From: Bacteroidota bacterium
GTDB taxonomy: Bacteria > Bacteroidota > Bacteroidia > Cytophagales > UBA9547
Assembly: GCA_004293915.1 (NCBI GenBank)
Contig: RDZG01000075.1
Span: 1 to 52,453 of the forward strand
Direction: 5' to 3'
DNA: 52,453 nt
The notes beneath the pieces were generated by a model. It ran no database searches, was not told the DNA's origin, and worked only from the letters and a program-made list of their open reading frames with translations. Position numbers and translations under genes: made by a program. This document shows positions 1 through 52,453 of this stretch, in pieces; positions within the stretch are counted from its first letter, which is position 1; each line of letters begins with the position of its first letter.

Positions 1-362
1 TAATTTGGTCTTGTGTAAAGTGCATCTTTTTATATTTAAAGGGTGGTACCTCAAATATAATATCTTGATCGCTTTACACACTTTTTTAGGACAGTATCAT
101 TCTTAAAGCCATCAAACATTACTTCTACTTCATTTCTACATTTATAGCTAGCATAAATGTTTTCTGCATGGGTTGATTCAATATTGGTAAGCATAGCTAT
201 AGTGCCAAACTCTTTGAGCTTTGATTTGAATCCTTCTTGAGTAAATTCTTCTGGCAGTTTTTCTATTCTGTCTAAATAATCTTTTTTTTCGTTTACTTTT
301 AGTTCCCCACTGGTGCAAGGGTCTCCCTTGTACCAAGAACAAATAACAAAAACAATCGTCAA
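1..362 (-). pseudogene. Remnant of an IS4/IS1634-type DDE transposase (C-terminal part)
   Basis: The minus strand encodes a 103-residue piece whose middle resembles the C-terminal part of IS4-superfamily transposases: a Gly-Thr-Ile-Ala-Met-Leu-Thr-Asn strand, then a Tyr-x-x-Tyr-Lys-x-Arg helix and Glu-Val-x-x-x-Phe-Asp, the usual position of the last catalytic Glu. The N-terminal catalytic Asp region is absent. At about position 340 the homology runs into a dispersed repeat also found twice elsewhere, so the gene was cut there. The frame stops at 51-53, but another minus-strand frame stays open to position 1, suggesting a further frameshift. A dead fragment is the best reading; the IS family assignment is by motif only. 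Confidence 0.5.
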
Positions 363-388
363 GGCTGTTTGCCATTAACAACATTAAA
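345..388. repeat. Dispersed ~55-bp repeat, copy A
   Basis: This stretch contains the core AAGGCTGTTTGCCATTAACA followed by ACATTAAAT. The same core with few changes recurs at 431-484 and 1981-2040. It begins exactly where the transposase remnant loses homology and leads into the first palindrome at 397, so repeat and palindrome appear to travel together. Confidence 0.6.
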
Positions 389-396
389 TAAGACAA

Positions 397-429
397 AACG
401 CAGACAGGGTTTAAAACCCTGTCTGCGTT
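397..429. repeat. 33-bp REP-like palindrome, family 1, copy 1
   Basis: A perfect inverted repeat with 16-nt arms (left arm AACGCAGACAGGGTTT) and a single central A. It is one of five full copies between 397 and 2763, all near a RAYT transposase gene (1229-1888). REP palindromes are the known substrates of RAYT proteins, so these are probably mobile units of that transposase. A terminator role is less likely because copies lie in gaps with no gene ending and one lies inside a gene. Confidence 0.85.
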
Positions 430-430
430 A

Positions 431-484
431 AAAAAAACAAAATAATAAAAACGATTGTTAAGGCTGTTAGCCATTGACAACGTA
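431..484. repeat. Dispersed ~55-bp repeat, copy B
   Basis: Directly downstream of palindrome copy 1, with the core AAGGCTGTTAGCCATTGACA. It shares its leader (an A-rich run and AACAAAATAATAAAAA) with copy C at 1981-2040, which likewise directly follows a palindrome. Palindrome plus this tail therefore behaves as a composite unit of about 90 bp. Confidence 0.6.
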
Positions 485-490
485 AGCTAT

Positions 491-574
491 GTTACCAACG
501 GTTGAAAGCTTAGCCAGACTTTCCAAGTTTTTAAAACTTGGAAAGTCTTCTTGCCTAGACGTTACCAACGGTTG
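491..574. repeat. Second palindrome type between 14-bp direct repeats
   Basis: A perfect inverted repeat with 15-nt arms (517-531 GACTTTCCAAGTTTT, centre T, 533-547) is unrelated in sequence to the family-1 palindrome. It is bracketed by two identical direct repeats GTTACCAACGGTTG at 491-504 and 561-574. The arrangement could be a target duplication around an inserted small element or an older nested repeat. The rest of the 363-669 gap holds only these repeats and a promoter for the next gene. Confidence 0.7.
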
Positions 575-645
575 CAAACCTTGGTAAGCGTTAAAAAGAA
601 AAACTTAAATCAGGATAACCATTTTTAAAAAAATAAAAAAAATAA

Positions 646-653
646 TATATTTG
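646..653 (+). promoter_or_regulatory. Bacteroidota -7 box for the gene at 670
   Basis: TATATTTG matches the TAnnTTTG -7 element of the Bacteroidota primary sigma factor and lies 16 bp before the ATG at 670. A T-rich stretch about 20 bp upstream may act as the -33 region, but it is not a clean TTTG. Confidence 0.45.
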
Positions 654-669
654 CTTATAAAAAAAATCC

Positions 670-1161
670 ATGAAACTATTTGTTGCTGAATACATTGAAA
701 TAATTAAGCTATTATTTATAGGAATTGCTGCCATATTAGCCTATTTTCAATATTGGAGTGCCAATAAATTTAAACGCTCTCAGTATTTAAGCGAACTGTG
801 GCGTAAATTTTATACAACCGAAAAACTTACCTATATTTTTCAGGCTTTGGAACGAAAAGACAAAGAAGCGTTTAAAAACATTTCAGAATCAGATATCTAT
901 TTATATCTTGGTTATTTAGAAGAAATCGTATTGTTTATCAAAACTAATCCTTTTCAAATACATAAAATAAATCAAAGCGAAGTATTGAATCTGTTTCAAT
1001 TTCATTTTTATTATATTTATTATAATGAAGAGACAAAAAAAATATTTTGGAGCAAGATAATAGATACTGAGGCAGGTATAGAAGCGGAAATAAATCAATT
1101 TTATTGGTCGAAACAACGAACGTTTGCTCAGGTATGTGCTAAAAAAATTAAAAGTTATTAA
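670..1161 (+). CDS. Hypothetical protein with one N-terminal membrane segment
   Basis: A 163-residue protein. Residues about 9-27 form a hydrophobic membrane helix, followed by a basic, tyrosine-rich and mostly helical soluble region. No catalytic motif is visible. The layout recalls small bacterial proteins of the DUF4760 kind (one N-terminal helix and a cytosolic helical domain), but that link is weak. Its stop codon touches the start of a REP-like palindrome at 1160, and it sits in a repeat-rich patch between a transposase remnant and a RAYT gene, so it may be accessory cargo. The ATG start is favoured by the -7 box just upstream. Confidence 0.6.
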   Translation: MKLFVAEYIEIIKLLFIGIAAILAYFQYWSANKFKRSQYLSELWRKFYTTEKLTYIFQALERKDKEAFKNISESDIYLYLGYLEEIVLFIKTNPFQIHKINQSEVLNLFQFHFYYIYYNEETKKIFWSKIIDTEAGIEAEINQFYWSKQRTFAQVCAKKIKSY

Positions 1162-1192
1162 CGCTGACAGGGTTTTAAACCCTGTCAGCGTT
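1160..1192. repeat. REP-like palindrome, family 1, copy 2 (compensated variant)
   Basis: A perfect 33-bp inverted repeat with left arm AACGCTGACAGGGTTT. Compared with the other copies, the sixth arm base is T instead of A, and the opposite arm carries the matching change, so pairing is kept. It overlaps the last bases of the preceding gene and lies 36 bp before the RAYT start. Confidence 0.85.
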
Positions 1193-1228
1193 AATAACTC
1201 GACTGCGTTAATTGTTAAATGATTAAAA

Positions 1229-1888
1229 ATGAAATCTAATATCTTACCGCTTCAAACCGAAACCTATTATCATATTTATAACAGAGGTATCAATGGAGAA
1301 GATATATTTAAAGTAGAAACAAATTATTCATATTTTTTAAACAAATATGCTAAATATATTCCTGTTGTTGCTCATACCTATGCTTATTGTTTACTAAAAA
1401 ATCATTTTCACTTATTAATCAAAACCAAAACAGCTGATGAGATAAAAGATTTCGTTTCTACTAAAACGCAGACTGAAACGCAGACAGGGTTTGAGACCCT
1501 GTCTGCGTTAGAAACAGGAATAAATATCTCCAATATTATCAGTAAACAATTTTCTGACCTATTTAATGGCTATGCCCAAGGCATAAATAAATCATTTAAT
1601 CGAACAGGAGCATTGTTTGAAACTCCTTTTCGTAGAATTTCCGTTAGTTCTGATGCTTATTTTTCAAATTTGGTTTCTTATATTCATACCAATCCAGAAA
1701 AACATGGTTTTATTAAAGATTTTAGAGATTATCAGCACAGTTCATATCATAGTCATATACTGAGTAAACCAACAAAACTAATGAGAGAGTCTGTAATAGA
1801 TTGGTTTGGAGGCGTAAATCAATATCAACAATTTCATTTAGAAAAAACGAATGATAAAATGATAAAAGAATTAATAATCGAGTTCTAA
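1229..1888 (+). CDS. REP-associated tyrosine transposase (RAYT, Y1_Tnp / IS200-like)
   Basis: A 219-residue single-strand DNA transposase of the HUH/Y1 type. The metal-binding HUH pair is in Lys-Asn-His-Phe-His-Leu-Leu-Ile (His59, His61), and the likely nucleophile is Tyr151 in Ser-Tyr-Ile-His-Thr-Asn-Pro, the position where RAYTs carry theirs. RAYTs nick and move REP palindromes; matching palindromes flank this gene at 1160-1192 and 1948-1980. Unusually, a third copy (1477-1509) lies inside the gene in frame and encodes residues about 83-94 (Thr-Glu-Thr-Gln-Thr-Gly-Phe), between the HUH strand and the next conserved helix (Asn-Ile-Ser-Asn-Ile-Ile-Ser-Lys). The frame remains open, so the protein may still work. 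Confidence 0.9.
   Translation: MKSNILPLQTETYYHIYNRGINGEDIFKVETNYSYFLNKYAKYIPVVAHTYAYCLLKNHFHLLIKTKTADEIKDFVSTKTQTETQTGFETLSALETGINISNIISKQFSDLFNGYAQGINKSFNRTGALFETPFRRISVSSDAYFSNLVSYIHTNPEKHGFIKDFRDYQHSSYHSHILSKPTKLMRESVIDWFGGVNQYQQFHLEKTNDKMIKELIIEF
1477..1509. repeat. REP-like palindrome, family 1, copy 3, inside the RAYT gene
   Basis: The same 33-bp palindrome, with one imperfect pair near the centre. It is preceded by a partial left arm at 1465-1474. It lies wholly within the transposase coding sequence and adds codons without a stop, in a segment that is a variable loop between conserved blocks. Confidence 0.85.
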
Positions 1889-1903
1889 TTAATTAACAAG
1901 AAC

Positions 1904-1980
1904 AAAACGTAGATAGGGTTTAATAAAACGCAGACAGGATTTAACAAAACGCAGACAGGGTTTAAAACCCTGTCTGCGTT
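1904..1980. repeat. REP-like palindrome, family 1, copy 4, with two extra half arms
   Basis: The full palindrome is at 1948-1980. Immediately before it are two more left arms without partners, AACGTAGATAGGGTTT at about 1906 and AACGCAGACAGGATTT at about 1927, spaced about 21 bp apart. This looks like stepwise duplication of the left arm, or remains of older insertions next to the transposase gene. Confidence 0.75.
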
Positions 1981-2040
1981 AAAAAGAACAAAATAATAAA
2001 AATGATTGTCAAGCCTGTTTGCCATTGACAACATTAAATG
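1981..2040. repeat. Dispersed ~55-bp repeat, copy C
   Basis: It follows palindrome copy 4 exactly as copy B follows copy 1, with the core CTGTTTGCCATTGACAAC then ATTAAATG. It merges directly into the first unit of the 21-bp tandem array. Confidence 0.6.
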
Positions 2041-2266
2041 TGGCATATTTAACGCTAAGTATGGCACATTCAACGTTAAGTATGGCACATTGAGCGTTAA
2101 GTATGGCACATTCAACGCCAAGTATGGCACATTCAACGCTAAGTATGGCACATTGAGCGTTAAATATGGCACATTCAACGCTAAGTATGGCACATTTAAC
2201 GTTAAGTATGGCATATTTAACGCTAAGTATGGCACATTTAACGTTAAGTATGGCATATTTAACGCT
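2036..2266. repeat. Tandem array of eleven 21-bp units
   Basis: Eleven units of exactly 21 bp, consensus AAGTATGGCACATTYAACGYT, with no spacers. Two units read GAGCGTT in place of AACGTT, 63 bp apart, and the last four alternate as a 42-bp pair, so both three-unit and two-unit duplications occurred. Because 21 is a multiple of three, both strands stay open across the array, but the predicted peptides (repeats of Lys-Tyr-Gly-Thr-Phe-Asn) look like by-products rather than a protein. It is not a CRISPR array. The even spacing of two helical turns resembles iterons, but no replication initiator gene is nearby. Confidence 0.85.
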
Positions 2267-2299
2267 AAATTTTGTACAATTACTAAATATATTTATTTT

Positions 2300-2334
2300 T
2301 TGTAGCTATTAATTAAAATTATTATATATATTTG
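2300..2334 (+). promoter_or_regulatory. Possible promoter for the gene at 2375
   Basis: TATATTTG at 2327-2334 fits the -7 consensus, and TTG lies at 2300-2302. The spacing of 24 nt is longer than the usual 19-21, so only the -7 box is convincing. Confidence 0.35.
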
Positions 2335-2374
2335 TATTAGACTGTTAATAATATCACTATAATAAACTATAATC

Positions 2375-2713
2375 ATGGCAAAGTCAGTAAGAGTAAAGTT
2401 AGGTAAAAATCCAGAAGAAACATTAAATTTAGCAAAATTAGTAGCAGAAAAAAATCAATTATTAGGTCCGGCATCTCCATTGAATACCCTAAATTGGAAT
2501 ATGCAAATGGTTAATATAGATAGAGCGTTAGAATTGCACAAACAAGCCAAAGAATACCAACGCATGGCAGAAAATGCACACGAACAACGCGATATTTTGG
2601 TTGGTCCACTCGATGATTTATTAAAACAAAGTCGTGACTTGCTCAAAGCAGTATACAGACACGAACCCAAAAAACTTGGAGAGTTTGGTTTTACAGTTAA
2701 TGATACTGTATAA
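2375..2713 (+). CDS. Conserved hypothetical protein (small helical, Bacteroidota family)
   Basis: A 112-residue, highly charged, soluble protein with no signal peptide. The N-terminus reads Met-Ala-Lys-Ser-Val-Arg-Val-Lys-Leu-Gly-Lys-Asn-Pro-Glu-Glu, and the C-terminal half has a Ser-Arg-Asp-Leu-Leu-Lys-Ala helix followed by Pro-Lys-Lys-Leu-Gly-Glu-Phe-Gly-Phe. I recognise this layout as a recurring uncharacterised family in this phylum, often in repeat-rich neighbourhoods, but no function is known to me. It is a single gene between the 21-bp array and palindrome copy 5, with a -7 box 40 bp before its ATG. Confidence 0.7.
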   Translation: MAKSVRVKLGKNPEETLNLAKLVAEKNQLLGPASPLNTLNWNMQMVNIDRALELHKQAKEYQRMAENAHEQRDILVGPLDDLLKQSRDLLKAVYRHEPKKLGEFGFTVNDTV

Positions 2714-2730
2714 TATCAAATGCAAACAAT

Positions 2731-2763
2731 AACGCAGACAGGGTTTTGAACCCTGTCTGCGTT
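2731..2763. repeat. REP-like palindrome, family 1, copy 5
   Basis: A 33-bp inverted repeat with left arm AACGCAGACAGGGTTT and one imperfect pair at the centre (GAACCC on the right). It sits 18 bp after the preceding stop and 43 bp before the next start, where it could also end transcription. Confidence 0.8.
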
Positions 2764-2805
2764 CAACTATAATTTATCAATCTTTAATCCTAAAAAAACT
2801 AAACA

Positions 2806-5697
2806 ATGATTAAAAAATTTACCTTAATCGTAATTTTAAGCAGTTTAACATTTTTACTTTTTGCACAAAAAACAAAAGTAGTAGCATGGGGAGATAATAA
2901 TTCTGGACAAACCTCCATTCCAAATGGATTAACTTCTGTGGTTGGCATAGCTGCAGGATTTAATCATTGTTTAGCATTAAGATCGAATGGTACATTGTTG
3001 GCATGGGGAGATAATTTTTATGGTCAAAGCAATATCCCCAATGGTTTAGTTTCTGTAATCGGAATATCAGCGGGAGGTAATATATCTTCTTCAAATTCTG
3101 TTTCTCTTGCTTTAAAATCTGATAATACTGTAATAGCTTGGGGTGACAATACTTATGGACAAACAAATGTGCCATTAGGATTAAATTCTGTAAAAAAAAT
3201 ATCATCAGGTGGATTTCATGAATTAGCACTTAAATTTGACGGCACTATTATAGCTTGGGGTATTAATGCTTTAGGAATAACTTCTATTCCAGTAGTATTA
3301 AATTCTGTAATAGGAATATCTGCTGGATACTTGCACTCTTTAGCATTAAAATCTGATGGTACTGTTGTTTCTTGGGGATATGATTCTTATGGGGAAACAT
3401 CTGTACCCGGTTTATTAAATTCTGTAATTGATATTGCTGCAGGAAATAGCTTTTCAATGGCATTAAAATCAGATGGTACTGTTGTAGTTTGGGGTGATAA
3501 TACTTATGGACAAAAAAATATTCCTTTAAATTTAAACTCAGTTATCAAAATTGCCGCTGGAAATTCACATTGTATGGCACTGAAATCCGATGGTACAATC
3601 ATTTCATGGGGACAAAATACTTCTAATCAAACTAACGTGCCTTCAGATATCGGACCTGTATTTGAAATCAGTAGCGGTGGCTCATTTTCTTTAGCAATAA
3701 TGAATTATAATACACAAACTATCACTGGCTTTAATTTCATTCCCAACACCTTAGCAGGGTTTAGTTTTACATTCCCAACCACAGCTACTTCTAGTTTAAC
3801 TATAGATTATTCTTTTAAAACGTCAGTAGATAATTTTAGTAGCAGCTATAATATTTCTGGCAATACTTTTTCTTATAGTGATTTAACAAATGCTATTGGT
3901 GCAAGTAATAATGTAGTTACAGTTACTGTTAAAGCCATACAAAATGGAAACAATACTTATGCAGCAGCAACAGAAATAGAACAAACTTTTGTAGTTTCTA
4001 AAATCACACAAACTATCACTGGCTTTAATACCATTTCCAATACATTAGCAGGGTTTAGTTTTATATTCCCAACTACCGCTACTTCGGGTTTAACTGTAGA
4101 TTATTCTTTTAAAACTTCTGTAGATAATTTTAGTAGTAGCTATAATATTTCTGGTAACACGTTTTCTTATACCGATTTAACAAATGCTATCGGAACTAGT
4201 AACGATGTGGTTACAGTTACGGTGAAAGCTATGCAAACTGGAAATAACACTTATGAATCAGCTACAGAAATAGAACAAACTTTTGTGGTTTCTAAAATCA
4301 CACAAACTATCACTGGCTTTAATACTATTTCCAATACTTTAGCAGGGTTTAATTTTACATTTCCATCTACTGCTACTTCGGGTTTAGCTGTAGATTATAG
4401 TTTTAAAACCTCAACAGATAATTTTGCAAGCAGTTATAATATTTCTGGCAATACTTTTTCTTATACTGATTTAACAAATGCTATTGGAGCTAGCAATAAT
4501 GTAGTTACGGTTACGGTAAAAGCTATGCAAATTGGAAATAATACTTATGCAGCTAAAGAAGTAGAACAAACTTTTGTAGTTTCTAAAATCACACAAACTA
4601 TCACAGGTTTTAATGCAATACCCAATCAAATAACTTTAAATGTACCTTTGACACTTACTGGTAGTTCCAGTTCAGGTTTGGCAGTAACTTATACTGTTTA
4701 TAATTCTGAAAATAGTGGCAGTTTTGTATTAAATTCAAATGTCGTTAATATGGGTGATTTTGGGCAGAATATTAGTTTTCCTGCTTTAGACATTGCTACC
4801 ATTAGTATTACAGCCAATCAAATTGGTAACGCTATTTATGCAGAAGCTTTGCCTGTAACTCAAACTTTTACACTCTCACAAGCAAACCCTACTATTACAG
4901 GGTTTGAACAAATCCCTCCTCAAAAATTTGGAAACAATCCATATCAACTTAATTTTAGAAGTACTGCAACAAATTATAGTGTAGCGGTATCTGGTGGACC
5001 TGCTTTTTATGATAATGCTAGAGAAATACTTTATTTTTTTGGAGGTGGAGTGGTTACATTATCTGGATTTAGTGGTAATGATTTTTATCACAAGGAAGTT
5101 AGACTAGTTCAATACATCACAGTAACTGGTTTTGATGAGGTATTGTCTTTACTTGGCGTTGGTACAAACTTAACCAAAACGCTTAGTACAAATCCAACAG
5201 AAATGCAGGTTCAAAATTTTGCTTCTAATTATGTTATTAATATTCAAACCAATTGCAAATGGCAAGTTGCTACTAATACCGATGCAAATTGGTTGAGTAT
5301 TAGTCCTACTTCTGGCACGGGCAATAGTTTTATCAATATCACAACCGAAACCAATGCTTTAGCCACTAATCGTGTGGCAACTCTTTCTATTACAGGTTGC
5401 ACTTCCTTACTTTCTACCTTTACTTTAACTCAAAAAGCAAATCCAATATTAAGTATCGAAGAAACTAATACGGTAAAAACAAGCGTTTATCCTAACCCAG
5501 TTACTAATGGAGAAACTTTTGTAATTGAGAATGCAGAATGGAGAATGGATAATGATTTGATGATTTATAATGCTCAAGGAACTGTAGTTTATTCGCAAAA
5601 GCTAGTTTCTGAAACCACTGCAATCAATGCTAATTTGGCTAGTGGTATGTATTTAGTAAAAGTGGGTAAACAAATGATTAAGTTGATGGTGGAGTAA
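2806..5697 (+). CDS. Secreted RCC1-repeat / BACON protein with T9SS sorting domain
   Basis: A 963-residue secreted protein. A signal peptide (residues 1-21, ending Phe-Ala-Gln) is followed by about eight RCC1-like blades (25-300), each with Val-x-Ala-Trp-Gly-Asp-Asn and Ala-Leu-Lys-Ser-Asp-Gly-Thr. Then come about five beta-sandwich repeats starting Thr-Ile-Thr-Gly-Phe near residues 306, 404, 502, 599 and 696; the first three are near-identical at protein and DNA level. A BACON-type domain (about 808-880, with Trp-Leu-Ser-Ile-Ser-Pro) and a type IX secretion C-terminal domain (Tyr-Pro-Asn-Pro-Val ... Gly-Met-Tyr-Leu-Val-Lys-Val) finish it. RCC1 propellers and BACON domains bind proteins or glycans, so cell-surface adhesion or binding is a fair inference. 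It stands alone, followed by a terminator. Confidence 0.88.
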   Translation: MIKKFTLIVILSSLTFLLFAQKTKVVAWGDNNSGQTSIPNGLTSVVGIAAGFNHCLALRSNGTLLAWGDNFYGQSNIPNGLVSVIGISAGGNISSSNSVSLALKSDNTVIAWGDNTYGQTNVPLGLNSVKKISSGGFHELALKFDGTIIAWGINALGITSIPVVLNSVIGISAGYLHSLALKSDGTVVSWGYDSYGETSVPGLLNSVIDIAAGNSFSMALKSDGTVVVWGDNTYGQKNIPLNLNSVIKIAAGNSHCMALKSDGTIISWGQNTSNQTNVPSDIGPVFEISSGGSFSLAIMNYNTQTITGFNFIPNTLAGFSFTFPTTATSSLTIDYSFKTSVDNFSSSYNISGNTFSYSDLTNAIGASNNVVTVTVKAIQNGNNTYAAATEIEQTFVVSKITQTITGFNTISNTLAGFSFIFPTTATSGLTVDYSFKTSVDNFSSSYNISGNTFSYTDLTNAIGTSNDVVTVTVKAMQTGNNTYESATEIEQTFVVSKITQTITGFNTISNTLAGFNFTFPSTATSGLAVDYSFKTSTDNFASSYNISGNTFSYTDLTNAIGASNNVVTVTVKAMQIGNNTYAAKEVEQTFVVSKITQTITGFNAIPNQITLNVPLTLTGSSSSGLAVTYTVYNSENSGSFVLNSNVVNMGDFGQNISFPALDIATISITANQIGNAIYAEALPVTQTFTLSQANPTITGFEQIPPQKFGNNPYQLNFRSTATNYSVAVSGGPAFYDNAREILYFFGGGVVTLSGFSGNDFYHKEVRLVQYITVTGFDEVLSLLGVGTNLTKTLSTNPTEMQVQNFASNYVINIQTNCKWQVATNTDANWLSISPTSGTGNSFINITTETNALATNRVATLSITGCTSLLSTFTLTQKANPILSIEETNTVKTSVYPNPVTNGETFVIENAEWRMDNDLMIYNAQGTVVYSQKLVSETTAINANLASGMYLVKVGKQMIKLMVE

Positions 5698-5710
5698 ATA
5701 ATGTATAGAC

Positions 5711-5769
5711 AAGACATCTCATGTCTTTATAACTAAACACCGAAAGTATTTCAAACACTTTCGGTGTTT
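5711..5769. terminator. Bidirectional terminator between the T9SS protein and nuoK
   Basis: A perfect 13-bp stem (5735-5747 with 5757-5769, arm AAACACCGAAAGT) with a 9-nt loop, flanked by A and T runs so that it can serve both convergent transcripts. A smaller stem, AAGACAT/ATGTCTT, lies at 5711-5727. Confidence 0.8.
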
Positions 5770-5803
5770 TTTGTATCAAATATTTTAGTAGATATAAATG
5801 CTT

Positions 5804-6082
5804 TTAAACCTGTTCAGGATTCATGGTTTTTATATAGCGATACACATTCAAAATTATAGCTAAAGCCACAGCAGTTTCGCAGGCAGCAACTAAAATCACA
5901 AATAGTGAAGCCATTTTTCCTTCTGAATTTTGATTTAAAACATCAAAAGCAACTAGATTCAAATTTGTAGCATTCAGTATCAATTCGATACCTATCAAAA
6001 CCAAAATAAAGTTTTTTGCAGTAATAGAAAAATACAATCCCAAGCAAAATAAAAACACAGAAATAATAAAATAATAATGCAT
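5804..6082 (-). CDS. nuoK: NADH-quinone oxidoreductase subunit K
   Basis: A 92-residue, three-helix membrane subunit of respiratory complex I, part of the proton-pumping arm. The family signatures are the conserved Glu in Leu-Ile-Gly-Ile-Glu-Leu-Ile-Leu-Asn-Ala and the second Glu in Val-Ala-Ala-Cys-Glu-Thr-Ala-Val-Ala-Leu-Ala. I chose the ATG at 6082 (Met-His-Tyr-Tyr-Phe): it gives the normal NuoK length and leaves 4 bp after the nuoJ stop, while the ATG at 6139 would add 19 non-homologous residues inside nuoJ. It is the last gene of a three-gene nuoIJK operon; nuoLMN do not follow. Confidence 0.93.
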   Translation of the reverse strand: MHYYFIISVFLFCLGLYFSITAKNFILVLIGIELILNATNLNLVAFDVLNQNSEGKMASLFVILVAACETAVALAIILNVYRYIKTMNPEQV

Positions 6083-6086
6083 AAAA

Positions 6087-6605
6087 TTAAATACTTTTGG
6101 GTTTTTTAGAAGCAATAAAAGCAGCTGAAATAAGTGCAATCAAAAGTAATATTCCAGATAGTTCAAAAAGAATGGCATATTTCGTAATCAATTCAATACC
6201 AATTTGTTGAATATTCAATTGTGAGCTTCTTGTAAAAATAGAATATACTTCTTTTTGATATCCAACATAAGGCAAAAATACCATTATCATACAAACAAAA
6301 ATTCCTGCAAAAAGCAAAAAAACAATACCATCAAAAAAGTTATATTTTTTGGTTTTCAAGAGGGTGTAATTGGCAGTAAGCATTGTGCCAAAAAGAAATA
6401 AAATTAAAATACCTCCTACATAAATCAAAAGTTGTGTAACGGCAACAAATTCGGCATTTGCTAATACAAAAAGTGCTGCAATACAAAGCAAAATACCCAA
6501 AAAACTAAATGCAATATGTACCAAGTTTTTCAAAAAAATCATGAGCACACCTAAAACAAAAGTTGCAAAGCAGAAAAAAAGTATAAATAGTTGTTTGTCA
6601 ATCAT
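6087..6605 (-). CDS. nuoJ: NADH-quinone oxidoreductase subunit J
   Basis: A 172-residue membrane subunit of complex I with five hydrophobic helices, including the conserved Gln-Leu-Leu-Ile-Tyr-Val-Gly-Gly-Ile segment (about 58-66) that forms the pi-bulge helix of the family. Its start overlaps the nuoI stop by 8 bp (ATGATTGA), indicating translational coupling. The length is normal for the family. It transmits the conformational coupling between the quinone site and the antiporter-like subunits, none of which are encoded in this window. Confidence 0.92.
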   Translation of the reverse strand: MIDKQLFILFFCFATFVLGVLMIFLKNLVHIAFSFLGILLCIAALFVLANAEFVAVTQLLIYVGGILILFLFGTMLTANYTLLKTKKYNFFDGIVFLLFAGIFVCMIMVFLPYVGYQKEVYSIFTRSSQLNIQQIGIELITKYAILFELSGILLLIALISAAFIASKKPKSI

Positions 6606-7488
6606 TTGAAAGATTATCAGGCTTTTTGATTACAGGTTTAATAATTGGTTTTAAACCCGCAGGTTTGGGTATAGATGGCTTTACGATTTCAGCATTTGTT
6701 TCATCAATAGGTTTGGCAATTACAGGTATAGGTTTGGCAATTACAGGTTTAATAATAGGTTTTAAACCCACAGGTTTTGGAACAACTGGTTTTGCAATTT
6801 CAGCATTTGTACTTTCTGTGTTTTCAATAATTGGTTTGGCAATTGCAGGTTTAATAATTGGCTTAAAAGCAGGTTTCACAACTTGTTCTGCTGGTGAAGC
6901 AACTTTTTCTGCAGCCAATTTCTGGTTTGCTTCTTCTTTTTCTTTTGTAAATTGTTCGTAAAGCAATCGCTTTTCTTGAGCTTGTTCTTTTGTTAAATTG
7001 GCAAACTCAAAATTCATTTCTTTAACATTATAAACGCTAAAATCGTATTGATTTGTCATTGTGAGGCACTCTGTTGGGCAAACCGAAGTGCAAAGTCCAC
7101 AAAAACAGCATTTTGCCATATCAATGTCGAATTTTGCTGCATACAATCTTTTTACCGAACCATCCGAAGTAGTTCCGATAGTTTCCGAAGATTTAATTGG
7201 CTCAATATCAATGCAATCGACAGGACAAATCACAGCACATTTATCACATACAATGCAATCATCCATTTCGTTATGAAGCTGATAACGACCATGATCTGGC
7301 ACGGGCAATTTTTCATACGGATATTGTAAAGTTACAATTCCTGTATCTTGTAAAAAATAATTTTTGTCTTGCACATTGCTTGCCGAATGGCTTTTTCGAG
7401 CATCTTTTAAATGCTTAAATGTGATTGACATACCTTGCCAAACCATTTTTATACCATCAGCTATGTCTGTAAAATATTTTTTCATCAT
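6598..7488 (-). CDS. nuoI: NADH-quinone oxidoreductase subunit I with long Lys-Pro tail
   Basis: An iron-sulfur subunit of complex I that carries clusters N6a and N6b. Two 4Fe-4S motifs are visible (Cys-Ile-Val-Cys-Asp-Lys-Cys-Ala-Val-Ile-Cys-Pro, then Cys-x-Phe-Cys-Gly-Leu-Cys-Thr-Ser-Val-Cys-Pro). The enzyme part ends near residue 195; about 100 further residues are three imperfect repeats rich in Lys-Pro-Ile-Ile-Lys-Pro-Val-Ile-Ala-Lys-Pro, absent from classical NuoI. I place the start at 7488 (Met-Met-Lys-Lys) because the promoter -7 box lies at 7500-7507; the upstream ATG at 7521 would precede the transcription start. It is first in an operon with nuoJ and nuoK. Confidence 0.9.
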   Translation of the reverse strand: MMKKYFTDIADGIKMVWQGMSITFKHLKDARKSHSASNVQDKNYFLQDTGIVTLQYPYEKLPVPDHGRYQLHNEMDDCIVCDKCAVICPVDCIDIEPIKSSETIGTTSDGSVKRLYAAKFDIDMAKCCFCGLCTSVCPTECLTMTNQYDFSVYNVKEMNFEFANLTKEQAQEKRLLYEQFTKEKEEANQKLAAEKVASPAEQVVKPAFKPIIKPAIAKPIIENTESTNAEIAKPVVPKPVGLKPIIKPVIAKPIPVIAKPIDETNAEIVKPSIPKPAGLKPIIKPVIKKPDNLSND

Positions 7489-7499
7489 ATTTGGGCTTT

Positions 7500-7529
7500 C
7501 AAAGATACAATTCATTAGCAAATTATCAA
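7500..7529 (-). promoter_or_regulatory. Promoter of nuoIJK
   Basis: Read on the minus strand: TTG (7529-7527), 19 nt, then TATCTTTG (7507-7500), a close match to the Bacteroidota consensus TTTG-N19-TAnnTTTG. It shows that nuoIJK has its own promoter and sets the nuoI start at 7488 or 7485. Confidence 0.75.
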
Positions 7530-7530
7530 T

Positions 7531-7893
7531 ATGAAAGAAATTTTAGCAGTTTTTATTGGCGGAGGCATTGGTAGTGTTTTGCGATTTCTTTTTACAAAAT
7601 TTTTCTTGAATTATAATTTTCAAATTCCATTTGGAACACTTTTGGCAAATACCATTGCTTGTTTGATTTTTGGACTATTTTCAGGATTTATTTATACAAA
7701 ACTACAAGTAGAACCAATTGTTAAACTCTTGATTTTGACAGGTTTGTGTGGCGGATTAAGTACATTTTCGACTTTTAATTACGAACTATTTTTAATGTTA
7801 AAAAACGGACAAGTTTTTATGTCTATACTATATTTTATGATAAGTTTTATAGTATGTTTGGGAAGTTTTGCATTATTTGTAAATAATCAATAA
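7531..7893 (+). CDS. crcB: Fluoride efflux channel Fluc/CrcB
   Basis: A 120-residue membrane protein with four helices. Family motifs are Gly-Gly-Gly-Ile-Gly-Ser-Val-Leu-Arg-Phe at the start, Pro-Phe-Gly-Thr-Leu-Leu-Ala-Asn in helix 2, and Gly-Leu-Cys-Gly-Gly-Leu-Ser-Thr-Phe-Ser-Thr-Phe in helix 3, which holds the phenylalanines and Thr-Phe break of the fluoride pore. CrcB works as an antiparallel dimer that lets fluoride leave the cell. It is transcribed divergently from nuoI with start codons 42 bp apart, so the two promoters overlap. No fluoride riboswitch is visible in the short leader. Confidence 0.92.
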   Translation: MKEILAVFIGGGIGSVLRFLFTKFFLNYNFQIPFGTLLANTIACLIFGLFSGFIYTKLQVEPIVKLLILTGLCGGLSTFSTFNYELFLMLKNGQVFMSILYFMISFIVCLGSFALFVNNQ

Positions 7894-7946
7894 TTAATTT
7901 ATTATCTAATTTTAAACTATCAACTATACACTTTCAACTAAAAACC

Positions 7947-9389
7947 ATGTCTTCGATTTACGTTTTAAGCATTATTGTAATTTATTTTGGTATTTTGATG
8001 GTAATGGCTCATTACACTTCAAAAGGAGCTGATACTGATGCTTTTTTTACTGGTAACCGAAGTTCCCCTTGGTATATAGTAGCTTTCGGAATGATAGGTA
8101 CATCGCTTTCGGGAGTAACTTTTATCTCGGTGCCAGGTGCAGTTGGGAGTGGTGCTTTTGGCTATTTTCAAATGGTTTTGGGATATTTAATTGGCTATGC
8201 TTTTATCGCATTTGTGCTTATGCCCATTTATTATCGTATGAATTTGGTTTCGATTTATGGCTATTTGGAACAACGTTTAGGTCTTTTTTCGTATAAAACT
8301 GGCTCGTTTTTCTTTTTATTATCTCGAACAATTGGAGCTTCGTTTCGACTTTACCTTGCCGCAGAAGTATTGCAAATTGCTCTTTTTGATGCTTGGAATG
8401 TGCCTTTTGCACTCACCGTTTTTATAACAATTGCTTTGATTTGGATTTATACTTTTAAAGGAGGAATAAAAACTATAGTCTGGACCGATTCTTTTCAAAC
8501 TATTTTTCTAATCAGTTCTGTCATTATTTGTGTGATATTAATCAAAAACGAACTGGGTTTAGATTTTAATAGTCTGATTACTACTGTTTCAGAAAGCAAA
8601 TATTCTCAACTGTTTTTTTGGGATGCAAAAGCCGATTCGTTTTTTGTAAAACAATTTGTGGCTGGTATTTTCATAGCCATAGTGATGACAGGATTAGATC
8701 AGGATTTGATGCAAAAAAACCTTACCTGCAAAAACATTAAAGAAGCACAATGGAATATGTCTACTTTTTGTGTGATATTAATTATAGTAAATTTTTTATT
8801 CCTTACGTTGGGTGCTTTGCTTTATATCTATTGCGAACAGCGACAGATTGCTCTCCCAACTCGTGCCGACCAACTTTTTCCAATGTTAGCTCTTAATCAT
8901 TTTGGATTGGTTGCCGGCACTTTTTTTCTGCTTGGTATTATAGCTTCTTCTTATGCAAGTGCCGATTCGGCTTTAGCTTCGCTAACCACAGCTTTTTGCA
9001 TAGATTTTCTCAATTTTGGCTCAAAAACGAATGAAAAAGAAAAAAGTAGAACCAAATTTATTGTCCATATTAGCTTTTCAGTTTTGTTGCTTTTAGTAAT
9101 TTTATTGTTTAAAGCCGTAAACGACCAAAGTGTTGTAACAGCAGTTTTTAAAGTTGCAGGATATACCTATGGACCACTTTTAGGTATGTTTTTCTTTGGG
9201 TTATTTACAAAATATCAAGTAAAAGACAAACTTGTACCGTTCATTTGTGTTTGTTCGCCATTGTTTTGCTATGTTTTAAATCTAAATTCAAAAACTTGGT
9301 TTGGTGGCTATTCTTTTGGCTTCGAACTTTTGTTAGTAAATGGAGCTTTTACTTTTTTGGGATTGTTTTTTGCAAGAAAAATAAAATAA
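7947..9389 (+). CDS. Sodium:solute symporter (SSS family)
   Basis: A 480-residue polytopic membrane protein with about 13 helices, a typical length. SSS signatures include Phe-Phe-Thr-Gly-Asn-Arg-Ser-Ser-Pro-Trp-Tyr after helix 1, Gly-Thr-Ser-Leu-Ser-Gly-Val-Thr-Phe-Ile-Ser (unwound helix of the sodium site), Phe-Lys-Gly-Gly-Ile-Lys-Thr-Ile-Val-Trp-Thr-Asp, and Ser-Ala-Asp-Ser-Ala-Leu-Ala-Ser-Leu-Thr-Thr in helix 8, where Ser/Thr bind sodium. The substrate cannot be told from sequence; sugars, amino acids and carboxylates are all possible. It follows crcB by 53 bp on the same strand and may be co-transcribed. Confidence 0.9.
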   Translation: MSSIYVLSIIVIYFGILMVMAHYTSKGADTDAFFTGNRSSPWYIVAFGMIGTSLSGVTFISVPGAVGSGAFGYFQMVLGYLIGYAFIAFVLMPIYYRMNLVSIYGYLEQRLGLFSYKTGSFFFLLSRTIGASFRLYLAAEVLQIALFDAWNVPFALTVFITIALIWIYTFKGGIKTIVWTDSFQTIFLISSVIICVILIKNELGLDFNSLITTVSESKYSQLFFWDAKADSFFVKQFVAGIFIAIVMTGLDQDLMQKNLTCKNIKEAQWNMSTFCVILIIVNFLFLTLGALLYIYCEQRQIALPTRADQLFPMLALNHFGLVAGTFFLLGIIASSYASADSALASLTTAFCIDFLNFGSKTNEKEKSRTKFIVHISFSVLLLLVILLFKAVNDQSVVTAVFKVAGYTYGPLLGMFFFGLFTKYQVKDKLVPFICVCSPLFCYVLNLNSKTWFGGYSFGFELLLVNGAFTFLGLFFARKIK

Positions 9390-9473
9390 TTCGGCTATGT
9401 TTTGAAATTTACATCAAAATATGACTTTAAAATATTGCAATAATTACATGATGAAAATCATTCTAACTTAATA

Positions 9474-9525
9474 TTTGCCACGAATGCACTAAAAAAACAC
9501 TAAAAATTAGTGAATTCATGGCAAA
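9474..9525. repeat. Imperfect inverted repeat, fourth palindrome type
   Basis: Arms of 19 nt, TTTGCCACGAATGCACTAA (9474-9492) and its near complement (9507-9525), with two mismatches and a 14-nt loop. It lies in the 297-bp gap between the symporter and lysA. Its position 85 bp after a stop with no T-run argues against a standard terminator, and its form is that of a small mobile palindrome. Apart from this and the lysA -7 box I see nothing in the gap. Confidence 0.6.
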
Positions 9526-9660
9526 AAAATAATAGAAATAAATTTGTATTGAACTTATATCTTCAAATCTAATAAGAAATTTATAAGTGTTGTTAAATTC
9601 TATAATATACCCAAATATTTTAATTTTTTAAATTCTATATCAATATGAACGAATAGCAAC

Positions 9661-9668
9661 TATTTTTG
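9661..9668 (+). promoter_or_regulatory. -7 box for lysA
   Basis: TATTTTTG fits TAnnTTTG, 18 bp before the ATG at 9687. No clear -33 TTTG is present. Confidence 0.45.
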
Positions 9669-9686
9669 TAAAAAAATATTTATTTA

Positions 9687-10919
9687 ATGATTCTAAAAGA
9701 AAACATTTATTCGATTCAAGATATACCTGTAAACGAAATTTGTGCTGAATATGGCACTCCACTTTATGTTTACGATGCCGAGCGAATCGAAATTCAAATC
9801 AATAAATTAAAAAATGCTTTTGCTGGTGTTAAAGTGAAATTAAAATACGCTGCCAAAGCACTAACCAATATTTCGATATTAAAATTAATAAAAAAATACG
9901 GTTGCGATATCGACACGGTATCTTTACAAGAAATCGAAATAGCTTTAAAAGCAGGTTTTGAACCATCGCAAATTACATTTACGCCAAACTCTGTTGCTTT
10001 CTCCGAAATTGTTGAAGCTGTAGAAAAAGGTGTATTTGTAAATATTGACAATCTACATATTTTATCAGCTTTTGGACAAAAATATGGCAATACTGTGCCG
10101 TGTTCTGTTCGCATCAACCCGCATGTTGAAGCAGGTGGAAATCATAAAATCAAAACAGGTCATGCAGAATCAAAATTCGGGATTTCTATCGAACAAATTG
10201 ATGAAATTGTGGCTATATATCAAAAATATAACCTCAATTTGGCTGCTTTACATGTACACACAGGCTCAGATTTTTCGGATGTAGATGTGTTTATGCAAGT
10301 AGCCGATTTAATGTTTGGCTTGGCTATGAAATTTAAAACTATCAAAATAATGGATTTTGGCAGTGGCTTCAAAGTGGCATATAAAAAAGGCGACAAAACC
10401 ACCGATGTAGAACTTTTGGGCAAAAAAATTACTGAAGCAACCAAAAAATTTGCTCAAACTTATGGATCAGAACCCGAAATTTGGTTTGAGCCAGGCAAAT
10501 ATATTGTGAGCGATTGTGGCATTTTGTTTGCCAAAGCCGATGTACTAAAACATTCGCCTGCTGCAACTTTTGTGGGAATCAATACCGGTTTAAACCACTT
10601 GATAAGACCTATGATGTACGATGCCTATCACGAAATCATAAATACATCTAACCCAACTGGAGAACAACATGATTTTTCGGTTGTTGGATACATTTGCGAA
10701 ACCGATACTTTTGCATGGAAACGCAAGCTTAACGATGTGAGAGAAGGAGATATTTTGGCTATTATGAATGCTGGGGCTTATGGATTTAGCATGAGTTCGC
10801 AATATAATTCTCGACCAAGACCAGCCGAAGTTATTGTTTATAAAAACGCCACACATTTGGCTCGTAAACGCGAAACACTAGCTGATGTGCTGCAAAATCA
10901 AATTGAGATTGAGATATAG
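9687..10919 (+). CDS. lysA: Diaminopimelate decarboxylase
   Basis: A 410-residue PLP enzyme of fold type III that converts meso-diaminopimelate to L-lysine, the last step of lysine synthesis. PLP-binding Lys57 is in Lys-Tyr-Ala-Ala-Lys-Ala; further signatures are His-Val-His-Thr-Gly-Ser, Gly-Ser-Gly-Phe (phosphate loop), Glu-Pro-Gly-Lys-Tyr, Cys-Glu-Thr-Asp (near residue 337) and Gly-Ala-Tyr-Gly-Phe-Ser-Met-Ser-Ser-Gln-Tyr-Asn with Arg-Pro-Arg-Pro. The length matches the family. It is a single gene ending at a terminator shared with menC; asd, an earlier step of the same pathway, is about 9 kb away. Confidence 0.94.
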   Translation: MILKENIYSIQDIPVNEICAEYGTPLYVYDAERIEIQINKLKNAFAGVKVKLKYAAKALTNISILKLIKKYGCDIDTVSLQEIEIALKAGFEPSQITFTPNSVAFSEIVEAVEKGVFVNIDNLHILSAFGQKYGNTVPCSVRINPHVEAGGNHKIKTGHAESKFGISIEQIDEIVAIYQKYNLNLAALHVHTGSDFSDVDVFMQVADLMFGLAMKFKTIKIMDFGSGFKVAYKKGDKTTDVELLGKKITEATKKFAQTYGSEPEIWFEPGKYIVSDCGILFAKADVLKHSPAATFVGINTGLNHLIRPMMYDAYHEIINTSNPTGEQHDFSVVGYICETDTFAWKRKLNDVREGDILAIMNAGAYGFSMSSQYNSRPRPAEVIVYKNATHLARKRETLADVLQNQIEIEI

Positions 10920-10981
10920 GTTTTAGATTTCACCTTATTTATTGCTTCTTTGATTTTTTCACAAAGAGTTTTCTTAAAAGT

Positions 10982-11004
10982 GCTTTATCAATTATTGATA
11001 AGGC
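10982..11004. terminator. Bidirectional terminator between lysA and menC
   Basis: An 11-bp stem GCTTTATCAAT / ATTGATAAGGC with one-nt loop and one G-T pair, followed by a T-rich stretch. It lies between convergent genes. Confidence 0.6.
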
Positions 11005-11009
11005 ATTAT

Positions 11010-12047
11010 TTATTTTAGTAATTCCCATTTCTCAGATTGTTTGTAATAAACTGTGCCATTTTTTACTGAGAGTGGACTCGTTACATTGTTTTTATATAAA
11101 CTTCCGGTTCCTAAACCTTGCTTTAAGTCGTTTTTAAAAGTAGAACAAAACTGACAAATTGCATTTAAACCGATATTTGATTCCAAAGCAGAAGTCATCC
11201 ACCAATTTATGCTTTTTGATTTTGCTAATTCAATCCAGTTTTTAGTAGATTCAAATCCGCCTAAAAGCGTTGGTTTAAGAATTATATAAGTAGGATTTAT
11301 TGTTTCTAAAAGCTTTTTTTGTGCATTTTTGTCTGAAATTCCAATTAATTCTTCGTCTAAGGCTATGGCAATAGGGGAGTGTTGGCAAAGAAAAGCCATT
11401 TCTTGCTCTTGCCCTTGTTTGATAGGTTGTTCTATACTATGTATTTGATATTGAGATAATTGTTTTAGTTTTTCTAAAGCTTCAATATAATTAAAAGCAC
11501 CATTTGCATCTAGTCTTATTTTTATATCATTATTAGAAAATTCTTTTCTAATAAATTTTAGTAATTCGAGTTCTTGTTTAAAATCAATTGCTCCAATTTT
11601 CAATTTGATTGTATCAAAACCATTATTGATTTTTTCAATAATCTGGGCTTTCATGTGCGATGCAGTATTCATCCAAACTAAGCCATTGATAGCAATTTTT
11701 TTTTCTTGATTATAAAAATCAGTATCAAAAATCTTTCTAATTCCATAGTTTTTTAAATCTAAAAATGCGGTTTCAAATGCAAATTTTAGGGATGGAAATT
11801 GAGTAAAATCTAAGGCATTGTCGATATTAAATTTACTAATTATATTTTGTATAATAGTTTCAAAATCAGGAAGATAATCAATACTAAGTCCTTTTAAAGG
11901 GGCAGCTTCGCCAATTCCAAAAATTGTAGGTTCGGTTTCATTATAAACATATACATACCAAACAATATGTTCATTCAAAATTCCTCTTGAAGTGCCTGCT
12001 TCAAATTTAAAGTTCAAAATATGTTTTTTGTAGAAAGCTTTTAACAT
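11010..12047 (-). CDS. menC: o-Succinylbenzoate synthase (enolase superfamily)
   Basis: A 345-residue enolase-superfamily enzyme, most likely MenC, which dehydrates SHCHC to o-succinylbenzoate in menaquinone synthesis. The catalytic Lys-x-Lys pair is Lys148/Lys150 in Ile-Lys-Leu-Lys-Ile-Gly; metal ligands are Asp180 (Leu-Asp-Ala-Asn-Gly), Glu206 (Ile-Glu-Gln-Pro) and Asp231 (Leu-Asp-Glu-Glu); the opposite base is Lys258 (Leu-Lys-Pro-Thr-Leu-Leu-Gly-Gly). The N-terminal Ala-Gly-Thr-Ser-Arg-Gly is the specificity loop usual in Bacteroidota MenC. A dipeptide epimerase or N-acylamino-acid racemase is the alternative. The other men genes are not in the window. A menaquinone role fits the nearby complex I genes. 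Confidence 0.85.
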   Translation of the reverse strand: MLKAFYKKHILNFKFEAGTSRGILNEHIVWYVYVYNETEPTIFGIGEAAPLKGLSIDYLPDFETIIQNIISKFNIDNALDFTQFPSLKFAFETAFLDLKNYGIRKIFDTDFYNQEKKIAINGLVWMNTASHMKAQIIEKINNGFDTIKLKIGAIDFKQELELLKFIRKEFSNNDIKIRLDANGAFNYIEALEKLKQLSQYQIHSIEQPIKQGQEQEMAFLCQHSPIAIALDEELIGISDKNAQKKLLETINPTYIILKPTLLGGFESTKNWIELAKSKSINWWMTSALESNIGLNAICQFCSTFKNDLKQGLGTGSLYKNNVTSPLSVKNGTVYYKQSEKWELLK

Positions 12048-12066
12048 TTTGTATAATTATAGACTA

Positions 12067-12074
12067 TATTTTTG
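12067..12074 (+). promoter_or_regulatory. Possible -7 box for the OmpA-domain gene
   Basis: TATTTTTG fits the -7 consensus, 63 bp before the ATG at 12138. The leader length is plausible but no -33 element is obvious. Confidence 0.3.
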
Positions 12075-12137
12075 CTTTTTTAAATATTATTTTAATATTG
12101 CACTATGAATTTTAACCAAACCTAACCAAATTTATTT

Positions 12138-12751
12138 ATGTCAGAAAATAATACATCAGGAAAAAAACTACTTTCAGGAGTTGTACTCGGTCTTTTATTA
12201 ACAGGATTAACCGCAGCATTGTTGTTTTTTAAAGGATTTAAAGCTCCCGAACCCATAGTAAGCACACCCGTAGTTGAAGAACCTAAAATTGATTCAGCCG
12301 CTTTGATAAAACCATTTGTGTTGATGCTTGCAGATAGCACCATAATTGATGCAGCACAAGGCTCTTTAGAAGACCAAGTTGTTGTGTTTTTATCAGATAC
12401 CAGCAGCGTAGTATCAAAAGATAAATGGTTTGATTTCGATAATTTATTGTTCGAAACTGGAAAAGCAACTTTATTGCCAGAATCGGGAAAACAATTGGGA
12501 AATCTTTCCACTATTTTAAAAGCATTTCCTAAAGTTAAAATAAAATTAGGCGGCTATACAGATAATGTTGGTGATCCAAAAGCAAATTTAAAACTTTCTG
12601 GCGATAGAGCTTCAAATGTTATGGCTGAGTTAGTAAAATCTGGCATAGACAATCAGAAGGTTATGGCGAACAGTGGCCCGTAGGTAGCAACGATACAGAA
12701 GAGGGCAGAGCCAAAAACCGAAGAATTTCGATGCGAGTTACAGAATTGTAA
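12138..12751 (+). pseudogene. OmpA/MotB-domain envelope protein, frameshifted
   Basis: The reading frame runs 181 codons: one membrane helix (about 10-31), a linker, then an OmpA-like peptidoglycan-binding domain with Phe-Asp-x-x-Leu-Phe-Glu-Thr-Gly and Gly-Tyr-Thr-Asp-Asn-Val-Gly. After Gly-Ile-Asp-Asn it goes out of frame and stops at 12681. The missing end lies intact in another frame: Ser-Glu-Gly-Tyr-Gly-Glu-Gln-Trp-Pro-Val, then Gly-Arg-Ala-Lys-Asn-Arg-Arg-Ile to a stop at 12749-12751. About three family residues are also missing at the junction near 12650, so a small deletion with a net shift is likely. The truncated protein lacks the last helix and the Asn-Arg-Arg motif, so function is doubtful unless this is a sequence error. 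Confidence 0.8.
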
Positions 12752-12773
12752 TTCTATTAAAAAGTATATATAC

Positions 12774-12807
12774 AAAATAGCTTCCTTTTTTGGAAGCTAT
12801 TTTTGTT
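12774..12807 (+). terminator. Rho-independent terminator after the OmpA-domain gene
   Basis: A perfect 12-bp stem (arm AAAATAGCTTCC, 12774-12785; right arm 12792-12803) with a six-T loop and a following T-run. Confidence 0.85.
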
Positions 12808-12893
12808 TAAAGCATTTGCATCTTATCAATATTTTACTTAGATTTGATAAATATAAAAGTGATTATATCAAACTAAATATGATTTTTATGACA

Positions 12894-12932
12894 AATACAA
12901 TACAATACAATACAATACAATACAATACAATA
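12894..12932. repeat. Pentanucleotide microsatellite (TACAA)n
   Basis: Seven perfect TACAA units (12896-12930) plus partial units on both sides, ending about 20 bp before the first usable start of the next gene. Stops lie in all three frames between the tract and that gene, so unit number cannot switch translation from an upstream ATG. It could change the distance between promoter or ribosome-binding region and the gene. Confidence 0.9.
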
Positions 12933-12951
12933 ATTATTTAAAAGAATAGTT

Positions 12952-14931
12952 TTGTTGGTTATGTTTTTAGGAGTTGGATTTTTTCAACGTGCATTTTGTC
13001 AATGGAGCACACTTAGTAGTAGTGAAGTTTCTACTCAGCCACACCTGATTGTCAATAATAATGGCGGTAGTTTTGGTCAGGGACGTATATATTTTGGAAA
13101 CGGAACATCGACTGGTACCAATTATTTGCAATTTTCTAAAGCAATTTCTAATTGGGGCTTTGATATTACACTAAATAATATCAATAGATTTGTAATTTAT
13201 CCTTCGGATATTGGTGGAGGAACTGCTATTGAGCCAAATGGAAATTCTAAATTTACAGTAGGACTTTCTACTAACAACACAAACATTTTTTTGCATGGCA
13301 CAGTATTCCCAAAGCTGATGTGGTTTGCTGATAATACCACACTTAATTCAGCAAATTTTATAACTAGTATTTCTGGTTTGTATGTTACAGTTGCTGGTTT
13401 AGGAAATAGAATTGGCGTTTTGGATGGGCAAATGAGTTTGGTAAATGCCCAATTGATAGCCACAAATACAGGCTTGAATTTGAGAATTGATAATTTGCAA
13501 AGCAATGTAAACACTTCGTTATCAGGACTTAATTCTCAATTTTCCATTCTCAATTCTTCATTATTAGGATTGAGTGCCCAATTGATAGCCACAAACACAG
13601 GCTTAAATTTGCGGATTGATAATTTGCAAAGCAATGTAAATATTTCATTATCAGGACTTAATTCTCAATTTTCCATTCTCAATTCTTCATTATTAGGATT
13701 GAGTGCCCAATTGATAGCCACAAACACAGGCTTGAATCTGCGGATTGATAATTTGCAAAGCAATGTAAACACTTCGTTATCAGGACTTAATTCTCAATTT
13801 TCCATTTTCAATTCTTCATTAACTGGTGTAAGCACATCTATATCAGGACTTAATTCTCAATTCTCCATTCTCAATTCTTCATTATCGGGACTTAATTCTC
13901 AATTTTCCATTCTCAATTCTTCATTAATAGGTATCAATTCTTCATTAATAGGATTCAATTCTCAATTTAATAACACTTGGCAAACTAAATCCAATGGCTT
14001 ATATTATTGTGGCAATACCACCGTTTGTGGTAATTCGGATATTAATGGAGGAATAATAAAACTAGGAAATAGCGATGGAACTATGTATCGACATTGTTTT
14101 AGTTATTTTTATTATACAGGAAATACCAGAAATACAGGATTTGCAGGATGCCATGAAAATACAAATCCCAATTTCACAATTTCAGGTATGGCTCAAACAA
14201 CTACGGCTGGCGGTGTATATTTAGATACCCGAACGGTTTTGCAGCCAACCATTGGTACTATCAAAAACTCAAACCAAGGCATAAGCATTGGGCAAACCAC
14301 TGCAACATCCATCATTATAACGCCACAAGGCAGCATAAAATTTAAAGATGGCACAGAATTGAGTACAGGTGTTAGTAATACTTGGCAAAAAATAGGCAAT
14401 AATATTATTAATGCAGGAGATAATTCGGTGCAAATAAAAGGCAATAATGTGCTAGAATTTGGAGCTGGATTGACAAAACAGCAAGATGCAGGCAAAATTG
14501 TTTACGGAATTTGGGATAGCGGCTTGTGTATTGTTGGGGGAGGCACCACAGCAAGCAACCGCAGAATAAAATTTTTTAACGAAGGAGGGGCAGATTTTGT
14601 GGGTACAGTAAATATTGGCAACCAAAAACCCAATACCAGTGATTATAAATTGGCAGTGGATGGCAAAATTATTTCGAAAGGCTATCGCTCCAATCCTACT
14701 ATTTGGGCTGATGAAGTTTTTGGTAAGGATTATAAATTGGCTTCACTTTTTGAGGTTGAAAAGTTTATTTCAGAAAACAAACATTTAAAAGAGATTCCTA
14801 GTGAATCAGAAGTTCTAGAAAAAGGAATTGAACTTACAGCATTAAACACATTGCTTCTCAAAAAAATAGAAGAACTTACTCTGTATATCATTCAAATCGA
14901 AAAAAGAACTAAAAAACTAGAAAAAAAATAG
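12952..14931 (+). CDS. Secreted repeat-rich fibre-like protein
   Basis: A protein of about 659 residues with a signal-peptide-like N-terminus (hydrophobic, ending Ala-Phe-Cys-Gln). Residues about 166-295 are three near-identical 43-residue repeats (129 bp each) containing Asn-Leu-Arg-Ile-Asp-Asn-Leu-Gln-Ser-Asn, followed by shorter Ser-Gly-Leu-Asn-Ser-Gln-Phe-Ser repeats, probably coiled-coil or beta-helical stalk. The C-terminus (Ser-Leu-Phe-Glu-Val-Glu-Lys-Phe-Ile, His-Leu-Lys-Glu-Ile-Pro-Ser, then a coiled coil) matches a tail-fibre-like end common in Bacteroidota secreted proteins. The start is unclear: TTG at 12952 and ATG at 12961 give signal peptides without positive charge, while codons for Lys-Arg lie just upstream (12940-12945) with no standard start. 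Function is unknown, probably surface attachment. Confidence 0.75.
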   Translation: MLVMFLGVGFFQRAFCQWSTLSSSEVSTQPHLIVNNNGGSFGQGRIYFGNGTSTGTNYLQFSKAISNWGFDITLNNINRFVIYPSDIGGGTAIEPNGNSKFTVGLSTNNTNIFLHGTVFPKLMWFADNTTLNSANFITSISGLYVTVAGLGNRIGVLDGQMSLVNAQLIATNTGLNLRIDNLQSNVNTSLSGLNSQFSILNSSLLGLSAQLIATNTGLNLRIDNLQSNVNISLSGLNSQFSILNSSLLGLSAQLIATNTGLNLRIDNLQSNVNTSLSGLNSQFSIFNSSLTGVSTSISGLNSQFSILNSSLSGLNSQFSILNSSLIGINSSLIGFNSQFNNTWQTKSNGLYYCGNTTVCGNSDINGGIIKLGNSDGTMYRHCFSYFYYTGNTRNTGFAGCHENTNPNFTISGMAQTTTAGGVYLDTRTVLQPTIGTIKNSNQGISIGQTTATSIIITPQGSIKFKDGTELSTGVSNTWQKIGNNIINAGDNSVQIKGNNVLEFGAGLTKQQDAGKIVYGIWDSGLCIVGGGTTASNRRIKFFNEGGADFVGTVNIGNQKPNTSDYKLAVDGKIISKGYRSNPTIWADEVFGKDYKLASLFEVEKFISENKHLKEIPSESEVLEKGIELTALNTLLLKKIEELTLYIIQIEKRTKKLEKK

Positions 14932-14935
14932 GAAA

Positions 14936-15523
14936 ATGAAATATCAATATGTTTTTATGATTTTTTCTTTAAGTTTTATAGTTGCATGCAAACCAGAATT
15001 TATTGGATATGGCTGTGCTAGTAGCGATGTAAATTCAACTTTTACAATCAATGAAAGAACTATAAATTTTAAGACAAAACATAATGAAAATAGAGATGCT
15101 AGAGTTGAGTTTAACCAACTTAATGACAGTTTAATAATTGGTGTTTTGTCTATGCAATCATTTAATTCTGTTCAAGAATTTCAAAAAGGGATTTATATTG
15201 AAAACTTTACACTAAAACTATTTTTTGAAAATAAAAACGAAAGTATAATTATAGATACTTCAAAAACTAAATTTGCTCTCAATTTAAGTGATTTTCAAAA
15301 AAGTGATAATTTCAAAGTGATTTCATATACTATAAATATAATTAAGTATGAAAAATGTTTGTGTTGCAAAGAGTTAAATCAAAAAAATATTCAAACTAGT
15401 AACAATCTAGTTGGAGAAATTAATCTAGAGTTTTTTGGAAAAATTTCTAATCAAATTAAAGTTTATGATTTTAAACTATTCATTAACTATAAAACCTCAA
15501 AAACTGGATTTTATGCTGCATAA
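14936..15523 (+). CDS. Hypothetical lipoprotein
   Basis: A 195-residue predicted lipoprotein: the signal peptide ends in Phe-Ile-Val-Ala-Cys, with Cys18 as the lipidation site. The mature part is beta-rich with a Cys-Leu-Cys-Cys cluster late in the chain and no recognisable enzyme motif. It starts 4 bp after the fibre-like gene, so the two probably form an operon. I do not recognise the family. Confidence 0.7.
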   Translation: MKYQYVFMIFSLSFIVACKPEFIGYGCASSDVNSTFTINERTINFKTKHNENRDARVEFNQLNDSLIIGVLSMQSFNSVQEFQKGIYIENFTLKLFFENKNESIIIDTSKTKFALNLSDFQKSDNFKVISYTINIIKYEKCLCCKELNQKNIQTSNNLVGEINLEFFGKISNQIKVYDFKLFINYKTSKTGFYAA

Positions 15524-15547
15524 ACATTAAATCATTAAATTTTAATT

Positions 15548-15985
15548 ATGAAATACATTTTATTAATTACAATCATTTTTGGAATTTTTTCGTGTTGCAC
15601 AAAAGAAGATTGTACAGGGGATCCCCCTCCTGTATTTATAATTATTTCAAATGAAAAAACCATTTCGGTAGAAATAAAATTGGTTGATGAAAATTTTAAT
15701 CTTTTAGAAACAAAAAATTATGATGACGGAAGCTATATTTCAATATCAAAAAGCGAATTTCTTAAAATAGATAACTCAATTAAAGATTATACTTACTTAA
15801 TTTTACGAAAAAATAAAATAGATACTCTTCAAAATATTAAATACGATGAAACTGAAACAATACAAACGTGTAATAAATGCTTTGGTTTTATAGGTGGAAA
15901 ACAAGTAAAAACTAAAAGATTTTTCAACTTTAAACATCTGTTTAATGGCAAAATATCAAATGGAAACACTCATTACTATGAATAG
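15548..15985 (+). CDS. Hypothetical lipoprotein
   Basis: A 145-residue predicted lipoprotein with the lipobox Gly-Ile-Phe-Ser-Cys (Cys16 or Cys17). The mature chain begins with acidic and proline residues and continues as a small beta-rich domain with a Cys-Asn-Lys-Cys pair. It follows the previous lipoprotein by 24 bp and overlaps the protease gene by 8 bp. Family unknown; the context suggests an envelope-anchored partner of the neighbouring secreted proteins. Confidence 0.7.
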   Translation: MKYILLITIIFGIFSCCTKEDCTGDPPPVFIIISNEKTISVEIKLVDENFNLLETKNYDDGSYISISKSEFLKIDNSIKDYTYLILRKNKIDTLQNIKYDETETIQTCNKCFGFIGGKQVKTKRFFNFKHLFNGKISNGNTHYYE

Positions 15986-17666
15986 TTTAAAAAACATATT
16001 CTTTATACTTTTAATTTTTAATTTTCATATTCAATATGCTCAGTCATTTGAATTTTCAGGCAATTGTCAAGACAATAAAAATGTATATTGTTCGCCAGCA
16101 CAAACAAGTTATATGAATAAGGATAACATAAGGGCAGTATTTATTTTTAGTAATGGCAGGACTAACTGTACAGGTACTATGATTAACCAGTTTTATGATT
16201 CTGGAGGATTGTTGAAGCAATATTTTATAACTGCTGACCATTGTTTCAAGGATACTGATTTAAACAATGAATGGGTGTTTATTTTTAATTATCAGTCTTA
16301 TGATTGTAATAATAGTTCTATACCCAATTCTATTAACATTATAGATGGGAATATAATTAATCCTAGAGGAAATCAGAGCAGAGACAACTGGGACAGTTTT
16401 AAAGATTGGAACACATATCCAAGCAACTTAGTCATACCAGCTTTGTCTAGGTACATTCATAGAAGCCGAGTCCGCAGAATAGCCAACAATGGCTGGGTAG
16501 ATGGTGCTTTGTTTGAGATATTAACTCCCATTCCACCTCATTTTAATGTGTATTATGCGGGTTGGGATGTAACTTACAATCCATTTGGAATTGGTTTGCC
16601 CAAATATGTAATTCATCATCCACGTGGTGATATTAAAAAAATCGCTTACACATTTACAACTTTAGAGATTGGATTAAATCCTGTTTGTCATACTATAACA
16701 GTAATAGTGGATGCAGTATTAAATTTTTTCTTTGGGTGGATTACAACCTTTAGAACCGAAACAGTTTGTACCTATACAGAAAATCCTAGAATTCTAGTAC
16801 CAGTTTTTACCTCTGGAGTTGTTGAAAAAGGATCTTCAGGTTCATCTTTATTTACAACTTCAAATAGAATAACAGGAATGCTTGGTGGTGGATCGAGTAG
16901 TTGTGGTTTTCCTGTTTCAGAGTGGTTTGGTCGCTTACATAGTTTTTGGAATGCTTCTGGTAGTGTGCGCCAAGCATTGGATAGAAGAGAAAAAACATAT
17001 TTAGAACGTGCCTTTGGGTTTGTTACAGGTATGGATGGGCAACAGCCAAGTTGTTATTCGGGCAATCCATTGGAACTAAATGGAAACTATTTTCCAGCTC
17101 GTGATTATCAACCCGAAAATAAAATCACAATCAATGCAGCTACAAGAGCAGTTTTGGCATCAGGCACAGGACATAATGGTGGCAATTTGCGAGCTTTTGC
17201 TGGTTCGGATTTTGTGATTAATGCACCAGACATCGAAATCGGTACAGGTGATTTTGATATAGATGCAAATGCTACTTTTGAACTTAACAACCAATCTTGT
17301 AGCCCCGCTAATGCTCGTATGGAAGCTCAAGACGCGTTAGCGGGTTGCAATTTGGCACGTATGGAGTTTGACCCCGAGTTTGCAGCAACAGAAGTAGATG
17401 ATAATGTAAATTACAACATTTCATTAAGTCCAAACCCAGCCTCGAAAGAAATAATAGTTGAATTTAATTTAAACGCAATCGAAATCGTAAAAATTGAAAT
17501 TTTAAATACTACAGGAATAATTGTTAAAAACAATACGCTTGAAAACACACAAATTGGAACTCAGATGATTACAATCAATACAACTGATTTAATCTCTGGT
17601 ACTTATTTTTGTAAATTTACAACTGAAAATCACACACAAACATTGAAATTTATAATTTTGAAATAA
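15978..17666 (+). CDS. Trypsin-like serine endopeptidase with T9SS sorting domain
   Basis: A secreted protease of about 562 residues related to lysyl endopeptidase-type (S1) enzymes. Visible parts are the signal peptide, the catalytic His in Phe-Ile-Thr-Ala-Asp-His-Cys, a candidate Asp in Trp-Val-Asp-Gly-Ala-Leu-Phe-Glu, the Tyr-Ala-Gly-Trp-Asp and His-His-Pro-Arg-Gly-Asp signatures, and the catalytic Ser in Lys-Gly-Ser-Ser-Gly-Ser-Ser-Leu-Phe followed by Met-Leu-Gly-Gly-Gly-Ser. The C-terminal ~80 residues (Leu-Ser-Pro-Asn-Pro-Ala ... Gly-Thr-Tyr-Phe-Cys-Lys-Phe) are a type IX secretion signal. The ATG at 15978 puts the signal peptide at the N-terminus; 15945 would add 11 residues inside the upstream gene. 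It lies in the secreted-protein run, 1 bp from the next gene. Confidence 0.88.
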   Translation: MNSLKNIFFILLIFNFHIQYAQSFEFSGNCQDNKNVYCSPAQTSYMNKDNIRAVFIFSNGRTNCTGTMINQFYDSGGLLKQYFITADHCFKDTDLNNEWVFIFNYQSYDCNNSSIPNSINIIDGNIINPRGNQSRDNWDSFKDWNTYPSNLVIPALSRYIHRSRVRRIANNGWVDGALFEILTPIPPHFNVYYAGWDVTYNPFGIGLPKYVIHHPRGDIKKIAYTFTTLEIGLNPVCHTITVIVDAVLNFFFGWITTFRTETVCTYTENPRILVPVFTSGVVEKGSSGSSLFTTSNRITGMLGGGSSSCGFPVSEWFGRLHSFWNASGSVRQALDRREKTYLERAFGFVTGMDGQQPSCYSGNPLELNGNYFPARDYQPENKITINAATRAVLASGTGHNGGNLRAFAGSDFVINAPDIEIGTGDFDIDANATFELNNQSCSPANARMEAQDALAGCNLARMEFDPEFAATEVDDNVNYNISLSPNPASKEIIVEFNLNAIEIVKIEILNTTGIIVKNNTLENTQIGTQMITINTTDLISGTYFCKFTTENHTQTLKFIILK

Positions 17667-17667
17667 A

Positions 17668-18024
17668 ATGAAAAAGTACATCAAATTTTATATTGTAGCG
17701 GTAAGTATTTTGTTTTTTTGTTTCGGTCCAAAAACCTTAATCAAAGATAGCTTTCGTTTCAAGGCAATCACATCAACAATCTGGCAAAGTGTGTCAGCAT
17801 CTAACGCAGATACATTAGTTATGATTGCTAATCAACCTAAGTGGCTAATGAAATTTAACACAGACTTTACATACAATGCAATTTTAAACGATTCTATAAA
17901 AACGAATGGCAGATGGGCATTTAATGCCAAACTGAATAAAATCCAGCTTATCAACACGATTTGTGTAAAAAAAACATTTGACATCACACGGCTATCTATG
18001 CAAGAGTTTGTTTATAGTTCCTAA
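17668..18024 (+). CDS. Small secreted protein, lipocalin-like
   Basis: A 118-residue protein with an N-terminal signal or anchor helix (about 5-20). The mature part has Trp-Leu-Met-Lys-Phe-Asn-Thr-Asp-Phe-Thr followed by Thr-Asn-Gly-Arg-Trp-Ala-Phe-Asn, the strand pattern of lipocalin-like domains in Bacteroidota that follow 'Trp ... Phe ... Asp-Gly'. It starts 1 bp after the protease stop and is almost certainly co-transcribed with it. The ligand or partner is unknown; the family link rests on pattern only. Confidence 0.55.
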   Translation: MKKYIKFYIVAVSILFFCFGPKTLIKDSFRFKAITSTIWQSVSASNADTLVMIANQPKWLMKFNTDFTYNAILNDSIKTNGRWAFNAKLNKIQLINTICVKKTFDITRLSMQEFVYSS

Positions 18025-18065
18025 AAAGTTTCATTTACATTTAAACCAATTAATCAATAATCATC

Positions 18066-18572
18066 ATGAAAAATTCACTCATCCTACTTGTTCTAGTTTT
18101 TGTGTTTGCATGCGGTGGTCCAGAAGCCACACCAACTCCAAACACACAAATCAAGCCATCTGATACAAGCAGTTATTACTACATCAACGGAAAAAAAGTA
18201 TATGCTTTTTTACAAAAACAAAAAGATAGTCCCAATTTGTTTTTAACTGCCACAGATTATGTATCAAAAACAGATTATAAAGTATTGAGTCTAGGCATAA
18301 AAGCAATTCCAAGTGTTAAAACCAAGTATGTAATAAAATATACAGAAGATTCTATCAGCACAAAAAATGTGTATACGGGCATGCAAACCACAAAAAATGG
18401 CACCACTCGTTTTTTTACTTCCATGTCGGGCAGTGGCGATGTTTTAACAGTAGATTTTGATGCAAAAGGCAGAAAAGTATTTACTTTTAATCCATTTGTT
18501 TGCCAAGATCTTACTGGCAGTTGGTCTGATACCTTACAAATTTATGGCAATTTGATATTGTTAGAACAATAA
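18066..18572 (+). CDS. Hypothetical lipoprotein
   Basis: A 168-residue predicted lipoprotein with the lipobox Val-Phe-Ala-Cys-Gly-Gly (Cys16) and a Thr/Pro-rich linker after it. The mature part is likely beta-rich (Tyr-Tyr-Tyr-Ile-Asn-Gly-Lys-Lys-Val-Tyr-Ala). No enzyme motif is present. It closes the same-strand run of envelope genes that starts at 12952, 41 bp after the lipocalin-like gene. Confidence 0.68.
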   Translation: MKNSLILLVLVFVFACGGPEATPTPNTQIKPSDTSSYYYINGKKVYAFLQKQKDSPNLFLTATDYVSKTDYKVLSLGIKAIPSVKTKYVIKYTEDSISTKNVYTGMQTTKNGTTRFFTSMSGSGDVLTVDFDAKGRKVFTFNPFVCQDLTGSWSDTLQIYGNLILLEQ

Positions 18573-18759
18573 AAATATCGAAATAGTTTAATGTTTTTTG
18601 ATTGGCAAATAGAAATTCAATGCAAAAAATCATAATACCTGTTTGCTGAGAAAAAAAGTATATGCATCTGCACAGTTTGAGTACTTGGGCAAATAAATCA
18701 ATTGTAGTTTGTGGGCTTATATTTTTGTTTAAAGGATTTTTTAAGAAATATTAAATATA

Positions 18760-18767
18760 TAGCTTTG
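18760..18767 (+). promoter_or_regulatory. -7 box for the glycosyltransferase at 18787
   Basis: TAGCTTTG fits TAnnTTTG and lies 19 bp before the TTG start. A run of T at 18737-18742 may be the -33 region. Confidence 0.5.
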
Positions 18768-18786
18768 CACAAACATATATATTATT

Positions 18787-19749
18787 TTGAAAACAGATAT
18801 TTCAGTTGTAATTCCACTTTTTAATGAAGAAGAATCGCTACCCGAATTGTGTTCGTGGATTGCAAAAGTGATGATCAAAAACAAATATAATTACGAAATT
18901 TTACTTATTGATGACGGGAGCAAAGATCGTTCTTGGGAGGTGATAGAAAAAATTAGCACAGAAAACAAATCTATAAAAGCCATAAAATTCAATCGAAATT
19001 ATGGTAAATCAGCAGCTTTAAATATTGGCTTTCAACATGCTTTAGGAGATGTGGTAATCACTATGGATGCCGATTTGCAAGATTCGCCTGATGAAATTCC
19101 AGAATTATACAATATGATTATGGTTCAAAAATTTGATTTGGTTTCTGGTTGGAAAGCCAAACGTTATGATCCAATTTCAAAAACCATTCCAACAAAATTA
19201 TTTAATGCTGTTACACGCTGGATGTCAGGTATACAGTTGCATGATTTCAATTGCGGATTGAAAGCCTATCATAAAAATGTAATTAAAAATATTGATGTGT
19301 ATGGCGAAATGCATCGTTACATACCTGTGATTGCAAAATGGAGTGGTTTTACAAAGATTACAGAAAAAGTTGTAGAGCATAGAGCTAGAAAATATGGCGT
19401 AAGCAAATTTGGTTTTGAACGATTTATAAATGGTTTTTTAGATTTACTTTCCATTTCTTTTGTAACAAGATTTAGGCGAAAACCAATGCACTTTTTTGGA
19501 ATGTTGGGTTTGGTTTCGTTTTTATTAGGCTTTTTTGTTACCGTTTGGGTAATTTTTGAGAAACAATACTGTTTGTATAACGGACTGAAAGTGAGAGAAG
19601 TAACCGAACAGCCTTTATTCTTTTTGGCTTTAGTAGCTTTGGTAATTGGTACTCAATTCTTTTTGGCAGGATATTTAGGCGAAATTATAAATGTGAGCTC
19701 AAATCGTAAAGGACAAGAATATTTGATAGCCGAAAAAATTGGCGTATAA
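18787..19749 (+). CDS. Polyprenyl-phosphate glycosyltransferase (GT2, DPM1/GtrB-like)
   Basis: A 320-residue GT2 enzyme. The GT-A domain shows Val-Val-Ile-Pro-Leu-Phe-Asn-Glu-Glu-Glu, Ile-Asp-Asp-Gly-Ser-Lys-Asp, Asn-Tyr-Gly-Lys-Ser-Ala-Ala-Leu and the DxD site Met-Asp-Ala-Asp-Leu-Gln-Asp (near residue 91). The C-terminal ~90 residues carry two membrane helices, as in GtrB/ArnC-type enzymes that transfer a sugar from a nucleotide donor to polyprenyl phosphate. The sugar is not predictable. The TTG at 18787 is the only start just after the -7 box that gives the full N-terminal strand. A strong terminator follows. Confidence 0.87.
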   Translation: MKTDISVVIPLFNEEESLPELCSWIAKVMIKNKYNYEILLIDDGSKDRSWEVIEKISTENKSIKAIKFNRNYGKSAALNIGFQHALGDVVITMDADLQDSPDEIPELYNMIMVQKFDLVSGWKAKRYDPISKTIPTKLFNAVTRWMSGIQLHDFNCGLKAYHKNVIKNIDVYGEMHRYIPVIAKWSGFTKITEKVVEHRARKYGVSKFGFERFINGFLDLLSISFVTRFRRKPMHFFGMLGLVSFLLGFFVTVWVIFEKQYCLYNGLKVREVTEQPLFFLALVALVIGTQFFLAGYLGEIINVSSNRKGQEYLIAEKIGV

Positions 19750-19753
19750 AGTA

Positions 19754-19783
19754 AAAAAGCCCAAACATTCGTTTGGGCTTTTT
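19754..19783. terminator. Bidirectional terminator, glycosyltransferase / asd
   Basis: A perfect 13-bp stem (arm AAAAAGCCCAAAC, 19754-19766; right arm 19771-19783) with loop ATTC and flanking A and T runs, between convergent genes. Confidence 0.9.
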
Positions 19784-19804
19784 ACTTTATTATTGATTAA
19801 AGAA

Positions 19805-20797
19805 TTAAACCAATCCTTTTTTTACTAAATATTGAGCTATCTGAACCGCATTAGTAGCAGCACCTTTGCGTAAATTATCAGCTACAATCCAAAGGTTAAG
19901 CGTTTTTGGTTGCGTTTCATCTCTGCGGATTCGACCAACAAAAGTTTCGTCTTTTCCATGCGCATCTTTTGGCATTGGGTATTTTTGGTTTGCCGGATCA
20001 TCAACCACCACAACACCTTCGGTATTTGATAAAATGGAACGAACCTCAGCCAAATCAAATTCGTTTTCAAACTCAATATTGACGCTTTCTGAATGTCCGC
20101 CAACTACTGGCACACGAACGGTTGTAGCTGTAACTTTTATCGAATCATCACCCAAAATTTTGGTGGTTTCTTTTACCATTTTCATTTCTTCTTTGGTGTA
20201 GCCATTGTCAAGAAATACATCAATTTGAGGAATCAAATTCATGTCGATTTCATATTTATAAGCCATTTCGCCATTTTTGATACCTTTGCGTTCGTTCATC
20301 ATTTGATCAACCGCTTTTTTACCAGTACCAGTAACCGATTGGTAAGTAGAAACAACCACACGTTTGATTTTATATTTTTTATGCAATGGATTCATTACCA
20401 GCACCATTTGAATGGTAGAGCAATTTGGATTAGCAATTATTCTATCCTCTTTTCCAATCACATCTGCATTGATTTCTGGCACTACCAAACGCTTAGTAGG
20501 ATCCATACGCCAAGCCGAAGAATTATCAATTACAAAAGTGCCAACTTCAGCAAATTTTGGAGCCAATTCGAGCGAAGTGCTGCCGCCAGCCGAAAATATA
20601 GCAATATGAGGTTTCTTTGCAATAGCGTCTGATGCACTAATCACTTTCCATTTTTTACCCTGAAATTCAACTTCCTTGCCCACCGATTTTTCGGAAGCAA
20701 CAGGATAGAACTCTGTAACGGTAAAATTACGTTCAGTTAAAACTTTCATCATCTCGCCACCAACTAAACCTGTGGCACCTACTAATGCTACTTTCAT
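19805..20797 (-). CDS. asd: Aspartate-semialdehyde dehydrogenase
   Basis: A 330-residue NADP-dependent enzyme that reduces aspartyl phosphate to aspartate semialdehyde, the branch point to lysine, methionine and threonine. The nucleotide loop is Gly-Ala-Thr-Gly-Leu-Val-Gly-Gly (7-14), catalytic Cys126 is in Asn-Pro-Asn-Cys-Ser-Thr, and the general-base His is in Val-Gly-Gly-His-Ser-Glu-Ser. The length is normal. It feeds both LysA (9687) and MetZ (44812) of this window. It is a single gene with a near-perfect promoter upstream and a shared terminator downstream. Confidence 0.95.
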   Translation of the reverse strand: MKVALVGATGLVGGEMMKVLTERNFTVTEFYPVASEKSVGKEVEFQGKKWKVISASDAIAKKPHIAIFSAGGSTSLELAPKFAEVGTFVIDNSSAWRMDPTKRLVVPEINADVIGKEDRIIANPNCSTIQMVLVMNPLHKKYKIKRVVVSTYQSVTGTGKKAVDQMMNERKGIKNGEMAYKYEIDMNLIPQIDVFLDNGYTKEEMKMVKETTKILGDDSIKVTATTVRVPVVGGHSESVNIEFENEFDLAEVRSILSNTEGVVVVDDPANQKYPMPKDAHGKDETFVGRIRRDETQPKTLNLWIVADNLRKGAATNAVQIAQYLVKKGLV

Positions 20798-20838
20798 TTT
20801 TAAGAATATTCGTTTTGTTTGTTAAATAAAAAAGGTCG

Positions 20839-20869
20839 CAAATATAAAGACTATTTCACTATCAACAAA
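20839..20869 (-). promoter_or_regulatory. Promoter of asd
   Basis: On the minus strand, TTTG (20869-20866), 19 nt, then TATATTTG (20846-20839): an exact fit to TTTG-N19-TAnnTTTG, about 42 bp before the asd start. Confidence 0.8.
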
Positions 20870-21084
20870 TTCTAGTTTCAAAACTTCGAGTTAGAAAACT
20901 ATTTTTAATTGATACTTACCATTATTATTACATCAATATTAAAATTTTATATTTTTTTGTTTTATTACTGAGTTGTTAAATTTACAACAAATGAAATTAT
21001 AATTTGTATTTTTAAAAGTTTTATAAATCAATAAAATATACTAAATTTACTATTATATAAAATATATTACGTTAGTTTGGTAAA

Positions 21085-21118
21085 AAACCAAAATAAGTAT
21101 AATTACTTATTTTGGTTT
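21085..21118. other. Perfect 15-bp inverted repeat upstream of the PAS kinase
   Basis: Arms AAACCAAAATAAGTA (21085-21099) and its complement (21104-21118) with loop TAAT. It lies in the 381-bp gap between the divergent asd and kinase genes, 60 bp before the kinase start, where no gene ends. It could be a leader hairpin or an operator. Apart from the asd promoter, the rest of the gap is very AT-rich with nothing recognisable. Confidence 0.6.
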
Positions 21119-21178
21119 AATAGTATAGAACATTACTTATAGATAATATCTATATCTCATAAAACGACTACTAAATAT

Positions 21179-23269
21179 ATGAAAAAAAACCATTTTTTTG
21201 ATTCACTTTTTTTATTGTTTTCAAATATAAAATTTGCTATAGTATCTTGGCTAGGCTTTCATTTTATAAGTTTATATTATGTATATAATAATTTTTCGAT
21301 AAATATCTTTTGGGTATTTAGTTTTTATACATTAATGCTTTTTTTACTTGGATTAATGTTTATAATTATTAATACAAAATACATTCATTCTAAATCAGAA
21401 TTAGAAAAAAACAAATCAATGTTTGAAGAAATTTTTAATTTTTCGAGTGATGCTATTTTTATTACAAAACCCCCTTTAAATCAAATTATTGATTGCAATC
21501 AAACTGCACTTAAAATGTTTGAAATTGCTAATAAAAAAGATATTATTGGTAAAAAAGGACATATATTTCACTTACACCCTTTGTCTGAAGAAGATATTGA
21601 AAAAATAAAAAATAAAATCAAAAAAAACGTAGCATACGAACTTCAATTAGAATATAAAACACATAATAATAACATTTTTTGGGGTCATTTGAATGGTTCA
21701 CCTATGCACATTTTAAATGAAGAATTTACAATAAACCGTATTTCTGATATAAGTTTAATTAAACATCAAGAAGAACAATTAAAATCTAGTATTGATAAAT
21801 TTCAGACTTTATTTGATTCTTCCGTAGATGCATTGTTTATAGTTGATAAAACCACTTTTTTAATACTTGATTGCAATCAAAAAGCAATTGAAATGTTTGA
21901 TGCAAAAAACAAGTCAGCATTAATTGGGATAAATGGTGCAAGTTTTCAAGTAAGAGATTTTTCCGAAAAAGAAATCGAGTATATCACTGAAAAAAATCAA
22001 TCAGGACAAAAAATAGAATTTGAATTAGAATATGAAACGTTTAATAAAAAACGTTTTTGGGGGCATTTGATTTCTACTCCAATAGTAATAGATAATGTTT
22101 CTTGCAATTTTGTTAGAGTTTCGGATGTAAGTTCAAGAAAAAACACTGAATTATCTTTGTTTAAAAATCAAAAACTAACCGACTTAATAGCCGAAATTTC
22201 TCCGATTCAAATTTGGATTCATGATATTAAAAACCAAAAAATTGATTATGCTAACAAAGCTTTTTATAATATTGTTGGCTACACTCCAGAAGAGGTAATC
22301 ACTTTAGGTCCAGCATATTTTGATTTGTCGATTTATCCAGATGATATTCCATTAATGCAATCGTTAATTGAAAAAATATACGATATGCAAGATGATGATA
22401 CATTGAATTTTCAACACCGTGTGATTGATAAATCAAAAAACGTACATTGGCAAGAGTTTAGGATAAGAGTATTTGAGCGGGATGCTAAAGGTAATGTGAT
22501 AAAAATAATTGGAAATTCAATAGACATAACTGAAACAAAAGAAACAGAATCTAAACTAATAGACACCAATAAAGAGCTAAAACAAATTAACGAAGAGTTA
22601 GATGCATTTGTATATCGAGCATCGCATGATTTAAGAGCTCCATTGACATCTGTTTTGGGACTATTAAATTTGACACAAATCGAAAATAAAGACCCCGAAA
22701 CTGTTGCATATGTGCCATTGATGCAAAAAAGCATCGAACGTTTATTAGATGTAATTAATGATTTAATCAATTTTTCAAAAAATTCACGATTAGAAATTTC
22801 GAGCGAAAAAATTGATTTTGTGGCATTAACGAAAGATGTTTTTAATGAGTTTTTATATCTCGAAAATGCCAGTCATATAGAATTAATAATTGAAAAAAAC
22901 ATAGATTTTGATTTTTATTCCGATTATATGCGTTTGTATTTGTTATTTAATAATCTGATTTCAAACGCGATTAAATACCATGATTTTTCTAAACAAAAAC
23001 AGTACATAAAAATCAGTATTGAATCTAATAATCAAAATGCAAAAATCACAGTACAAGATAATGGCTTAGGAATTGCAGATGAATATAAAGACCGAATTTT
23101 TAATATGTTTTTTAGAGCAAATGCTGCTTCAACAGGTTCAGGATTAGGTTTATATATTGTAAAAGGGATTTTAGAAAAGCTTAAAGGAAGTATCAATATG
23201 GAATCTAAACGTAGCGAAGGCACAAGTTTTATAGTAGAAATCCCAAATAGTATCTATCTCCAAAATTAA
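21179..23269 (+). CDS. Membrane-bound PAS-domain sensor histidine kinase
   Basis: A 696-residue sensor kinase. Two membrane helices (about 15-35 and 40-62) come first. Three PAS domains follow (about 75-195, 205-325, 335-460); the first two are similar to each other, each with Ile-x-Asp-Cys-Asn-Gln and Phe-Trp-Gly-His-Leu. Next is the HisKA helix with phospho-acceptor His483 in Arg-Ala-Ser-His-Asp-Leu-Arg-Ala-Pro and an ATPase domain with the N box (Asn-Asn-Leu-Ile-Ser-Asn-Ala-Ile-Lys-Tyr), G1 (Asp-Asn-Gly-Leu-Gly-Ile) and G2 (Gly-Ser-Gly-Leu-Gly-Leu-Tyr). No response regulator is adjacent, so it is an orphan kinase. The signal is unknown. Confidence 0.9.
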   Translation: MKKNHFFDSLFLLFSNIKFAIVSWLGFHFISLYYVYNNFSINIFWVFSFYTLMLFLLGLMFIIINTKYIHSKSELEKNKSMFEEIFNFSSDAIFITKPPLNQIIDCNQTALKMFEIANKKDIIGKKGHIFHLHPLSEEDIEKIKNKIKKNVAYELQLEYKTHNNNIFWGHLNGSPMHILNEEFTINRISDISLIKHQEEQLKSSIDKFQTLFDSSVDALFIVDKTTFLILDCNQKAIEMFDAKNKSALIGINGASFQVRDFSEKEIEYITEKNQSGQKIEFELEYETFNKKRFWGHLISTPIVIDNVSCNFVRVSDVSSRKNTELSLFKNQKLTDLIAEISPIQIWIHDIKNQKIDYANKAFYNIVGYTPEEVITLGPAYFDLSIYPDDIPLMQSLIEKIYDMQDDDTLNFQHRVIDKSKNVHWQEFRIRVFERDAKGNVIKIIGNSIDITETKETESKLIDTNKELKQINEELDAFVYRASHDLRAPLTSVLGLLNLTQIENKDPETVAYVPLMQKSIERLLDVINDLINFSKNSRLEISSEKIDFVALTKDVFNEFLYLENASHIELIIEKNIDFDFYSDYMRLYLLFNNLISNAIKYHDFSKQKQYIKISIESNNQNAKITVQDNGLGIADEYKDRIFNMFFRANAASTGSGLGLYIVKGILEKLKGSINMESKRSEGTSFIVEIPNSIYLQN

Positions 23270-23282
23270 AGATTAATTTTTA

Positions 23283-23313
23283 TTTGTATTCTCTTATAAG
23301 TTTTTTATCTTTG
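23283..23313 (+). promoter_or_regulatory. Promoter of the lamin-tail protein gene
   Basis: TTTG (23283-23286), 19 nt, TATCTTTG (23306-23313): exact Bacteroidota consensus. The expected transcript start is about 23320, only about 13 nt before the GTG start at 23333, which supports that start codon. Confidence 0.85.
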
Positions 23314-23332
23314 AAAAGATGAGACTTTAAAA

Positions 23333-26300
23333 GTGAGCAAAGCACTGATAATTACCATTTTACTTAATTTTTTGTTTAGCAAAAGTAATGCTCAACTCAT
23401 CGAAAATTTTGAAAATGGCAACATTACAACTAATCCAGTTTGGGATGGAGATATTTCAAATTTTAGCGTTACAGGTTCAACTCAATTGAGGCTAAATGCT
23501 CCAACAACCTTAACATCAAGCTATATTTCTACTCCACTTTTATTGAACAACTTAAAAAATAATGAATGGAATATTTCAATTCGACACAATTTCGCATCAT
23601 CGGCTACAAACAGAAGCAGAGTTTATATTGCTTCTGATGTTTCTACGCTTTCATCAACCAACCTAAACGGATATTATTTGCAAATTGGCGAAACTGGAAG
23701 TGGCGATGTAGTAAGTTTGTTTCGGCAAACAGGAAACACAAGTACATCTTTATTGCGTGGAACAACCACCATTGCTAGTGCATTTTCTGTTGATATTAAA
23801 TTAACCTACTCAAATTCAGGACTTTGGGAAATGTATGTGAAATCTACAACTAGTGCTGTCTTTGGAAATGCTGAAGCAAGTACTTTGGATATTACCAATA
23901 ATTCGGCAAATTATTTTGGGATATTTGTAAATTACACATCCACAAATAGGCAAAATTTTTGGTTTGATAACATTACAGTTACTTCTTTACCTGACATCTA
24001 TCCGCCTGAATTACAAACGGTTACTGCTTTAGGTTTAAATGTTCTTCAACTCGAATTTAGCGAAGCCATTTCAACTGCAACGAGCACATTGTTAGGAAAT
24101 TATCTTTTAAATAATACTCAAAATCCTACTGAAATTTCAGTTGTTGGAATCAATAAAGTAAATCTTACTTTTAATGGAACTACTTTTTCTGGTTCAAACA
24201 CTATTTCGGTTTCTGGAATTCAAGATTTGGCTGGGAATACTATTTTACCTAATTCAACCTTGAGTTTCAACTTTTCTATTCCTATACCACCTTATGTTTT
24301 TAGTTTTAGAGATATTGTAATTAACGAAATTATGTCTGATATAAATCCTGCTCCAAACGGATTGCCTGCTGTAGAATATATCGAAATTTATAACACAAAA
24401 TCGCAAACTATTAATCTTCAAAACGTAATTTTGAGAGATTATGCATCTTCTGGAACTTTTGTAAATAAAACCATTACAGGCATATTTACAATTGCTGGAA
24501 ATGGTTTTTTGATTTTGTGTAGCAATTCGGCAAAATCCTCATTATCAGGATTAAATATTCCCATATATAGTTTTTCAACTTTAGACCCAAGCACAGAAGA
24601 TAAATTCGAGATTTTAGATACACAAGGAAACGTCATCGACCAAGTAGAATATTTTAGTAGTTGGTATAAAAACAGTTCAAAATCTGGCGGAGGTTGGTCG
24701 TTAGAACAAATTAATCCAAATACAACTTGCACTGGTTCAAACAATTGGGCTGCTTCCACAAGCTCAAACGGTGGCACTCCTGGACTTCAAAACAGTATAT
24801 TTACAAGCACTATCACTGGGAAAAAACCTACTATTATATCCCTAAAAATTGTAAACTTAACACAAGTTGGTATTCGCTTTTCTGATGTTATTTCTCCATA
24901 TTCTTCTCAAATTATCGTTAGTTCTACAAGCTTAGGAATTGGAAATATAAATAGTAATGCAGATTCTGTTTTAGTAAATATTACTATGCCAATAGATTCT
25001 GGAATTGTTCATCATCTGCAAATTAAAAACATACAAAACTGTGAAGGTCAATTACTTATTGATACTTTTGCATTAATTTCATTACCCAAAAAAGCAAAAA
25101 AAGGTGATATTATTTTTTCTGAAATATATGCAGACGAAACACCATCTAACGGTTTGCCAGAAGGCGAGTTTATAGAAATTTATAACCAAACTGATAATGT
25201 TTTAGATTTGAGTTTATACAAACTTTGGGATTTAACTTCGGCTGGAACAATTCCTGCGGGTACAACTATATCTCCAAAATCTTATCTGATTTTATCCAAT
25301 ACCACAAATGCAAGTCTGTATGCAAGTTTTGGAAAAACAGTTGGTGTTCCATCTTTTCCGAGTTTAAATGCAACTGGTGATGATATTTCAATTAGAAATC
25401 CGCAAGGACAAACTATTTGCAGCATAAAATATAGTGATTCATGGTATGGAAATCAAAACAAACAAGATGGTGGCTGGAGTTTAGAAAAAATAGACTTGAA
25501 TAACTTGTGTGAATCCACTTCAAATTGGACAGCAAGTGTTGATGCCAAAGGAGGAACTCCAGGAAAAGCAAATAGCGTAGCAACTATAAATCCTGATTTA
25601 ACTCCACCTAATTTGCTTACTGCTTTTGCTATTTCGGATTCCATCTTATTTTTCAATTTTGATGATATTTTAGATAGTATTTCTGTGTTTGATGCAAAAA
25701 TATATCTTTCTAATAATCTTCAATTTACTATACAAGATGTTGGAATACAAGATATTACATTAAAAATAAATCCAAAATTATTTTCCAAAACTAATTATGT
25801 AATAAGTGTTTTAGGCATAAAAGATTGTGCTTTGAATCAACAAAACAATATGCAAACTAAAACATTTGTATTACCTGAAAAAGCTGTTTTAAACGATGTT
25901 TTAATCAACGAAGTTTTGTTTAATCCACGTACTGGAGGTGCTGATTTTGTGGAAGTTTATAATTATTCTACCAAAACTATAAATTTAAAAAATTGGATGC
26001 TTGCCAATATTGACAAAGATGGTAAGATTGCAAATCGTAAAAATATTTCTTTAGAAAACATACTTTTGGGTCCAAAATCTTATAAAGTTTTTACAACCGA
26101 CAACTTAAATATTTGGAATAGTTATCCAAAATCTGTTAAAGAAAGTTTTGTAGAAATGCCAACTTTTCCAAGTTTTGCAGACAATGAAGGCACAGTGGTT
26201 TTGCTAAATTCTGATTCGGTTAACATAGATAATTTTGCTTATAAAGATGATTTTCATTACGCTTTACTAGAAGACAAATCTGGCATTTCGCTTGAGCGAA

Positions 26301-26734
26301 TACGCTTCGATTTGCCTACTCAAGAGCCATCGAATTGGCAATCGGCAGCTACTTCGGCTGGCAGTGCTACTCCTGGATTCAAAAACTCTCAATCCGCTGC
26401 TGAAAACACAATCAACACAAAAATATTGTCATTCGAACCCAATGTTTTTACTCCAGACGATGATGGATGGCGAGATTTTACACTTATTACTTGTCAATTG
26501 CCCACAAATGGATACACTATTTCACTTCAAATCTTTGATGTGGAGGGAAGATTAATAAAAAATATTGCCAACAATATTTTGGTTGGAACTCAAGCTGTTT
26601 TTAAATGGGATGGACTCGATGATAGCAACAAAAGAGTATCGACTGGAACTTATATGCTTCTTTTAGAGGGATTTACACTCGATGGCAATAAAATCATTGA
26701 CAGAAATAATGTTGTTGTAGGTAGTAAATTTTAA
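23333..26734 (+). CDS. Large secreted lamin-tail-domain protein
   Basis: A 1133-residue exported protein with signal peptide (1-20, ending Ser-Asn-Ala-Gln). After a beta-sandwich region (about 21-215) it alternates Ig-like segments with three lamin-tail domains, starting near residues 325 (Ile-Val-Ile-Asn-Glu-Ile-Met), 595 (Ile-Ile-Phe-Ser-Glu-Ile-Tyr) and 855 (Val-Leu-Ile-Asn-Glu-Val-Leu), each with Phe/Tyr-(Ile/Val)-Glu-(Ile/Val)-Tyr-Asn and, near the end, Gly-Gly-(Thr)-Pro-Gly. The C-terminal ~95 residues form a FlgD/gliding-type Ig domain (Trp-Asp-Gly ... Gly-Thr-Tyr-Met-Leu-Leu-Leu). Such proteins are exported to the surface; binding or a structural role is inferred. The GTG start is set by the promoter. 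Confidence 0.85.
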   Translation: MSKALIITILLNFLFSKSNAQLIENFENGNITTNPVWDGDISNFSVTGSTQLRLNAPTTLTSSYISTPLLLNNLKNNEWNISIRHNFASSATNRSRVYIASDVSTLSSTNLNGYYLQIGETGSGDVVSLFRQTGNTSTSLLRGTTTIASAFSVDIKLTYSNSGLWEMYVKSTTSAVFGNAEASTLDITNNSANYFGIFVNYTSTNRQNFWFDNITVTSLPDIYPPELQTVTALGLNVLQLEFSEAISTATSTLLGNYLLNNTQNPTEISVVGINKVNLTFNGTTFSGSNTISVSGIQDLAGNTILPNSTLSFNFSIPIPPYVFSFRDIVINEIMSDINPAPNGLPAVEYIEIYNTKSQTINLQNVILRDYASSGTFVNKTITGIFTIAGNGFLILCSNSAKSSLSGLNIPIYSFSTLDPSTEDKFEILDTQGNVIDQVEYFSSWYKNSSKSGGGWSLEQINPNTTCTGSNNWAASTSSNGGTPGLQNSIFTSTITGKKPTIISLKIVNLTQVGIRFSDVISPYSSQIIVSSTSLGIGNINSNADSVLVNITMPIDSGIVHHLQIKNIQNCEGQLLIDTFALISLPKKAKKGDIIFSEIYADETPSNGLPEGEFIEIYNQTDNVLDLSLYKLWDLTSAGTIPAGTTISPKSYLILSNTTNASLYASFGKTVGVPSFPSLNATGDDISIRNPQGQTICSIKYSDSWYGNQNKQDGGWSLEKIDLNNLCESTSNWTASVDAKGGTPGKANSVATINPDLTPPNLLTAFAISDSILFFNFDDILDSISVFDAKIYLSNNLQFTIQDVGIQDITLKINPKLFSKTNYVISVLGIKDCALNQQNNMQTKTFVLPEKAVLNDVLINEVLFNPRTGGADFVEVYNYSTKTINLKNWMLANIDKDGKIANRKNISLENILLGPKSYKVFTTDNLNIWNSYPKSVKESFVEMPTFPSFADNEGTVVLLNSDSVNIDNFAYKDDFHYALLEDKSGISLERIRFDLPTQEPSNWQSAATSAGSATPGFKNSQSAAENTINTKILSFEPNVFTPDDDGWRDFTLITCQLPTNGYTISLQIFDVEGRLIKNIANNILVGTQAVFKWDGLDDSNKRVSTGTYMLLLEGFTLDGNKIIDRNNVVVGSKF

Positions 26735-26847
26735 AAACATAAGTCTTGTAATTTCTAATACAGTTCTTAACTGCGAAATTAGTATAGTAAAATATTAGAT
26801 TACTTGTTTGCGACTTAGCCAGTTTTGCAAGTCAAAACAAAAATTTC

Positions 26848-28110
26848 TTACCTACTTGTTTTCTTGCCAGAAAATTTTCCACCACTACCACCCGATTTAG
26901 AACTCGAATTTCCTGGTTTTCTTTTTTTGAAATAGGTACCCGCTTTTTGAGCAGGTTTTGCCGTTGCTATTACACCCGTAAACTCAACTGTAAATGGATT
27001 TATTGTTCCTTTAGTGATTTTTTTGTCAATCAATTTTTCAATATCTCGCAAATATTCTTGTTCAGAACTATCACAAAACGAAAATGCTATGCCACTTTGT
27101 CCAGCCCTACCTGTTCTACCAATACGATGCACATACGTTTCAGGAACATTTGGGAGTTCATAATTGATTACATGGCTCAAATTATCAACATCGATTCCAC
27201 GAGCAGCAATATCTGTGGCAACCAACACACGAGTAATGCCATCTTTAAAATTATTCAATGCTCTTTGTCTTGCATTTTGTGATTTATTGCCATGTATAGC
27301 TTCTGTTTCAACTCCAATACGCAACAAATCTTTTACAACTTTATCTGCTCCATGTTTTGTACGAGTAAAAACCAATGCACTAACTACATTTTTTTGATTT
27401 AATAAATGTGCTAAAAGAGGTCTTTTATGGCTGTTTTCAACACAAAAAACAGTCTGCTCAATTTTATCGGCTGTAGAAGATACCGGAGCTACTTCAACTT
27501 TTTCTGGGTTATTTAAAATCGAATTAGCTAAAGATAAAATTTCTTTTGGCATGGTTGCAGAAAAGAAAAGCGTTTGCCTTTCAGCAGGGATTTTAGTAAT
27601 AATTCGCTTAACATCTTGCACAAAACCCATATCGAGCATACGATCAGCTTCATCCAGAACTAAAATTTGAAGTTCGTTTAATTTAACCCAACCTTGATTC
27701 ATCAAATCGAGTAATCTGCCTGGAGTTGCTACTAAAATATCAACTCCTCTTTTTAATTTATCAACTTGTGGAACTTGTGAAACTCCACCAAATATTACTA
27801 AATGATTGAGTTTGGTAAATTGCCCATAAATTTCAATATTTTCTTGAATTTGAATTGCTAACTCGCGAGTTGGAGTCAAAATCAATGCTTTAATTCCTTT
27901 TTTAGAACTGGCTTGTGTGTGTAAAAGTTGAATGATTGGAATGGCAAAAGCAGCCGTTTTTCCAGTTCCTGTTTGGGCACAACCCAAAAGGTCTTTACCA
28001 CTTAAAATAATTGGAATACTTTTTTCTTGAATTGGTGTAGGTTGCTTATAACCAGCGTTTTGGAGTGCCGATAATATTGGCGGAATAAGTTTTAAATCTT
28101 CGAATTGCAA
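26848..28110 (-). CDS. DEAD-box ATP-dependent RNA helicase (RhlE type)
   Basis: A 420-residue RNA helicase. All core motifs are visible: Q motif (Pro-Thr-Pro-Ile-Gln), I (Gln-Thr-Gly-Thr-Gly-Lys-Thr, Lys51), Ia (Pro-Thr-Arg-Glu-Leu), II (Asp-Glu-Ala-Asp), III (Ser-Ala-Thr), and in the second domain Val-Ala-Thr-Asp-Ile-Ala-Ala-Arg-Gly-Ile-Asp and VI (His-Arg-Ile-Gly-Arg-Thr-Gly-Arg-Ala-Gly). The C-terminus is a basic Gly/Ser/Lys tail that would bind RNA, as in RhlE. These enzymes remodel ribosome precursors and structured mRNA, often at low temperature. Single gene. Confidence 0.93.
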   Translation of the reverse strand: MQFEDLKLIPPILSALQNAGYKQPTPIQEKSIPIILSGKDLLGCAQTGTGKTAAFAIPIIQLLHTQASSKKGIKALILTPTRELAIQIQENIEIYGQFTKLNHLVIFGGVSQVPQVDKLKRGVDILVATPGRLLDLMNQGWVKLNELQILVLDEADRMLDMGFVQDVKRIITKIPAERQTLFFSATMPKEILSLANSILNNPEKVEVAPVSSTADKIEQTVFCVENSHKRPLLAHLLNQKNVVSALVFTRTKHGADKVVKDLLRIGVETEAIHGNKSQNARQRALNNFKDGITRVLVATDIAARGIDVDNLSHVINYELPNVPETYVHRIGRTGRAGQSGIAFSFCDSSEQEYLRDIEKLIDKKITKGTINPFTVEFTGVIATAKPAQKAGTYFKKRKPGNSSSKSGGSGGKFSGKKTSR

Positions 28111-28144
28111 ATGAATGATGTTGAGTTTATAAAATAATAATATC

Positions 28145-28152
28145 CAAAGATA
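28145..28152 (-). promoter_or_regulatory. -7 box for the RNA helicase
   Basis: TATCTTTG on the minus strand fits TAnnTTTG, about 35 bp before the helicase start. The -33 spacing is not canonical (CAAA 16 nt away). Confidence 0.45.
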
Positions 28153-28234
28153 ACACTTAATTGAGCAACAAAAATAAATGTTTGTGAAATTGCCAACTAA
28201 TAGTTAATGTTGTTATATCTTAAAACGCAATTTA

Positions 28235-28462
28235 GTGAACGAACAAGTCCCCAATTCGGCATTATTAATCGAACTTACACAAATGAAAATGCCATTTGGC
28301 AAACATAAAGGAATTGTGTTGTATAAATTGCCAGTAAACTACCTCGAATGGTTTCAAAGAAAAGGATTTCCAGCAGGAAAACTTGGTATGCTTTTAGCAA
28401 CTTTATATGAAATAAGGCTTAATGGTTTAGATGAGATTTTGCATAAAATTGCAAACAAATAA
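28235..28462 (+). CDS. DUF3820 family protein
   Basis: A 75-residue protein with the DUF3820 signature Lys-Met-Pro-Phe-Gly-Lys-His-Lys-Gly followed by Leu-Pro-x-x-Tyr-Leu-Glu-Trp-Phe and a C-terminal helix. The same fold occurs as an accessory part of exonuclease-like proteins and may bind nucleic acid; no activity is proven as far as I know. It uses a GTG start at 28235, since no ATG lies before the conserved core except an internal one. It stands divergent from the helicase and convergent with the next gene, 3 bp apart. Confidence 0.82.
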   Translation: MNEQVPNSALLIELTQMKMPFGKHKGIVLYKLPVNYLEWFQRKGFPAGKLGMLLATLYEIRLNGLDEILHKIANK

Positions 28463-28465
28463 GTT

Positions 28466-28987
28466 TTATTTGCTCAAAACCGATTTATTGTACGCCTTAA
28501 TTGACTTTTTCAGCGTAGAACTATCAATTAATGCAGCCGAAATCAATGTAGCTGTAACAACTCCAGCACCAATACCAAAAACAGGTGCATTAAAATCGCC
28601 ACCACCTGCAGCCCTGCCAAGTGGATAACCAACCATTGCACCACCAATAATTGCTGGGACAAAAAGTATATAGCTCCATGTTTCGGCTTTTTTATACACT
28701 TGATTTGAAGCATTATTTGATTTTAAAATTTCCAAAAGTTGTTGTTTGGTAAGTGCTTTCGTACCTATAAAATAACCTTTATCTGTTTTTGAAATTGTAT
28801 CAGCAGGTGCTTCAACATATTCATTCAATAACGTTTTTTGAGTTTCAATATTTGAATCAACTGTTTGATTTTCAACTGATAAATTAGAATATTGAGTTTC
28901 ATTATTTAGCTCAATTTTCGTTTGAGAAAAACCTGAAATAAAATTTATTTGGATTAGGAATATTACAATTGAAATTGATTTATGCAT
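28466..28987 (-). CDS. Hypothetical secreted or membrane protein
   Basis: A 173-residue protein with a signal peptide (about 1-21, ending Gly-Phe-Ser-Gln), a polar middle with Gly-Tyr-Phe-Ile-Gly-Thr-Lys-Ala-Leu-Thr-Lys-Gln-Gln-Leu, and a Gly-rich hydrophobic region (about 105-155) that probably spans a membrane as a hairpin. Small envelope proteins with such a glycine-zipper segment are common in Bacteroidota, but I cannot name a family or role. Single gene. Confidence 0.68.
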   Translation of the reverse strand: MHKSISIVIFLIQINFISGFSQTKIELNNETQYSNLSVENQTVDSNIETQKTLLNEYVEAPADTISKTDKGYFIGTKALTKQQLLEILKSNNASNQVYKKAETWSYILFVPAIIGGAMVGYPLGRAAGGGDFNAPVFGIGAGVVTATLISAALIDSSTLKKSIKAYNKSVLSK

Positions 28988-29068
28988 GGAATTGTATTTA
29001 ATTGATTTTCAAAAGTATAAAAATTTATTTTAAATGCAATAGTTTGGTCTTGTGCTTAAACTCATTTT

Positions 29069-29647
29069 TTAAATCTCAATCACAACACCATTTTGCAATT
29101 CGTAAACTTTTTTTGATTCTGGACAAACTGCTTTATTTTGCGAATCAAAAGTAAGTTTATAGCCATTTTTGCTCATCCAACCCGTTTGTTTTGCTGGATT
29201 TCCAACCACTAAACTAAAGGGGTTTACATTTTTTGTAACTACACTTCCTGCTCCAATAAAAGCAAATTCTCCAATTGTGATTCCGCACAAAATAGTGGCA
29301 TTTGCACCAATAGAAGCTCCATTTTTTATGATTGTATTTTTGTATTCGTTTTTTCTTTCAATTGCACTTCGTGGATTTATGACATTTGTAAAAACAACAG
29401 ATGGTCCAATAAAAACATCGTTTTCGCAGGTTACACCAGTATAAATAGAAACATTATTTTGTATTTTAACATTGTCTCCAATTTTTACTTGTGGCGAAAC
29501 CACTACATTTTGACCAATATTACAGTTTTTTCCAATCTCTGAATTTTGCATAATATGCGAAAAATGCCAAATTTTTGTTCCTTCTCCAATTTTGCATGGT
29601 TGGTCTACAAAAGAGGAATGATGTACAAAAAAACTATTTTCTTCCAT
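29069..29647 (-). CDS. WbpD/WlbB-like sugar N-acetyltransferase (left-handed beta-helix)
   Basis: A 192-residue hexapeptide-repeat acyltransferase. The chain begins Phe-Val-His-His-Ser-Ser-Phe-Val and shows Gly-Thr-Lys-Ile-Trp-His-Phe-Ser-His-Ile, then repeated Ile-Gly-x-Asn hexapeptides forming the beta-helix, and Val-Val-Gly-Asn-Pro-Ala-Lys-Gln-Thr-Gly-Trp at the end. This pattern fits enzymes that acetylate UDP-2-acetamido-3-amino-glucuronate in O-antigen or capsule synthesis. It follows the polymerase-like gene with zero spacing, which supports a polysaccharide role, although the other sugar-synthesis genes are not here. Confidence 0.83.
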   Translation of the reverse strand: MEENSFFVHHSSFVDQPCKIGEGTKIWHFSHIMQNSEIGKNCNIGQNVVVSPQVKIGDNVKIQNNVSIYTGVTCENDVFIGPSVVFTNVINPRSAIERKNEYKNTIIKNGASIGANATILCGITIGEFAFIGAGSVVTKNVNPFSLVVGNPAKQTGWMSKNGYKLTFDSQNKAVCPESKKVYELQNGVVIEI

Positions 29648-30862
29648 TTAGATTTTGATTTTAAAAGGTACTCCAGCCCAAAACGGTTTAGAATCTTCAG
29701 AAACGCGTGCTACAATACATGAAATAATGATATTGTATGAAAACACCAACGTATTATCAATTAGAAACAAAGCTACAAAATTAAAAAACATCATCAGTCC
29801 GGGTTTGCTACCACAATAAAGATAATACATAACCATAAAATAAACAAAAACACCAACCAATCCAATATCGTAATGAAGTTTTAATAAGTCGTTATGTGCC
29901 AAAAAAGGTTTGGTATAAAAATAATAAATTTCGTGTTGAATTGTTTTCCAAAGATAATATTCCGATTGTCCTATTCCATTGCCTAACAAATAGTTAATCC
30001 AACCTCGATTATAAACTTCGGGCAACCACAATTGAGAAATAAACAGCCTACCTGTAAGAAATTTGTCGGGTTTTACATCTGTTTTTCCACTTATATCTAA
30101 AACAAAATTGGTAACAAATTCTAAGTTCATAGCTATCAAGTAGAAGCATACAAAATAAATAAGCAAAAAAACAACCAATCCTTTTTTGGTTCTATCTAAT
30201 TTGAAAAATTCGATAAACAAATAAAAAGCTCCAATAGAAGCAAAAATGCCCAATAAATTTGCTCTTTTATTTACTAAAAGCATAAAAAATATAGCTATAG
30301 CAGTAAAAATATAATCTTTTTTATAAATGAAATACAATACAAAAATACCAGCAACAGTACCAAAATGGTATTCGTGTTTATAATCAAAGTTACTTTTTAT
30401 AATCGAATGCATCAGATTAAAATTTATGTCGAATTTTATCCAAATAACATAACAAACAAATGATGCAAAAAATAAAGCTATGATGTGTTGATGTTTAAAT
30501 GTTAAATTTTTGAAAGAAAAAAGTAATAATGGTCCAGTTGTGATAACAATATCTCGCCACACATTTGTCCAATATATTTCGGTAGTTGGAGCAACTAGCA
30601 TCAAACTAATAGCACAGGAACATAAATAAATAATTGCTATGATTAAATAACTGAAATTTAGCTTAATATCTATCAAATTTCCAAAAAACAAATAGATTAT
30701 TATTACTGTAATAAACCCAAAAAATGGCATAAAATAAAAAATCTGTTTTACCTCATCAATGGTGTGATAAACCAATAAAAGTGGGATAAATAATCCGAAA
30801 ACTAATATTTCTGAAATATCTAGTTTAATATTACTTTTATTAGCTAACAATATGGAGTTCAT
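29648..30862 (-). CDS. O-antigen polymerase/ligase-like membrane protein
   Basis: A 404-residue integral membrane protein with about 10-12 helices. A long periplasmic loop before the end carries Gly-Asn-Gly-Ile-Gly-Gln-Ser-Glu and Ala-His-Asn-Asp-Leu-Leu-Lys-Leu-His-Tyr-Asp-Ile-Gly-Leu-Val-Gly, the conserved block of Wzy/WaaL-type proteins with its functional His. It likely polymerises or transfers polysaccharide on a lipid carrier at the inner membrane. It starts directly after the TolC-like stop and ends directly at the acetyltransferase start, so the three genes form a tight operon. Confidence 0.8.
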   Translation of the reverse strand: MNSILLANKSNIKLDISEILVFGLFIPLLLVYHTIDEVKQIFYFMPFFGFITVIIIYLFFGNLIDIKLNFSYLIIAIIYLCSCAISLMLVAPTTEIYWTNVWRDIVITTGPLLLFSFKNLTFKHQHIIALFFASFVCYVIWIKFDINFNLMHSIIKSNFDYKHEYHFGTVAGIFVLYFIYKKDYIFTAIAIFFMLLVNKRANLLGIFASIGAFYLFIEFFKLDRTKKGLVVFLLIYFVCFYLIAMNLEFVTNFVLDISGKTDVKPDKFLTGRLFISQLWLPEVYNRGWINYLLGNGIGQSEYYLWKTIQHEIYYFYTKPFLAHNDLLKLHYDIGLVGVFVYFMVMYYLYCGSKPGLMMFFNFVALFLIDNTLVFSYNIIISCIVARVSEDSKPFWAGVPFKIKI

Positions 30863-32215
30863 TTAAAAAGTAAATTCATTGGTTAAATAAAAATCTAAGA
30901 CTTTTTTCTTTAAAAATAAATCGTATTTGGCTTGAACTAAATCTGATTTTGATTTAAAAATGGTATTTTGAGCTGTAATAAGTTCAACCGCATTTGCCAA
31001 ACCAGCATTAAATCGTTTTTCGGTAGCTCGAAATGCTTCTTCCGAAGATTTTATTTGATTTTTAATGGCTTTAAACCTACTATCTGCTGCCTTTGTATCT
31101 ACATTTGCTTGCTCAATTTGTTTGCGAAGTTGATTTGATTTCGACTCAAAATTAAGTTTTTGACGTTCAAAATTAATTTTTGAATTTTGAACATTTGCCC
31201 TTGCACGATAGCCATTTAAAATTGGCACATCTAAATTTAAGAATAGACCATTGTTTAAATTTTGATAAAATTGATTGGCAAAAGGCACATCATCGAGCAT
31301 CAATGTTGTAATATTTGGTTTTTTATAAGTACTTGTAAAAAAAGTTTGACTATTTGCAAAAAGCGAAAGGGTTGGGTATTTTGCAGATTCTGAGGCTTTT
31401 ATGGCATAAGATGCTTCGTCTAATCTATATTTTGAAGCTTTGATAACTGGCTGATTTGCAAAAGCTTGTTTGTAAATTTCGGTGGAAGAATAAGTAGAAT
31501 TTGTACTATCTAAAACTAAATTAAAGGTTTCAAAATCTATAGTTTTTAAATCTAAATCATCAGTAGGAATATTCATTAATTGAATCAAATTCAGTTTAGA
31601 GATAATCAACTGATTTTCAGCGTTTACAACAGCTAGTTCATCCGTATTTAATTTAGACTTTAAATTTAGTAAATTCAGTTCTAAGACCGTTCCTGCATTC
31701 ACTAGTTTTTGGGTACGCTCAATATCCGATTGGGTTGTAAGTATTTGATTTTGAGCAGTTAATAGTATTTCTTTTTGAAATAAAATCTGAAAATAAGCTT
31801 GTACCAAATTGAGGTAAAGCCTATTTTTTATATCATTTTTTTCTTCTTCGGCACTAATTCCATTTTTCTTTTGCTGTTGAATGGTATTATTTATGCGATT
31901 AAAATTAAACAAAACAATACTTGCATTGATTGAAAAATTCGTATTGTCAATTCGTTGTTCTTTAAATTCATTTGTACGTGGATCAATGCTTCTTCCAAAT
32001 TGATAACCCGTCCTAGCATTGGCATTTATAGTTGGATAACGTTGATTTATGGCTTGTGTTTGGCTCACATTTGCCGATTGTTGTGTAAGTTCGGCTTGTT
32101 TTAAATCAATATTATTTGTAATTGCTGTTTCTACGCAATATTTTAACGTATAAACATTGTTTTGTGCAAAAATAGAACTTGAAAATAGAATAAAAACTTG
32201 AAAATGTTTTTTCAC
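30863..32215 (-). CDS. TolC-family outer membrane efflux protein
   Basis: A 450-residue outer membrane export channel. The signal peptide (about 1-17, ending Ile-Phe-Ala-Gln) is followed by the typical Val-x-Thr-Ala-Ile-x-Asn-Asn-Ile-Asp-Leu-Lys-Gln-Ala helix and two homologous long coiled-coil halves (OEP repeats) with Gln- and Ala-rich heptads; the second contains Leu-Asn-Leu-Asp-Val-Pro-Ile-Leu-Asn-Gly. It would pair with a periplasmic adaptor and an inner-membrane pump encoded elsewhere. Its place ahead of polysaccharide genes is unusual for an efflux channel and may point to polymer or signal export. Confidence 0.87.
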   Translation of the reverse strand: MKKHFQVFILFSSSIFAQNNVYTLKYCVETAITNNIDLKQAELTQQSANVSQTQAINQRYPTINANARTGYQFGRSIDPRTNEFKEQRIDNTNFSINASIVLFNFNRINNTIQQQKKNGISAEEEKNDIKNRLYLNLVQAYFQILFQKEILLTAQNQILTTQSDIERTQKLVNAGTVLELNLLNLKSKLNTDELAVVNAENQLIISKLNLIQLMNIPTDDLDLKTIDFETFNLVLDSTNSTYSSTEIYKQAFANQPVIKASKYRLDEASYAIKASESAKYPTLSLFANSQTFFTSTYKKPNITTLMLDDVPFANQFYQNLNNGLFLNLDVPILNGYRARANVQNSKINFERQKLNFESKSNQLRKQIEQANVDTKAADSRFKAIKNQIKSSEEAFRATEKRFNAGLANAVELITAQNTIFKSKSDLVQAKYDLFLKKKVLDFYLTNEFTF

Positions 32216-32245
32216 AAAATGCAGCTATTGAATCAATTACAAACG

Positions 32246-33151
32246 CTAAATTAAAGATAATATTTCCAAAATACGATTAAAATCTTCGACCGAATAAAAA
32301 GGAATCTTTATTTCGCCTTGATTTTTGTCATCTACTTTTAGCGAAACTTTAGTATCAAAATGTGTTGAAAGCTTATCTTGAAGTTTTTTATATTCGTGCG
32401 TATTATTTTTTGCAGCTTTTGCAGGTGCATTTGCTTTAGGCTCTGTCATTGCCCGAACAATATCTTCCGTTTTGCGAACCGATAATTCTTCGTTTATAAT
32501 TCGCTTAAAAACAGCTAGTTGAGACTCCACATTTTCGATTGAAATAATCGCACGTGCATGACCAAACGAAATTTTATTATCCCTTACAGCAATTTGGATA
32601 TCGGGAGGAAGTTTCAATAAACGTAAATAATTGGCAACTGTTGCTCTGTTTTTACCTACTCTTTCGCCTAAATCTTCTTGTTTTAAGTTGCATTCCGTAA
32701 GCAAACGTTGATAACTCAACGAAATTTCAATTGGATTTAAGTTTTCGCGTTGGATATTTTCGATCAATGCCATTTCTAGCATTTGTTGGTCGTCAGCCAA
32801 ACGAACATAAGCAGGAATAGCTTTTAGTCCTGCCATTTTAGAGGCTCTCCACCTGCGTTCGCCAGAGATAATCTGAAACTGGTTTTCGGCAAGTTTTCTT
32901 ACTGTAATAGGCTGTATAATCCCTTGAACCTTAATAGATTCTGAAAGTTCTTTTAATGCATCTTCGTCAAAAAAATTGCGTGGTTGAAAAGCATTGGCTT
33001 CGATATAATCTAGCGAAATTTCGGCAATAGCACTATTGGCAAACTCCACCCCCAATTCGTTTGAAGATGCTGGTTCGGCTTCTTCAATCAAAGCGGCTAG
33101 ACCTCTGCCAAGTACATTTTTTTTTGCCTTAAAATCTTTTTCTTTCATCAT
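32246..33151 (-). CDS. parB: Chromosome partitioning protein ParB
   Basis: A 301-residue ParB/Spo0J CTPase and DNA-binding protein. It shows the N-terminal Lys-Lys-x-Val-Leu-Gly-Arg-Gly-Leu-Ala-Ala-Leu, the ParB domain with Gln-Pro-Arg-x-Phe-Phe and Gly-Glu-Arg-Arg-Trp-Arg-Ala (CTP site), a helix-turn-helix (Gly-Lys-Asn-Arg-Ala-Thr-Val-Ala-Asn-Tyr-Leu-Arg-Leu) that reads parS, and a C-terminal dimer domain. With ParA it segregates the origin region. It lies downstream of parA with a 148-bp gap that holds a phylum-typical repeat. I did not see a canonical parS (TGTTTCACGTGAAACA) in this window. Confidence 0.94.
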   Translation of the reverse strand: MMKEKDFKAKKNVLGRGLAALIEEAEPASSNELGVEFANSAIAEISLDYIEANAFQPRNFFDEDALKELSESIKVQGIIQPITVRKLAENQFQIISGERRWRASKMAGLKAIPAYVRLADDQQMLEMALIENIQRENLNPIEISLSYQRLLTECNLKQEDLGERVGKNRATVANYLRLLKLPPDIQIAVRDNKISFGHARAIISIENVESQLAVFKRIINEELSVRKTEDIVRAMTEPKANAPAKAAKNNTHEYKKLQDKLSTHFDTKVSLKVDDKNQGEIKIPFYSVEDFNRILEILSLI

Positions 33152-33220
33152 TTAAAAATACAGTTGATTTGATAGTTGATAGTTGAAAATTGATAGTTTT
33201 ATAAAGTAATAAAGTTTTAA

Positions 33221-33299
33221 CTTTGCGTCTTTGCACCTTTGCGAGATCAAATTTTTAAATTAAAATTTTGTACCTTAGCGTCTTAGCGACTTTGCGAGA
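33221..33299. repeat. Two copies of a TTTGCG-rich intergenic repeat
   Basis: CTTTGCGTCTTTGCACC (33221-) with TTTGCGAGA, and a second copy starting CCTTAGCGTCTTAGCGAC (33273-) with TTTGCGAGA, each followed by an ATCAAATTT-like tail. They fill the gap between parA and parB. Such internally periodic sequences recur in Bacteroidota intergenic DNA; the function is unknown. Confidence 0.6.
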
Positions 33300-34079
33300 C
33301 TAAATCAAATTTGCTTTTTTATTTCTAATTATTATCTCTTTAGCAAGGTTCACATAAGCAATAGAGCCTTTACTTTCAGCATCATAACTAATTACTGGAA
33401 CACCAAAACTTGGCGATTCTGATAATTTTATATTTCTAGGTATCAAGGTTTCAAAAACCATTTTTGGGAAATTTTTACGCACTTCTTCAACCACTTGATT
33501 GCTCAAACGAATACGCAAATCGTACATTGTAAGCAACATCCCTTCAATTTCTAAGTTTGTATTTAATCTTTTTTGGATTAACTGTATCGTTTTTAATAAT
33601 TTACCAAGTCCTTCTAAAGCAAAATATTCGCACTGAATTGGAATCAAAACCGATTGTGCAGCAGTAAGTGCATTTACCGTAATTAAACCTAACGAAGGTG
33701 AACAATCAATCAAAATAAAATCGTAATCGTTTTTTACTTGGTTTAGAGTTTCTTTCATGCGGTCTTCTCTGCGTTCTAATTCGGTCAAATCAAATTCGGC
33801 ACCAACCAAATCCATGTGAGCGGGCAAAATATCCAAATATTCGATAGAAGTTGGCTTTATGGCCTCCTTAGCCGTAACCCCTTTTATCATACATTCATAT
33901 ATACTATTATCTTTTACTTTTGTATCAAAACCAAACCCAGAAGTGCTATTAGCCTGAGGATCAGCATCAACTAACAATGTTTTGTATTCGAGTGCAGCAA
34001 AACTAGCAGCTAAATTTATGGCTGTAGTAGTTTTTCCAACTCCACCTTTTTGATTTGCAATTGCAATGGTCTTACCCAT
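33300..34079 (-). CDS. parA: Chromosome partitioning ATPase ParA
   Basis: A 259-residue ParA/Soj ATPase. The deviant Walker A is Lys-Gly-Gly-Val-Gly-Lys-Thr-Thr (10-17), followed by Val-Asp-Ala-Asp-Pro-Gln-Ala-Asn (A') and Ile-Asp-Cys-Ser-Pro-Ser-Leu-Gly-Leu (Walker B). It makes the nucleoid gradient along which ParB-parS complexes move. I choose ATG 34079 (Met-Gly-Lys-Thr-Ile-Ala) rather than 34193: it gives the standard N-terminus and length, and the upstream 38 codons lie across a cluster of DnaA-box-like sites and show no homology. Confidence 0.94.
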   Translation of the reverse strand: MGKTIAIANQKGGVGKTTTAINLAASFAALEYKTLLVDADPQANSTSGFGFDTKVKDNSIYECMIKGVTAKEAIKPTSIEYLDILPAHMDLVGAEFDLTELERREDRMKETLNQVKNDYDFILIDCSPSLGLITVNALTAAQSVLIPIQCEYFALEGLGKLLKTIQLIQKRLNTNLEIEGMLLTMYDLRIRLSNQVVEEVRKNFPKMVFETLIPRNIKLSESPSFGVPVISYDAESKGSIAYVNLAKEIIIRNKKANLI

Positions 34080-34135
34080 AATTTGATAATTTTGATTCTG
34101 AAATTGAAGCGAAAGTAAAGGGATTTTTTTAAGAG

Positions 34136-34216
34136 TTATACAAAAGTTATCCCCAAATATTTTCGAGATGCTAAGTAATAAAAAATTATCCACAACACAA
34201 CCAGTATTGTGGATTT
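34136..34216. promoter_or_regulatory. Cluster of DnaA-box-like sites upstream of parA
   Basis: Within 81 bp: TTATACAAA (34136), TTATCCCCA (34147) and TTATCCACA (34186) on the plus strand, and TGTGGATTT (34208) on the minus strand. The third is a perfect DnaA box, the first two have one mismatch each and the last has two. The flanks are very AT-rich. DnaA boxes can mark an origin or a DnaA-controlled promoter. Confidence 0.55.
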
Positions 34217-34237
34217 ATATTTTTTGTGAAAATATTT

Positions 34238-35623
34238 TTATGAATGAATAATCTCTTTGATGTCTTCAATAATTTTATTTGCCAAAAAATCTGCTGTTGC
34301 TTGCGTTTCTGATTCGGCATAAATTCTAATTATTGGCTCCGTATTTGAAGCCCTCAAATGCACCCATTCTTTTTCAAAATCTATTTTTACACCATCAATC
34401 GTATTAATTTTTTCGTTTTTATATTTTAATTTAATACCTTCTAAAACCTGCTTCACGTCAATATCAGGTGTTAATTCAATTTTATTTTTAGAAATATGAT
34501 AATTTGGCAAGCTAGCACGAAGCATCGAAATTGATTTTCCATATTCAGCTAAATGTGTGAGAAACAATGCAATACCAACTAAAGCATCTCTACCATAATG
34601 CAATTCGGGATAAATAATTCCGCCATTGCCCTCGCCACCAATTACTGCATCAATTTCACGCATTTTAGCAACTACATTTACTTCGCCAACGGCAGAAGCA
34701 GCATAGATTCCACCAGCTTTTTCGGTTACATCACGCAAAGCTCTTGTCGATGATAAATTAGAAACTGTATTTCCTTTTTTGTTTTTTAATACATACTGAG
34801 CCACAGCTACTAATGTATATTCTTCGCCAAACATGCTTCCATCTTCGCAAACAAAGCACAAACGATCAACATCTGGATCTACAACAATACCCAAATCGTA
34901 TTTACCTTTTGCTATTTCGTTTGAAATATGGGTCAAATTTTCGGGCAATGGTTCTGGATTATGCGGAAAATGTCCATCGGGTTCGCAATAAATTTTTGTG
35001 ATATTTCTTACACCTAGTTTTTCGAGCAAAAGCGGTAAAGCAATGCCTCCAGAAGAGTTTACGCAATCAATTGCAATGTTAAAATTTGCTTTTTTTATCG
35101 TTTCAATATTAACCAAAGGCAAATCCAAAATCTTTTGAATATGTTTTTCTATATATGTATTATCAGTTGTTATTTTACCTAATTTCAACACTTCGGCAAA
35201 CGTAAAACTTTCGTTTTCAGCAATTTGCAAAACTTCTAAACCATCGTTTCCCGAAATAAATTCGCCTTTATCGTTCAATAATTTTAGGGCATTCCATTGA
35301 ATGGGATTGTGGCTTGCAGTCAAAATTATTCCACCTCCCGCTTGTTCATCTTCCACAGCCAATTCAACAGTTGGCGTTGTTGATAAACCTAAATCTACAA
35401 CATCAATTCCTAAGCCTACAAGCGATGCCGAAACCAAATCTGACAACATTTTGCCCGAAATGCGTGCATCTCTTCCAATTACAATTTTATTTTTTCCTGT
35501 TTTTGATTTTACCCAAGTGCCAAATGCTGAAGCAAAACGCACAATATCTAATGGTGTTAAAGATTCGCCAACTTTTCCTCCAATTGTGCCTCTAATTCCT
35601 GAAATTGATTTTATTAAAGTCAT
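34238..35623 (-). CDS. glmM: Phosphoglucosamine mutase-type phosphohexomutase
   Basis: A 461-residue alpha-D-phosphohexomutase. The phospho-serine is Ser104 in Thr-Ala-Ser-His-Asn-Pro; the Mg loop is Asp-Pro-Asp-Val-Asp-Arg-Leu (about 245); the sugar loop is Gly-Glu-Gly-Asn-Gly-Gly; the phosphate-binding site is Arg-Ala-Ser-Asn-Thr-Glu-Pro-Ile-Ile-Arg. It most likely converts glucosamine-6-phosphate to the 1-phosphate for UDP-GlcNAc, hence peptidoglycan and LPS. A phosphomannomutase activity (ManB/PgmB) is possible since Bacteroidota enzymes of this length have been annotated either way. It is divergent from mazG. Confidence 0.85.
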   Translation of the reverse strand: MTLIKSISGIRGTIGGKVGESLTPLDIVRFASAFGTWVKSKTGKNKIVIGRDARISGKMLSDLVSASLVGLGIDVVDLGLSTTPTVELAVEDEQAGGGIILTASHNPIQWNALKLLNDKGEFISGNDGLEVLQIAENESFTFAEVLKLGKITTDNTYIEKHIQKILDLPLVNIETIKKANFNIAIDCVNSSGGIALPLLLEKLGVRNITKIYCEPDGHFPHNPEPLPENLTHISNEIAKGKYDLGIVVDPDVDRLCFVCEDGSMFGEEYTLVAVAQYVLKNKKGNTVSNLSSTRALRDVTEKAGGIYAASAVGEVNVVAKMREIDAVIGGEGNGGIIYPELHYGRDALVGIALFLTHLAEYGKSISMLRASLPNYHISKNKIELTPDIDVKQVLEGIKLKYKNEKINTIDGVKIDFEKEWVHLRASNTEPIIRIYAESETQATADFLANKIIEDIKEIIHS

Positions 35624-35653
35624 GTTTTTATGATATTCTTATAATTGGATATA

Positions 35654-35661
35654 CAAAAGTA
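35654..35661 (-). promoter_or_regulatory. -7 box for glmM
   Basis: TACTTTTG on the minus strand fits TAnnTTTG, 31 bp before the ATG. Confidence 0.45.
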
Positions 35662-35714
35662 AAATATTTCAAATGAAAATATTTTGCAATATTTGAAAAT
35701 TAGTTTTAAAAATA

Positions 35715-36500
35715 ATGAACAATACCGAACAAAAATTGGCTGCATTTGAGCGTTTGCTTAAAATAATGGACGAATTGCGAGCGCAATGCCCTTGGGATCA
35801 AAAACAAACTATTGAAAGTTTACGCTATTTGAGCATCGAAGAGATGTACGAACTTTCGGATGCCATTCTTAAAAACGATTTGAACGAAGTTAAAAAAGAG
35901 TTAGGTGATGTGTTGTTGCATATTGTGTTTTATGCTAAAATCGCATCAGAAACCAATCATTTTGACATTGCAGATGTTATAAATGCCAATTGCGAAAAAT
36001 TAATTACCAGACATCCGCATATTTATGGCGATGTAAAAGTCGAAAACGAAGAAGATGTAAAACGAAATTGGGAACAAATAAAATTAAAAGAAAAAGATGG
36101 GAACAAAACCATTTTGGCAGGTGTTCCACAATCGTTGCCAGCATTGGTAAAAGCCATCAGAATTCAAGAAAAAGCTCGTGCCGCAGGTTTTGATTGGGAT
36201 AATAGACGCGATGTGTGGAAAAAAGTGGAAGAAGAATTGAATGAATTTAAAAACGAAGAATTTGCTCCCGAACCCGAACCCAAAAAAATGGAAGCAGAAT
36301 TTGGCGATTTGCTTTTTTCGCTTGTCAATTATGCTCGTTTTGTAGGCATAAATCCAGAAGATGCTTTGGAAGCTACCAATAAAAAGTTTATCAAACGATT
36401 TACTTATTTGGAAACCGAATCAAAAAAAGATGGAAAAGTACTTACAGAAATGACTTTAGACCAAATGGACGAATATTGGAACAAAGCAAAATTACTTTAA
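35715..36500 (+). CDS. mazG: Nucleoside triphosphate pyrophosphohydrolase MazG
   Basis: A 261-residue all-alpha NTP pyrophosphatase that cleaves (d)NTPs to monophosphates and limits abnormal nucleotides. There are two tandem MazG domains. The first has Cys-Pro-Trp-Asp-Gln-Lys-Gln-Thr and the metal site Glu-Glu-x-x-Glu ... Glu-Leu-Gly-Asp-Val-Leu-Leu; the second has Phe-Asp-Trp and Glu-Glu-Leu-Asn-Glu-Phe ... Glu-Phe-Gly-Asp-Leu-Leu-Phe. The length is typical. It is followed after 15 bp by rpoN and probably shares its transcript. Confidence 0.94.
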   Translation: MNNTEQKLAAFERLLKIMDELRAQCPWDQKQTIESLRYLSIEEMYELSDAILKNDLNEVKKELGDVLLHIVFYAKIASETNHFDIADVINANCEKLITRHPHIYGDVKVENEEDVKRNWEQIKLKEKDGNKTILAGVPQSLPALVKAIRIQEKARAAGFDWDNRRDVWKKVEEELNEFKNEEFAPEPEPKKMEAEFGDLLFSLVNYARFVGINPEDALEATNKKFIKRFTYLETESKKDGKVLTEMTLDQMDEYWNKAKLL

Positions 36501-36515
36501 TTTACAGTTCAAAAC

Positions 36516-37967
36516 ATGCAAAAACTAGCTTTAAGTCAATCTTTACAACAAAAACTTTCGCCTCAGCAAATTCAGTTTTTAAAATTACTCGAAGTACCTA
36601 CGGCTGAGTTGGATATGCGTATTGAAGAAGAGCTTGAAATAAATCCAGCATTAGAAGAAGGTATTTCTTCGACTGAAGAAACCAAAATTTCTGCAGACGA
36701 AAAAGACGAAGCTGATAATTTTTCGGATGATGAAACCGATAATTTGCATCTTGACGAATACTTAGGTGCTGATGACAAAGGTTATAAAATGGCAGATGAT
36801 AGTCCAGACCCAAACGAAGAAGACAAAGACTCGCCATTGGCTAACGAAGATACACTTTATGACAGTTTAGTAACACAACTTAATTTTTTAGGACTATCTG
36901 ATAATCAACTACTTATTGGTAATCAAATCATTGGAAGTATAGACGAAGATGGCTACTTGCATCGCAAAATCGATGCCATTGTAAACGATATGGCTTTTAC
37001 TCAAAACATCAACACTGATACCGAAGAAGTACTCAGTATATTATACAAAATTCAAGAATTTGAACCTGCGGGCATTGCAGCAAGAGATTTGCAAGAATGT
37101 TTGCTTTTACAACTCAATCGCAAAACTGACCACCTCAAAGATGTAAACAATGCTATAACCATTATTGAAGAATGTTTTGATGAGTTTACAAAGAAACATT
37201 ATGACAAAATTGAGAAAAAACTTACAATAAAAACAGACGAATTAAAGGCAGCATTAAAAGTAATTACCAAATGCAATCCCAAACCAGGTTGGAGTGGCGA
37301 AGGCAATATAAAATCGCAATATATCATCCCTGATTTTATATTAGTTAATAATAATGGCATATTAGAATTGAGTTTGAATGGCAAAAATGCCCCCGATCTG
37401 TTAGTAAGCCAATCCTATCTCGAAATGTTTGATACGTATGAAAAAAGTGCCAAATCAGACAAAAAAATGAAAGAAGCGGTTACGTTTGTGAAACAAAAAC
37501 TAGATGCCGCCAAATGGTTTATTGATGCTATAAAACAACGCCAAAACACGTTGCTTATAACCATGCAAACGATTGTAAATTTTCAATACGAATATTTTTT
37601 AGATGGCAACGATGCAAAACTTAAACCAATGATTCTCAAAGATATAGGCGAAAAAATAGGCATGGATGTCTCCACCGTTTCTCGTGTGGCAAATAGCAAA
37701 TCTATTCAAACAGAGTTTGGTACATTTTTGCTAAAACATTTTTTTACTGATAGCATAACTTCCGATTCAGGCGAAGATATTAGCACAAGAGAAGTAAAAA
37801 ACATTTTGACCGAAATTATTTTTTCAGAAGATAAAACAAAACCTTTTGGCGATGAAGAACTCGAAAAATTGCTTAAAGAAAAAGGATTTTCGCTTGCCCG
37901 AAGAACCGTTGCAAAATACCGTGAGCAACTCAATATTCCTGTGGCTAGATTAAGAAAAGAAATTTGA
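36516..37967 (+). CDS. rpoN: RNA polymerase sigma-54 factor
   Basis: A 483-residue sigma-54. Region I is Gln-rich (Gln-Ser-Leu-Gln-Gln-Lys-Leu-Ser-Pro-Gln-Gln-Ile-Gln), where enhancer-binding ATPases act. An acidic region II follows (about 50-110), then the core-binding domain and HTH (Asp-Val-Ser-Thr-Val-Ser-Arg-Val) and the RpoN box Ala-Arg-Arg-Thr-Val-Ala-Lys-Tyr-Arg-Glu (about 464-473) that reads the -24 element. No sigma-54 activator is in the window. It converges with the GAF gene, 13 bp apart, with no room for a hairpin terminator. Confidence 0.95.
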   Translation: MQKLALSQSLQQKLSPQQIQFLKLLEVPTAELDMRIEEELEINPALEEGISSTEETKISADEKDEADNFSDDETDNLHLDEYLGADDKGYKMADDSPDPNEEDKDSPLANEDTLYDSLVTQLNFLGLSDNQLLIGNQIIGSIDEDGYLHRKIDAIVNDMAFTQNINTDTEEVLSILYKIQEFEPAGIAARDLQECLLLQLNRKTDHLKDVNNAITIIEECFDEFTKKHYDKIEKKLTIKTDELKAALKVITKCNPKPGWSGEGNIKSQYIIPDFILVNNNGILELSLNGKNAPDLLVSQSYLEMFDTYEKSAKSDKKMKEAVTFVKQKLDAAKWFIDAIKQRQNTLLITMQTIVNFQYEYFLDGNDAKLKPMILKDIGEKIGMDVSTVSRVANSKSIQTEFGTFLLKHFFTDSITSDSGEDISTREVKNILTEIIFSEDKTKPFGDEELEKLLKEKGFSLARRTVAKYREQLNIPVARLRKEI

Positions 37968-37980
37968 TTTTTTGAAAATA

Positions 37981-39561
37981 TTATTTTTCGGCTTTTGATT
38001 CCATTGTAAGTATTTCGTTCAAATCATGCACAATTACATCTAATTCAGTTGCAGAATTTTGAATATAAGTAAGTAATTCATCCGTTGGCATCGCATTATT
38101 ATTAATTTTAAATACTTCAATCAATCCCAAAATCCGTGATAACGGACCTCTCACATTGTGCGAGTTTGCAAACGAATATTTTTCTAAAATAGTATTTTTT
38201 TCAAGGAGTTCTTTTGTACGCAATTCAACTTTATTCTCAAGTTCTTTATTAATATTTTGGATGTATTCTTGTTGAGTTTTTAATTCTTCGTTTTGTTTTG
38301 CAATTTCTTCATTTTGCCATTTAATTTTATTTTCAATGCTTTTTCTTTGTCCAGAATCATAAGCTAAAGACATAAAATCTGACATCGATTTAACCAGTTT
38401 TTCATCTTCAATACTCCAGTTTTTAATTTCTTTTTGATTTTCACAACAAATAATGCCGCCTAAAATTCCTTCGATATAAAAAGGTACATCGAGCATAGAT
38501 TTTATATCATACGGTTCAAGATAATTTCCTCTAAATTCATAAGTAGATGGATTTGATTCTGCATCCGTAGCAGGAATGATTTTTTCGGAATTTATAGCAT
38601 TAAAATACAATGGATATTTTTGCATATCTAATATTGGCAATTCAGTATTTTTTTCATTTTCATCAGAAATTACATGTATTGGAATCAAAATATTTTGAAA
38701 TTTATCATATGCCCACATACTAACCCTACTAATATCTAATGTTTGATATAAAATTTGTGCAATTTCAATCATAGATTTTTCAAAATTCCCTTCTTTAATG
38801 TTTGCACTTGTAGAAAGCTTCATTAAAACAGTATTATTTGCTCTCAAATTTGAATTTACTTTAGAAATTAATGATATTGTATCTTCAAGTCTTTTCGTTT
38901 TGTCTCCAAGCTCGTGCATTAACATAACATTGCGTTTGTTTTCTTCTTTTAATTTCGATTTAGAATCAATAATTTCTTGTTCGCCTTTTAAGTGTAAAGT
39001 TGATTTTAGCCAATACATAACCCAAATTATGGCAAAAATTCCAAATTGTTTTAATTTAAAGGCTGCAAAACTAGGTTTGTACAGCCCATTTAATTGTGCA
39101 TTTTGTTTAAAATTGGGGATTAAAAAATCAAAAAATAATATGATCAAACTGTAATAAACTAATGCTAAAACGATCCAATTTTTTTCTTTTATAGAATCAA
39201 AAATCAATAAAGGAGTTAAACAAAAAAACAGAAAAGCATAATAAAACTCAAATGGTTCGTTTGGGTAATATTTTGTTAAAAAAATGAATGGTAAAAAAAC
39301 TGTTATTGGTGATAAAAAAACATATAAAGGTCTAGCATAAAATGGTTTACCATTTATATTCAATATATAGACAATTAAAATCAATAACATCTCTGTTAAA
39401 TAACATATACTTGGAATTGTAAAATGATATAAAATATTATTCAGTAAGAATAACGAAGAAATAAAAAATAATATTATACATAATTTATTTGTAATAATAA
39501 GTAATCTTGGATCTAAAATATCTGATTTTTCAAGACCTGATGTAGTAAGTTTTTTCCACAT
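37981..39561 (-). CDS. Membrane GAF protein with HisKA domain but no ATPase domain
   Basis: A 526-residue signalling protein. Six to seven membrane helices (about 20-195) and a coiled coil (195-235) precede a GAF domain (about 250-400), a second coiled coil, and a HisKA-like helix pair with His468 in Asn-Ser-His-Asn-Val-Arg-Gly-Pro-Leu-Ser-Arg. The protein then ends after about 58 residues: the HATPase_c domain is absent, and no downstream frame supplies it because rpoN follows on the other strand. It may act as a phosphotransfer or dimer partner of another kinase. The Val in place of the usual Leu after His-Asn is typical of Bacteroidota kinases. Confidence 0.8.
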   Translation of the reverse strand: MWKKLTTSGLEKSDILDPRLLIITNKLCIILFFISSLFLLNNILYHFTIPSICYLTEMLLILIVYILNINGKPFYARPLYVFLSPITVFLPFIFLTKYYPNEPFEFYYAFLFFCLTPLLIFDSIKEKNWIVLALVYYSLIILFFDFLIPNFKQNAQLNGLYKPSFAAFKLKQFGIFAIIWVMYWLKSTLHLKGEQEIIDSKSKLKEENKRNVMLMHELGDKTKRLEDTISLISKVNSNLRANNTVLMKLSTSANIKEGNFEKSMIEIAQILYQTLDISRVSMWAYDKFQNILIPIHVISDENEKNTELPILDMQKYPLYFNAINSEKIIPATDAESNPSTYEFRGNYLEPYDIKSMLDVPFYIEGILGGIICCENQKEIKNWSIEDEKLVKSMSDFMSLAYDSGQRKSIENKIKWQNEEIAKQNEELKTQQEYIQNINKELENKVELRTKELLEKNTILEKYSFANSHNVRGPLSRILGLIEVFKINNNAMPTDELLTYIQNSATELDVIVHDLNEILTMESKAEK

Positions 39562-39667
39562 ATATTAGTTGTATGTAATTTTTTATGCTCAAATTTAATC
39601 AAAACAGTTCAAAAACAAACAAAATACTTAATTTATTCACATAATGAGATAAATGAAGATAAGTTTA

Positions 39668-39675
39668 TATTTTTG
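39668..39675 (+). promoter_or_regulatory. -7 box for ftsK
   Basis: TATTTTTG fits TAnnTTTG, 14 bp before the ATG. No clear -33 TTTG is seen. Confidence 0.4.
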
Positions 39676-39689
39676 TATTTTACACATCA

Positions 39690-42167
39690 ATGGCACAAAA
39701 CACGTTTAGAAAAAATACAATAAAAGAAAAGCCTGTATCTCATGTTGAAAAACAAACAGATACTGACGAAAATGATGCCGTAGAAAAGCCCAAAGTTTCT
39801 TTTTTTAAAGACCCACGCCTACATTTTATATTTGGAATAGTTTTGATTTTTATATCTATTTTTCTTACATTTTCACTTATTTCATATCCATTTACAGGCA
39901 ACGAAGACCAAAGTATTGTAGAATCTTTGTTTGAAACAGGCTTTAGAGATTCGGGCAAAGAAGCCGAAAATTGGCTCGGTTTATTTGGTGCAATTGCATC
40001 TTATTTACTTGTATTTAAGGCATTTGGTATTGCATCAGTATTGTTTATGCCTTTGCTTTTTATAGTTGGTGTCAAAATAGTTTTCAAAAAAGTAATTTAC
40101 CCTCCTCGAACATTACTTTATTACACACTTTTTATGGTTTTTTGGATAAGTTTTTTGTTTGGATATATTGTTTTTTTAGCTGAACAAGAGCAATATTTAG
40201 GTTTTTTATCGGGTGCAATTGGTTATGAATTTGCACTAATTAGCAACGATTTTTTAGGAATCGGTACACTTTTATTAATAGTACTTTTAATGCTTGTTTT
40301 TTTAGTTTATACACTCAACATCACGTCTTTTGCTGCCAAGACTAAATCCTTAGAAAACGAAGAAATAGACAATAAACTAGAGCCTTTAGTAGATGAAAAT
40401 GGTAATGAATTACTTCTTGATGAGGAAGAAGAAGATAACGAAGAAGAAGAAATAGATGAAGAGGAATTAAATCCAGCTGATTGGGAAATCAAGACAAAAG
40501 AATCGCTGAAAGAAAGTTCTAATATCAACGATTTAGATATAATTATAGAAAATCAAAGCAATTTAACTCAACCACTAACTCCTGTTTTAGAGCCAGTTAA
40601 GCCTTTAGTTCCCGAAATTAAAACTGAAAAAGAATCGGAATTTAATATTGAAAATTTGCCTCCTTATGATCCAACGTTAGATTTGGCAACATATAAATAT
40701 CCTACTCTTGATTTATTGAAAGATTATGGACCAAATGTTGGAAGTGTGGTTTCAAAAGAAGAATTAATCGAAAATAGAAATAAAATTTTAAATACGCTTA
40801 AGGATTTTGGAATTGAAGTAACAGAGTTTAAGGCAACTATTGGTCCGACCGTTACACTTTATGAAATTGTGCCACAAGCTGGGATAAAAATATCAAAAAT
40901 CGCAAATCTATCAGACGATATAGCCTTGAGATTGAGTGCTTTAGGTGTGCGAATTATTGCACCAATGCCTGGGAAAGGTACTATTGGAATGGAAGTTCCA
41001 AACAAAACCAAACAAATGGTTACGGGAATGGAAGTACTGAGCGATCCTCGTTTTACAGATTCTAAAATGGAGTTGCCAATCGCTTTTGGAAAAACAATTT
41101 CAAACGAAGTTTTTGTTGCAGATTTAGCTACAATGCCACATTTGCTGATGGCAGGTGCAACGGGTATGGGTAAGTCTGTGGGTATCAATATGTTGCTCAC
41201 ATCTTTGCTTTATAAAAAACATCCTTCTCAACTCAAAATCGTGATGGTCGATCCAAAAAAAGTTGAACTAAGTGTTTATAGTAAGATTGAACGCCATTTC
41301 TTAGCAAAACTGCCAGATAGCGAAGATGCAATTATAACAGATACTAAAAAAGTGGTTCATACTTTAAATTCGTTGTGTATCGAAATGGATACGCGATATA
41401 GTTTGCTTAAGGATGCAGGTTGCAGAAACTTAAAAGAATACAATCCAAAGTTTATTTCTAGGAAACTAAATCCAAACGAAGGACATCGTTATCTGCCTTA
41501 TATTGTGGTAGTTATAGACGAATTAGCCGATTTGATGATGACAGCAGGCAAAGAAGTAGAAATGCCAATTGCCCGAATTGCACAGCTTGCACGTGCAGTC
41601 GGCATTCACTTGGTTTTGGCTACTCAACGACCGTCTGTGAATGTAATTACAGGTGTGATAAAAGCCAATTTTCCAGCTCGTTTGTCGTTTAGGGTTACTT
41701 CTACAATTGATTCGAGGACTATTTTGGATGAAGGCGGAGCAAATCAATTGATTGGAAAAGGAGATATGCTTTTGAAAATAAATTCGGAAGTTGTACGTTT
41801 GCAATGTGCCTTTGTAGATACTCCAGAAGTAGAAAATATAGTCGATTTTATATCTAATCAACGTAGTTATCCTACCGCATATTTATTGCCAGAGTTTTTT
41901 GACGAAAACGCTGATCCAAGCGAAAGAAATGTAGATTTAAGTAATAAAGATCCTAAATTTAACGAAGCTGCAAAATTAATTGTGGCACATCAACAAGGAA
42001 GTACTTCGCTCATTCAAAGGAAGTTAAGTCTTGGCTATGCACGCTCTGGAAGAATAATGGATCAACTAGAAGCAGCTGGAATTGTTGGACCACCAAATGG
42101 CAGCAAAGTGCGTGATGTGATGATAAAAGATGACAATTCGCTTCAAGAATTATTACAATCTTTATAA
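39690..42167 (+). CDS. ftsK: DNA translocase FtsK
   Basis: An 825-residue septum-bound DNA pump that moves the chromosome terminus to dif during division. Four to five N-terminal membrane helices (about 45-220) are followed by an acidic linker (about 225-260, long Glu/Asp runs), the alpha/beta motor domain with Walker A Gly-Ala-Thr-Gly-Met-Gly-Lys-Ser (near 488-495) and Walker B Val-Val-Val-Ile-Asp-Glu-Leu-Ala-Asp, and the C-terminal gamma winged helix (Ser-Leu-Ile-Gln-Arg-Lys-Leu-Ser-Leu-Gly-Tyr-Ala-Arg) that reads KOPS. The linker is much shorter than in E. coli, as usual in this phylum. lolA follows after 53 bp with its own -7 box. Confidence 0.95.
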   Translation: MAQNTFRKNTIKEKPVSHVEKQTDTDENDAVEKPKVSFFKDPRLHFIFGIVLIFISIFLTFSLISYPFTGNEDQSIVESLFETGFRDSGKEAENWLGLFGAIASYLLVFKAFGIASVLFMPLLFIVGVKIVFKKVIYPPRTLLYYTLFMVFWISFLFGYIVFLAEQEQYLGFLSGAIGYEFALISNDFLGIGTLLLIVLLMLVFLVYTLNITSFAAKTKSLENEEIDNKLEPLVDENGNELLLDEEEEDNEEEEIDEEELNPADWEIKTKESLKESSNINDLDIIIENQSNLTQPLTPVLEPVKPLVPEIKTEKESEFNIENLPPYDPTLDLATYKYPTLDLLKDYGPNVGSVVSKEELIENRNKILNTLKDFGIEVTEFKATIGPTVTLYEIVPQAGIKISKIANLSDDIALRLSALGVRIIAPMPGKGTIGMEVPNKTKQMVTGMEVLSDPRFTDSKMELPIAFGKTISNEVFVADLATMPHLLMAGATGMGKSVGINMLLTSLLYKKHPSQLKIVMVDPKKVELSVYSKIERHFLAKLPDSEDAIITDTKKVVHTLNSLCIEMDTRYSLLKDAGCRNLKEYNPKFISRKLNPNEGHRYLPYIVVVIDELADLMMTAGKEVEMPIARIAQLARAVGIHLVLATQRPSVNVITGVIKANFPARLSFRVTSTIDSRTILDEGGANQLIGKGDMLLKINSEVVRLQCAFVDTPEVENIVDFISNQRSYPTAYLLPEFFDENADPSERNVDLSNKDPKFNEAAKLIVAHQQGSTSLIQRKLSLGYARSGRIMDQLEAAGIVGPPNGSKVRDVMIKDDNSLQELLQSL

Positions 42168-42196
42168 AGCATTTTCGTTTATATAAAACATATTCC

Positions 42197-42204
42197 TAAT
42201 TTTG
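42197..42204 (+). promoter_or_regulatory. -7 box for lolA-pyrF
   Basis: TAATTTTG fits TAnnTTTG, 16 bp before the lolA ATG. Confidence 0.45.
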
Positions 42205-42220
42205 CACCAAAAAAAATTTA

Positions 42221-42856
42221 ATGAAATACACACTTATTCTTTTAGTAATATCAATTTGTCAATCATTTGCTCAGCAAGACCCTAAGGCAGAGGCTGTTTT
42301 GATGGCTATGAGCAAAAAATACGAATCTTTCAAATCATACCAAGCCAAATTTGTTTATGAATTAGAAAACACACAAGCCAAAGTAAAAGACAAATTTTCT
42401 GGCGACATAAAAGTTAAAGGTCAAAAGTTTACAGTTGATTTAGGTAATCAAGTAATTTTTAACGATGGCAAAACCGTTTGGACGTATATGAAAGAAGAAA
42501 ATGAGGTTAATGTAACGGATAATAAAGATGATGACGATGGTTTGAGTCCAACAAAAATATATTCGATGTATAAATCAGGATATAAATATTTGCATGTTGG
42601 CGAAGAAAAAATAAATAAAATTGGGTATGACATGATTGAATTAGTGCCTGAAAATAAAAATAAGCCTTATTTTAAAATTAAATTATGGATTTCTAAAAAA
42701 GACAAATCTATATCGAAATGGCGAATTTTTGAAAAAAACGGCAATCGATATAATTATTCGGTAAGCAATTTTGTACCAAATGTTAAATTTGAAGATTTGA
42801 GTTTTATGTTTGATAAAACAAAATATCAAGGCGTTGAAATTGTGGATTTGAGATAA
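42221..42856 (+). CDS. lolA: Outer membrane lipoprotein carrier protein LolA
   Basis: A 211-residue periplasmic chaperone that carries lipoproteins from the LolCDE complex to the outer membrane. The signal peptide (1-18, ending Phe-Ala-Gln) is followed by the LolA fold: [11 protein letters not shown], [10 protein letters not shown], and Asn-Asp-Gly-Lys-Thr-Val-Trp-Thr-Tyr, the strand pair usual in Bacteroidota LolA. It serves the lipoproteins of this window. It is 4 bp from pyrF, so the two are co-transcribed. Confidence 0.88.
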
Positions 42857-42860
42857 TACA

Positions 42861-43676
42861 ATGACTTACAACCAACTTTATGAAACCATTTTAGCTAAAA
42901 AATCCTATTTATGTGTAGGATTAGATACTGATTTAAGCAAAATCCCGCCTCATTTATTAAAAACTGAAGATCCGATTTTTGAGTTTAACAAAGCCATAAT
43001 TGATGCCACAGCACCATTTTGTGTTGCATACAAACCTAACACAGCTTTTTATGAATGTTATGGAGTAAAAGGATGGGTAAGTCTTTCAAAAACGATTGAT
43101 TATCTCAATAAAAACTATCCAAATCATTTTACCATTGCAGATGCAAAGCGTGGCGATATTGGAAATACGTCAAGTATGTATGCCAAAGCATTTTTTGAAG
43201 AAATGAATTTTGATTCGGTTACAATTGCACCATACATGGGAGAAGATTCTGTAAAACCGTTTTTGGGTTTCAAAGGAAAATGGGCAATTTTATTGGCATT
43301 AACATCAAATGCTGGAAGTAAGGATTTTCAAGAATTACAAATTGAAAATCAAATTGAAAAACTGTATGAAAGAACATTAAAAACAGCTCAAAACTGGGGA
43401 AATCATGAAAATTTAATGTTTGTAACAGGCGCTACAAAAGCACAAGAGTTTACAAATATCAGAAAAATAGCTCCTAAAAACTTTTTATTGGTGCCAGGTG
43501 TTGGTGCTCAAGGTGGCAGTTTAGCTGATGTATCTAAATTTGGTATGAACGACCATTGTGGATTACTTGTAAACAGCTCGAGAGCCATTATATATGCTTC
43601 AAATAATGTGGATTTTGCAAAAATAGCAGGCGAAGAAGCCAAAAAAGTGCAAAAAGAAATGGCAATATATTTGTAA
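42861..43676 (+). CDS. pyrF: Orotidine 5'-phosphate decarboxylase
   Basis: A 271-residue enzyme making UMP from OMP, the last step of de novo pyrimidine synthesis. It is the longer type-2 form. Visible are Cys-Val-Gly-Leu-Asp-Thr-Asp near the N-terminus, Ala-Tyr-Lys-Pro-Asn, and the catalytic [10 protein letters not shown] near residue 93 with Lys and Asp in place. The phosphate loop Gly-Val-Gly-Ala-Gln-Gly-Gly and Asn-Ser-Ser-Arg-Ala-Ile follow. It forms an operon with lolA and converges with the next gene, 6 bp apart. Confidence 0.95.
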
Positions 43677-43682
43677 GAAAAA

Positions 43683-44549
43683 CTATTTAATCAACTTGTA
43701 GTTTTTGTATTCAAATGGCAACCAACCTGTGAGCTTTTCTACCCAAAGTTTGAACTTATATTTAAACGGAATAATTACTTTTTCGGGATGATATACAAAT
43801 TCCCAATCTTGGTTATTTACTTTTTTTTGCATCGTTTTAGGATGTGTTCCATCAAACTTTTCTAAAAGTTCGCTCGAATCTTCAAACACAAACTGTTTAT
43901 TTTCATAATGTTCTCTCACCCAATTTTCAGAATTATACATGCCATGAAAAGCCATCATTTTTTGCTTAATTAGCTCTGGAGGATTCACTCTAGAATAATG
44001 ATAAACAGGCACATCGAGTAGTTTTACCGTAAGTTTTTTGTTATTTAACCTAAATCCTTGCGAATCTTTGTAAGGCAAAAAACCAATTCGATTTCTTATC
44101 ATTCTAATTTCTCTCCTATACCAACGTGGCGATTTACATATGTATTGATATGATCCATAAAAATGCAAATAAGGAAATAAAAAACCTTCTATGGTTTTAT
44201 CATTATCGTATTTTTGAACAGCATTTACAATTTTCTGAATGTCGTTTTCGTGAAAAACTTCATCAGCTTGAATATGCAAAGCCCAATCATGAGTGCAATT
44301 TTCTAAGGCAATTTTAGCTTGTAAAGCCATTTCTGTGCCTCCAATTCGGTTTGTCGAATCCCAAATTGTATCAATAATTTTTATTTTAGGTGAATTTAAA
44401 GCAACAATTGCATCTCGAGTTCCATCGGTTGAGTCGCCAACAGCAACAATGAATTCATCACAAATTGGAAGTATAGACAGTATCGATTCTATAAATGGAT
44501 AACCCAATTTCAGCCCATTTCTAATATACGTAAACCCGCTAATTTTCAT
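43683..44549 (-). CDS. Family 2 glycosyltransferase
   Basis: A 288-residue soluble GT2 enzyme. The N-terminus reads Gly-Phe-Thr-Tyr-Ile-Arg-Asn-Gly, then Val-Gly-Asp-Ser-Thr-Asp-Gly-Thr-Arg-Asp and a DxD-like Gln-Ala-Asp-Glu-Val-Phe-His-Glu (about 96-103). The C-terminal part ends in a basic amphipathic stretch that may touch the membrane. This subgroup, with Arg-Asn-Gly in place of the common Tyr-Asn, is frequent in LPS and capsule loci, but no such locus adjoins. Donor and acceptor are unknown. The gap to metZ (44550-44811) is AT-rich and holds only the metZ promoter. Confidence 0.82.
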   Translation of the reverse strand: MKISGFTYIRNGLKLGYPFIESILSILPICDEFIVAVGDSTDGTRDAIVALNSPKIKIIDTIWDSTNRIGGTEMALQAKIALENCTHDWALHIQADEVFHENDIQKIVNAVQKYDNDKTIEGFLFPYLHFYGSYQYICKSPRWYRREIRMIRNRIGFLPYKDSQGFRLNNKKLTVKLLDVPVYHYSRVNPPELIKQKMMAFHGMYNSENWVREHYENKQFVFEDSSELLEKFDGTHPKTMQKKVNNQDWEFVYHPEKVIIPFKYKFKLWVEKLTGWLPFEYKNYKLIK

Positions 44550-44785
44550 TTTACTTTCCTTTTTTCAAAAACTCAGTATATAAAACAATTTTCATTTCAA
44601 TAATTTTGTAATCAACATCATCTCATTTTTCTGAAAATTGGATTCACAAATATAATTTTGATTTTTGAGACTATGATAAAAAACATTCTACTAAAAAAAA
44701 TACTATAAAAATTAATATTATTCTTTAAATGTGTATTTTTTAAATATATTTTAGAATAATATTCTGTAATATAGTAAAAACGTAT

Positions 44786-44793
44786 TACTTTTG
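44786..44793 (+). promoter_or_regulatory. -7 box for metZ
   Basis: TACTTTTG fits TAnnTTTG. It overlaps a possible upstream ATG-like start at 44791, so translation must begin at the ATG at 44812, 18 bp downstream. Confidence 0.55.
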
Positions 44794-44811
44794 TTTCATA
44801 AAACTTTAAAA

Positions 44812-45993
44812 ATGGATTCGACACATTTCGAAACACTTGCTATTCGTACCCAAACCGAACGCACACAATATAGAGAGCATTCAACTCCCTTATTTGTAAC
44901 TTCAAGTTTTGTTTTTGAAGATGCTGAGCAAGCTCGTGCACTATTTGCTGACGAAATAGAAGGCAATATTTATACACGTTTTTCAAACCCAAACAACAAT
45001 GAGTTTATCGAAAAAATGTGTTTGCTCGAAGGTACAGAAGATGGCGTTGCAACAGCTTCTGGAATGAGTGCTATGTTTACAAGTATGGCAGCTTTGCTCA
45101 AATCTGGGGATCATATTGTGGCTTGTCGCTCCATTTTTGGCTCTACGCATCAAATTATAACTCAAATTTTACCTAAATGGGGCATTACGTATTCGTATGC
45201 AGATATTAAAAAACCAGAAACATGGGAAAGTTTGATTTTGCCAAACACTAAAATGTTTTTTATCGAAACGCCATCTAATCCATCGCTCGATTTAATTGAT
45301 TTGGAATGGTTTGGCAAGCTTTGCAAAAAACATAATATTATTTCTAATGTGGATAATTGTTTTGCTACTCCATATTTACAAAATCCAGCCAAATTTGGTA
45401 TTGATTTAGTTACACATTCTGCAACCAAATTTATTGACGGACAAGGCAGAGTGATTGCAGGTTGTATTTTAGGAAATAAAGAATTGATTAAAGAAATTCG
45501 ATTTTTTGCTCGCCATTCTGGTCCTTCGCTTTCGCCATTTAATGGTTGGATTTTGTCGAAAAGTTTAGAAACTTTGAGTGTGCGTATGGATAAACATTGT
45601 CAAAATGCACAAAAATTAGCCGAATTTTTGGAAAAAAACACCGAAATCGAACGAGTAGTGTATCCATATTTGCCATCACATCCGCAATTCGATTTGGCAA
45701 AAAAACAAATGAAATTAGGCGGTGGATTAGTAACTTTCGAAGTAAAAGGAGGTTTAGAACGTGGTCGAGATTTTTTGAATGCGTTTCAACTGTTTTCGCA
45801 TTCTGCAAACTTGGGAGATACTCGTACCATTGCCACACATCCCGCCACAACCACACACTCAAAACTAACCAACGAAGACCGAGCAGCAGTTGGAATCATG
45901 CCAGGATTGATTCGTATTTCGGTTGGTTTAGAGCATATTGAAGATATTTTAGCTGATATTACACAAGCATTAGCAAAATCTGCTCGAAAATAA
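44812..45993 (+). CDS. metZ: O-succinylhomoserine sulfhydrylase (Cys/Met metabolism PLP enzyme)
   Basis: A 393-residue PLP enzyme of the Cys/Met metabolism family. The N-terminus Glu-Thr-Leu-Ala-Ile-Arg-Thr-Gln and Thr-Pro-Leu-Phe-Val-Thr-Ser-Ser-Phe are typical of MetZ, which makes homocysteine from O-succinylhomoserine and sulfide. PLP Lys206 lies in His-Ser-Ala-Thr-Lys-Phe-Ile-Asp-Gly-Gln-Gly-Arg; the tail has Ile-Ala-Thr-His-Pro-Ala-Thr-Thr-Thr-His and Arg-Ile-Ser-Val-Gly-Leu-Glu. Cystathionine gamma-synthase (MetB) is the close alternative. The start at 44812 is set by the promoter. yraN follows after 3 bp. Confidence 0.88.
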   Translation: MDSTHFETLAIRTQTERTQYREHSTPLFVTSSFVFEDAEQARALFADEIEGNIYTRFSNPNNNEFIEKMCLLEGTEDGVATASGMSAMFTSMAALLKSGDHIVACRSIFGSTHQIITQILPKWGITYSYADIKKPETWESLILPNTKMFFIETPSNPSLDLIDLEWFGKLCKKHNIISNVDNCFATPYLQNPAKFGIDLVTHSATKFIDGQGRVIAGCILGNKELIKEIRFFARHSGPSLSPFNGWILSKSLETLSVRMDKHCQNAQKLAEFLEKNTEIERVVYPYLPSHPQFDLAKKQMKLGGGLVTFEVKGGLERGRDFLNAFQLFSHSANLGDTRTIATHPATTTHSKLTNEDRAAVGIMPGLIRISVGLEHIEDILADITQALAKSARK

Positions 45994-45996
45994 AAA

Positions 45997-46350
45997 ATGC
46001 CGACAAATACCCAAATTGGTAAAAAAGGAGAAGATATTGCTGCCGATTTTATACTAAAATTGGGTTATGAAATTGTGTTGCGAAATTACAGAAAAGGTCG
46101 TTTTGAGATTGATATCATAGCAAAAGACAAAAATCGATTGGTTTTTATTGAAGTAAAACTCCGAAAATCAAATAAATTTGGATTTCCTGAAGAAGCAGTT
46201 ACAAAAACCAAAATCGAGCAAATAAAATCGGCTGCCGAAAGTTATATTTTTGAAATTGATTGGAAATTTGATATTCGTTTTGATATTATTTCCATCACAT
46301 CATCCCCTGAAAATAATCCTGAAATCGTGCATTTAGTAGATGCTTTTTAA
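45997..46350 (+). CDS. yraN: YraN family (UPF0102) endonuclease-like protein
   Basis: A 117-residue protein of the UPF0102 family, related to Holliday-junction resolvases. Seen are Gly-Lys-Lys-Gly-Glu-Asp-Ile-Ala-Ala-Asp at the N-terminus, Asn-Tyr-Arg-Lys-Gly-Arg-Phe-Glu-Ile-Asp-Ile-Ile-Ala (the Asp of the nuclease core), and Val-Phe-Ile-Glu-Val-Lys-Leu-Arg (Glu-x-Lys). The exact role is not established. It is translated 3 bp after metZ and so lies in the same transcript; the pairing looks accidental. Confidence 0.93.
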   Translation: MPTNTQIGKKGEDIAADFILKLGYEIVLRNYRKGRFEIDIIAKDKNRLVFIEVKLRKSNKFGFPEEAVTKTKIEQIKSAAESYIFEIDWKFDIRFDIISITSSPENNPEIVHLVDAF

Positions 46351-46514
46351 AAAATACCTTTTAAAATCAATCTTTTTTTTATAAAAATCATATATTTTAC
46401 TAAAAAACCTATAAAAAATGATGCTTTTTTAATTTAATAAGATTTTAATTGAAAAAATAGTTGAGAATGCTTTTTTGCGAATTACTTTTACAAAAAAATT
46501 AATATTTTAACTTT

Positions 46515-47510
46515 ATGGATTTCTCATCAATACTATCTAATTTTCTATCAGCTCCCGTTTTATTTTTCTTTTTAGGTTTAATTGCTGTAATGGTAAAATC
46601 CGATTTGGAAGTTCCACCAGCTATAGCCAAATATTTTTCTTTATACCTACTTTTTGATATCGGTATAAAAGGTGGGCAAGAATTGTTTCATAGTGGATTT
46701 ACTAGTGATATTATCGTTATTTTAATTGCTTGTGTGATTATGTCTTTAATTGTTCCAGTTGTTGCATTTTTCGTGTTAAAACTCAAATTAGATGCCTATA
46801 ATGCAGGTGCAATTGCTGCTACATATGGTTCGGTAAGTGCTGTAACTTTTGCAACAGCCCAAACTTATGTTGCCAATCAGGGCATTGCTGCAGGTGGATA
46901 TATGGTTGCAGGTATGGCAATTATGGAATCTCCTGCAATTATTATGGGACTTTTAATGATTCGAATGACCATAAAAAACGATTCTAGTGAACTCAATATT
47001 TCGGCTCATAAAAAATCGAGTTTGAAAGATGTGGTAAAAGAGGCTGTTTTTAATGGCTCAATAGTATTATTGGTAGGTAGTTTGTTGATTGGATATTTGG
47101 CTGGCGACAATGGCGAAAAAGAATTACATGGGTTTGTAAAAGATATTTTTAAAGGAATGTTAGCACTTTATTTATTAGATATGGGACTTGTGGCTGGTAG
47201 CAGAATGTCGGCACTCAAAAAATCAGGTGTATTTTTAGTAGCCTTTGCCATCATTACTCCGTTAATAAATGCGGCATTAGGAATTGGAATTTCGTATATG
47301 ATAGGTATGTCGGTTGGCGATGCGTTTTTATTCACTATTTTGTGTGCAAGTGCTTCATACATAGCTGTTCCAGCCGCCATGCGTATGGCTGTGCCACAAG
47401 CAAATATGAGTTTATTATTACCAATGGCACTGGCTGTAACATTTCCTTTTAATATCATTTTAGGTATTCCAACTTATTTGATGATTATAAAAGCAATTTG
47501 GGGAGTTTAA
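46515..47510 (+). CDS. SbtA-like sodium-dependent bicarbonate transporter
   Basis: A 331-residue membrane protein with about ten helices in two inverted halves, matching the SbtA (DUF897) family known as the sodium/bicarbonate importer of cyanobacteria. Signatures are Ser-Ala-Pro-Val-Leu-Phe-Phe-Phe-Leu-Gly, Leu-Leu-Phe-Asp-Ile-Gly-Ile-Lys-Gly-Gly, Tyr-Gly-Ser-Val-Ser-Ala-Val-Thr-Phe-Ala and Glu-Ser-Pro-Ala-Ile-Ile-Met-Gly, the bicarbonate/sodium site region. The PII-like partner SbtB is absent here. In a heterotroph the import could feed carboxylases. It ends in a strong terminator. Confidence 0.87.
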   Translation: MDFSSILSNFLSAPVLFFFLGLIAVMVKSDLEVPPAIAKYFSLYLLFDIGIKGGQELFHSGFTSDIIVILIACVIMSLIVPVVAFFVLKLKLDAYNAGAIAATYGSVSAVTFATAQTYVANQGIAAGGYMVAGMAIMESPAIIMGLLMIRMTIKNDSSELNISAHKKSSLKDVVKEAVFNGSIVLLVGSLLIGYLAGDNGEKELHGFVKDIFKGMLALYLLDMGLVAGSRMSALKKSGVFLVAFAIITPLINAALGIGISYMIGMSVGDAFLFTILCASASYIAVPAAMRMAVPQANMSLLLPMALAVTFPFNIILGIPTYLMIIKAIWGV

Positions 47511-47527
47511 TCAACTATTTAGGTATT

Positions 47528-47562
47528 AAAAACGTATTTTAATTACTTTAAAATACGTTTTT
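47528..47562 (+). terminator. Terminator after the SbtA-like gene
   Basis: A perfect 15-bp stem (arm AAAAACGTATTTTAA, 47528-47542; right arm 47548-47562) with a five-nt loop and closing T-run. Confidence 0.85.
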
Positions 47563-47596
47563 AAATACAATATTTTAACCTAAAAACATAGAATTT

Positions 47597-48025
47597 ATGC
47601 TACATTGGATATATAACCCTACTCGAAAAGTAAAAAGAGCTTTTGACGAATTAGACCGTGAAAAAAAAATCCATGACCAAGAAGACCATAATATCATTCA
47701 AGATATACTTCAAATGGCAAAAGAAAATGGATTGAGACCAAGCGATATAAAAAGTTTGGAACATGAAATCGATGCCGAATTTTTAGTTACTCCTACAAAT
47801 AATTTGGAACGTTTAAACCAATTGATTTATATGGAAAAAATTATGATGGCAGATTTGAATATGGATACAGCCGAACTAGATTTTTTAATCGAATTTGCAC
47901 GTTTTATACATCTTCCATCGGATATTGCTCCGCTAATTGTTAGAGATATTTATTTCGATATGAGAGCTGAAAAAACAGATCTAGAGATAGTAGAAGATAT
48001 CATAACTGGGTTCAATCTTTTATAA
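47597..48025 (+). CDS. Hypothetical helical cytoplasmic protein
   Basis: A 142-residue, acidic, all-helical soluble protein. It begins Met-Leu-His-Trp-Ile-Tyr-Asn-Pro-Thr-Arg and contains a Met-Ala-Asp-Leu-Asn-Met-Asp-Thr-Ala-Glu-Leu-Asp segment that loosely recalls the metal-binding loop of TerB-like tellurite-resistance domains. That link is weak and other helical folds are equally possible. It lies between a terminator and the broken DUF2490 gene, 19 bp apart, so it was probably expressed with that gene. No role is claimed. Confidence 0.65.
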   Translation: MLHWIYNPTRKVKRAFDELDREKKIHDQEDHNIIQDILQMAKENGLRPSDIKSLEHEIDAEFLVTPTNNLERLNQLIYMEKIMMADLNMDTAELDFLIEFARFIHLPSDIAPLIVRDIYFDMRAEKTDLEIVEDIITGFNLL

Positions 48026-48044
48026 TTTATTCTAATATAAAAAA

Positions 48045-48822
48045 ATGAAAATAAAATACTGCATAACCATTTTGGTTCTTGGTACAATTTTGTCTGCATT
48101 TTCGCAGCCATACAGAGAAAATGTTTTTAATACAATTGGATGGTATGGCTATTTTGGCGACCATAAAATTGCCAAAAAATGGAGCATTCATACCGAATAT
48201 CAATTTCGTAGAACAGATTTTATAACTAACTGGCAACAATCTTTAGCACGTTTTGGTGTAAATTACCATTTTACAGACCAAGTAATGTTTACAACCAATT
48301 GCTAAAAAAGATCAGTTTGGCGATGATCAATCTTTTCCTGAGCATCGTATTTACCAAGATATTTTACTAAAAAACAATACTGGCAGATTTGAAATTAGTC
48401 ATCGATTCAAACTAGAAGAACGTTTTTTAGGTAATGCTTATGATACAAAAGAGAACAGAATTGCTGGGAAATGGAATTTTGTGATGCGGTTTCGCTATCG
48501 CATTCGATTGGCAATGCCGTTGCAAGGAAACACCATTGACGACAACGAATTTTATATCCATGCTTTTGATGAAATCTTAATTGGAGCTGGTGAAAATGTA
48601 AAAAACAATATTTTTGACCAAAATCGTTTTAATATTGGTATTGGATATAAACTTAATAAAAATTGCAAGTTTGAACTTGGTTATTTCAATCAAATTGTTA
48701 CTAAACCAGCTTCGGATAAAATTACTAAACTTCCTGTAATTGAATCAAATAACGGATTTCTGTTAGGAATTACATATAATATCGATTTTACCAATTTAAA
48801 GAAAAAAGAGGAAGCAAAATAG
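48045..48822 (+). pseudogene. DUF2490-type outer membrane protein, frameshifted
   Basis: The first part (48045-48305) encodes a signal peptide ending Ala-Phe-Ser-Gln and the start of a beta-barrel (Trp-Ser-Ile-His-Thr-Glu-Tyr-Gln-Phe-Arg-Arg), then stops. The rest is open in another frame from about 48286 to 48822, with Ser-Phe-Pro-Glu-His-Arg-Ile-Tyr-Gln-Asp, Arg-Phe-Arg-Tyr-Arg-Ile-Arg and a last strand Leu-Leu-Gly-Ile-Thr-Tyr-Asn-Ile-Asp-Phe, matching DUF2490 proteins. A few residues usual in the family are missing at the junction (48286-48303), so a short deletion with frameshift is likely. It is non-functional as read, or a sequencing error. Confidence 0.82.
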
Positions 48823-48932
48823 ATTATATCTTACAAAAATTAATTATACTATTTTTTGAGTTTTAGTATAAAATTTGTTTATTTACATATCAAATAAATT
48901 CATATTGTTTAATTTGTAAAAAAAAGACAAAT

Positions 48933-49151
48933 ATGTTGCAACAAACACTTTCTGTTCCAGAAAAAGACTATAAATTATTTTTAGAAGTAGCCAAAAGATT
49001 TCGTTGGAAAGTAAAAACACCATTAAAAAACAACATGGATGCGCCTATTTTTGATAAAAAAACTTTGGCAATGTTAGATGAAAGATCTAAAGTATCAAAC
49101 AATCTTTGCTTAACGGCAGAAGAATCTTTAAGATTACTAAATGAACTTTAA
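48933..49151 (+). CDS. Antitoxin of a type II toxin-antitoxin pair
   Basis: A 72-residue protein that begins Met-Leu-Gln-Gln-Thr-Leu-Ser-Val-Pro-Glu-Lys-Asp with Phe-Leu-Glu-Val-Ala-Lys-Arg-Phe, a short DNA-binding-like N-terminal part, followed by a C-terminal tail with Leu-Thr-Ala-Glu-Glu-Ser-Leu-Arg-Leu-Leu-Asn-Glu that would wrap the toxin. Its end overlaps the toxin start by 11 bp, the usual TA order with the antitoxin first. The antitoxin family cannot be named with certainty; pairing gives most of the support. It likely represses its own operon. Confidence 0.8.
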   Translation: MLQQTLSVPEKDYKLFLEVAKRFRWKVKTPLKNNMDAPIFDKKTLAMLDERSKVSNNLCLTAEESLRLLNEL

Positions 49152-49437
49152 TATAATCATACTTCCTCAGGCTCAAGCAGAAATAGAATTATCATATCTT
49201 TATTACAAAAATAAAGTATCAACTCAAATAGCTAAAAAATACATAAATGAAATTGAGCTTGCATATAAAATATTGAAAAAAAATCCCTTTTTTCATGTCA
49301 TAAAGAAAAACTATCGTGCTTTACCGCTAATGAAATTCCCTTTTTTGATAATTTTTGAGGTTTTTGAAGATATCAAAACCGTAAAAATTCTTAGTGTTTT
49401 CAACACAAATCAAGTTACAAAAAAATATCCTGATTAG
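49141..49437 (+). CDS. RelE/ParE-family toxin
   Basis: A 98-residue protein of the RelE/ParE superfamily. It has Ile-Ile-Leu-Pro-Gln-Ala-Gln-Ala-Glu-Ile-Glu-Leu-Ser-Tyr-Leu-Tyr-Tyr, a long helix pair with Lys-Lys-Tyr-Ile-Asn-Glu-Ile, then beta strands Tyr-Arg-Ala-Leu-Pro-Leu-Met-Lys-Phe-Pro-Phe-Leu-Ile-Ile-Phe-Glu-Val. ParE members poison gyrase and RelE members cut mRNA; the Phe-Pro-Phe strand fits the ParE branch common in Bacteroidota, but the target is not certain. It is coupled to the antitoxin by overlap. Confidence 0.85.
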   Translation: MNFNIIILPQAQAEIELSYLYYKNKVSTQIAKKYINEIELAYKILKKNPFFHVIKKNYRALPLMKFPFLIIFEVFEDIKTVKILSVFNTNQVTKKYPD

Positions 49438-49504
49438 ATTATTTTTTTAAAAATATTAGATTTTTTTATTCATTTTATCAATAGTTTGAAAATTTTTATG
49501 CTAA

Positions 49505-51136
49505 TTGTCGTACTCAAAAAAAGAATCTAAAATCATTTACCATATGCAAGACGAAGGCTTAAAACTAATCGAAACCGAATTTGAAATTTTAACTTATTTA
49601 TTCTATGCTTTTATTGTTTTTATTGTGATAGTAGCAATAAAAGACATCTTTTTTAATAAAAAACATACCATAAAACATAATTTTCCAGTTGTTGGACATT
49701 TGCGATATTTGCTAGAAAAAATTGGTCCCGAACTTCGTCAGTATATTGTTGCAAACAATCGTGAAGAGTTGCCTTTCAATCGCAGCCAACGTTCGTGGAT
49801 TTATGCATCGGCAAAAAAAGAAAATAATTATTCGGGCTTCGGAACCGATCAAGATATTTATGAACCAGGTCATATTTTTATAAAACCTGCAGTATTTCCT
49901 TTTAATGTAAAAAAAGATCATATCAATTTTGCAGACCCTTCCTTTTTACCTTGTGCAAAAGTAATCGGATTGGCATCGAACCGTGCAAAGCCTTTTAGAC
50001 CTTATTCTGTTGTAAATATTTCTGCCATGAGCTATGGCTCACTTTCGGCAGCAGCAGTTGAAAGCATGAACAAAGGTGCTTTAAAAGCAGGATGTTATCA
50101 TAATACAGGGGAGGGGGGACTTTCTCCTTATCACAGTTTTGGTGCAGATGTAGTTTTTCATTTTGGTACAGGTTATTTTGGAGTGAGAGATGACGAAGGC
50201 AATTTTTCGATACCTAAAATCAAGAAATTAGTAGAAGAAAAACCATTTGTAAAAGCCATAGAAATAAAACTTTCGCAAGGGGCAAAACCTGGAAAAGGCG
50301 GAGTTTTGCCTGCAGCAAAAGTAACAAAAGAAATTTCTGAAATCAGACATGTACCTATTGGTAAAGATGTGCTTTCTCCAGTAAATCATACTGCATTTAG
50401 CAACATGGAAGAATTGGTTGATTTTGTAGAATCTATTGCTGAAAACACAGGATTGCCTGTGGGTATAAAATCGGCTGTTGGTAAAATGGATCAATGGGAA
50501 GAGTTGGCTTTGATAATGAAAAAAACGGGTAGAGGTCCCGATTTTATTACTATCGATGGTGGCGAAGGTGGCACAGGTGCTGCTCCGCCAGCTTTTGCAG
50601 ATAGTGTTTCGTTGCCTTTGGTGCATGCTTTTTCAAATGTTTATAAAGTGTTTGCAAAACATGGACTTACAAACCGCATAGTTTTTATTGCTTCGGGCAA
50701 ATTGGGCTTTCCTGCAAATGCGTTAATGGCTTTTTCGATGGGTGCTGATTTAATTAATGTGGCACGTGAAGCCATGATTTCTATTGGTTGCATTCAAGCT
50801 CAGGTTTGCCATACAAACCGTTGTCCGGCTGGAATTGCCACCAACAGCAAATGGTTGCAAGCAGGTGTTGATCCTACTTTAAAATCTGAACGTTTTTATA
50901 ATTATGTTAAAAACTTACGCAAAGAAATACTTGAAATTACACATGCTTGTGGTTACGAACACCCTTGCCAAATGAAAATGGAAGATGTAGAATTAAGTGC
51001 TGGCGGACATGAACTTACAAAAACCCTAAAAGAAAATTATGGTTACGAAAAAGCTGATGTTCCATTTGTGTCATTTGCAAATTTAAAAGATAATTATCTA
51101 GGTGGTATAAATAAAACGGTACTTGAAAAAGCATAG
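49505..51136 (+). CDS. FMN-binding glutamate-synthase-like protein
   Basis: A 543-residue protein with the FMN-binding (alpha/beta)8 domain of glutamate synthase, without the amidotransferase part. A membrane helix (about 30-48) is followed by His-Asn-Phe-Pro-Val-Val-Gly-His-Leu-Arg-Tyr-Leu-Leu-Glu, Met-Ser-Tyr-Gly-Ser-Leu-Ser, Asn-Thr-Gly-Glu-Gly-Gly-Leu-Ser, Asp-Gly-Gly-Glu-Gly-Gly-Thr-Gly-Ala-Ala, and the 3Fe-4S-like cysteines in Gln-Val-Cys-His-Thr-Asn-Arg-Cys-Pro-Ala-Gly. It is likely a membrane-bound flavoprotein oxidoreductase of unknown substrate. The start is uncertain: TTG at 49505 or ATG at 49544, the latter just before the helix. Confidence 0.87.
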   Translation: MSYSKKESKIIYHMQDEGLKLIETEFEILTYLFYAFIVFIVIVAIKDIFFNKKHTIKHNFPVVGHLRYLLEKIGPELRQYIVANNREELPFNRSQRSWIYASAKKENNYSGFGTDQDIYEPGHIFIKPAVFPFNVKKDHINFADPSFLPCAKVIGLASNRAKPFRPYSVVNISAMSYGSLSAAAVESMNKGALKAGCYHNTGEGGLSPYHSFGADVVFHFGTGYFGVRDDEGNFSIPKIKKLVEEKPFVKAIEIKLSQGAKPGKGGVLPAAKVTKEISEIRHVPIGKDVLSPVNHTAFSNMEELVDFVESIAENTGLPVGIKSAVGKMDQWEELALIMKKTGRGPDFITIDGGEGGTGAAPPAFADSVSLPLVHAFSNVYKVFAKHGLTNRIVFIASGKLGFPANALMAFSMGADLINVAREAMISIGCIQAQVCHTNRCPAGIATNSKWLQAGVDPTLKSERFYNYVKNLRKEILEITHACGYEHPCQMKMEDVELSAGGHELTKTLKENYGYEKADVPFVSFANLKDNYLGGINKTVLEKA

Positions 51137-51245
51137 TTTTTCGATTTAATATGTGTTTTTAAACTTATTCATATCGAAAAATAATATGTACTTTTTGAAC
51201 AGAACATTTTAGCATGTAGATAAAAGCTAAAAATTTTTGATTGAT

Positions 51246-51283
51246 TTGTTGGTGAAAAGAACACCAACAAAAGGCGGAAGCCT
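51246..51283 (+). other. Two back-to-back hairpins upstream of the DUF3828-like gene
   Basis: A perfect 9-bp stem TTGTTGGTG/CACCAACAA (51246-51254, 51262-51270) with a 7-nt loop is followed after one base by AGGC-GGAA-GCCT (51272-51283), a 4-bp stem with a GNRA-type loop. There is no T-run, so it is not a simple terminator. It could be a small structured leader RNA. Confidence 0.5.
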
Positions 51284-51312
51284 GATTTCACAATATTAAG
51301 ATGGGAATAACT

Positions 51313-51744
51313 ATGGAAAATTTAAAATCGCTTTACATCATAGGAATTTTATTTTTTATAAACTTTAATTGTAATGGAATTAATCTTGATAGCTTAGAGA
51401 ACAAAAAAATTATAAATCATTTAACAGTGTTTTATAGAAGTTACATACATGAGAATGTTAAAATGCCCACTAATGATTATAAAATCAATTTAATTAAGAA
51501 GAAATACTGTACAAATAAATTGTTACAAAAAATCGAATTAGATGACTTAGATTTTGATCCATTAGTAAATGCTCAAGATTATGACTTAGAATGGCTTAAA
51601 ACCTTAACCATAAAAGAAATAATTACGAAAAAAAATACTTTTTCAGTATCATATATAGATAATTTTAGCAAGAAAAGGATTTTCCTTTCTGTAACAGTTA
51701 TTAATGAAAGTGGGAGTTATAAAATATCTTTCGTAAAATATTAA
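51313..51744 (+). CDS. DUF3828-like secreted protein
   Basis: A protein of about 143 residues with a signal peptide (Leu-Tyr-Ile-Ile-Gly-Ile-Leu-Phe-Phe-Ile region). The mature part has Val-Phe-Tyr-Arg-Ser-Tyr-Ile, Lys-Lys-Tyr-Cys-Thr-x-x-Leu, Asp-Phe-Asp-Pro-Leu-Val-Asn-Ala-Gln-Asp and a C-terminal beta region, the layout of DUF3828 and related periplasmic domains. The function is not known. I chose the ATG at 51313 because it places the hydrophobic segment as a normal signal peptide; 51301 is possible. It sits between two hairpins and the left repeat of the RAYT element, possibly as passenger DNA. Confidence 0.72.
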   Translation: MENLKSLYIIGILFFINFNCNGINLDSLENKKIINHLTVFYRSYIHENVKMPTNDYKINLIKKKYCTNKLLQKIELDDLDFDPLVNAQDYDLEWLKTLTIKEIITKKNTFSVSYIDNFSKKRIFLSVTVINESGSYKISFVKY

Positions 51745-51754
51745 CCACTTTCAC

Positions 51755-51792
51755 GCTCTTCAGAATTTGTAATTCCGAAGCCATATCATAGG
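51755..51792. repeat. Left inverted repeat of the RAYT element (family 2)
   Basis: A 38-bp segment with the palindrome CTTCAGAATT-TGT-AATTCCGAAG at 51758-51780. Its reverse complement matches 52416-52453 with three mismatches. It lies 27 bp before the transposase start. Confidence 0.85.
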
Positions 51793-51819
51793 ATTTTCAA
51801 TCCGTATTAAATTTGTATA

Positions 51820-52401
51820 ATGGGATTTGCATATACTATAAAAGATCAAGGTGCAACATATTTTGTAACATTTACAGTACATCAGTGGGCAGATGTTTTT
51901 ACTAAAGAAATCTATATTGATGAATTATTAATGAGCTTAAAATATTGTCAAGAAAACAAAGGTTTAGAAATTTTTGCGTGGGTAATAATGAGCAATCATT
52001 TGCACATGATTGTTAGAGCAAAAAATGAAAATTTGAGTGATATAATTCGAGATTTTAAAAAATATACTTCAAAATCAATATTCAACAAAATTATGAATAA
52101 CGAAAAAGAAAGCAGGAAAGAGTGGTTGTTGAAAGTTCTCAGTTTCAATGATAAAATTGAAAGCAGGAAAGAGTGGTTGTTGAAAGTTCTCAGTTTCAAT
52201 GATAAAATTTGGTTTTGGGAGGAGGGCTATCATGGAGAAGAGATTTTTACTTCAGCCTTTTATGATACAAAGGTAAATTATATACATTTGAACCCAGTAA
52301 GAGCAGGAATTGTAGAAAAAGAACAAGAATATATAAATAGTAGTGCGGGAGAGTTTTATGGAATTAGAAAGAGTAAATTAAATTTATGTACTTTTGGTTG
52401 A
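51820..52401 (+). CDS. REP-associated tyrosine transposase (RAYT) with internal 51-bp duplication
   Basis: A 193-residue RAYT. The HUH pair is His60/His62 in Ser-Asn-His-Leu-His-Met-Ile-Val, and the likely nucleophile is Tyr154 in Asn-Tyr-Ile-His-Leu-Asn-Pro-Val-Arg-Ala-Gly, the clearest RAYT signature. Residues 97-130 contain the 17-residue unit Glu-Ser-Arg-Lys-Glu-Trp-Leu-Leu-Lys-Val twice, from an exact DNA duplication; a single copy would give about 176 residues, closer to the usual size. The gene is bracketed by 38-bp inverted repeats containing a palindrome of its own, distinct from that of the RAYT at 1229. The duplication lies between the HUH and Tyr parts and may or may not impair catalysis. 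Confidence 0.92.
   Translation: MGFAYTIKDQGATYFVTFTVHQWADVFTKEIYIDELLMSLKYCQENKGLEIFAWVIMSNHLHMIVRAKNENLSDIIRDFKKYTSKSIFNKIMNNEKESRKEWLLKVLSFNDKIESRKEWLLKVLSFNDKIWFWEEGYHGEEIFTSAFYDTKVNYIHLNPVRAGIVEKEQEYINSSAGEFYGIRKSKLNLCTFG
52108..52209. repeat. Exact 51-bp tandem duplication in the RAYT gene
   Basis: 52108-52158 and 52159-52209 are identical over all 51 bp, beginning GAAAGCAGGAAAGAG. Full identity means a recent event or an assembly artefact; it keeps the frame. Confidence 0.95.
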
Positions 52402-52415
52402 AACGGTTCAAAGAA

Positions 52416-52453
52416 CCTATGATAAGGCTTCGGAATTATAAATTCCGAAGAGC
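52416..52453. repeat. Right inverted repeat of the RAYT element (family 2)
   Basis: The palindrome CTTCGGAATT-ATA-AATTCCGAAG (52428-52450) within a 38-bp copy inverted relative to 51755-51792. It runs to the last base of the window, so its true end may lie beyond. Confidence 0.85.

Follow-up and report, generated by a model that had tools for sequence, protein, structure and literature searches.

An in-frame REP-like palindrome within a RAYT-like transposase gene of a Bacteroidota bacterium and its counterparts in related RAYT genes

The sequence analyzed in this study (contig RDZG01000075.1 of a Bacteroidota bacterium, 52,453 nucleotides in length, hereafter referred to as the window) encodes a transposase-like protein whose gene is surrounded by palindromes and contains a further palindrome within its own coding sequence. 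This raises the question of whether the internal segment was acquired as an element, is maintained as a functional part of the gene, was exchanged between repeats of the locus, or represents ordinary coding sequence. To our knowledge, the mobilization of REP elements by RAYTs and its mechanism have been demonstrated only in part. A RAYT gene repeatedly catching REP-like copies represents a natural record of insertion events, in which the footprint (33 nt), the frame, the junction, and co-copied tails are readable from the sequence.

The RAYT-like gene and its internal palindrome

The gene (positions 1229–1888, plus strand) encodes a protein of 219 amino acids and was recognized as a REP-associated tyrosine transposase-like (RAYT) gene based on profile, fold, and structure-model evidence. 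Its translation features the HUH motif NHFH (1400–1411, plus strand) and the catalytic tyrosine Y151 embedded in YIHTNP (1679–1681, plus strand), i.e., an HUH motif together with a single catalytic tyrosine and NP (class 2, Y---NP), and residues N58, H59, H61, Y151, and N155 were found to be invariant in an alignment of 56 RAYTs. The scores obtained with NCBIfam NF047646 (44.2 bits, E-value 1.6e-11; cut-off 80) and Pfam Y1_Tnp (16.8 bits; cut-off 23) remained below the respective cut-offs, marking the protein as a distant member by these models, and the term “RAYT-like” is therefore used here.

The predicted structure of the protein (mean pLDDT 91.5) showed its top PDB fold match to 4er8, the TnpAREP of E. 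coli (E-value 3.9e-7, TM 0.50 by query), followed in rank by the ISDra2 and IS608 transposases, and 4er8 was also the sole sequence match in a profile search (E-value 1e-6). In the fold alignments, 4er8 and the IS200/IS605 transposases (2vjv and 2xma), being the best matches, share 14–16% identity with the window protein, and their chains comprise 125–165 residues compared to 219 here; the loop insertion is presumably absent from them. In the model, beta 3 corresponds to residues 59–66 and the long helix C to residues 100–122, with two extra helices (69–82 and 88–95) located in between. Residues 81–100 form the sole inner stretch of low confidence (block means of 63 and 70), and the residues encoded by the palindrome lie within this stretch, between beta 3 and helix C.

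The internal palindrome AACGCAGACAGGGTTTGAGACCCTGTCTGCGTT (1477–1509) is 33 nt long and contributes 11 codons in frame and without a stop. The initial annotation had placed these additional codons between the HUH strand and the next conserved helix, with both catalytic motifs kept, and the translation confirmed this arrangement. It had also regarded the segment as a full copy of the palindrome surrounding the gene; the 14 outer pairs are indeed perfect, but the centre of the internal copy is imperfect. A partial extra left-arm copy (1464–1476) is seen in the sequence immediately 5' of it. Members of the same family flank the gene upstream (1153–1199, with 23-bp arms and the core AACGCTGACAGGG, one compensated pair apart from the core of the orthologue described below) and downstream (1948–1980), and repeat and genome searches revealed further copies at 397–429 and 2731–2763. 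The upstream copy overlaps the final 9 nt of the ORF at 670–1161, and two degenerate left-arm copies in tandem (1905–1947) are visible 5' of the downstream palindrome. The window segment is hence an in-frame copy of the 33-bp REP-like element that flanks the RAYT gene. As single-stranded DNA, the region 1470–1516 is calculated to fold at −17.8 kcal/mol (z −10.1), and as RNA, the region 1440–1560 is calculated to fold at −36.8 kcal/mol (z −6.3).

The palindromes flanking the gene are repeated elsewhere in the genome. In total, 15 places with at most two mismatches were detected, and the copy within the RAYT gene was the only one falling, in our judgement, within a convincing gene; some of the other places are located in short or repeat ORFs that were judged to be spurious. 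Beyond the partial left-arm repeat, the internal copy was not seen to share tails with the copies elsewhere in this genome.

The nearest orthologue found, L009 of the same-genus genome G005 (97% amino acid identity; its contig is that of L036, a Cytophagales MAG record), carries the palindrome at the same place, which implies that the insertion took place before the two genomes diverged. The DNA of the two genes is 0.955 identical outside the loop; the internal copies differ by one base near the centre, and a 12-nt indel is located at the palindrome's 3' edge. The expectation that close homologues lack exactly this segment thus fails for L009, but finds some backing in the Runella RAYT L037 (59% identical to the window RAYT), which possesses a sister palindrome, AACGCAGGCAGGG, in its downstream region but lacks an internal copy. 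The L037 loop between NHFH and ISNQF comprises 35 residues, 11 fewer than the 46 of the window RAYT; since the loop is hypervariable, this agreement with the length of the insert could be luck. None of the relatives compared provided an exact empty site corresponding to the internal copy of the window, L037 being suggestive only.

Palindromes in the corresponding loop of other RAYT genes

Related genes were collected by means of a 19-row profile search of 291 genomes of the order (94 matching) and 395 genomes of the phylum (90 matching), the two sets overlapping. The nine initial loci all bear names that we take to be those of Bacteroidetes organisms, and the larger searches were confined to the order and phylum of the window. 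A part of the listed matches yielded 226 distinct ORFs, of which 207 were retained as full-length and 19 were dropped as partial. Within the 207 ORFs, 52 inner palindromes were detected, 47 of them between HUH and Y, one before, three after, and one unplaced. Codon-shuffled RAYT ORFs contained 0.85 inner palindromes per set of 207, and chance palindromes are ruled out by this comparison.

Altogether, 46 palindromes were assigned to the loop, including two in the tandem copies of L097, while the palindrome of L114, which falls between HUH and Y yet at a great distance from the loop, was excluded; 14 of the 207 ORFs, in which the pattern used did not recognize an HUH motif, could not count as loop cases. 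Since the loci were obtained with a profile built on this family, from match lists of limited length of which only part was taken, the value of 46 among 207 does not represent a prevalence. Across 206 loci, the palindrome density amounted to 0.331 per kb in RAYT ORFs (42 in 127.0 kb), 0.020 per kb in other ORFs of at least 150 amino acids (7 in 357.9 kb, counted as called by the program), and 1.265 per kb in the remaining sequence (212 in 167.6 kb), 20 palindromes on class borders being excluded. RAYT ORFs accordingly contained approximately 17-fold more palindromes per kb than neighbouring ORFs.

The loop palindromes belong to many families. For 37 of the 46 cases, a palindrome was also found within 800 nt outside the ORF, whereas none was detected there for the other nine. 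Among these 37 internal copies, 26 matched a flank at ≥0.8 of the arm, whereas dealing the flanks to other genes in 200 shuffles gave 5.9 matches on average and never more than 12; the remaining 11 were unlike the palindromes beside their own gene. The same loop of other RAYT genes thus holds other palindrome families, in the majority of cases those of the respective flanks. The commonest length of the flank palindromes was 33 nt (132 out of 287), and an element length divisible by three would offer a simple reason for insertions that keep the frame. On a tree of 157 of the 207 RAYTs, calculated with the loop excluded by a quick method under a simple model, at least 21 presence/absence changes of the loop palindrome were counted. 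Relatives differ in both the presence and the sequence of the loop palindrome, and some copies decay.

Sequences adjoining the palindromes provide further evidence. In genome G002, the home of L015, the palindrome occurs at 12 places within two mismatches, seven of them of an AACCC type and five of an AACTC type. All seven AACCC-type places, the internal one included, feature a similar 5' tail and a TTCC-/TCCC-type 3' tail, and five of the six non-internal ones reside on the RAYT's own contig; the five AACTC-type places possess a related tail. Because the internal copy bears the tails of the dispersed copies, it represents a true element insertion in this genome, and the unit that entered or left the gene was longer than the 33-mer. 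In L097, approximately 40 nt of the 5' tail are common to three outside copies and the internal copies, with little being shared on the 3' side. Clearly shared 5' tails were seen in L097 and L015; that of L064 is explained by an upstream RAYT fragment, and weaker similarities in L021 and L118 were not used. As for the copies outside the RAYT genes in G312, the genome carrying L097, either no ORF of 120 codons encloses them or the enclosing stop-to-stop frames were judged to be spurious. In the draft genomes G279 and G492, the internal copy is the sole copy within two mismatches, suggesting that internal copies may persist after the rest of the family has disappeared, or may be carried along with the gene. 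The palindrome within L018 of G006 is unlike its own flanks, yet further copies are present in the genome.

As a separate observation, L097 (G312:C165) consists of a tandem pair of RAYT genes, which are bordered by palindromes and both contain palindromes themselves. On the 5' side of the intact copy, its loop seems to contain repeat units that are older and degenerate.

Taken from these sequence comparisons, the explanation that we consider probable is that REP-like elements have repeatedly been inserted and renewed at a loop of the RAYT gene where they are tolerated, the element usually being that of the RAYT itself. RAYT-type single-strand cleavage and joining would move the element, preferentially near its own gene, and selection would purge insertions that stop or misfold the enzyme; survivors would then be encountered in this loop and in frames giving an acceptable peptide. 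As the cognate palindrome changes, new copies would replace or join old ones. Less in keeping with this explanation are the internal copies that match no flank or have no palindrome outside, the solitary internal copies of G279 and G492, and, for the window, the failure to find common tails or an exact empty site. Internal copies of the first two kinds may have been inserted by another RAYT of the genome (compare L018 in G006), or the flanks may have changed later. Self-insertion at a tolerated loop had already been proposed in the initial annotation; the flanking family, the low-confidence loop, and the similar situation in relatives speak for this site, whereas the part played by the RAYT itself is what we infer.

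Constancy of frame and junction, and possible exchange between palindromes

The loop palindromes are read in the same frame in 37 of 45 cases compared to 20.8 expected, a value reached in none of 20,000 simulations (the two L097 copies were counted once, and common descent makes the counts non-independent); 39 of the 45 have more than one open frame. When distinct arms only were considered, 25 out of 33 shared the frame compared to 14.2 expected, again in none of 20,000 simulations. The frame is far more constant than predicted by stop avoidance alone. The distance between the centre of the palindrome and the asparagine codon of helix C was exactly 66 nt in 15 of the 45 and 75 nt in eight of the 45, and another five palindromes, all from one genus, are located at 78 nt; the simulation covered the frame only, and these junction values are raw counts that are not independent of descent. 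Relatives on the tree, such as L071, L074, L075, L078, L080, and L083, carry different palindromes at 66 or 75 nt. In L010, L011, L018, L068, and L122, the palindrome occurs at other positions or in other frames. Among 28 copies occupying the recurrent slot (24 distinct; at 66, 75, or 78 nt), 96.1% of the cells were paired and 14 of 16 pairs had changed on both sides, these counts likewise depending on descent. This pattern would result from refilling of the slot with fresh copies or, alternatively, from maintenance of the pairing. The insertion explanation accommodates the constant frame only by adding a peptide filter, a target preference, or descent.

One rather doubtful conjecture is that RAYT genes of the Bacteroidota possess a slot beside helix C that is repeatedly refilled with the currently recognized palindrome, the frame being constant and one junction being favoured. 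If this held true, the gene would carry its own substrate as a built-in address or switch co-evolving with the enzyme. It seems unlikely to us that the gene retains and renews the internal palindrome as one of its components, i.e., that a hairpin formed by the slot, as mRNA or as single-stranded DNA, exerts control over the enzyme or serves as its address and tracks the cognate palindrome. The paired cells and two-sided changes, the shared frame with its recurring distances, and the tree neighbours with different palindromes in nearly the same slot would all be in line with such a role, as would L148 and L151, whose palindromes differ by one compensated pair and a centre base, despite a gene identity of 0.749 outside the loop. 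However, the covariation would equally be produced by the repeated insertion of ready-made palindromes. Moreover, unpaired changes were detected in L049 compared with L048 (gene identity 0.940) and in three of five orthologues of the genus g173 (L077, L079, and L082; those of L073 and L076 are perfect), and such changes among close orthologues argue against strong selection for the hairpin. Finally, 161 of the 207 ORFs are without a loop palindrome at the thresholds used (14 of the 207 being not judgeable).

Ordinary recombination between the palindromes of a locus, or template switching, could also have exchanged the copies in place of the RAYT, a scenario that we regard as improbable. It would agree with L064, which is preceded by the 5' half of a RAYT gene ending at its own palindrome copy, with L262, whose RAYT is lost after the loop palindrome, and with L097 as a tandem duplication having palindromes at its borders. 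However, an exchange needs a palindrome that is already present in the loop, and recombination therefore cannot start the process; the deviating positions and frames in L010, L011, L018, L068, and L122 look like separate insertions. Of 16 loci chosen for partial matches, six are broken in the loop (L025, the upstream gene of L064, L261, L262, L263, and L264), but a palindrome is located at the break in only two of them (upstream gene of L064, and L262), none being seen in L025, L261, L263, and L264. Among the others, L265, L267, and L271 are broken elsewhere, L268 is without a start, L266, L269, L270, L273, and L274 are apparently whole, and L272 is ambiguous. As a possible source of RAYT gene breakage, the palindromes are thus suggestive only.

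That the segment is ancestral coding sequence being palindromic by accident is highly improbable: many slot peptides share a pattern just before helix C (DLTGFENLSGL, TLQGFKTLGGF), but the codon shuffling, the match between internal copies and flanks, the element tails in G002, and the differing sequences and positions among relatives, tree neighbours included, speak against it and led to its rejection.

Comparison with known systems and further repeats in the window

Recurrent insertion of REP-like elements into a RAYT gene, as favoured here, has a precedent, since an internal REP in such a gene is already known in kind from another subclass. According to the available portion of the study by Quentin et al. 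2018 (PMC6006769), REP insertions that preserve the frame of tnpAREP genes and generally fall between HuH and Y are unique to subclass 2.4, some members of subclass 2.8 have a REP insertion, and these insertions were judged to be possibly of little impact on activity. The same portion describes REPs with GT[AG]G feet and the motifs NH[IFV]H, WQ, and YIxNNP for subclass 2.4, and atypical palindromes without GT[AG]G, mostly Bacteroidetes hosts, SS after the Y motif, the motifs NH[LIV]H, WQ, and YIH[QN]NP, and 21 inserted residues separating helix C from beta 4 for subclass 2.6 (PMC6006769).

Like subclass 2.4 as portrayed there, the window group features an in-frame REP between HuH and Y and a variable region between beta 3 and helix C; unlike it, the palindromes are devoid of GT[AG]G feet. 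These were found in 14 of 287 flank palindromes and one of 46 internal palindromes compared to 53 of 621 random windows, i.e., not above random, and a GT[AG]G-type REP is thereby ruled out. With regard to the motifs of subclass 2.4, NHFH fits, but FE, residing at the place of WQ in 4er8, and YIHTNP do not. Like subclass 2.6, the group is without GT[AG]G and has SS after the Y motif (S171–S172 in the window RAYT; 148 of 158 RAYTs), yet NHFH, FE, and YIHTNP provide no exact fit to its motifs. Because subclass 2.6 traits are combined with a 2.4-like insertion and the motifs fit neither exactly, the window group was assigned to neither subclass. The constant frame, the recurring junction, the turnover among relatives, and gene breakage at palindrome sites are not described in the available portion of PMC6006769. 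The new parts are the palindrome type, the frame constancy, the recurring junction, and the turnover. A literature search at the level of titles and abstract openings, in which subscription journals were thinly covered, yielded no report of such insertions in this group.

Palindromic repeats within coding sequences are also represented by the Rickettsia palindromic elements, which, according to the accessible part of PMC3733652, reside in frame within protein genes. They resemble the window case in this respect, but are hosted by various ORFs, whereas here the gene of the presumed mobilizing enzyme is concerned. Short copies of GTAG/CGTC REPs lying wholly within ORFs are described in the same source (PMC3733652, accessible part); copies inside ORFs are common to both cases, but the palindrome families and target genes differ.

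Several further repeats were observed in the window and in related genomes. The segments 393–481 and 1944–2032 (within 341–488 and 1944–2039, respectively) are 94% identical over 89 nt and comprise the palindrome and a 3' tail, the latter seeming to contain a second imperfect palindrome (about TTGTCAA...TTGACAA), possibly forming a REPIN-like pair. A second palindrome family, AGACTTTCCAAG, is present at 516–548 and is identical to the palindrome inside the RAYT L018 of the same-genus genome G006. An array of four copies of the window palindrome, spaced by 133, 119, and 119 nt with similar sequence in between, was found in L239 (1773–2176, G000:C145). Downstream of the RAYT gene, a 21-nt unit resembling GTTAAGTATGGCACATTnAAC is repeated in tandem approximately 11 times over 2034–2299, the array being open as repeat peptides on both strands. 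The region 2806–5697 encodes a protein of 963 amino acids with AWGDN.YGQ-type repeats, which we take to be RCC1-like; after these, three repeats of 294 nt are found, of which the second is 87% and the third 79% identical to the first. At the opposite end of the contig, a second, very distant RAYT-like match was detected at 51967–52350 (E-value 3.2e-5).
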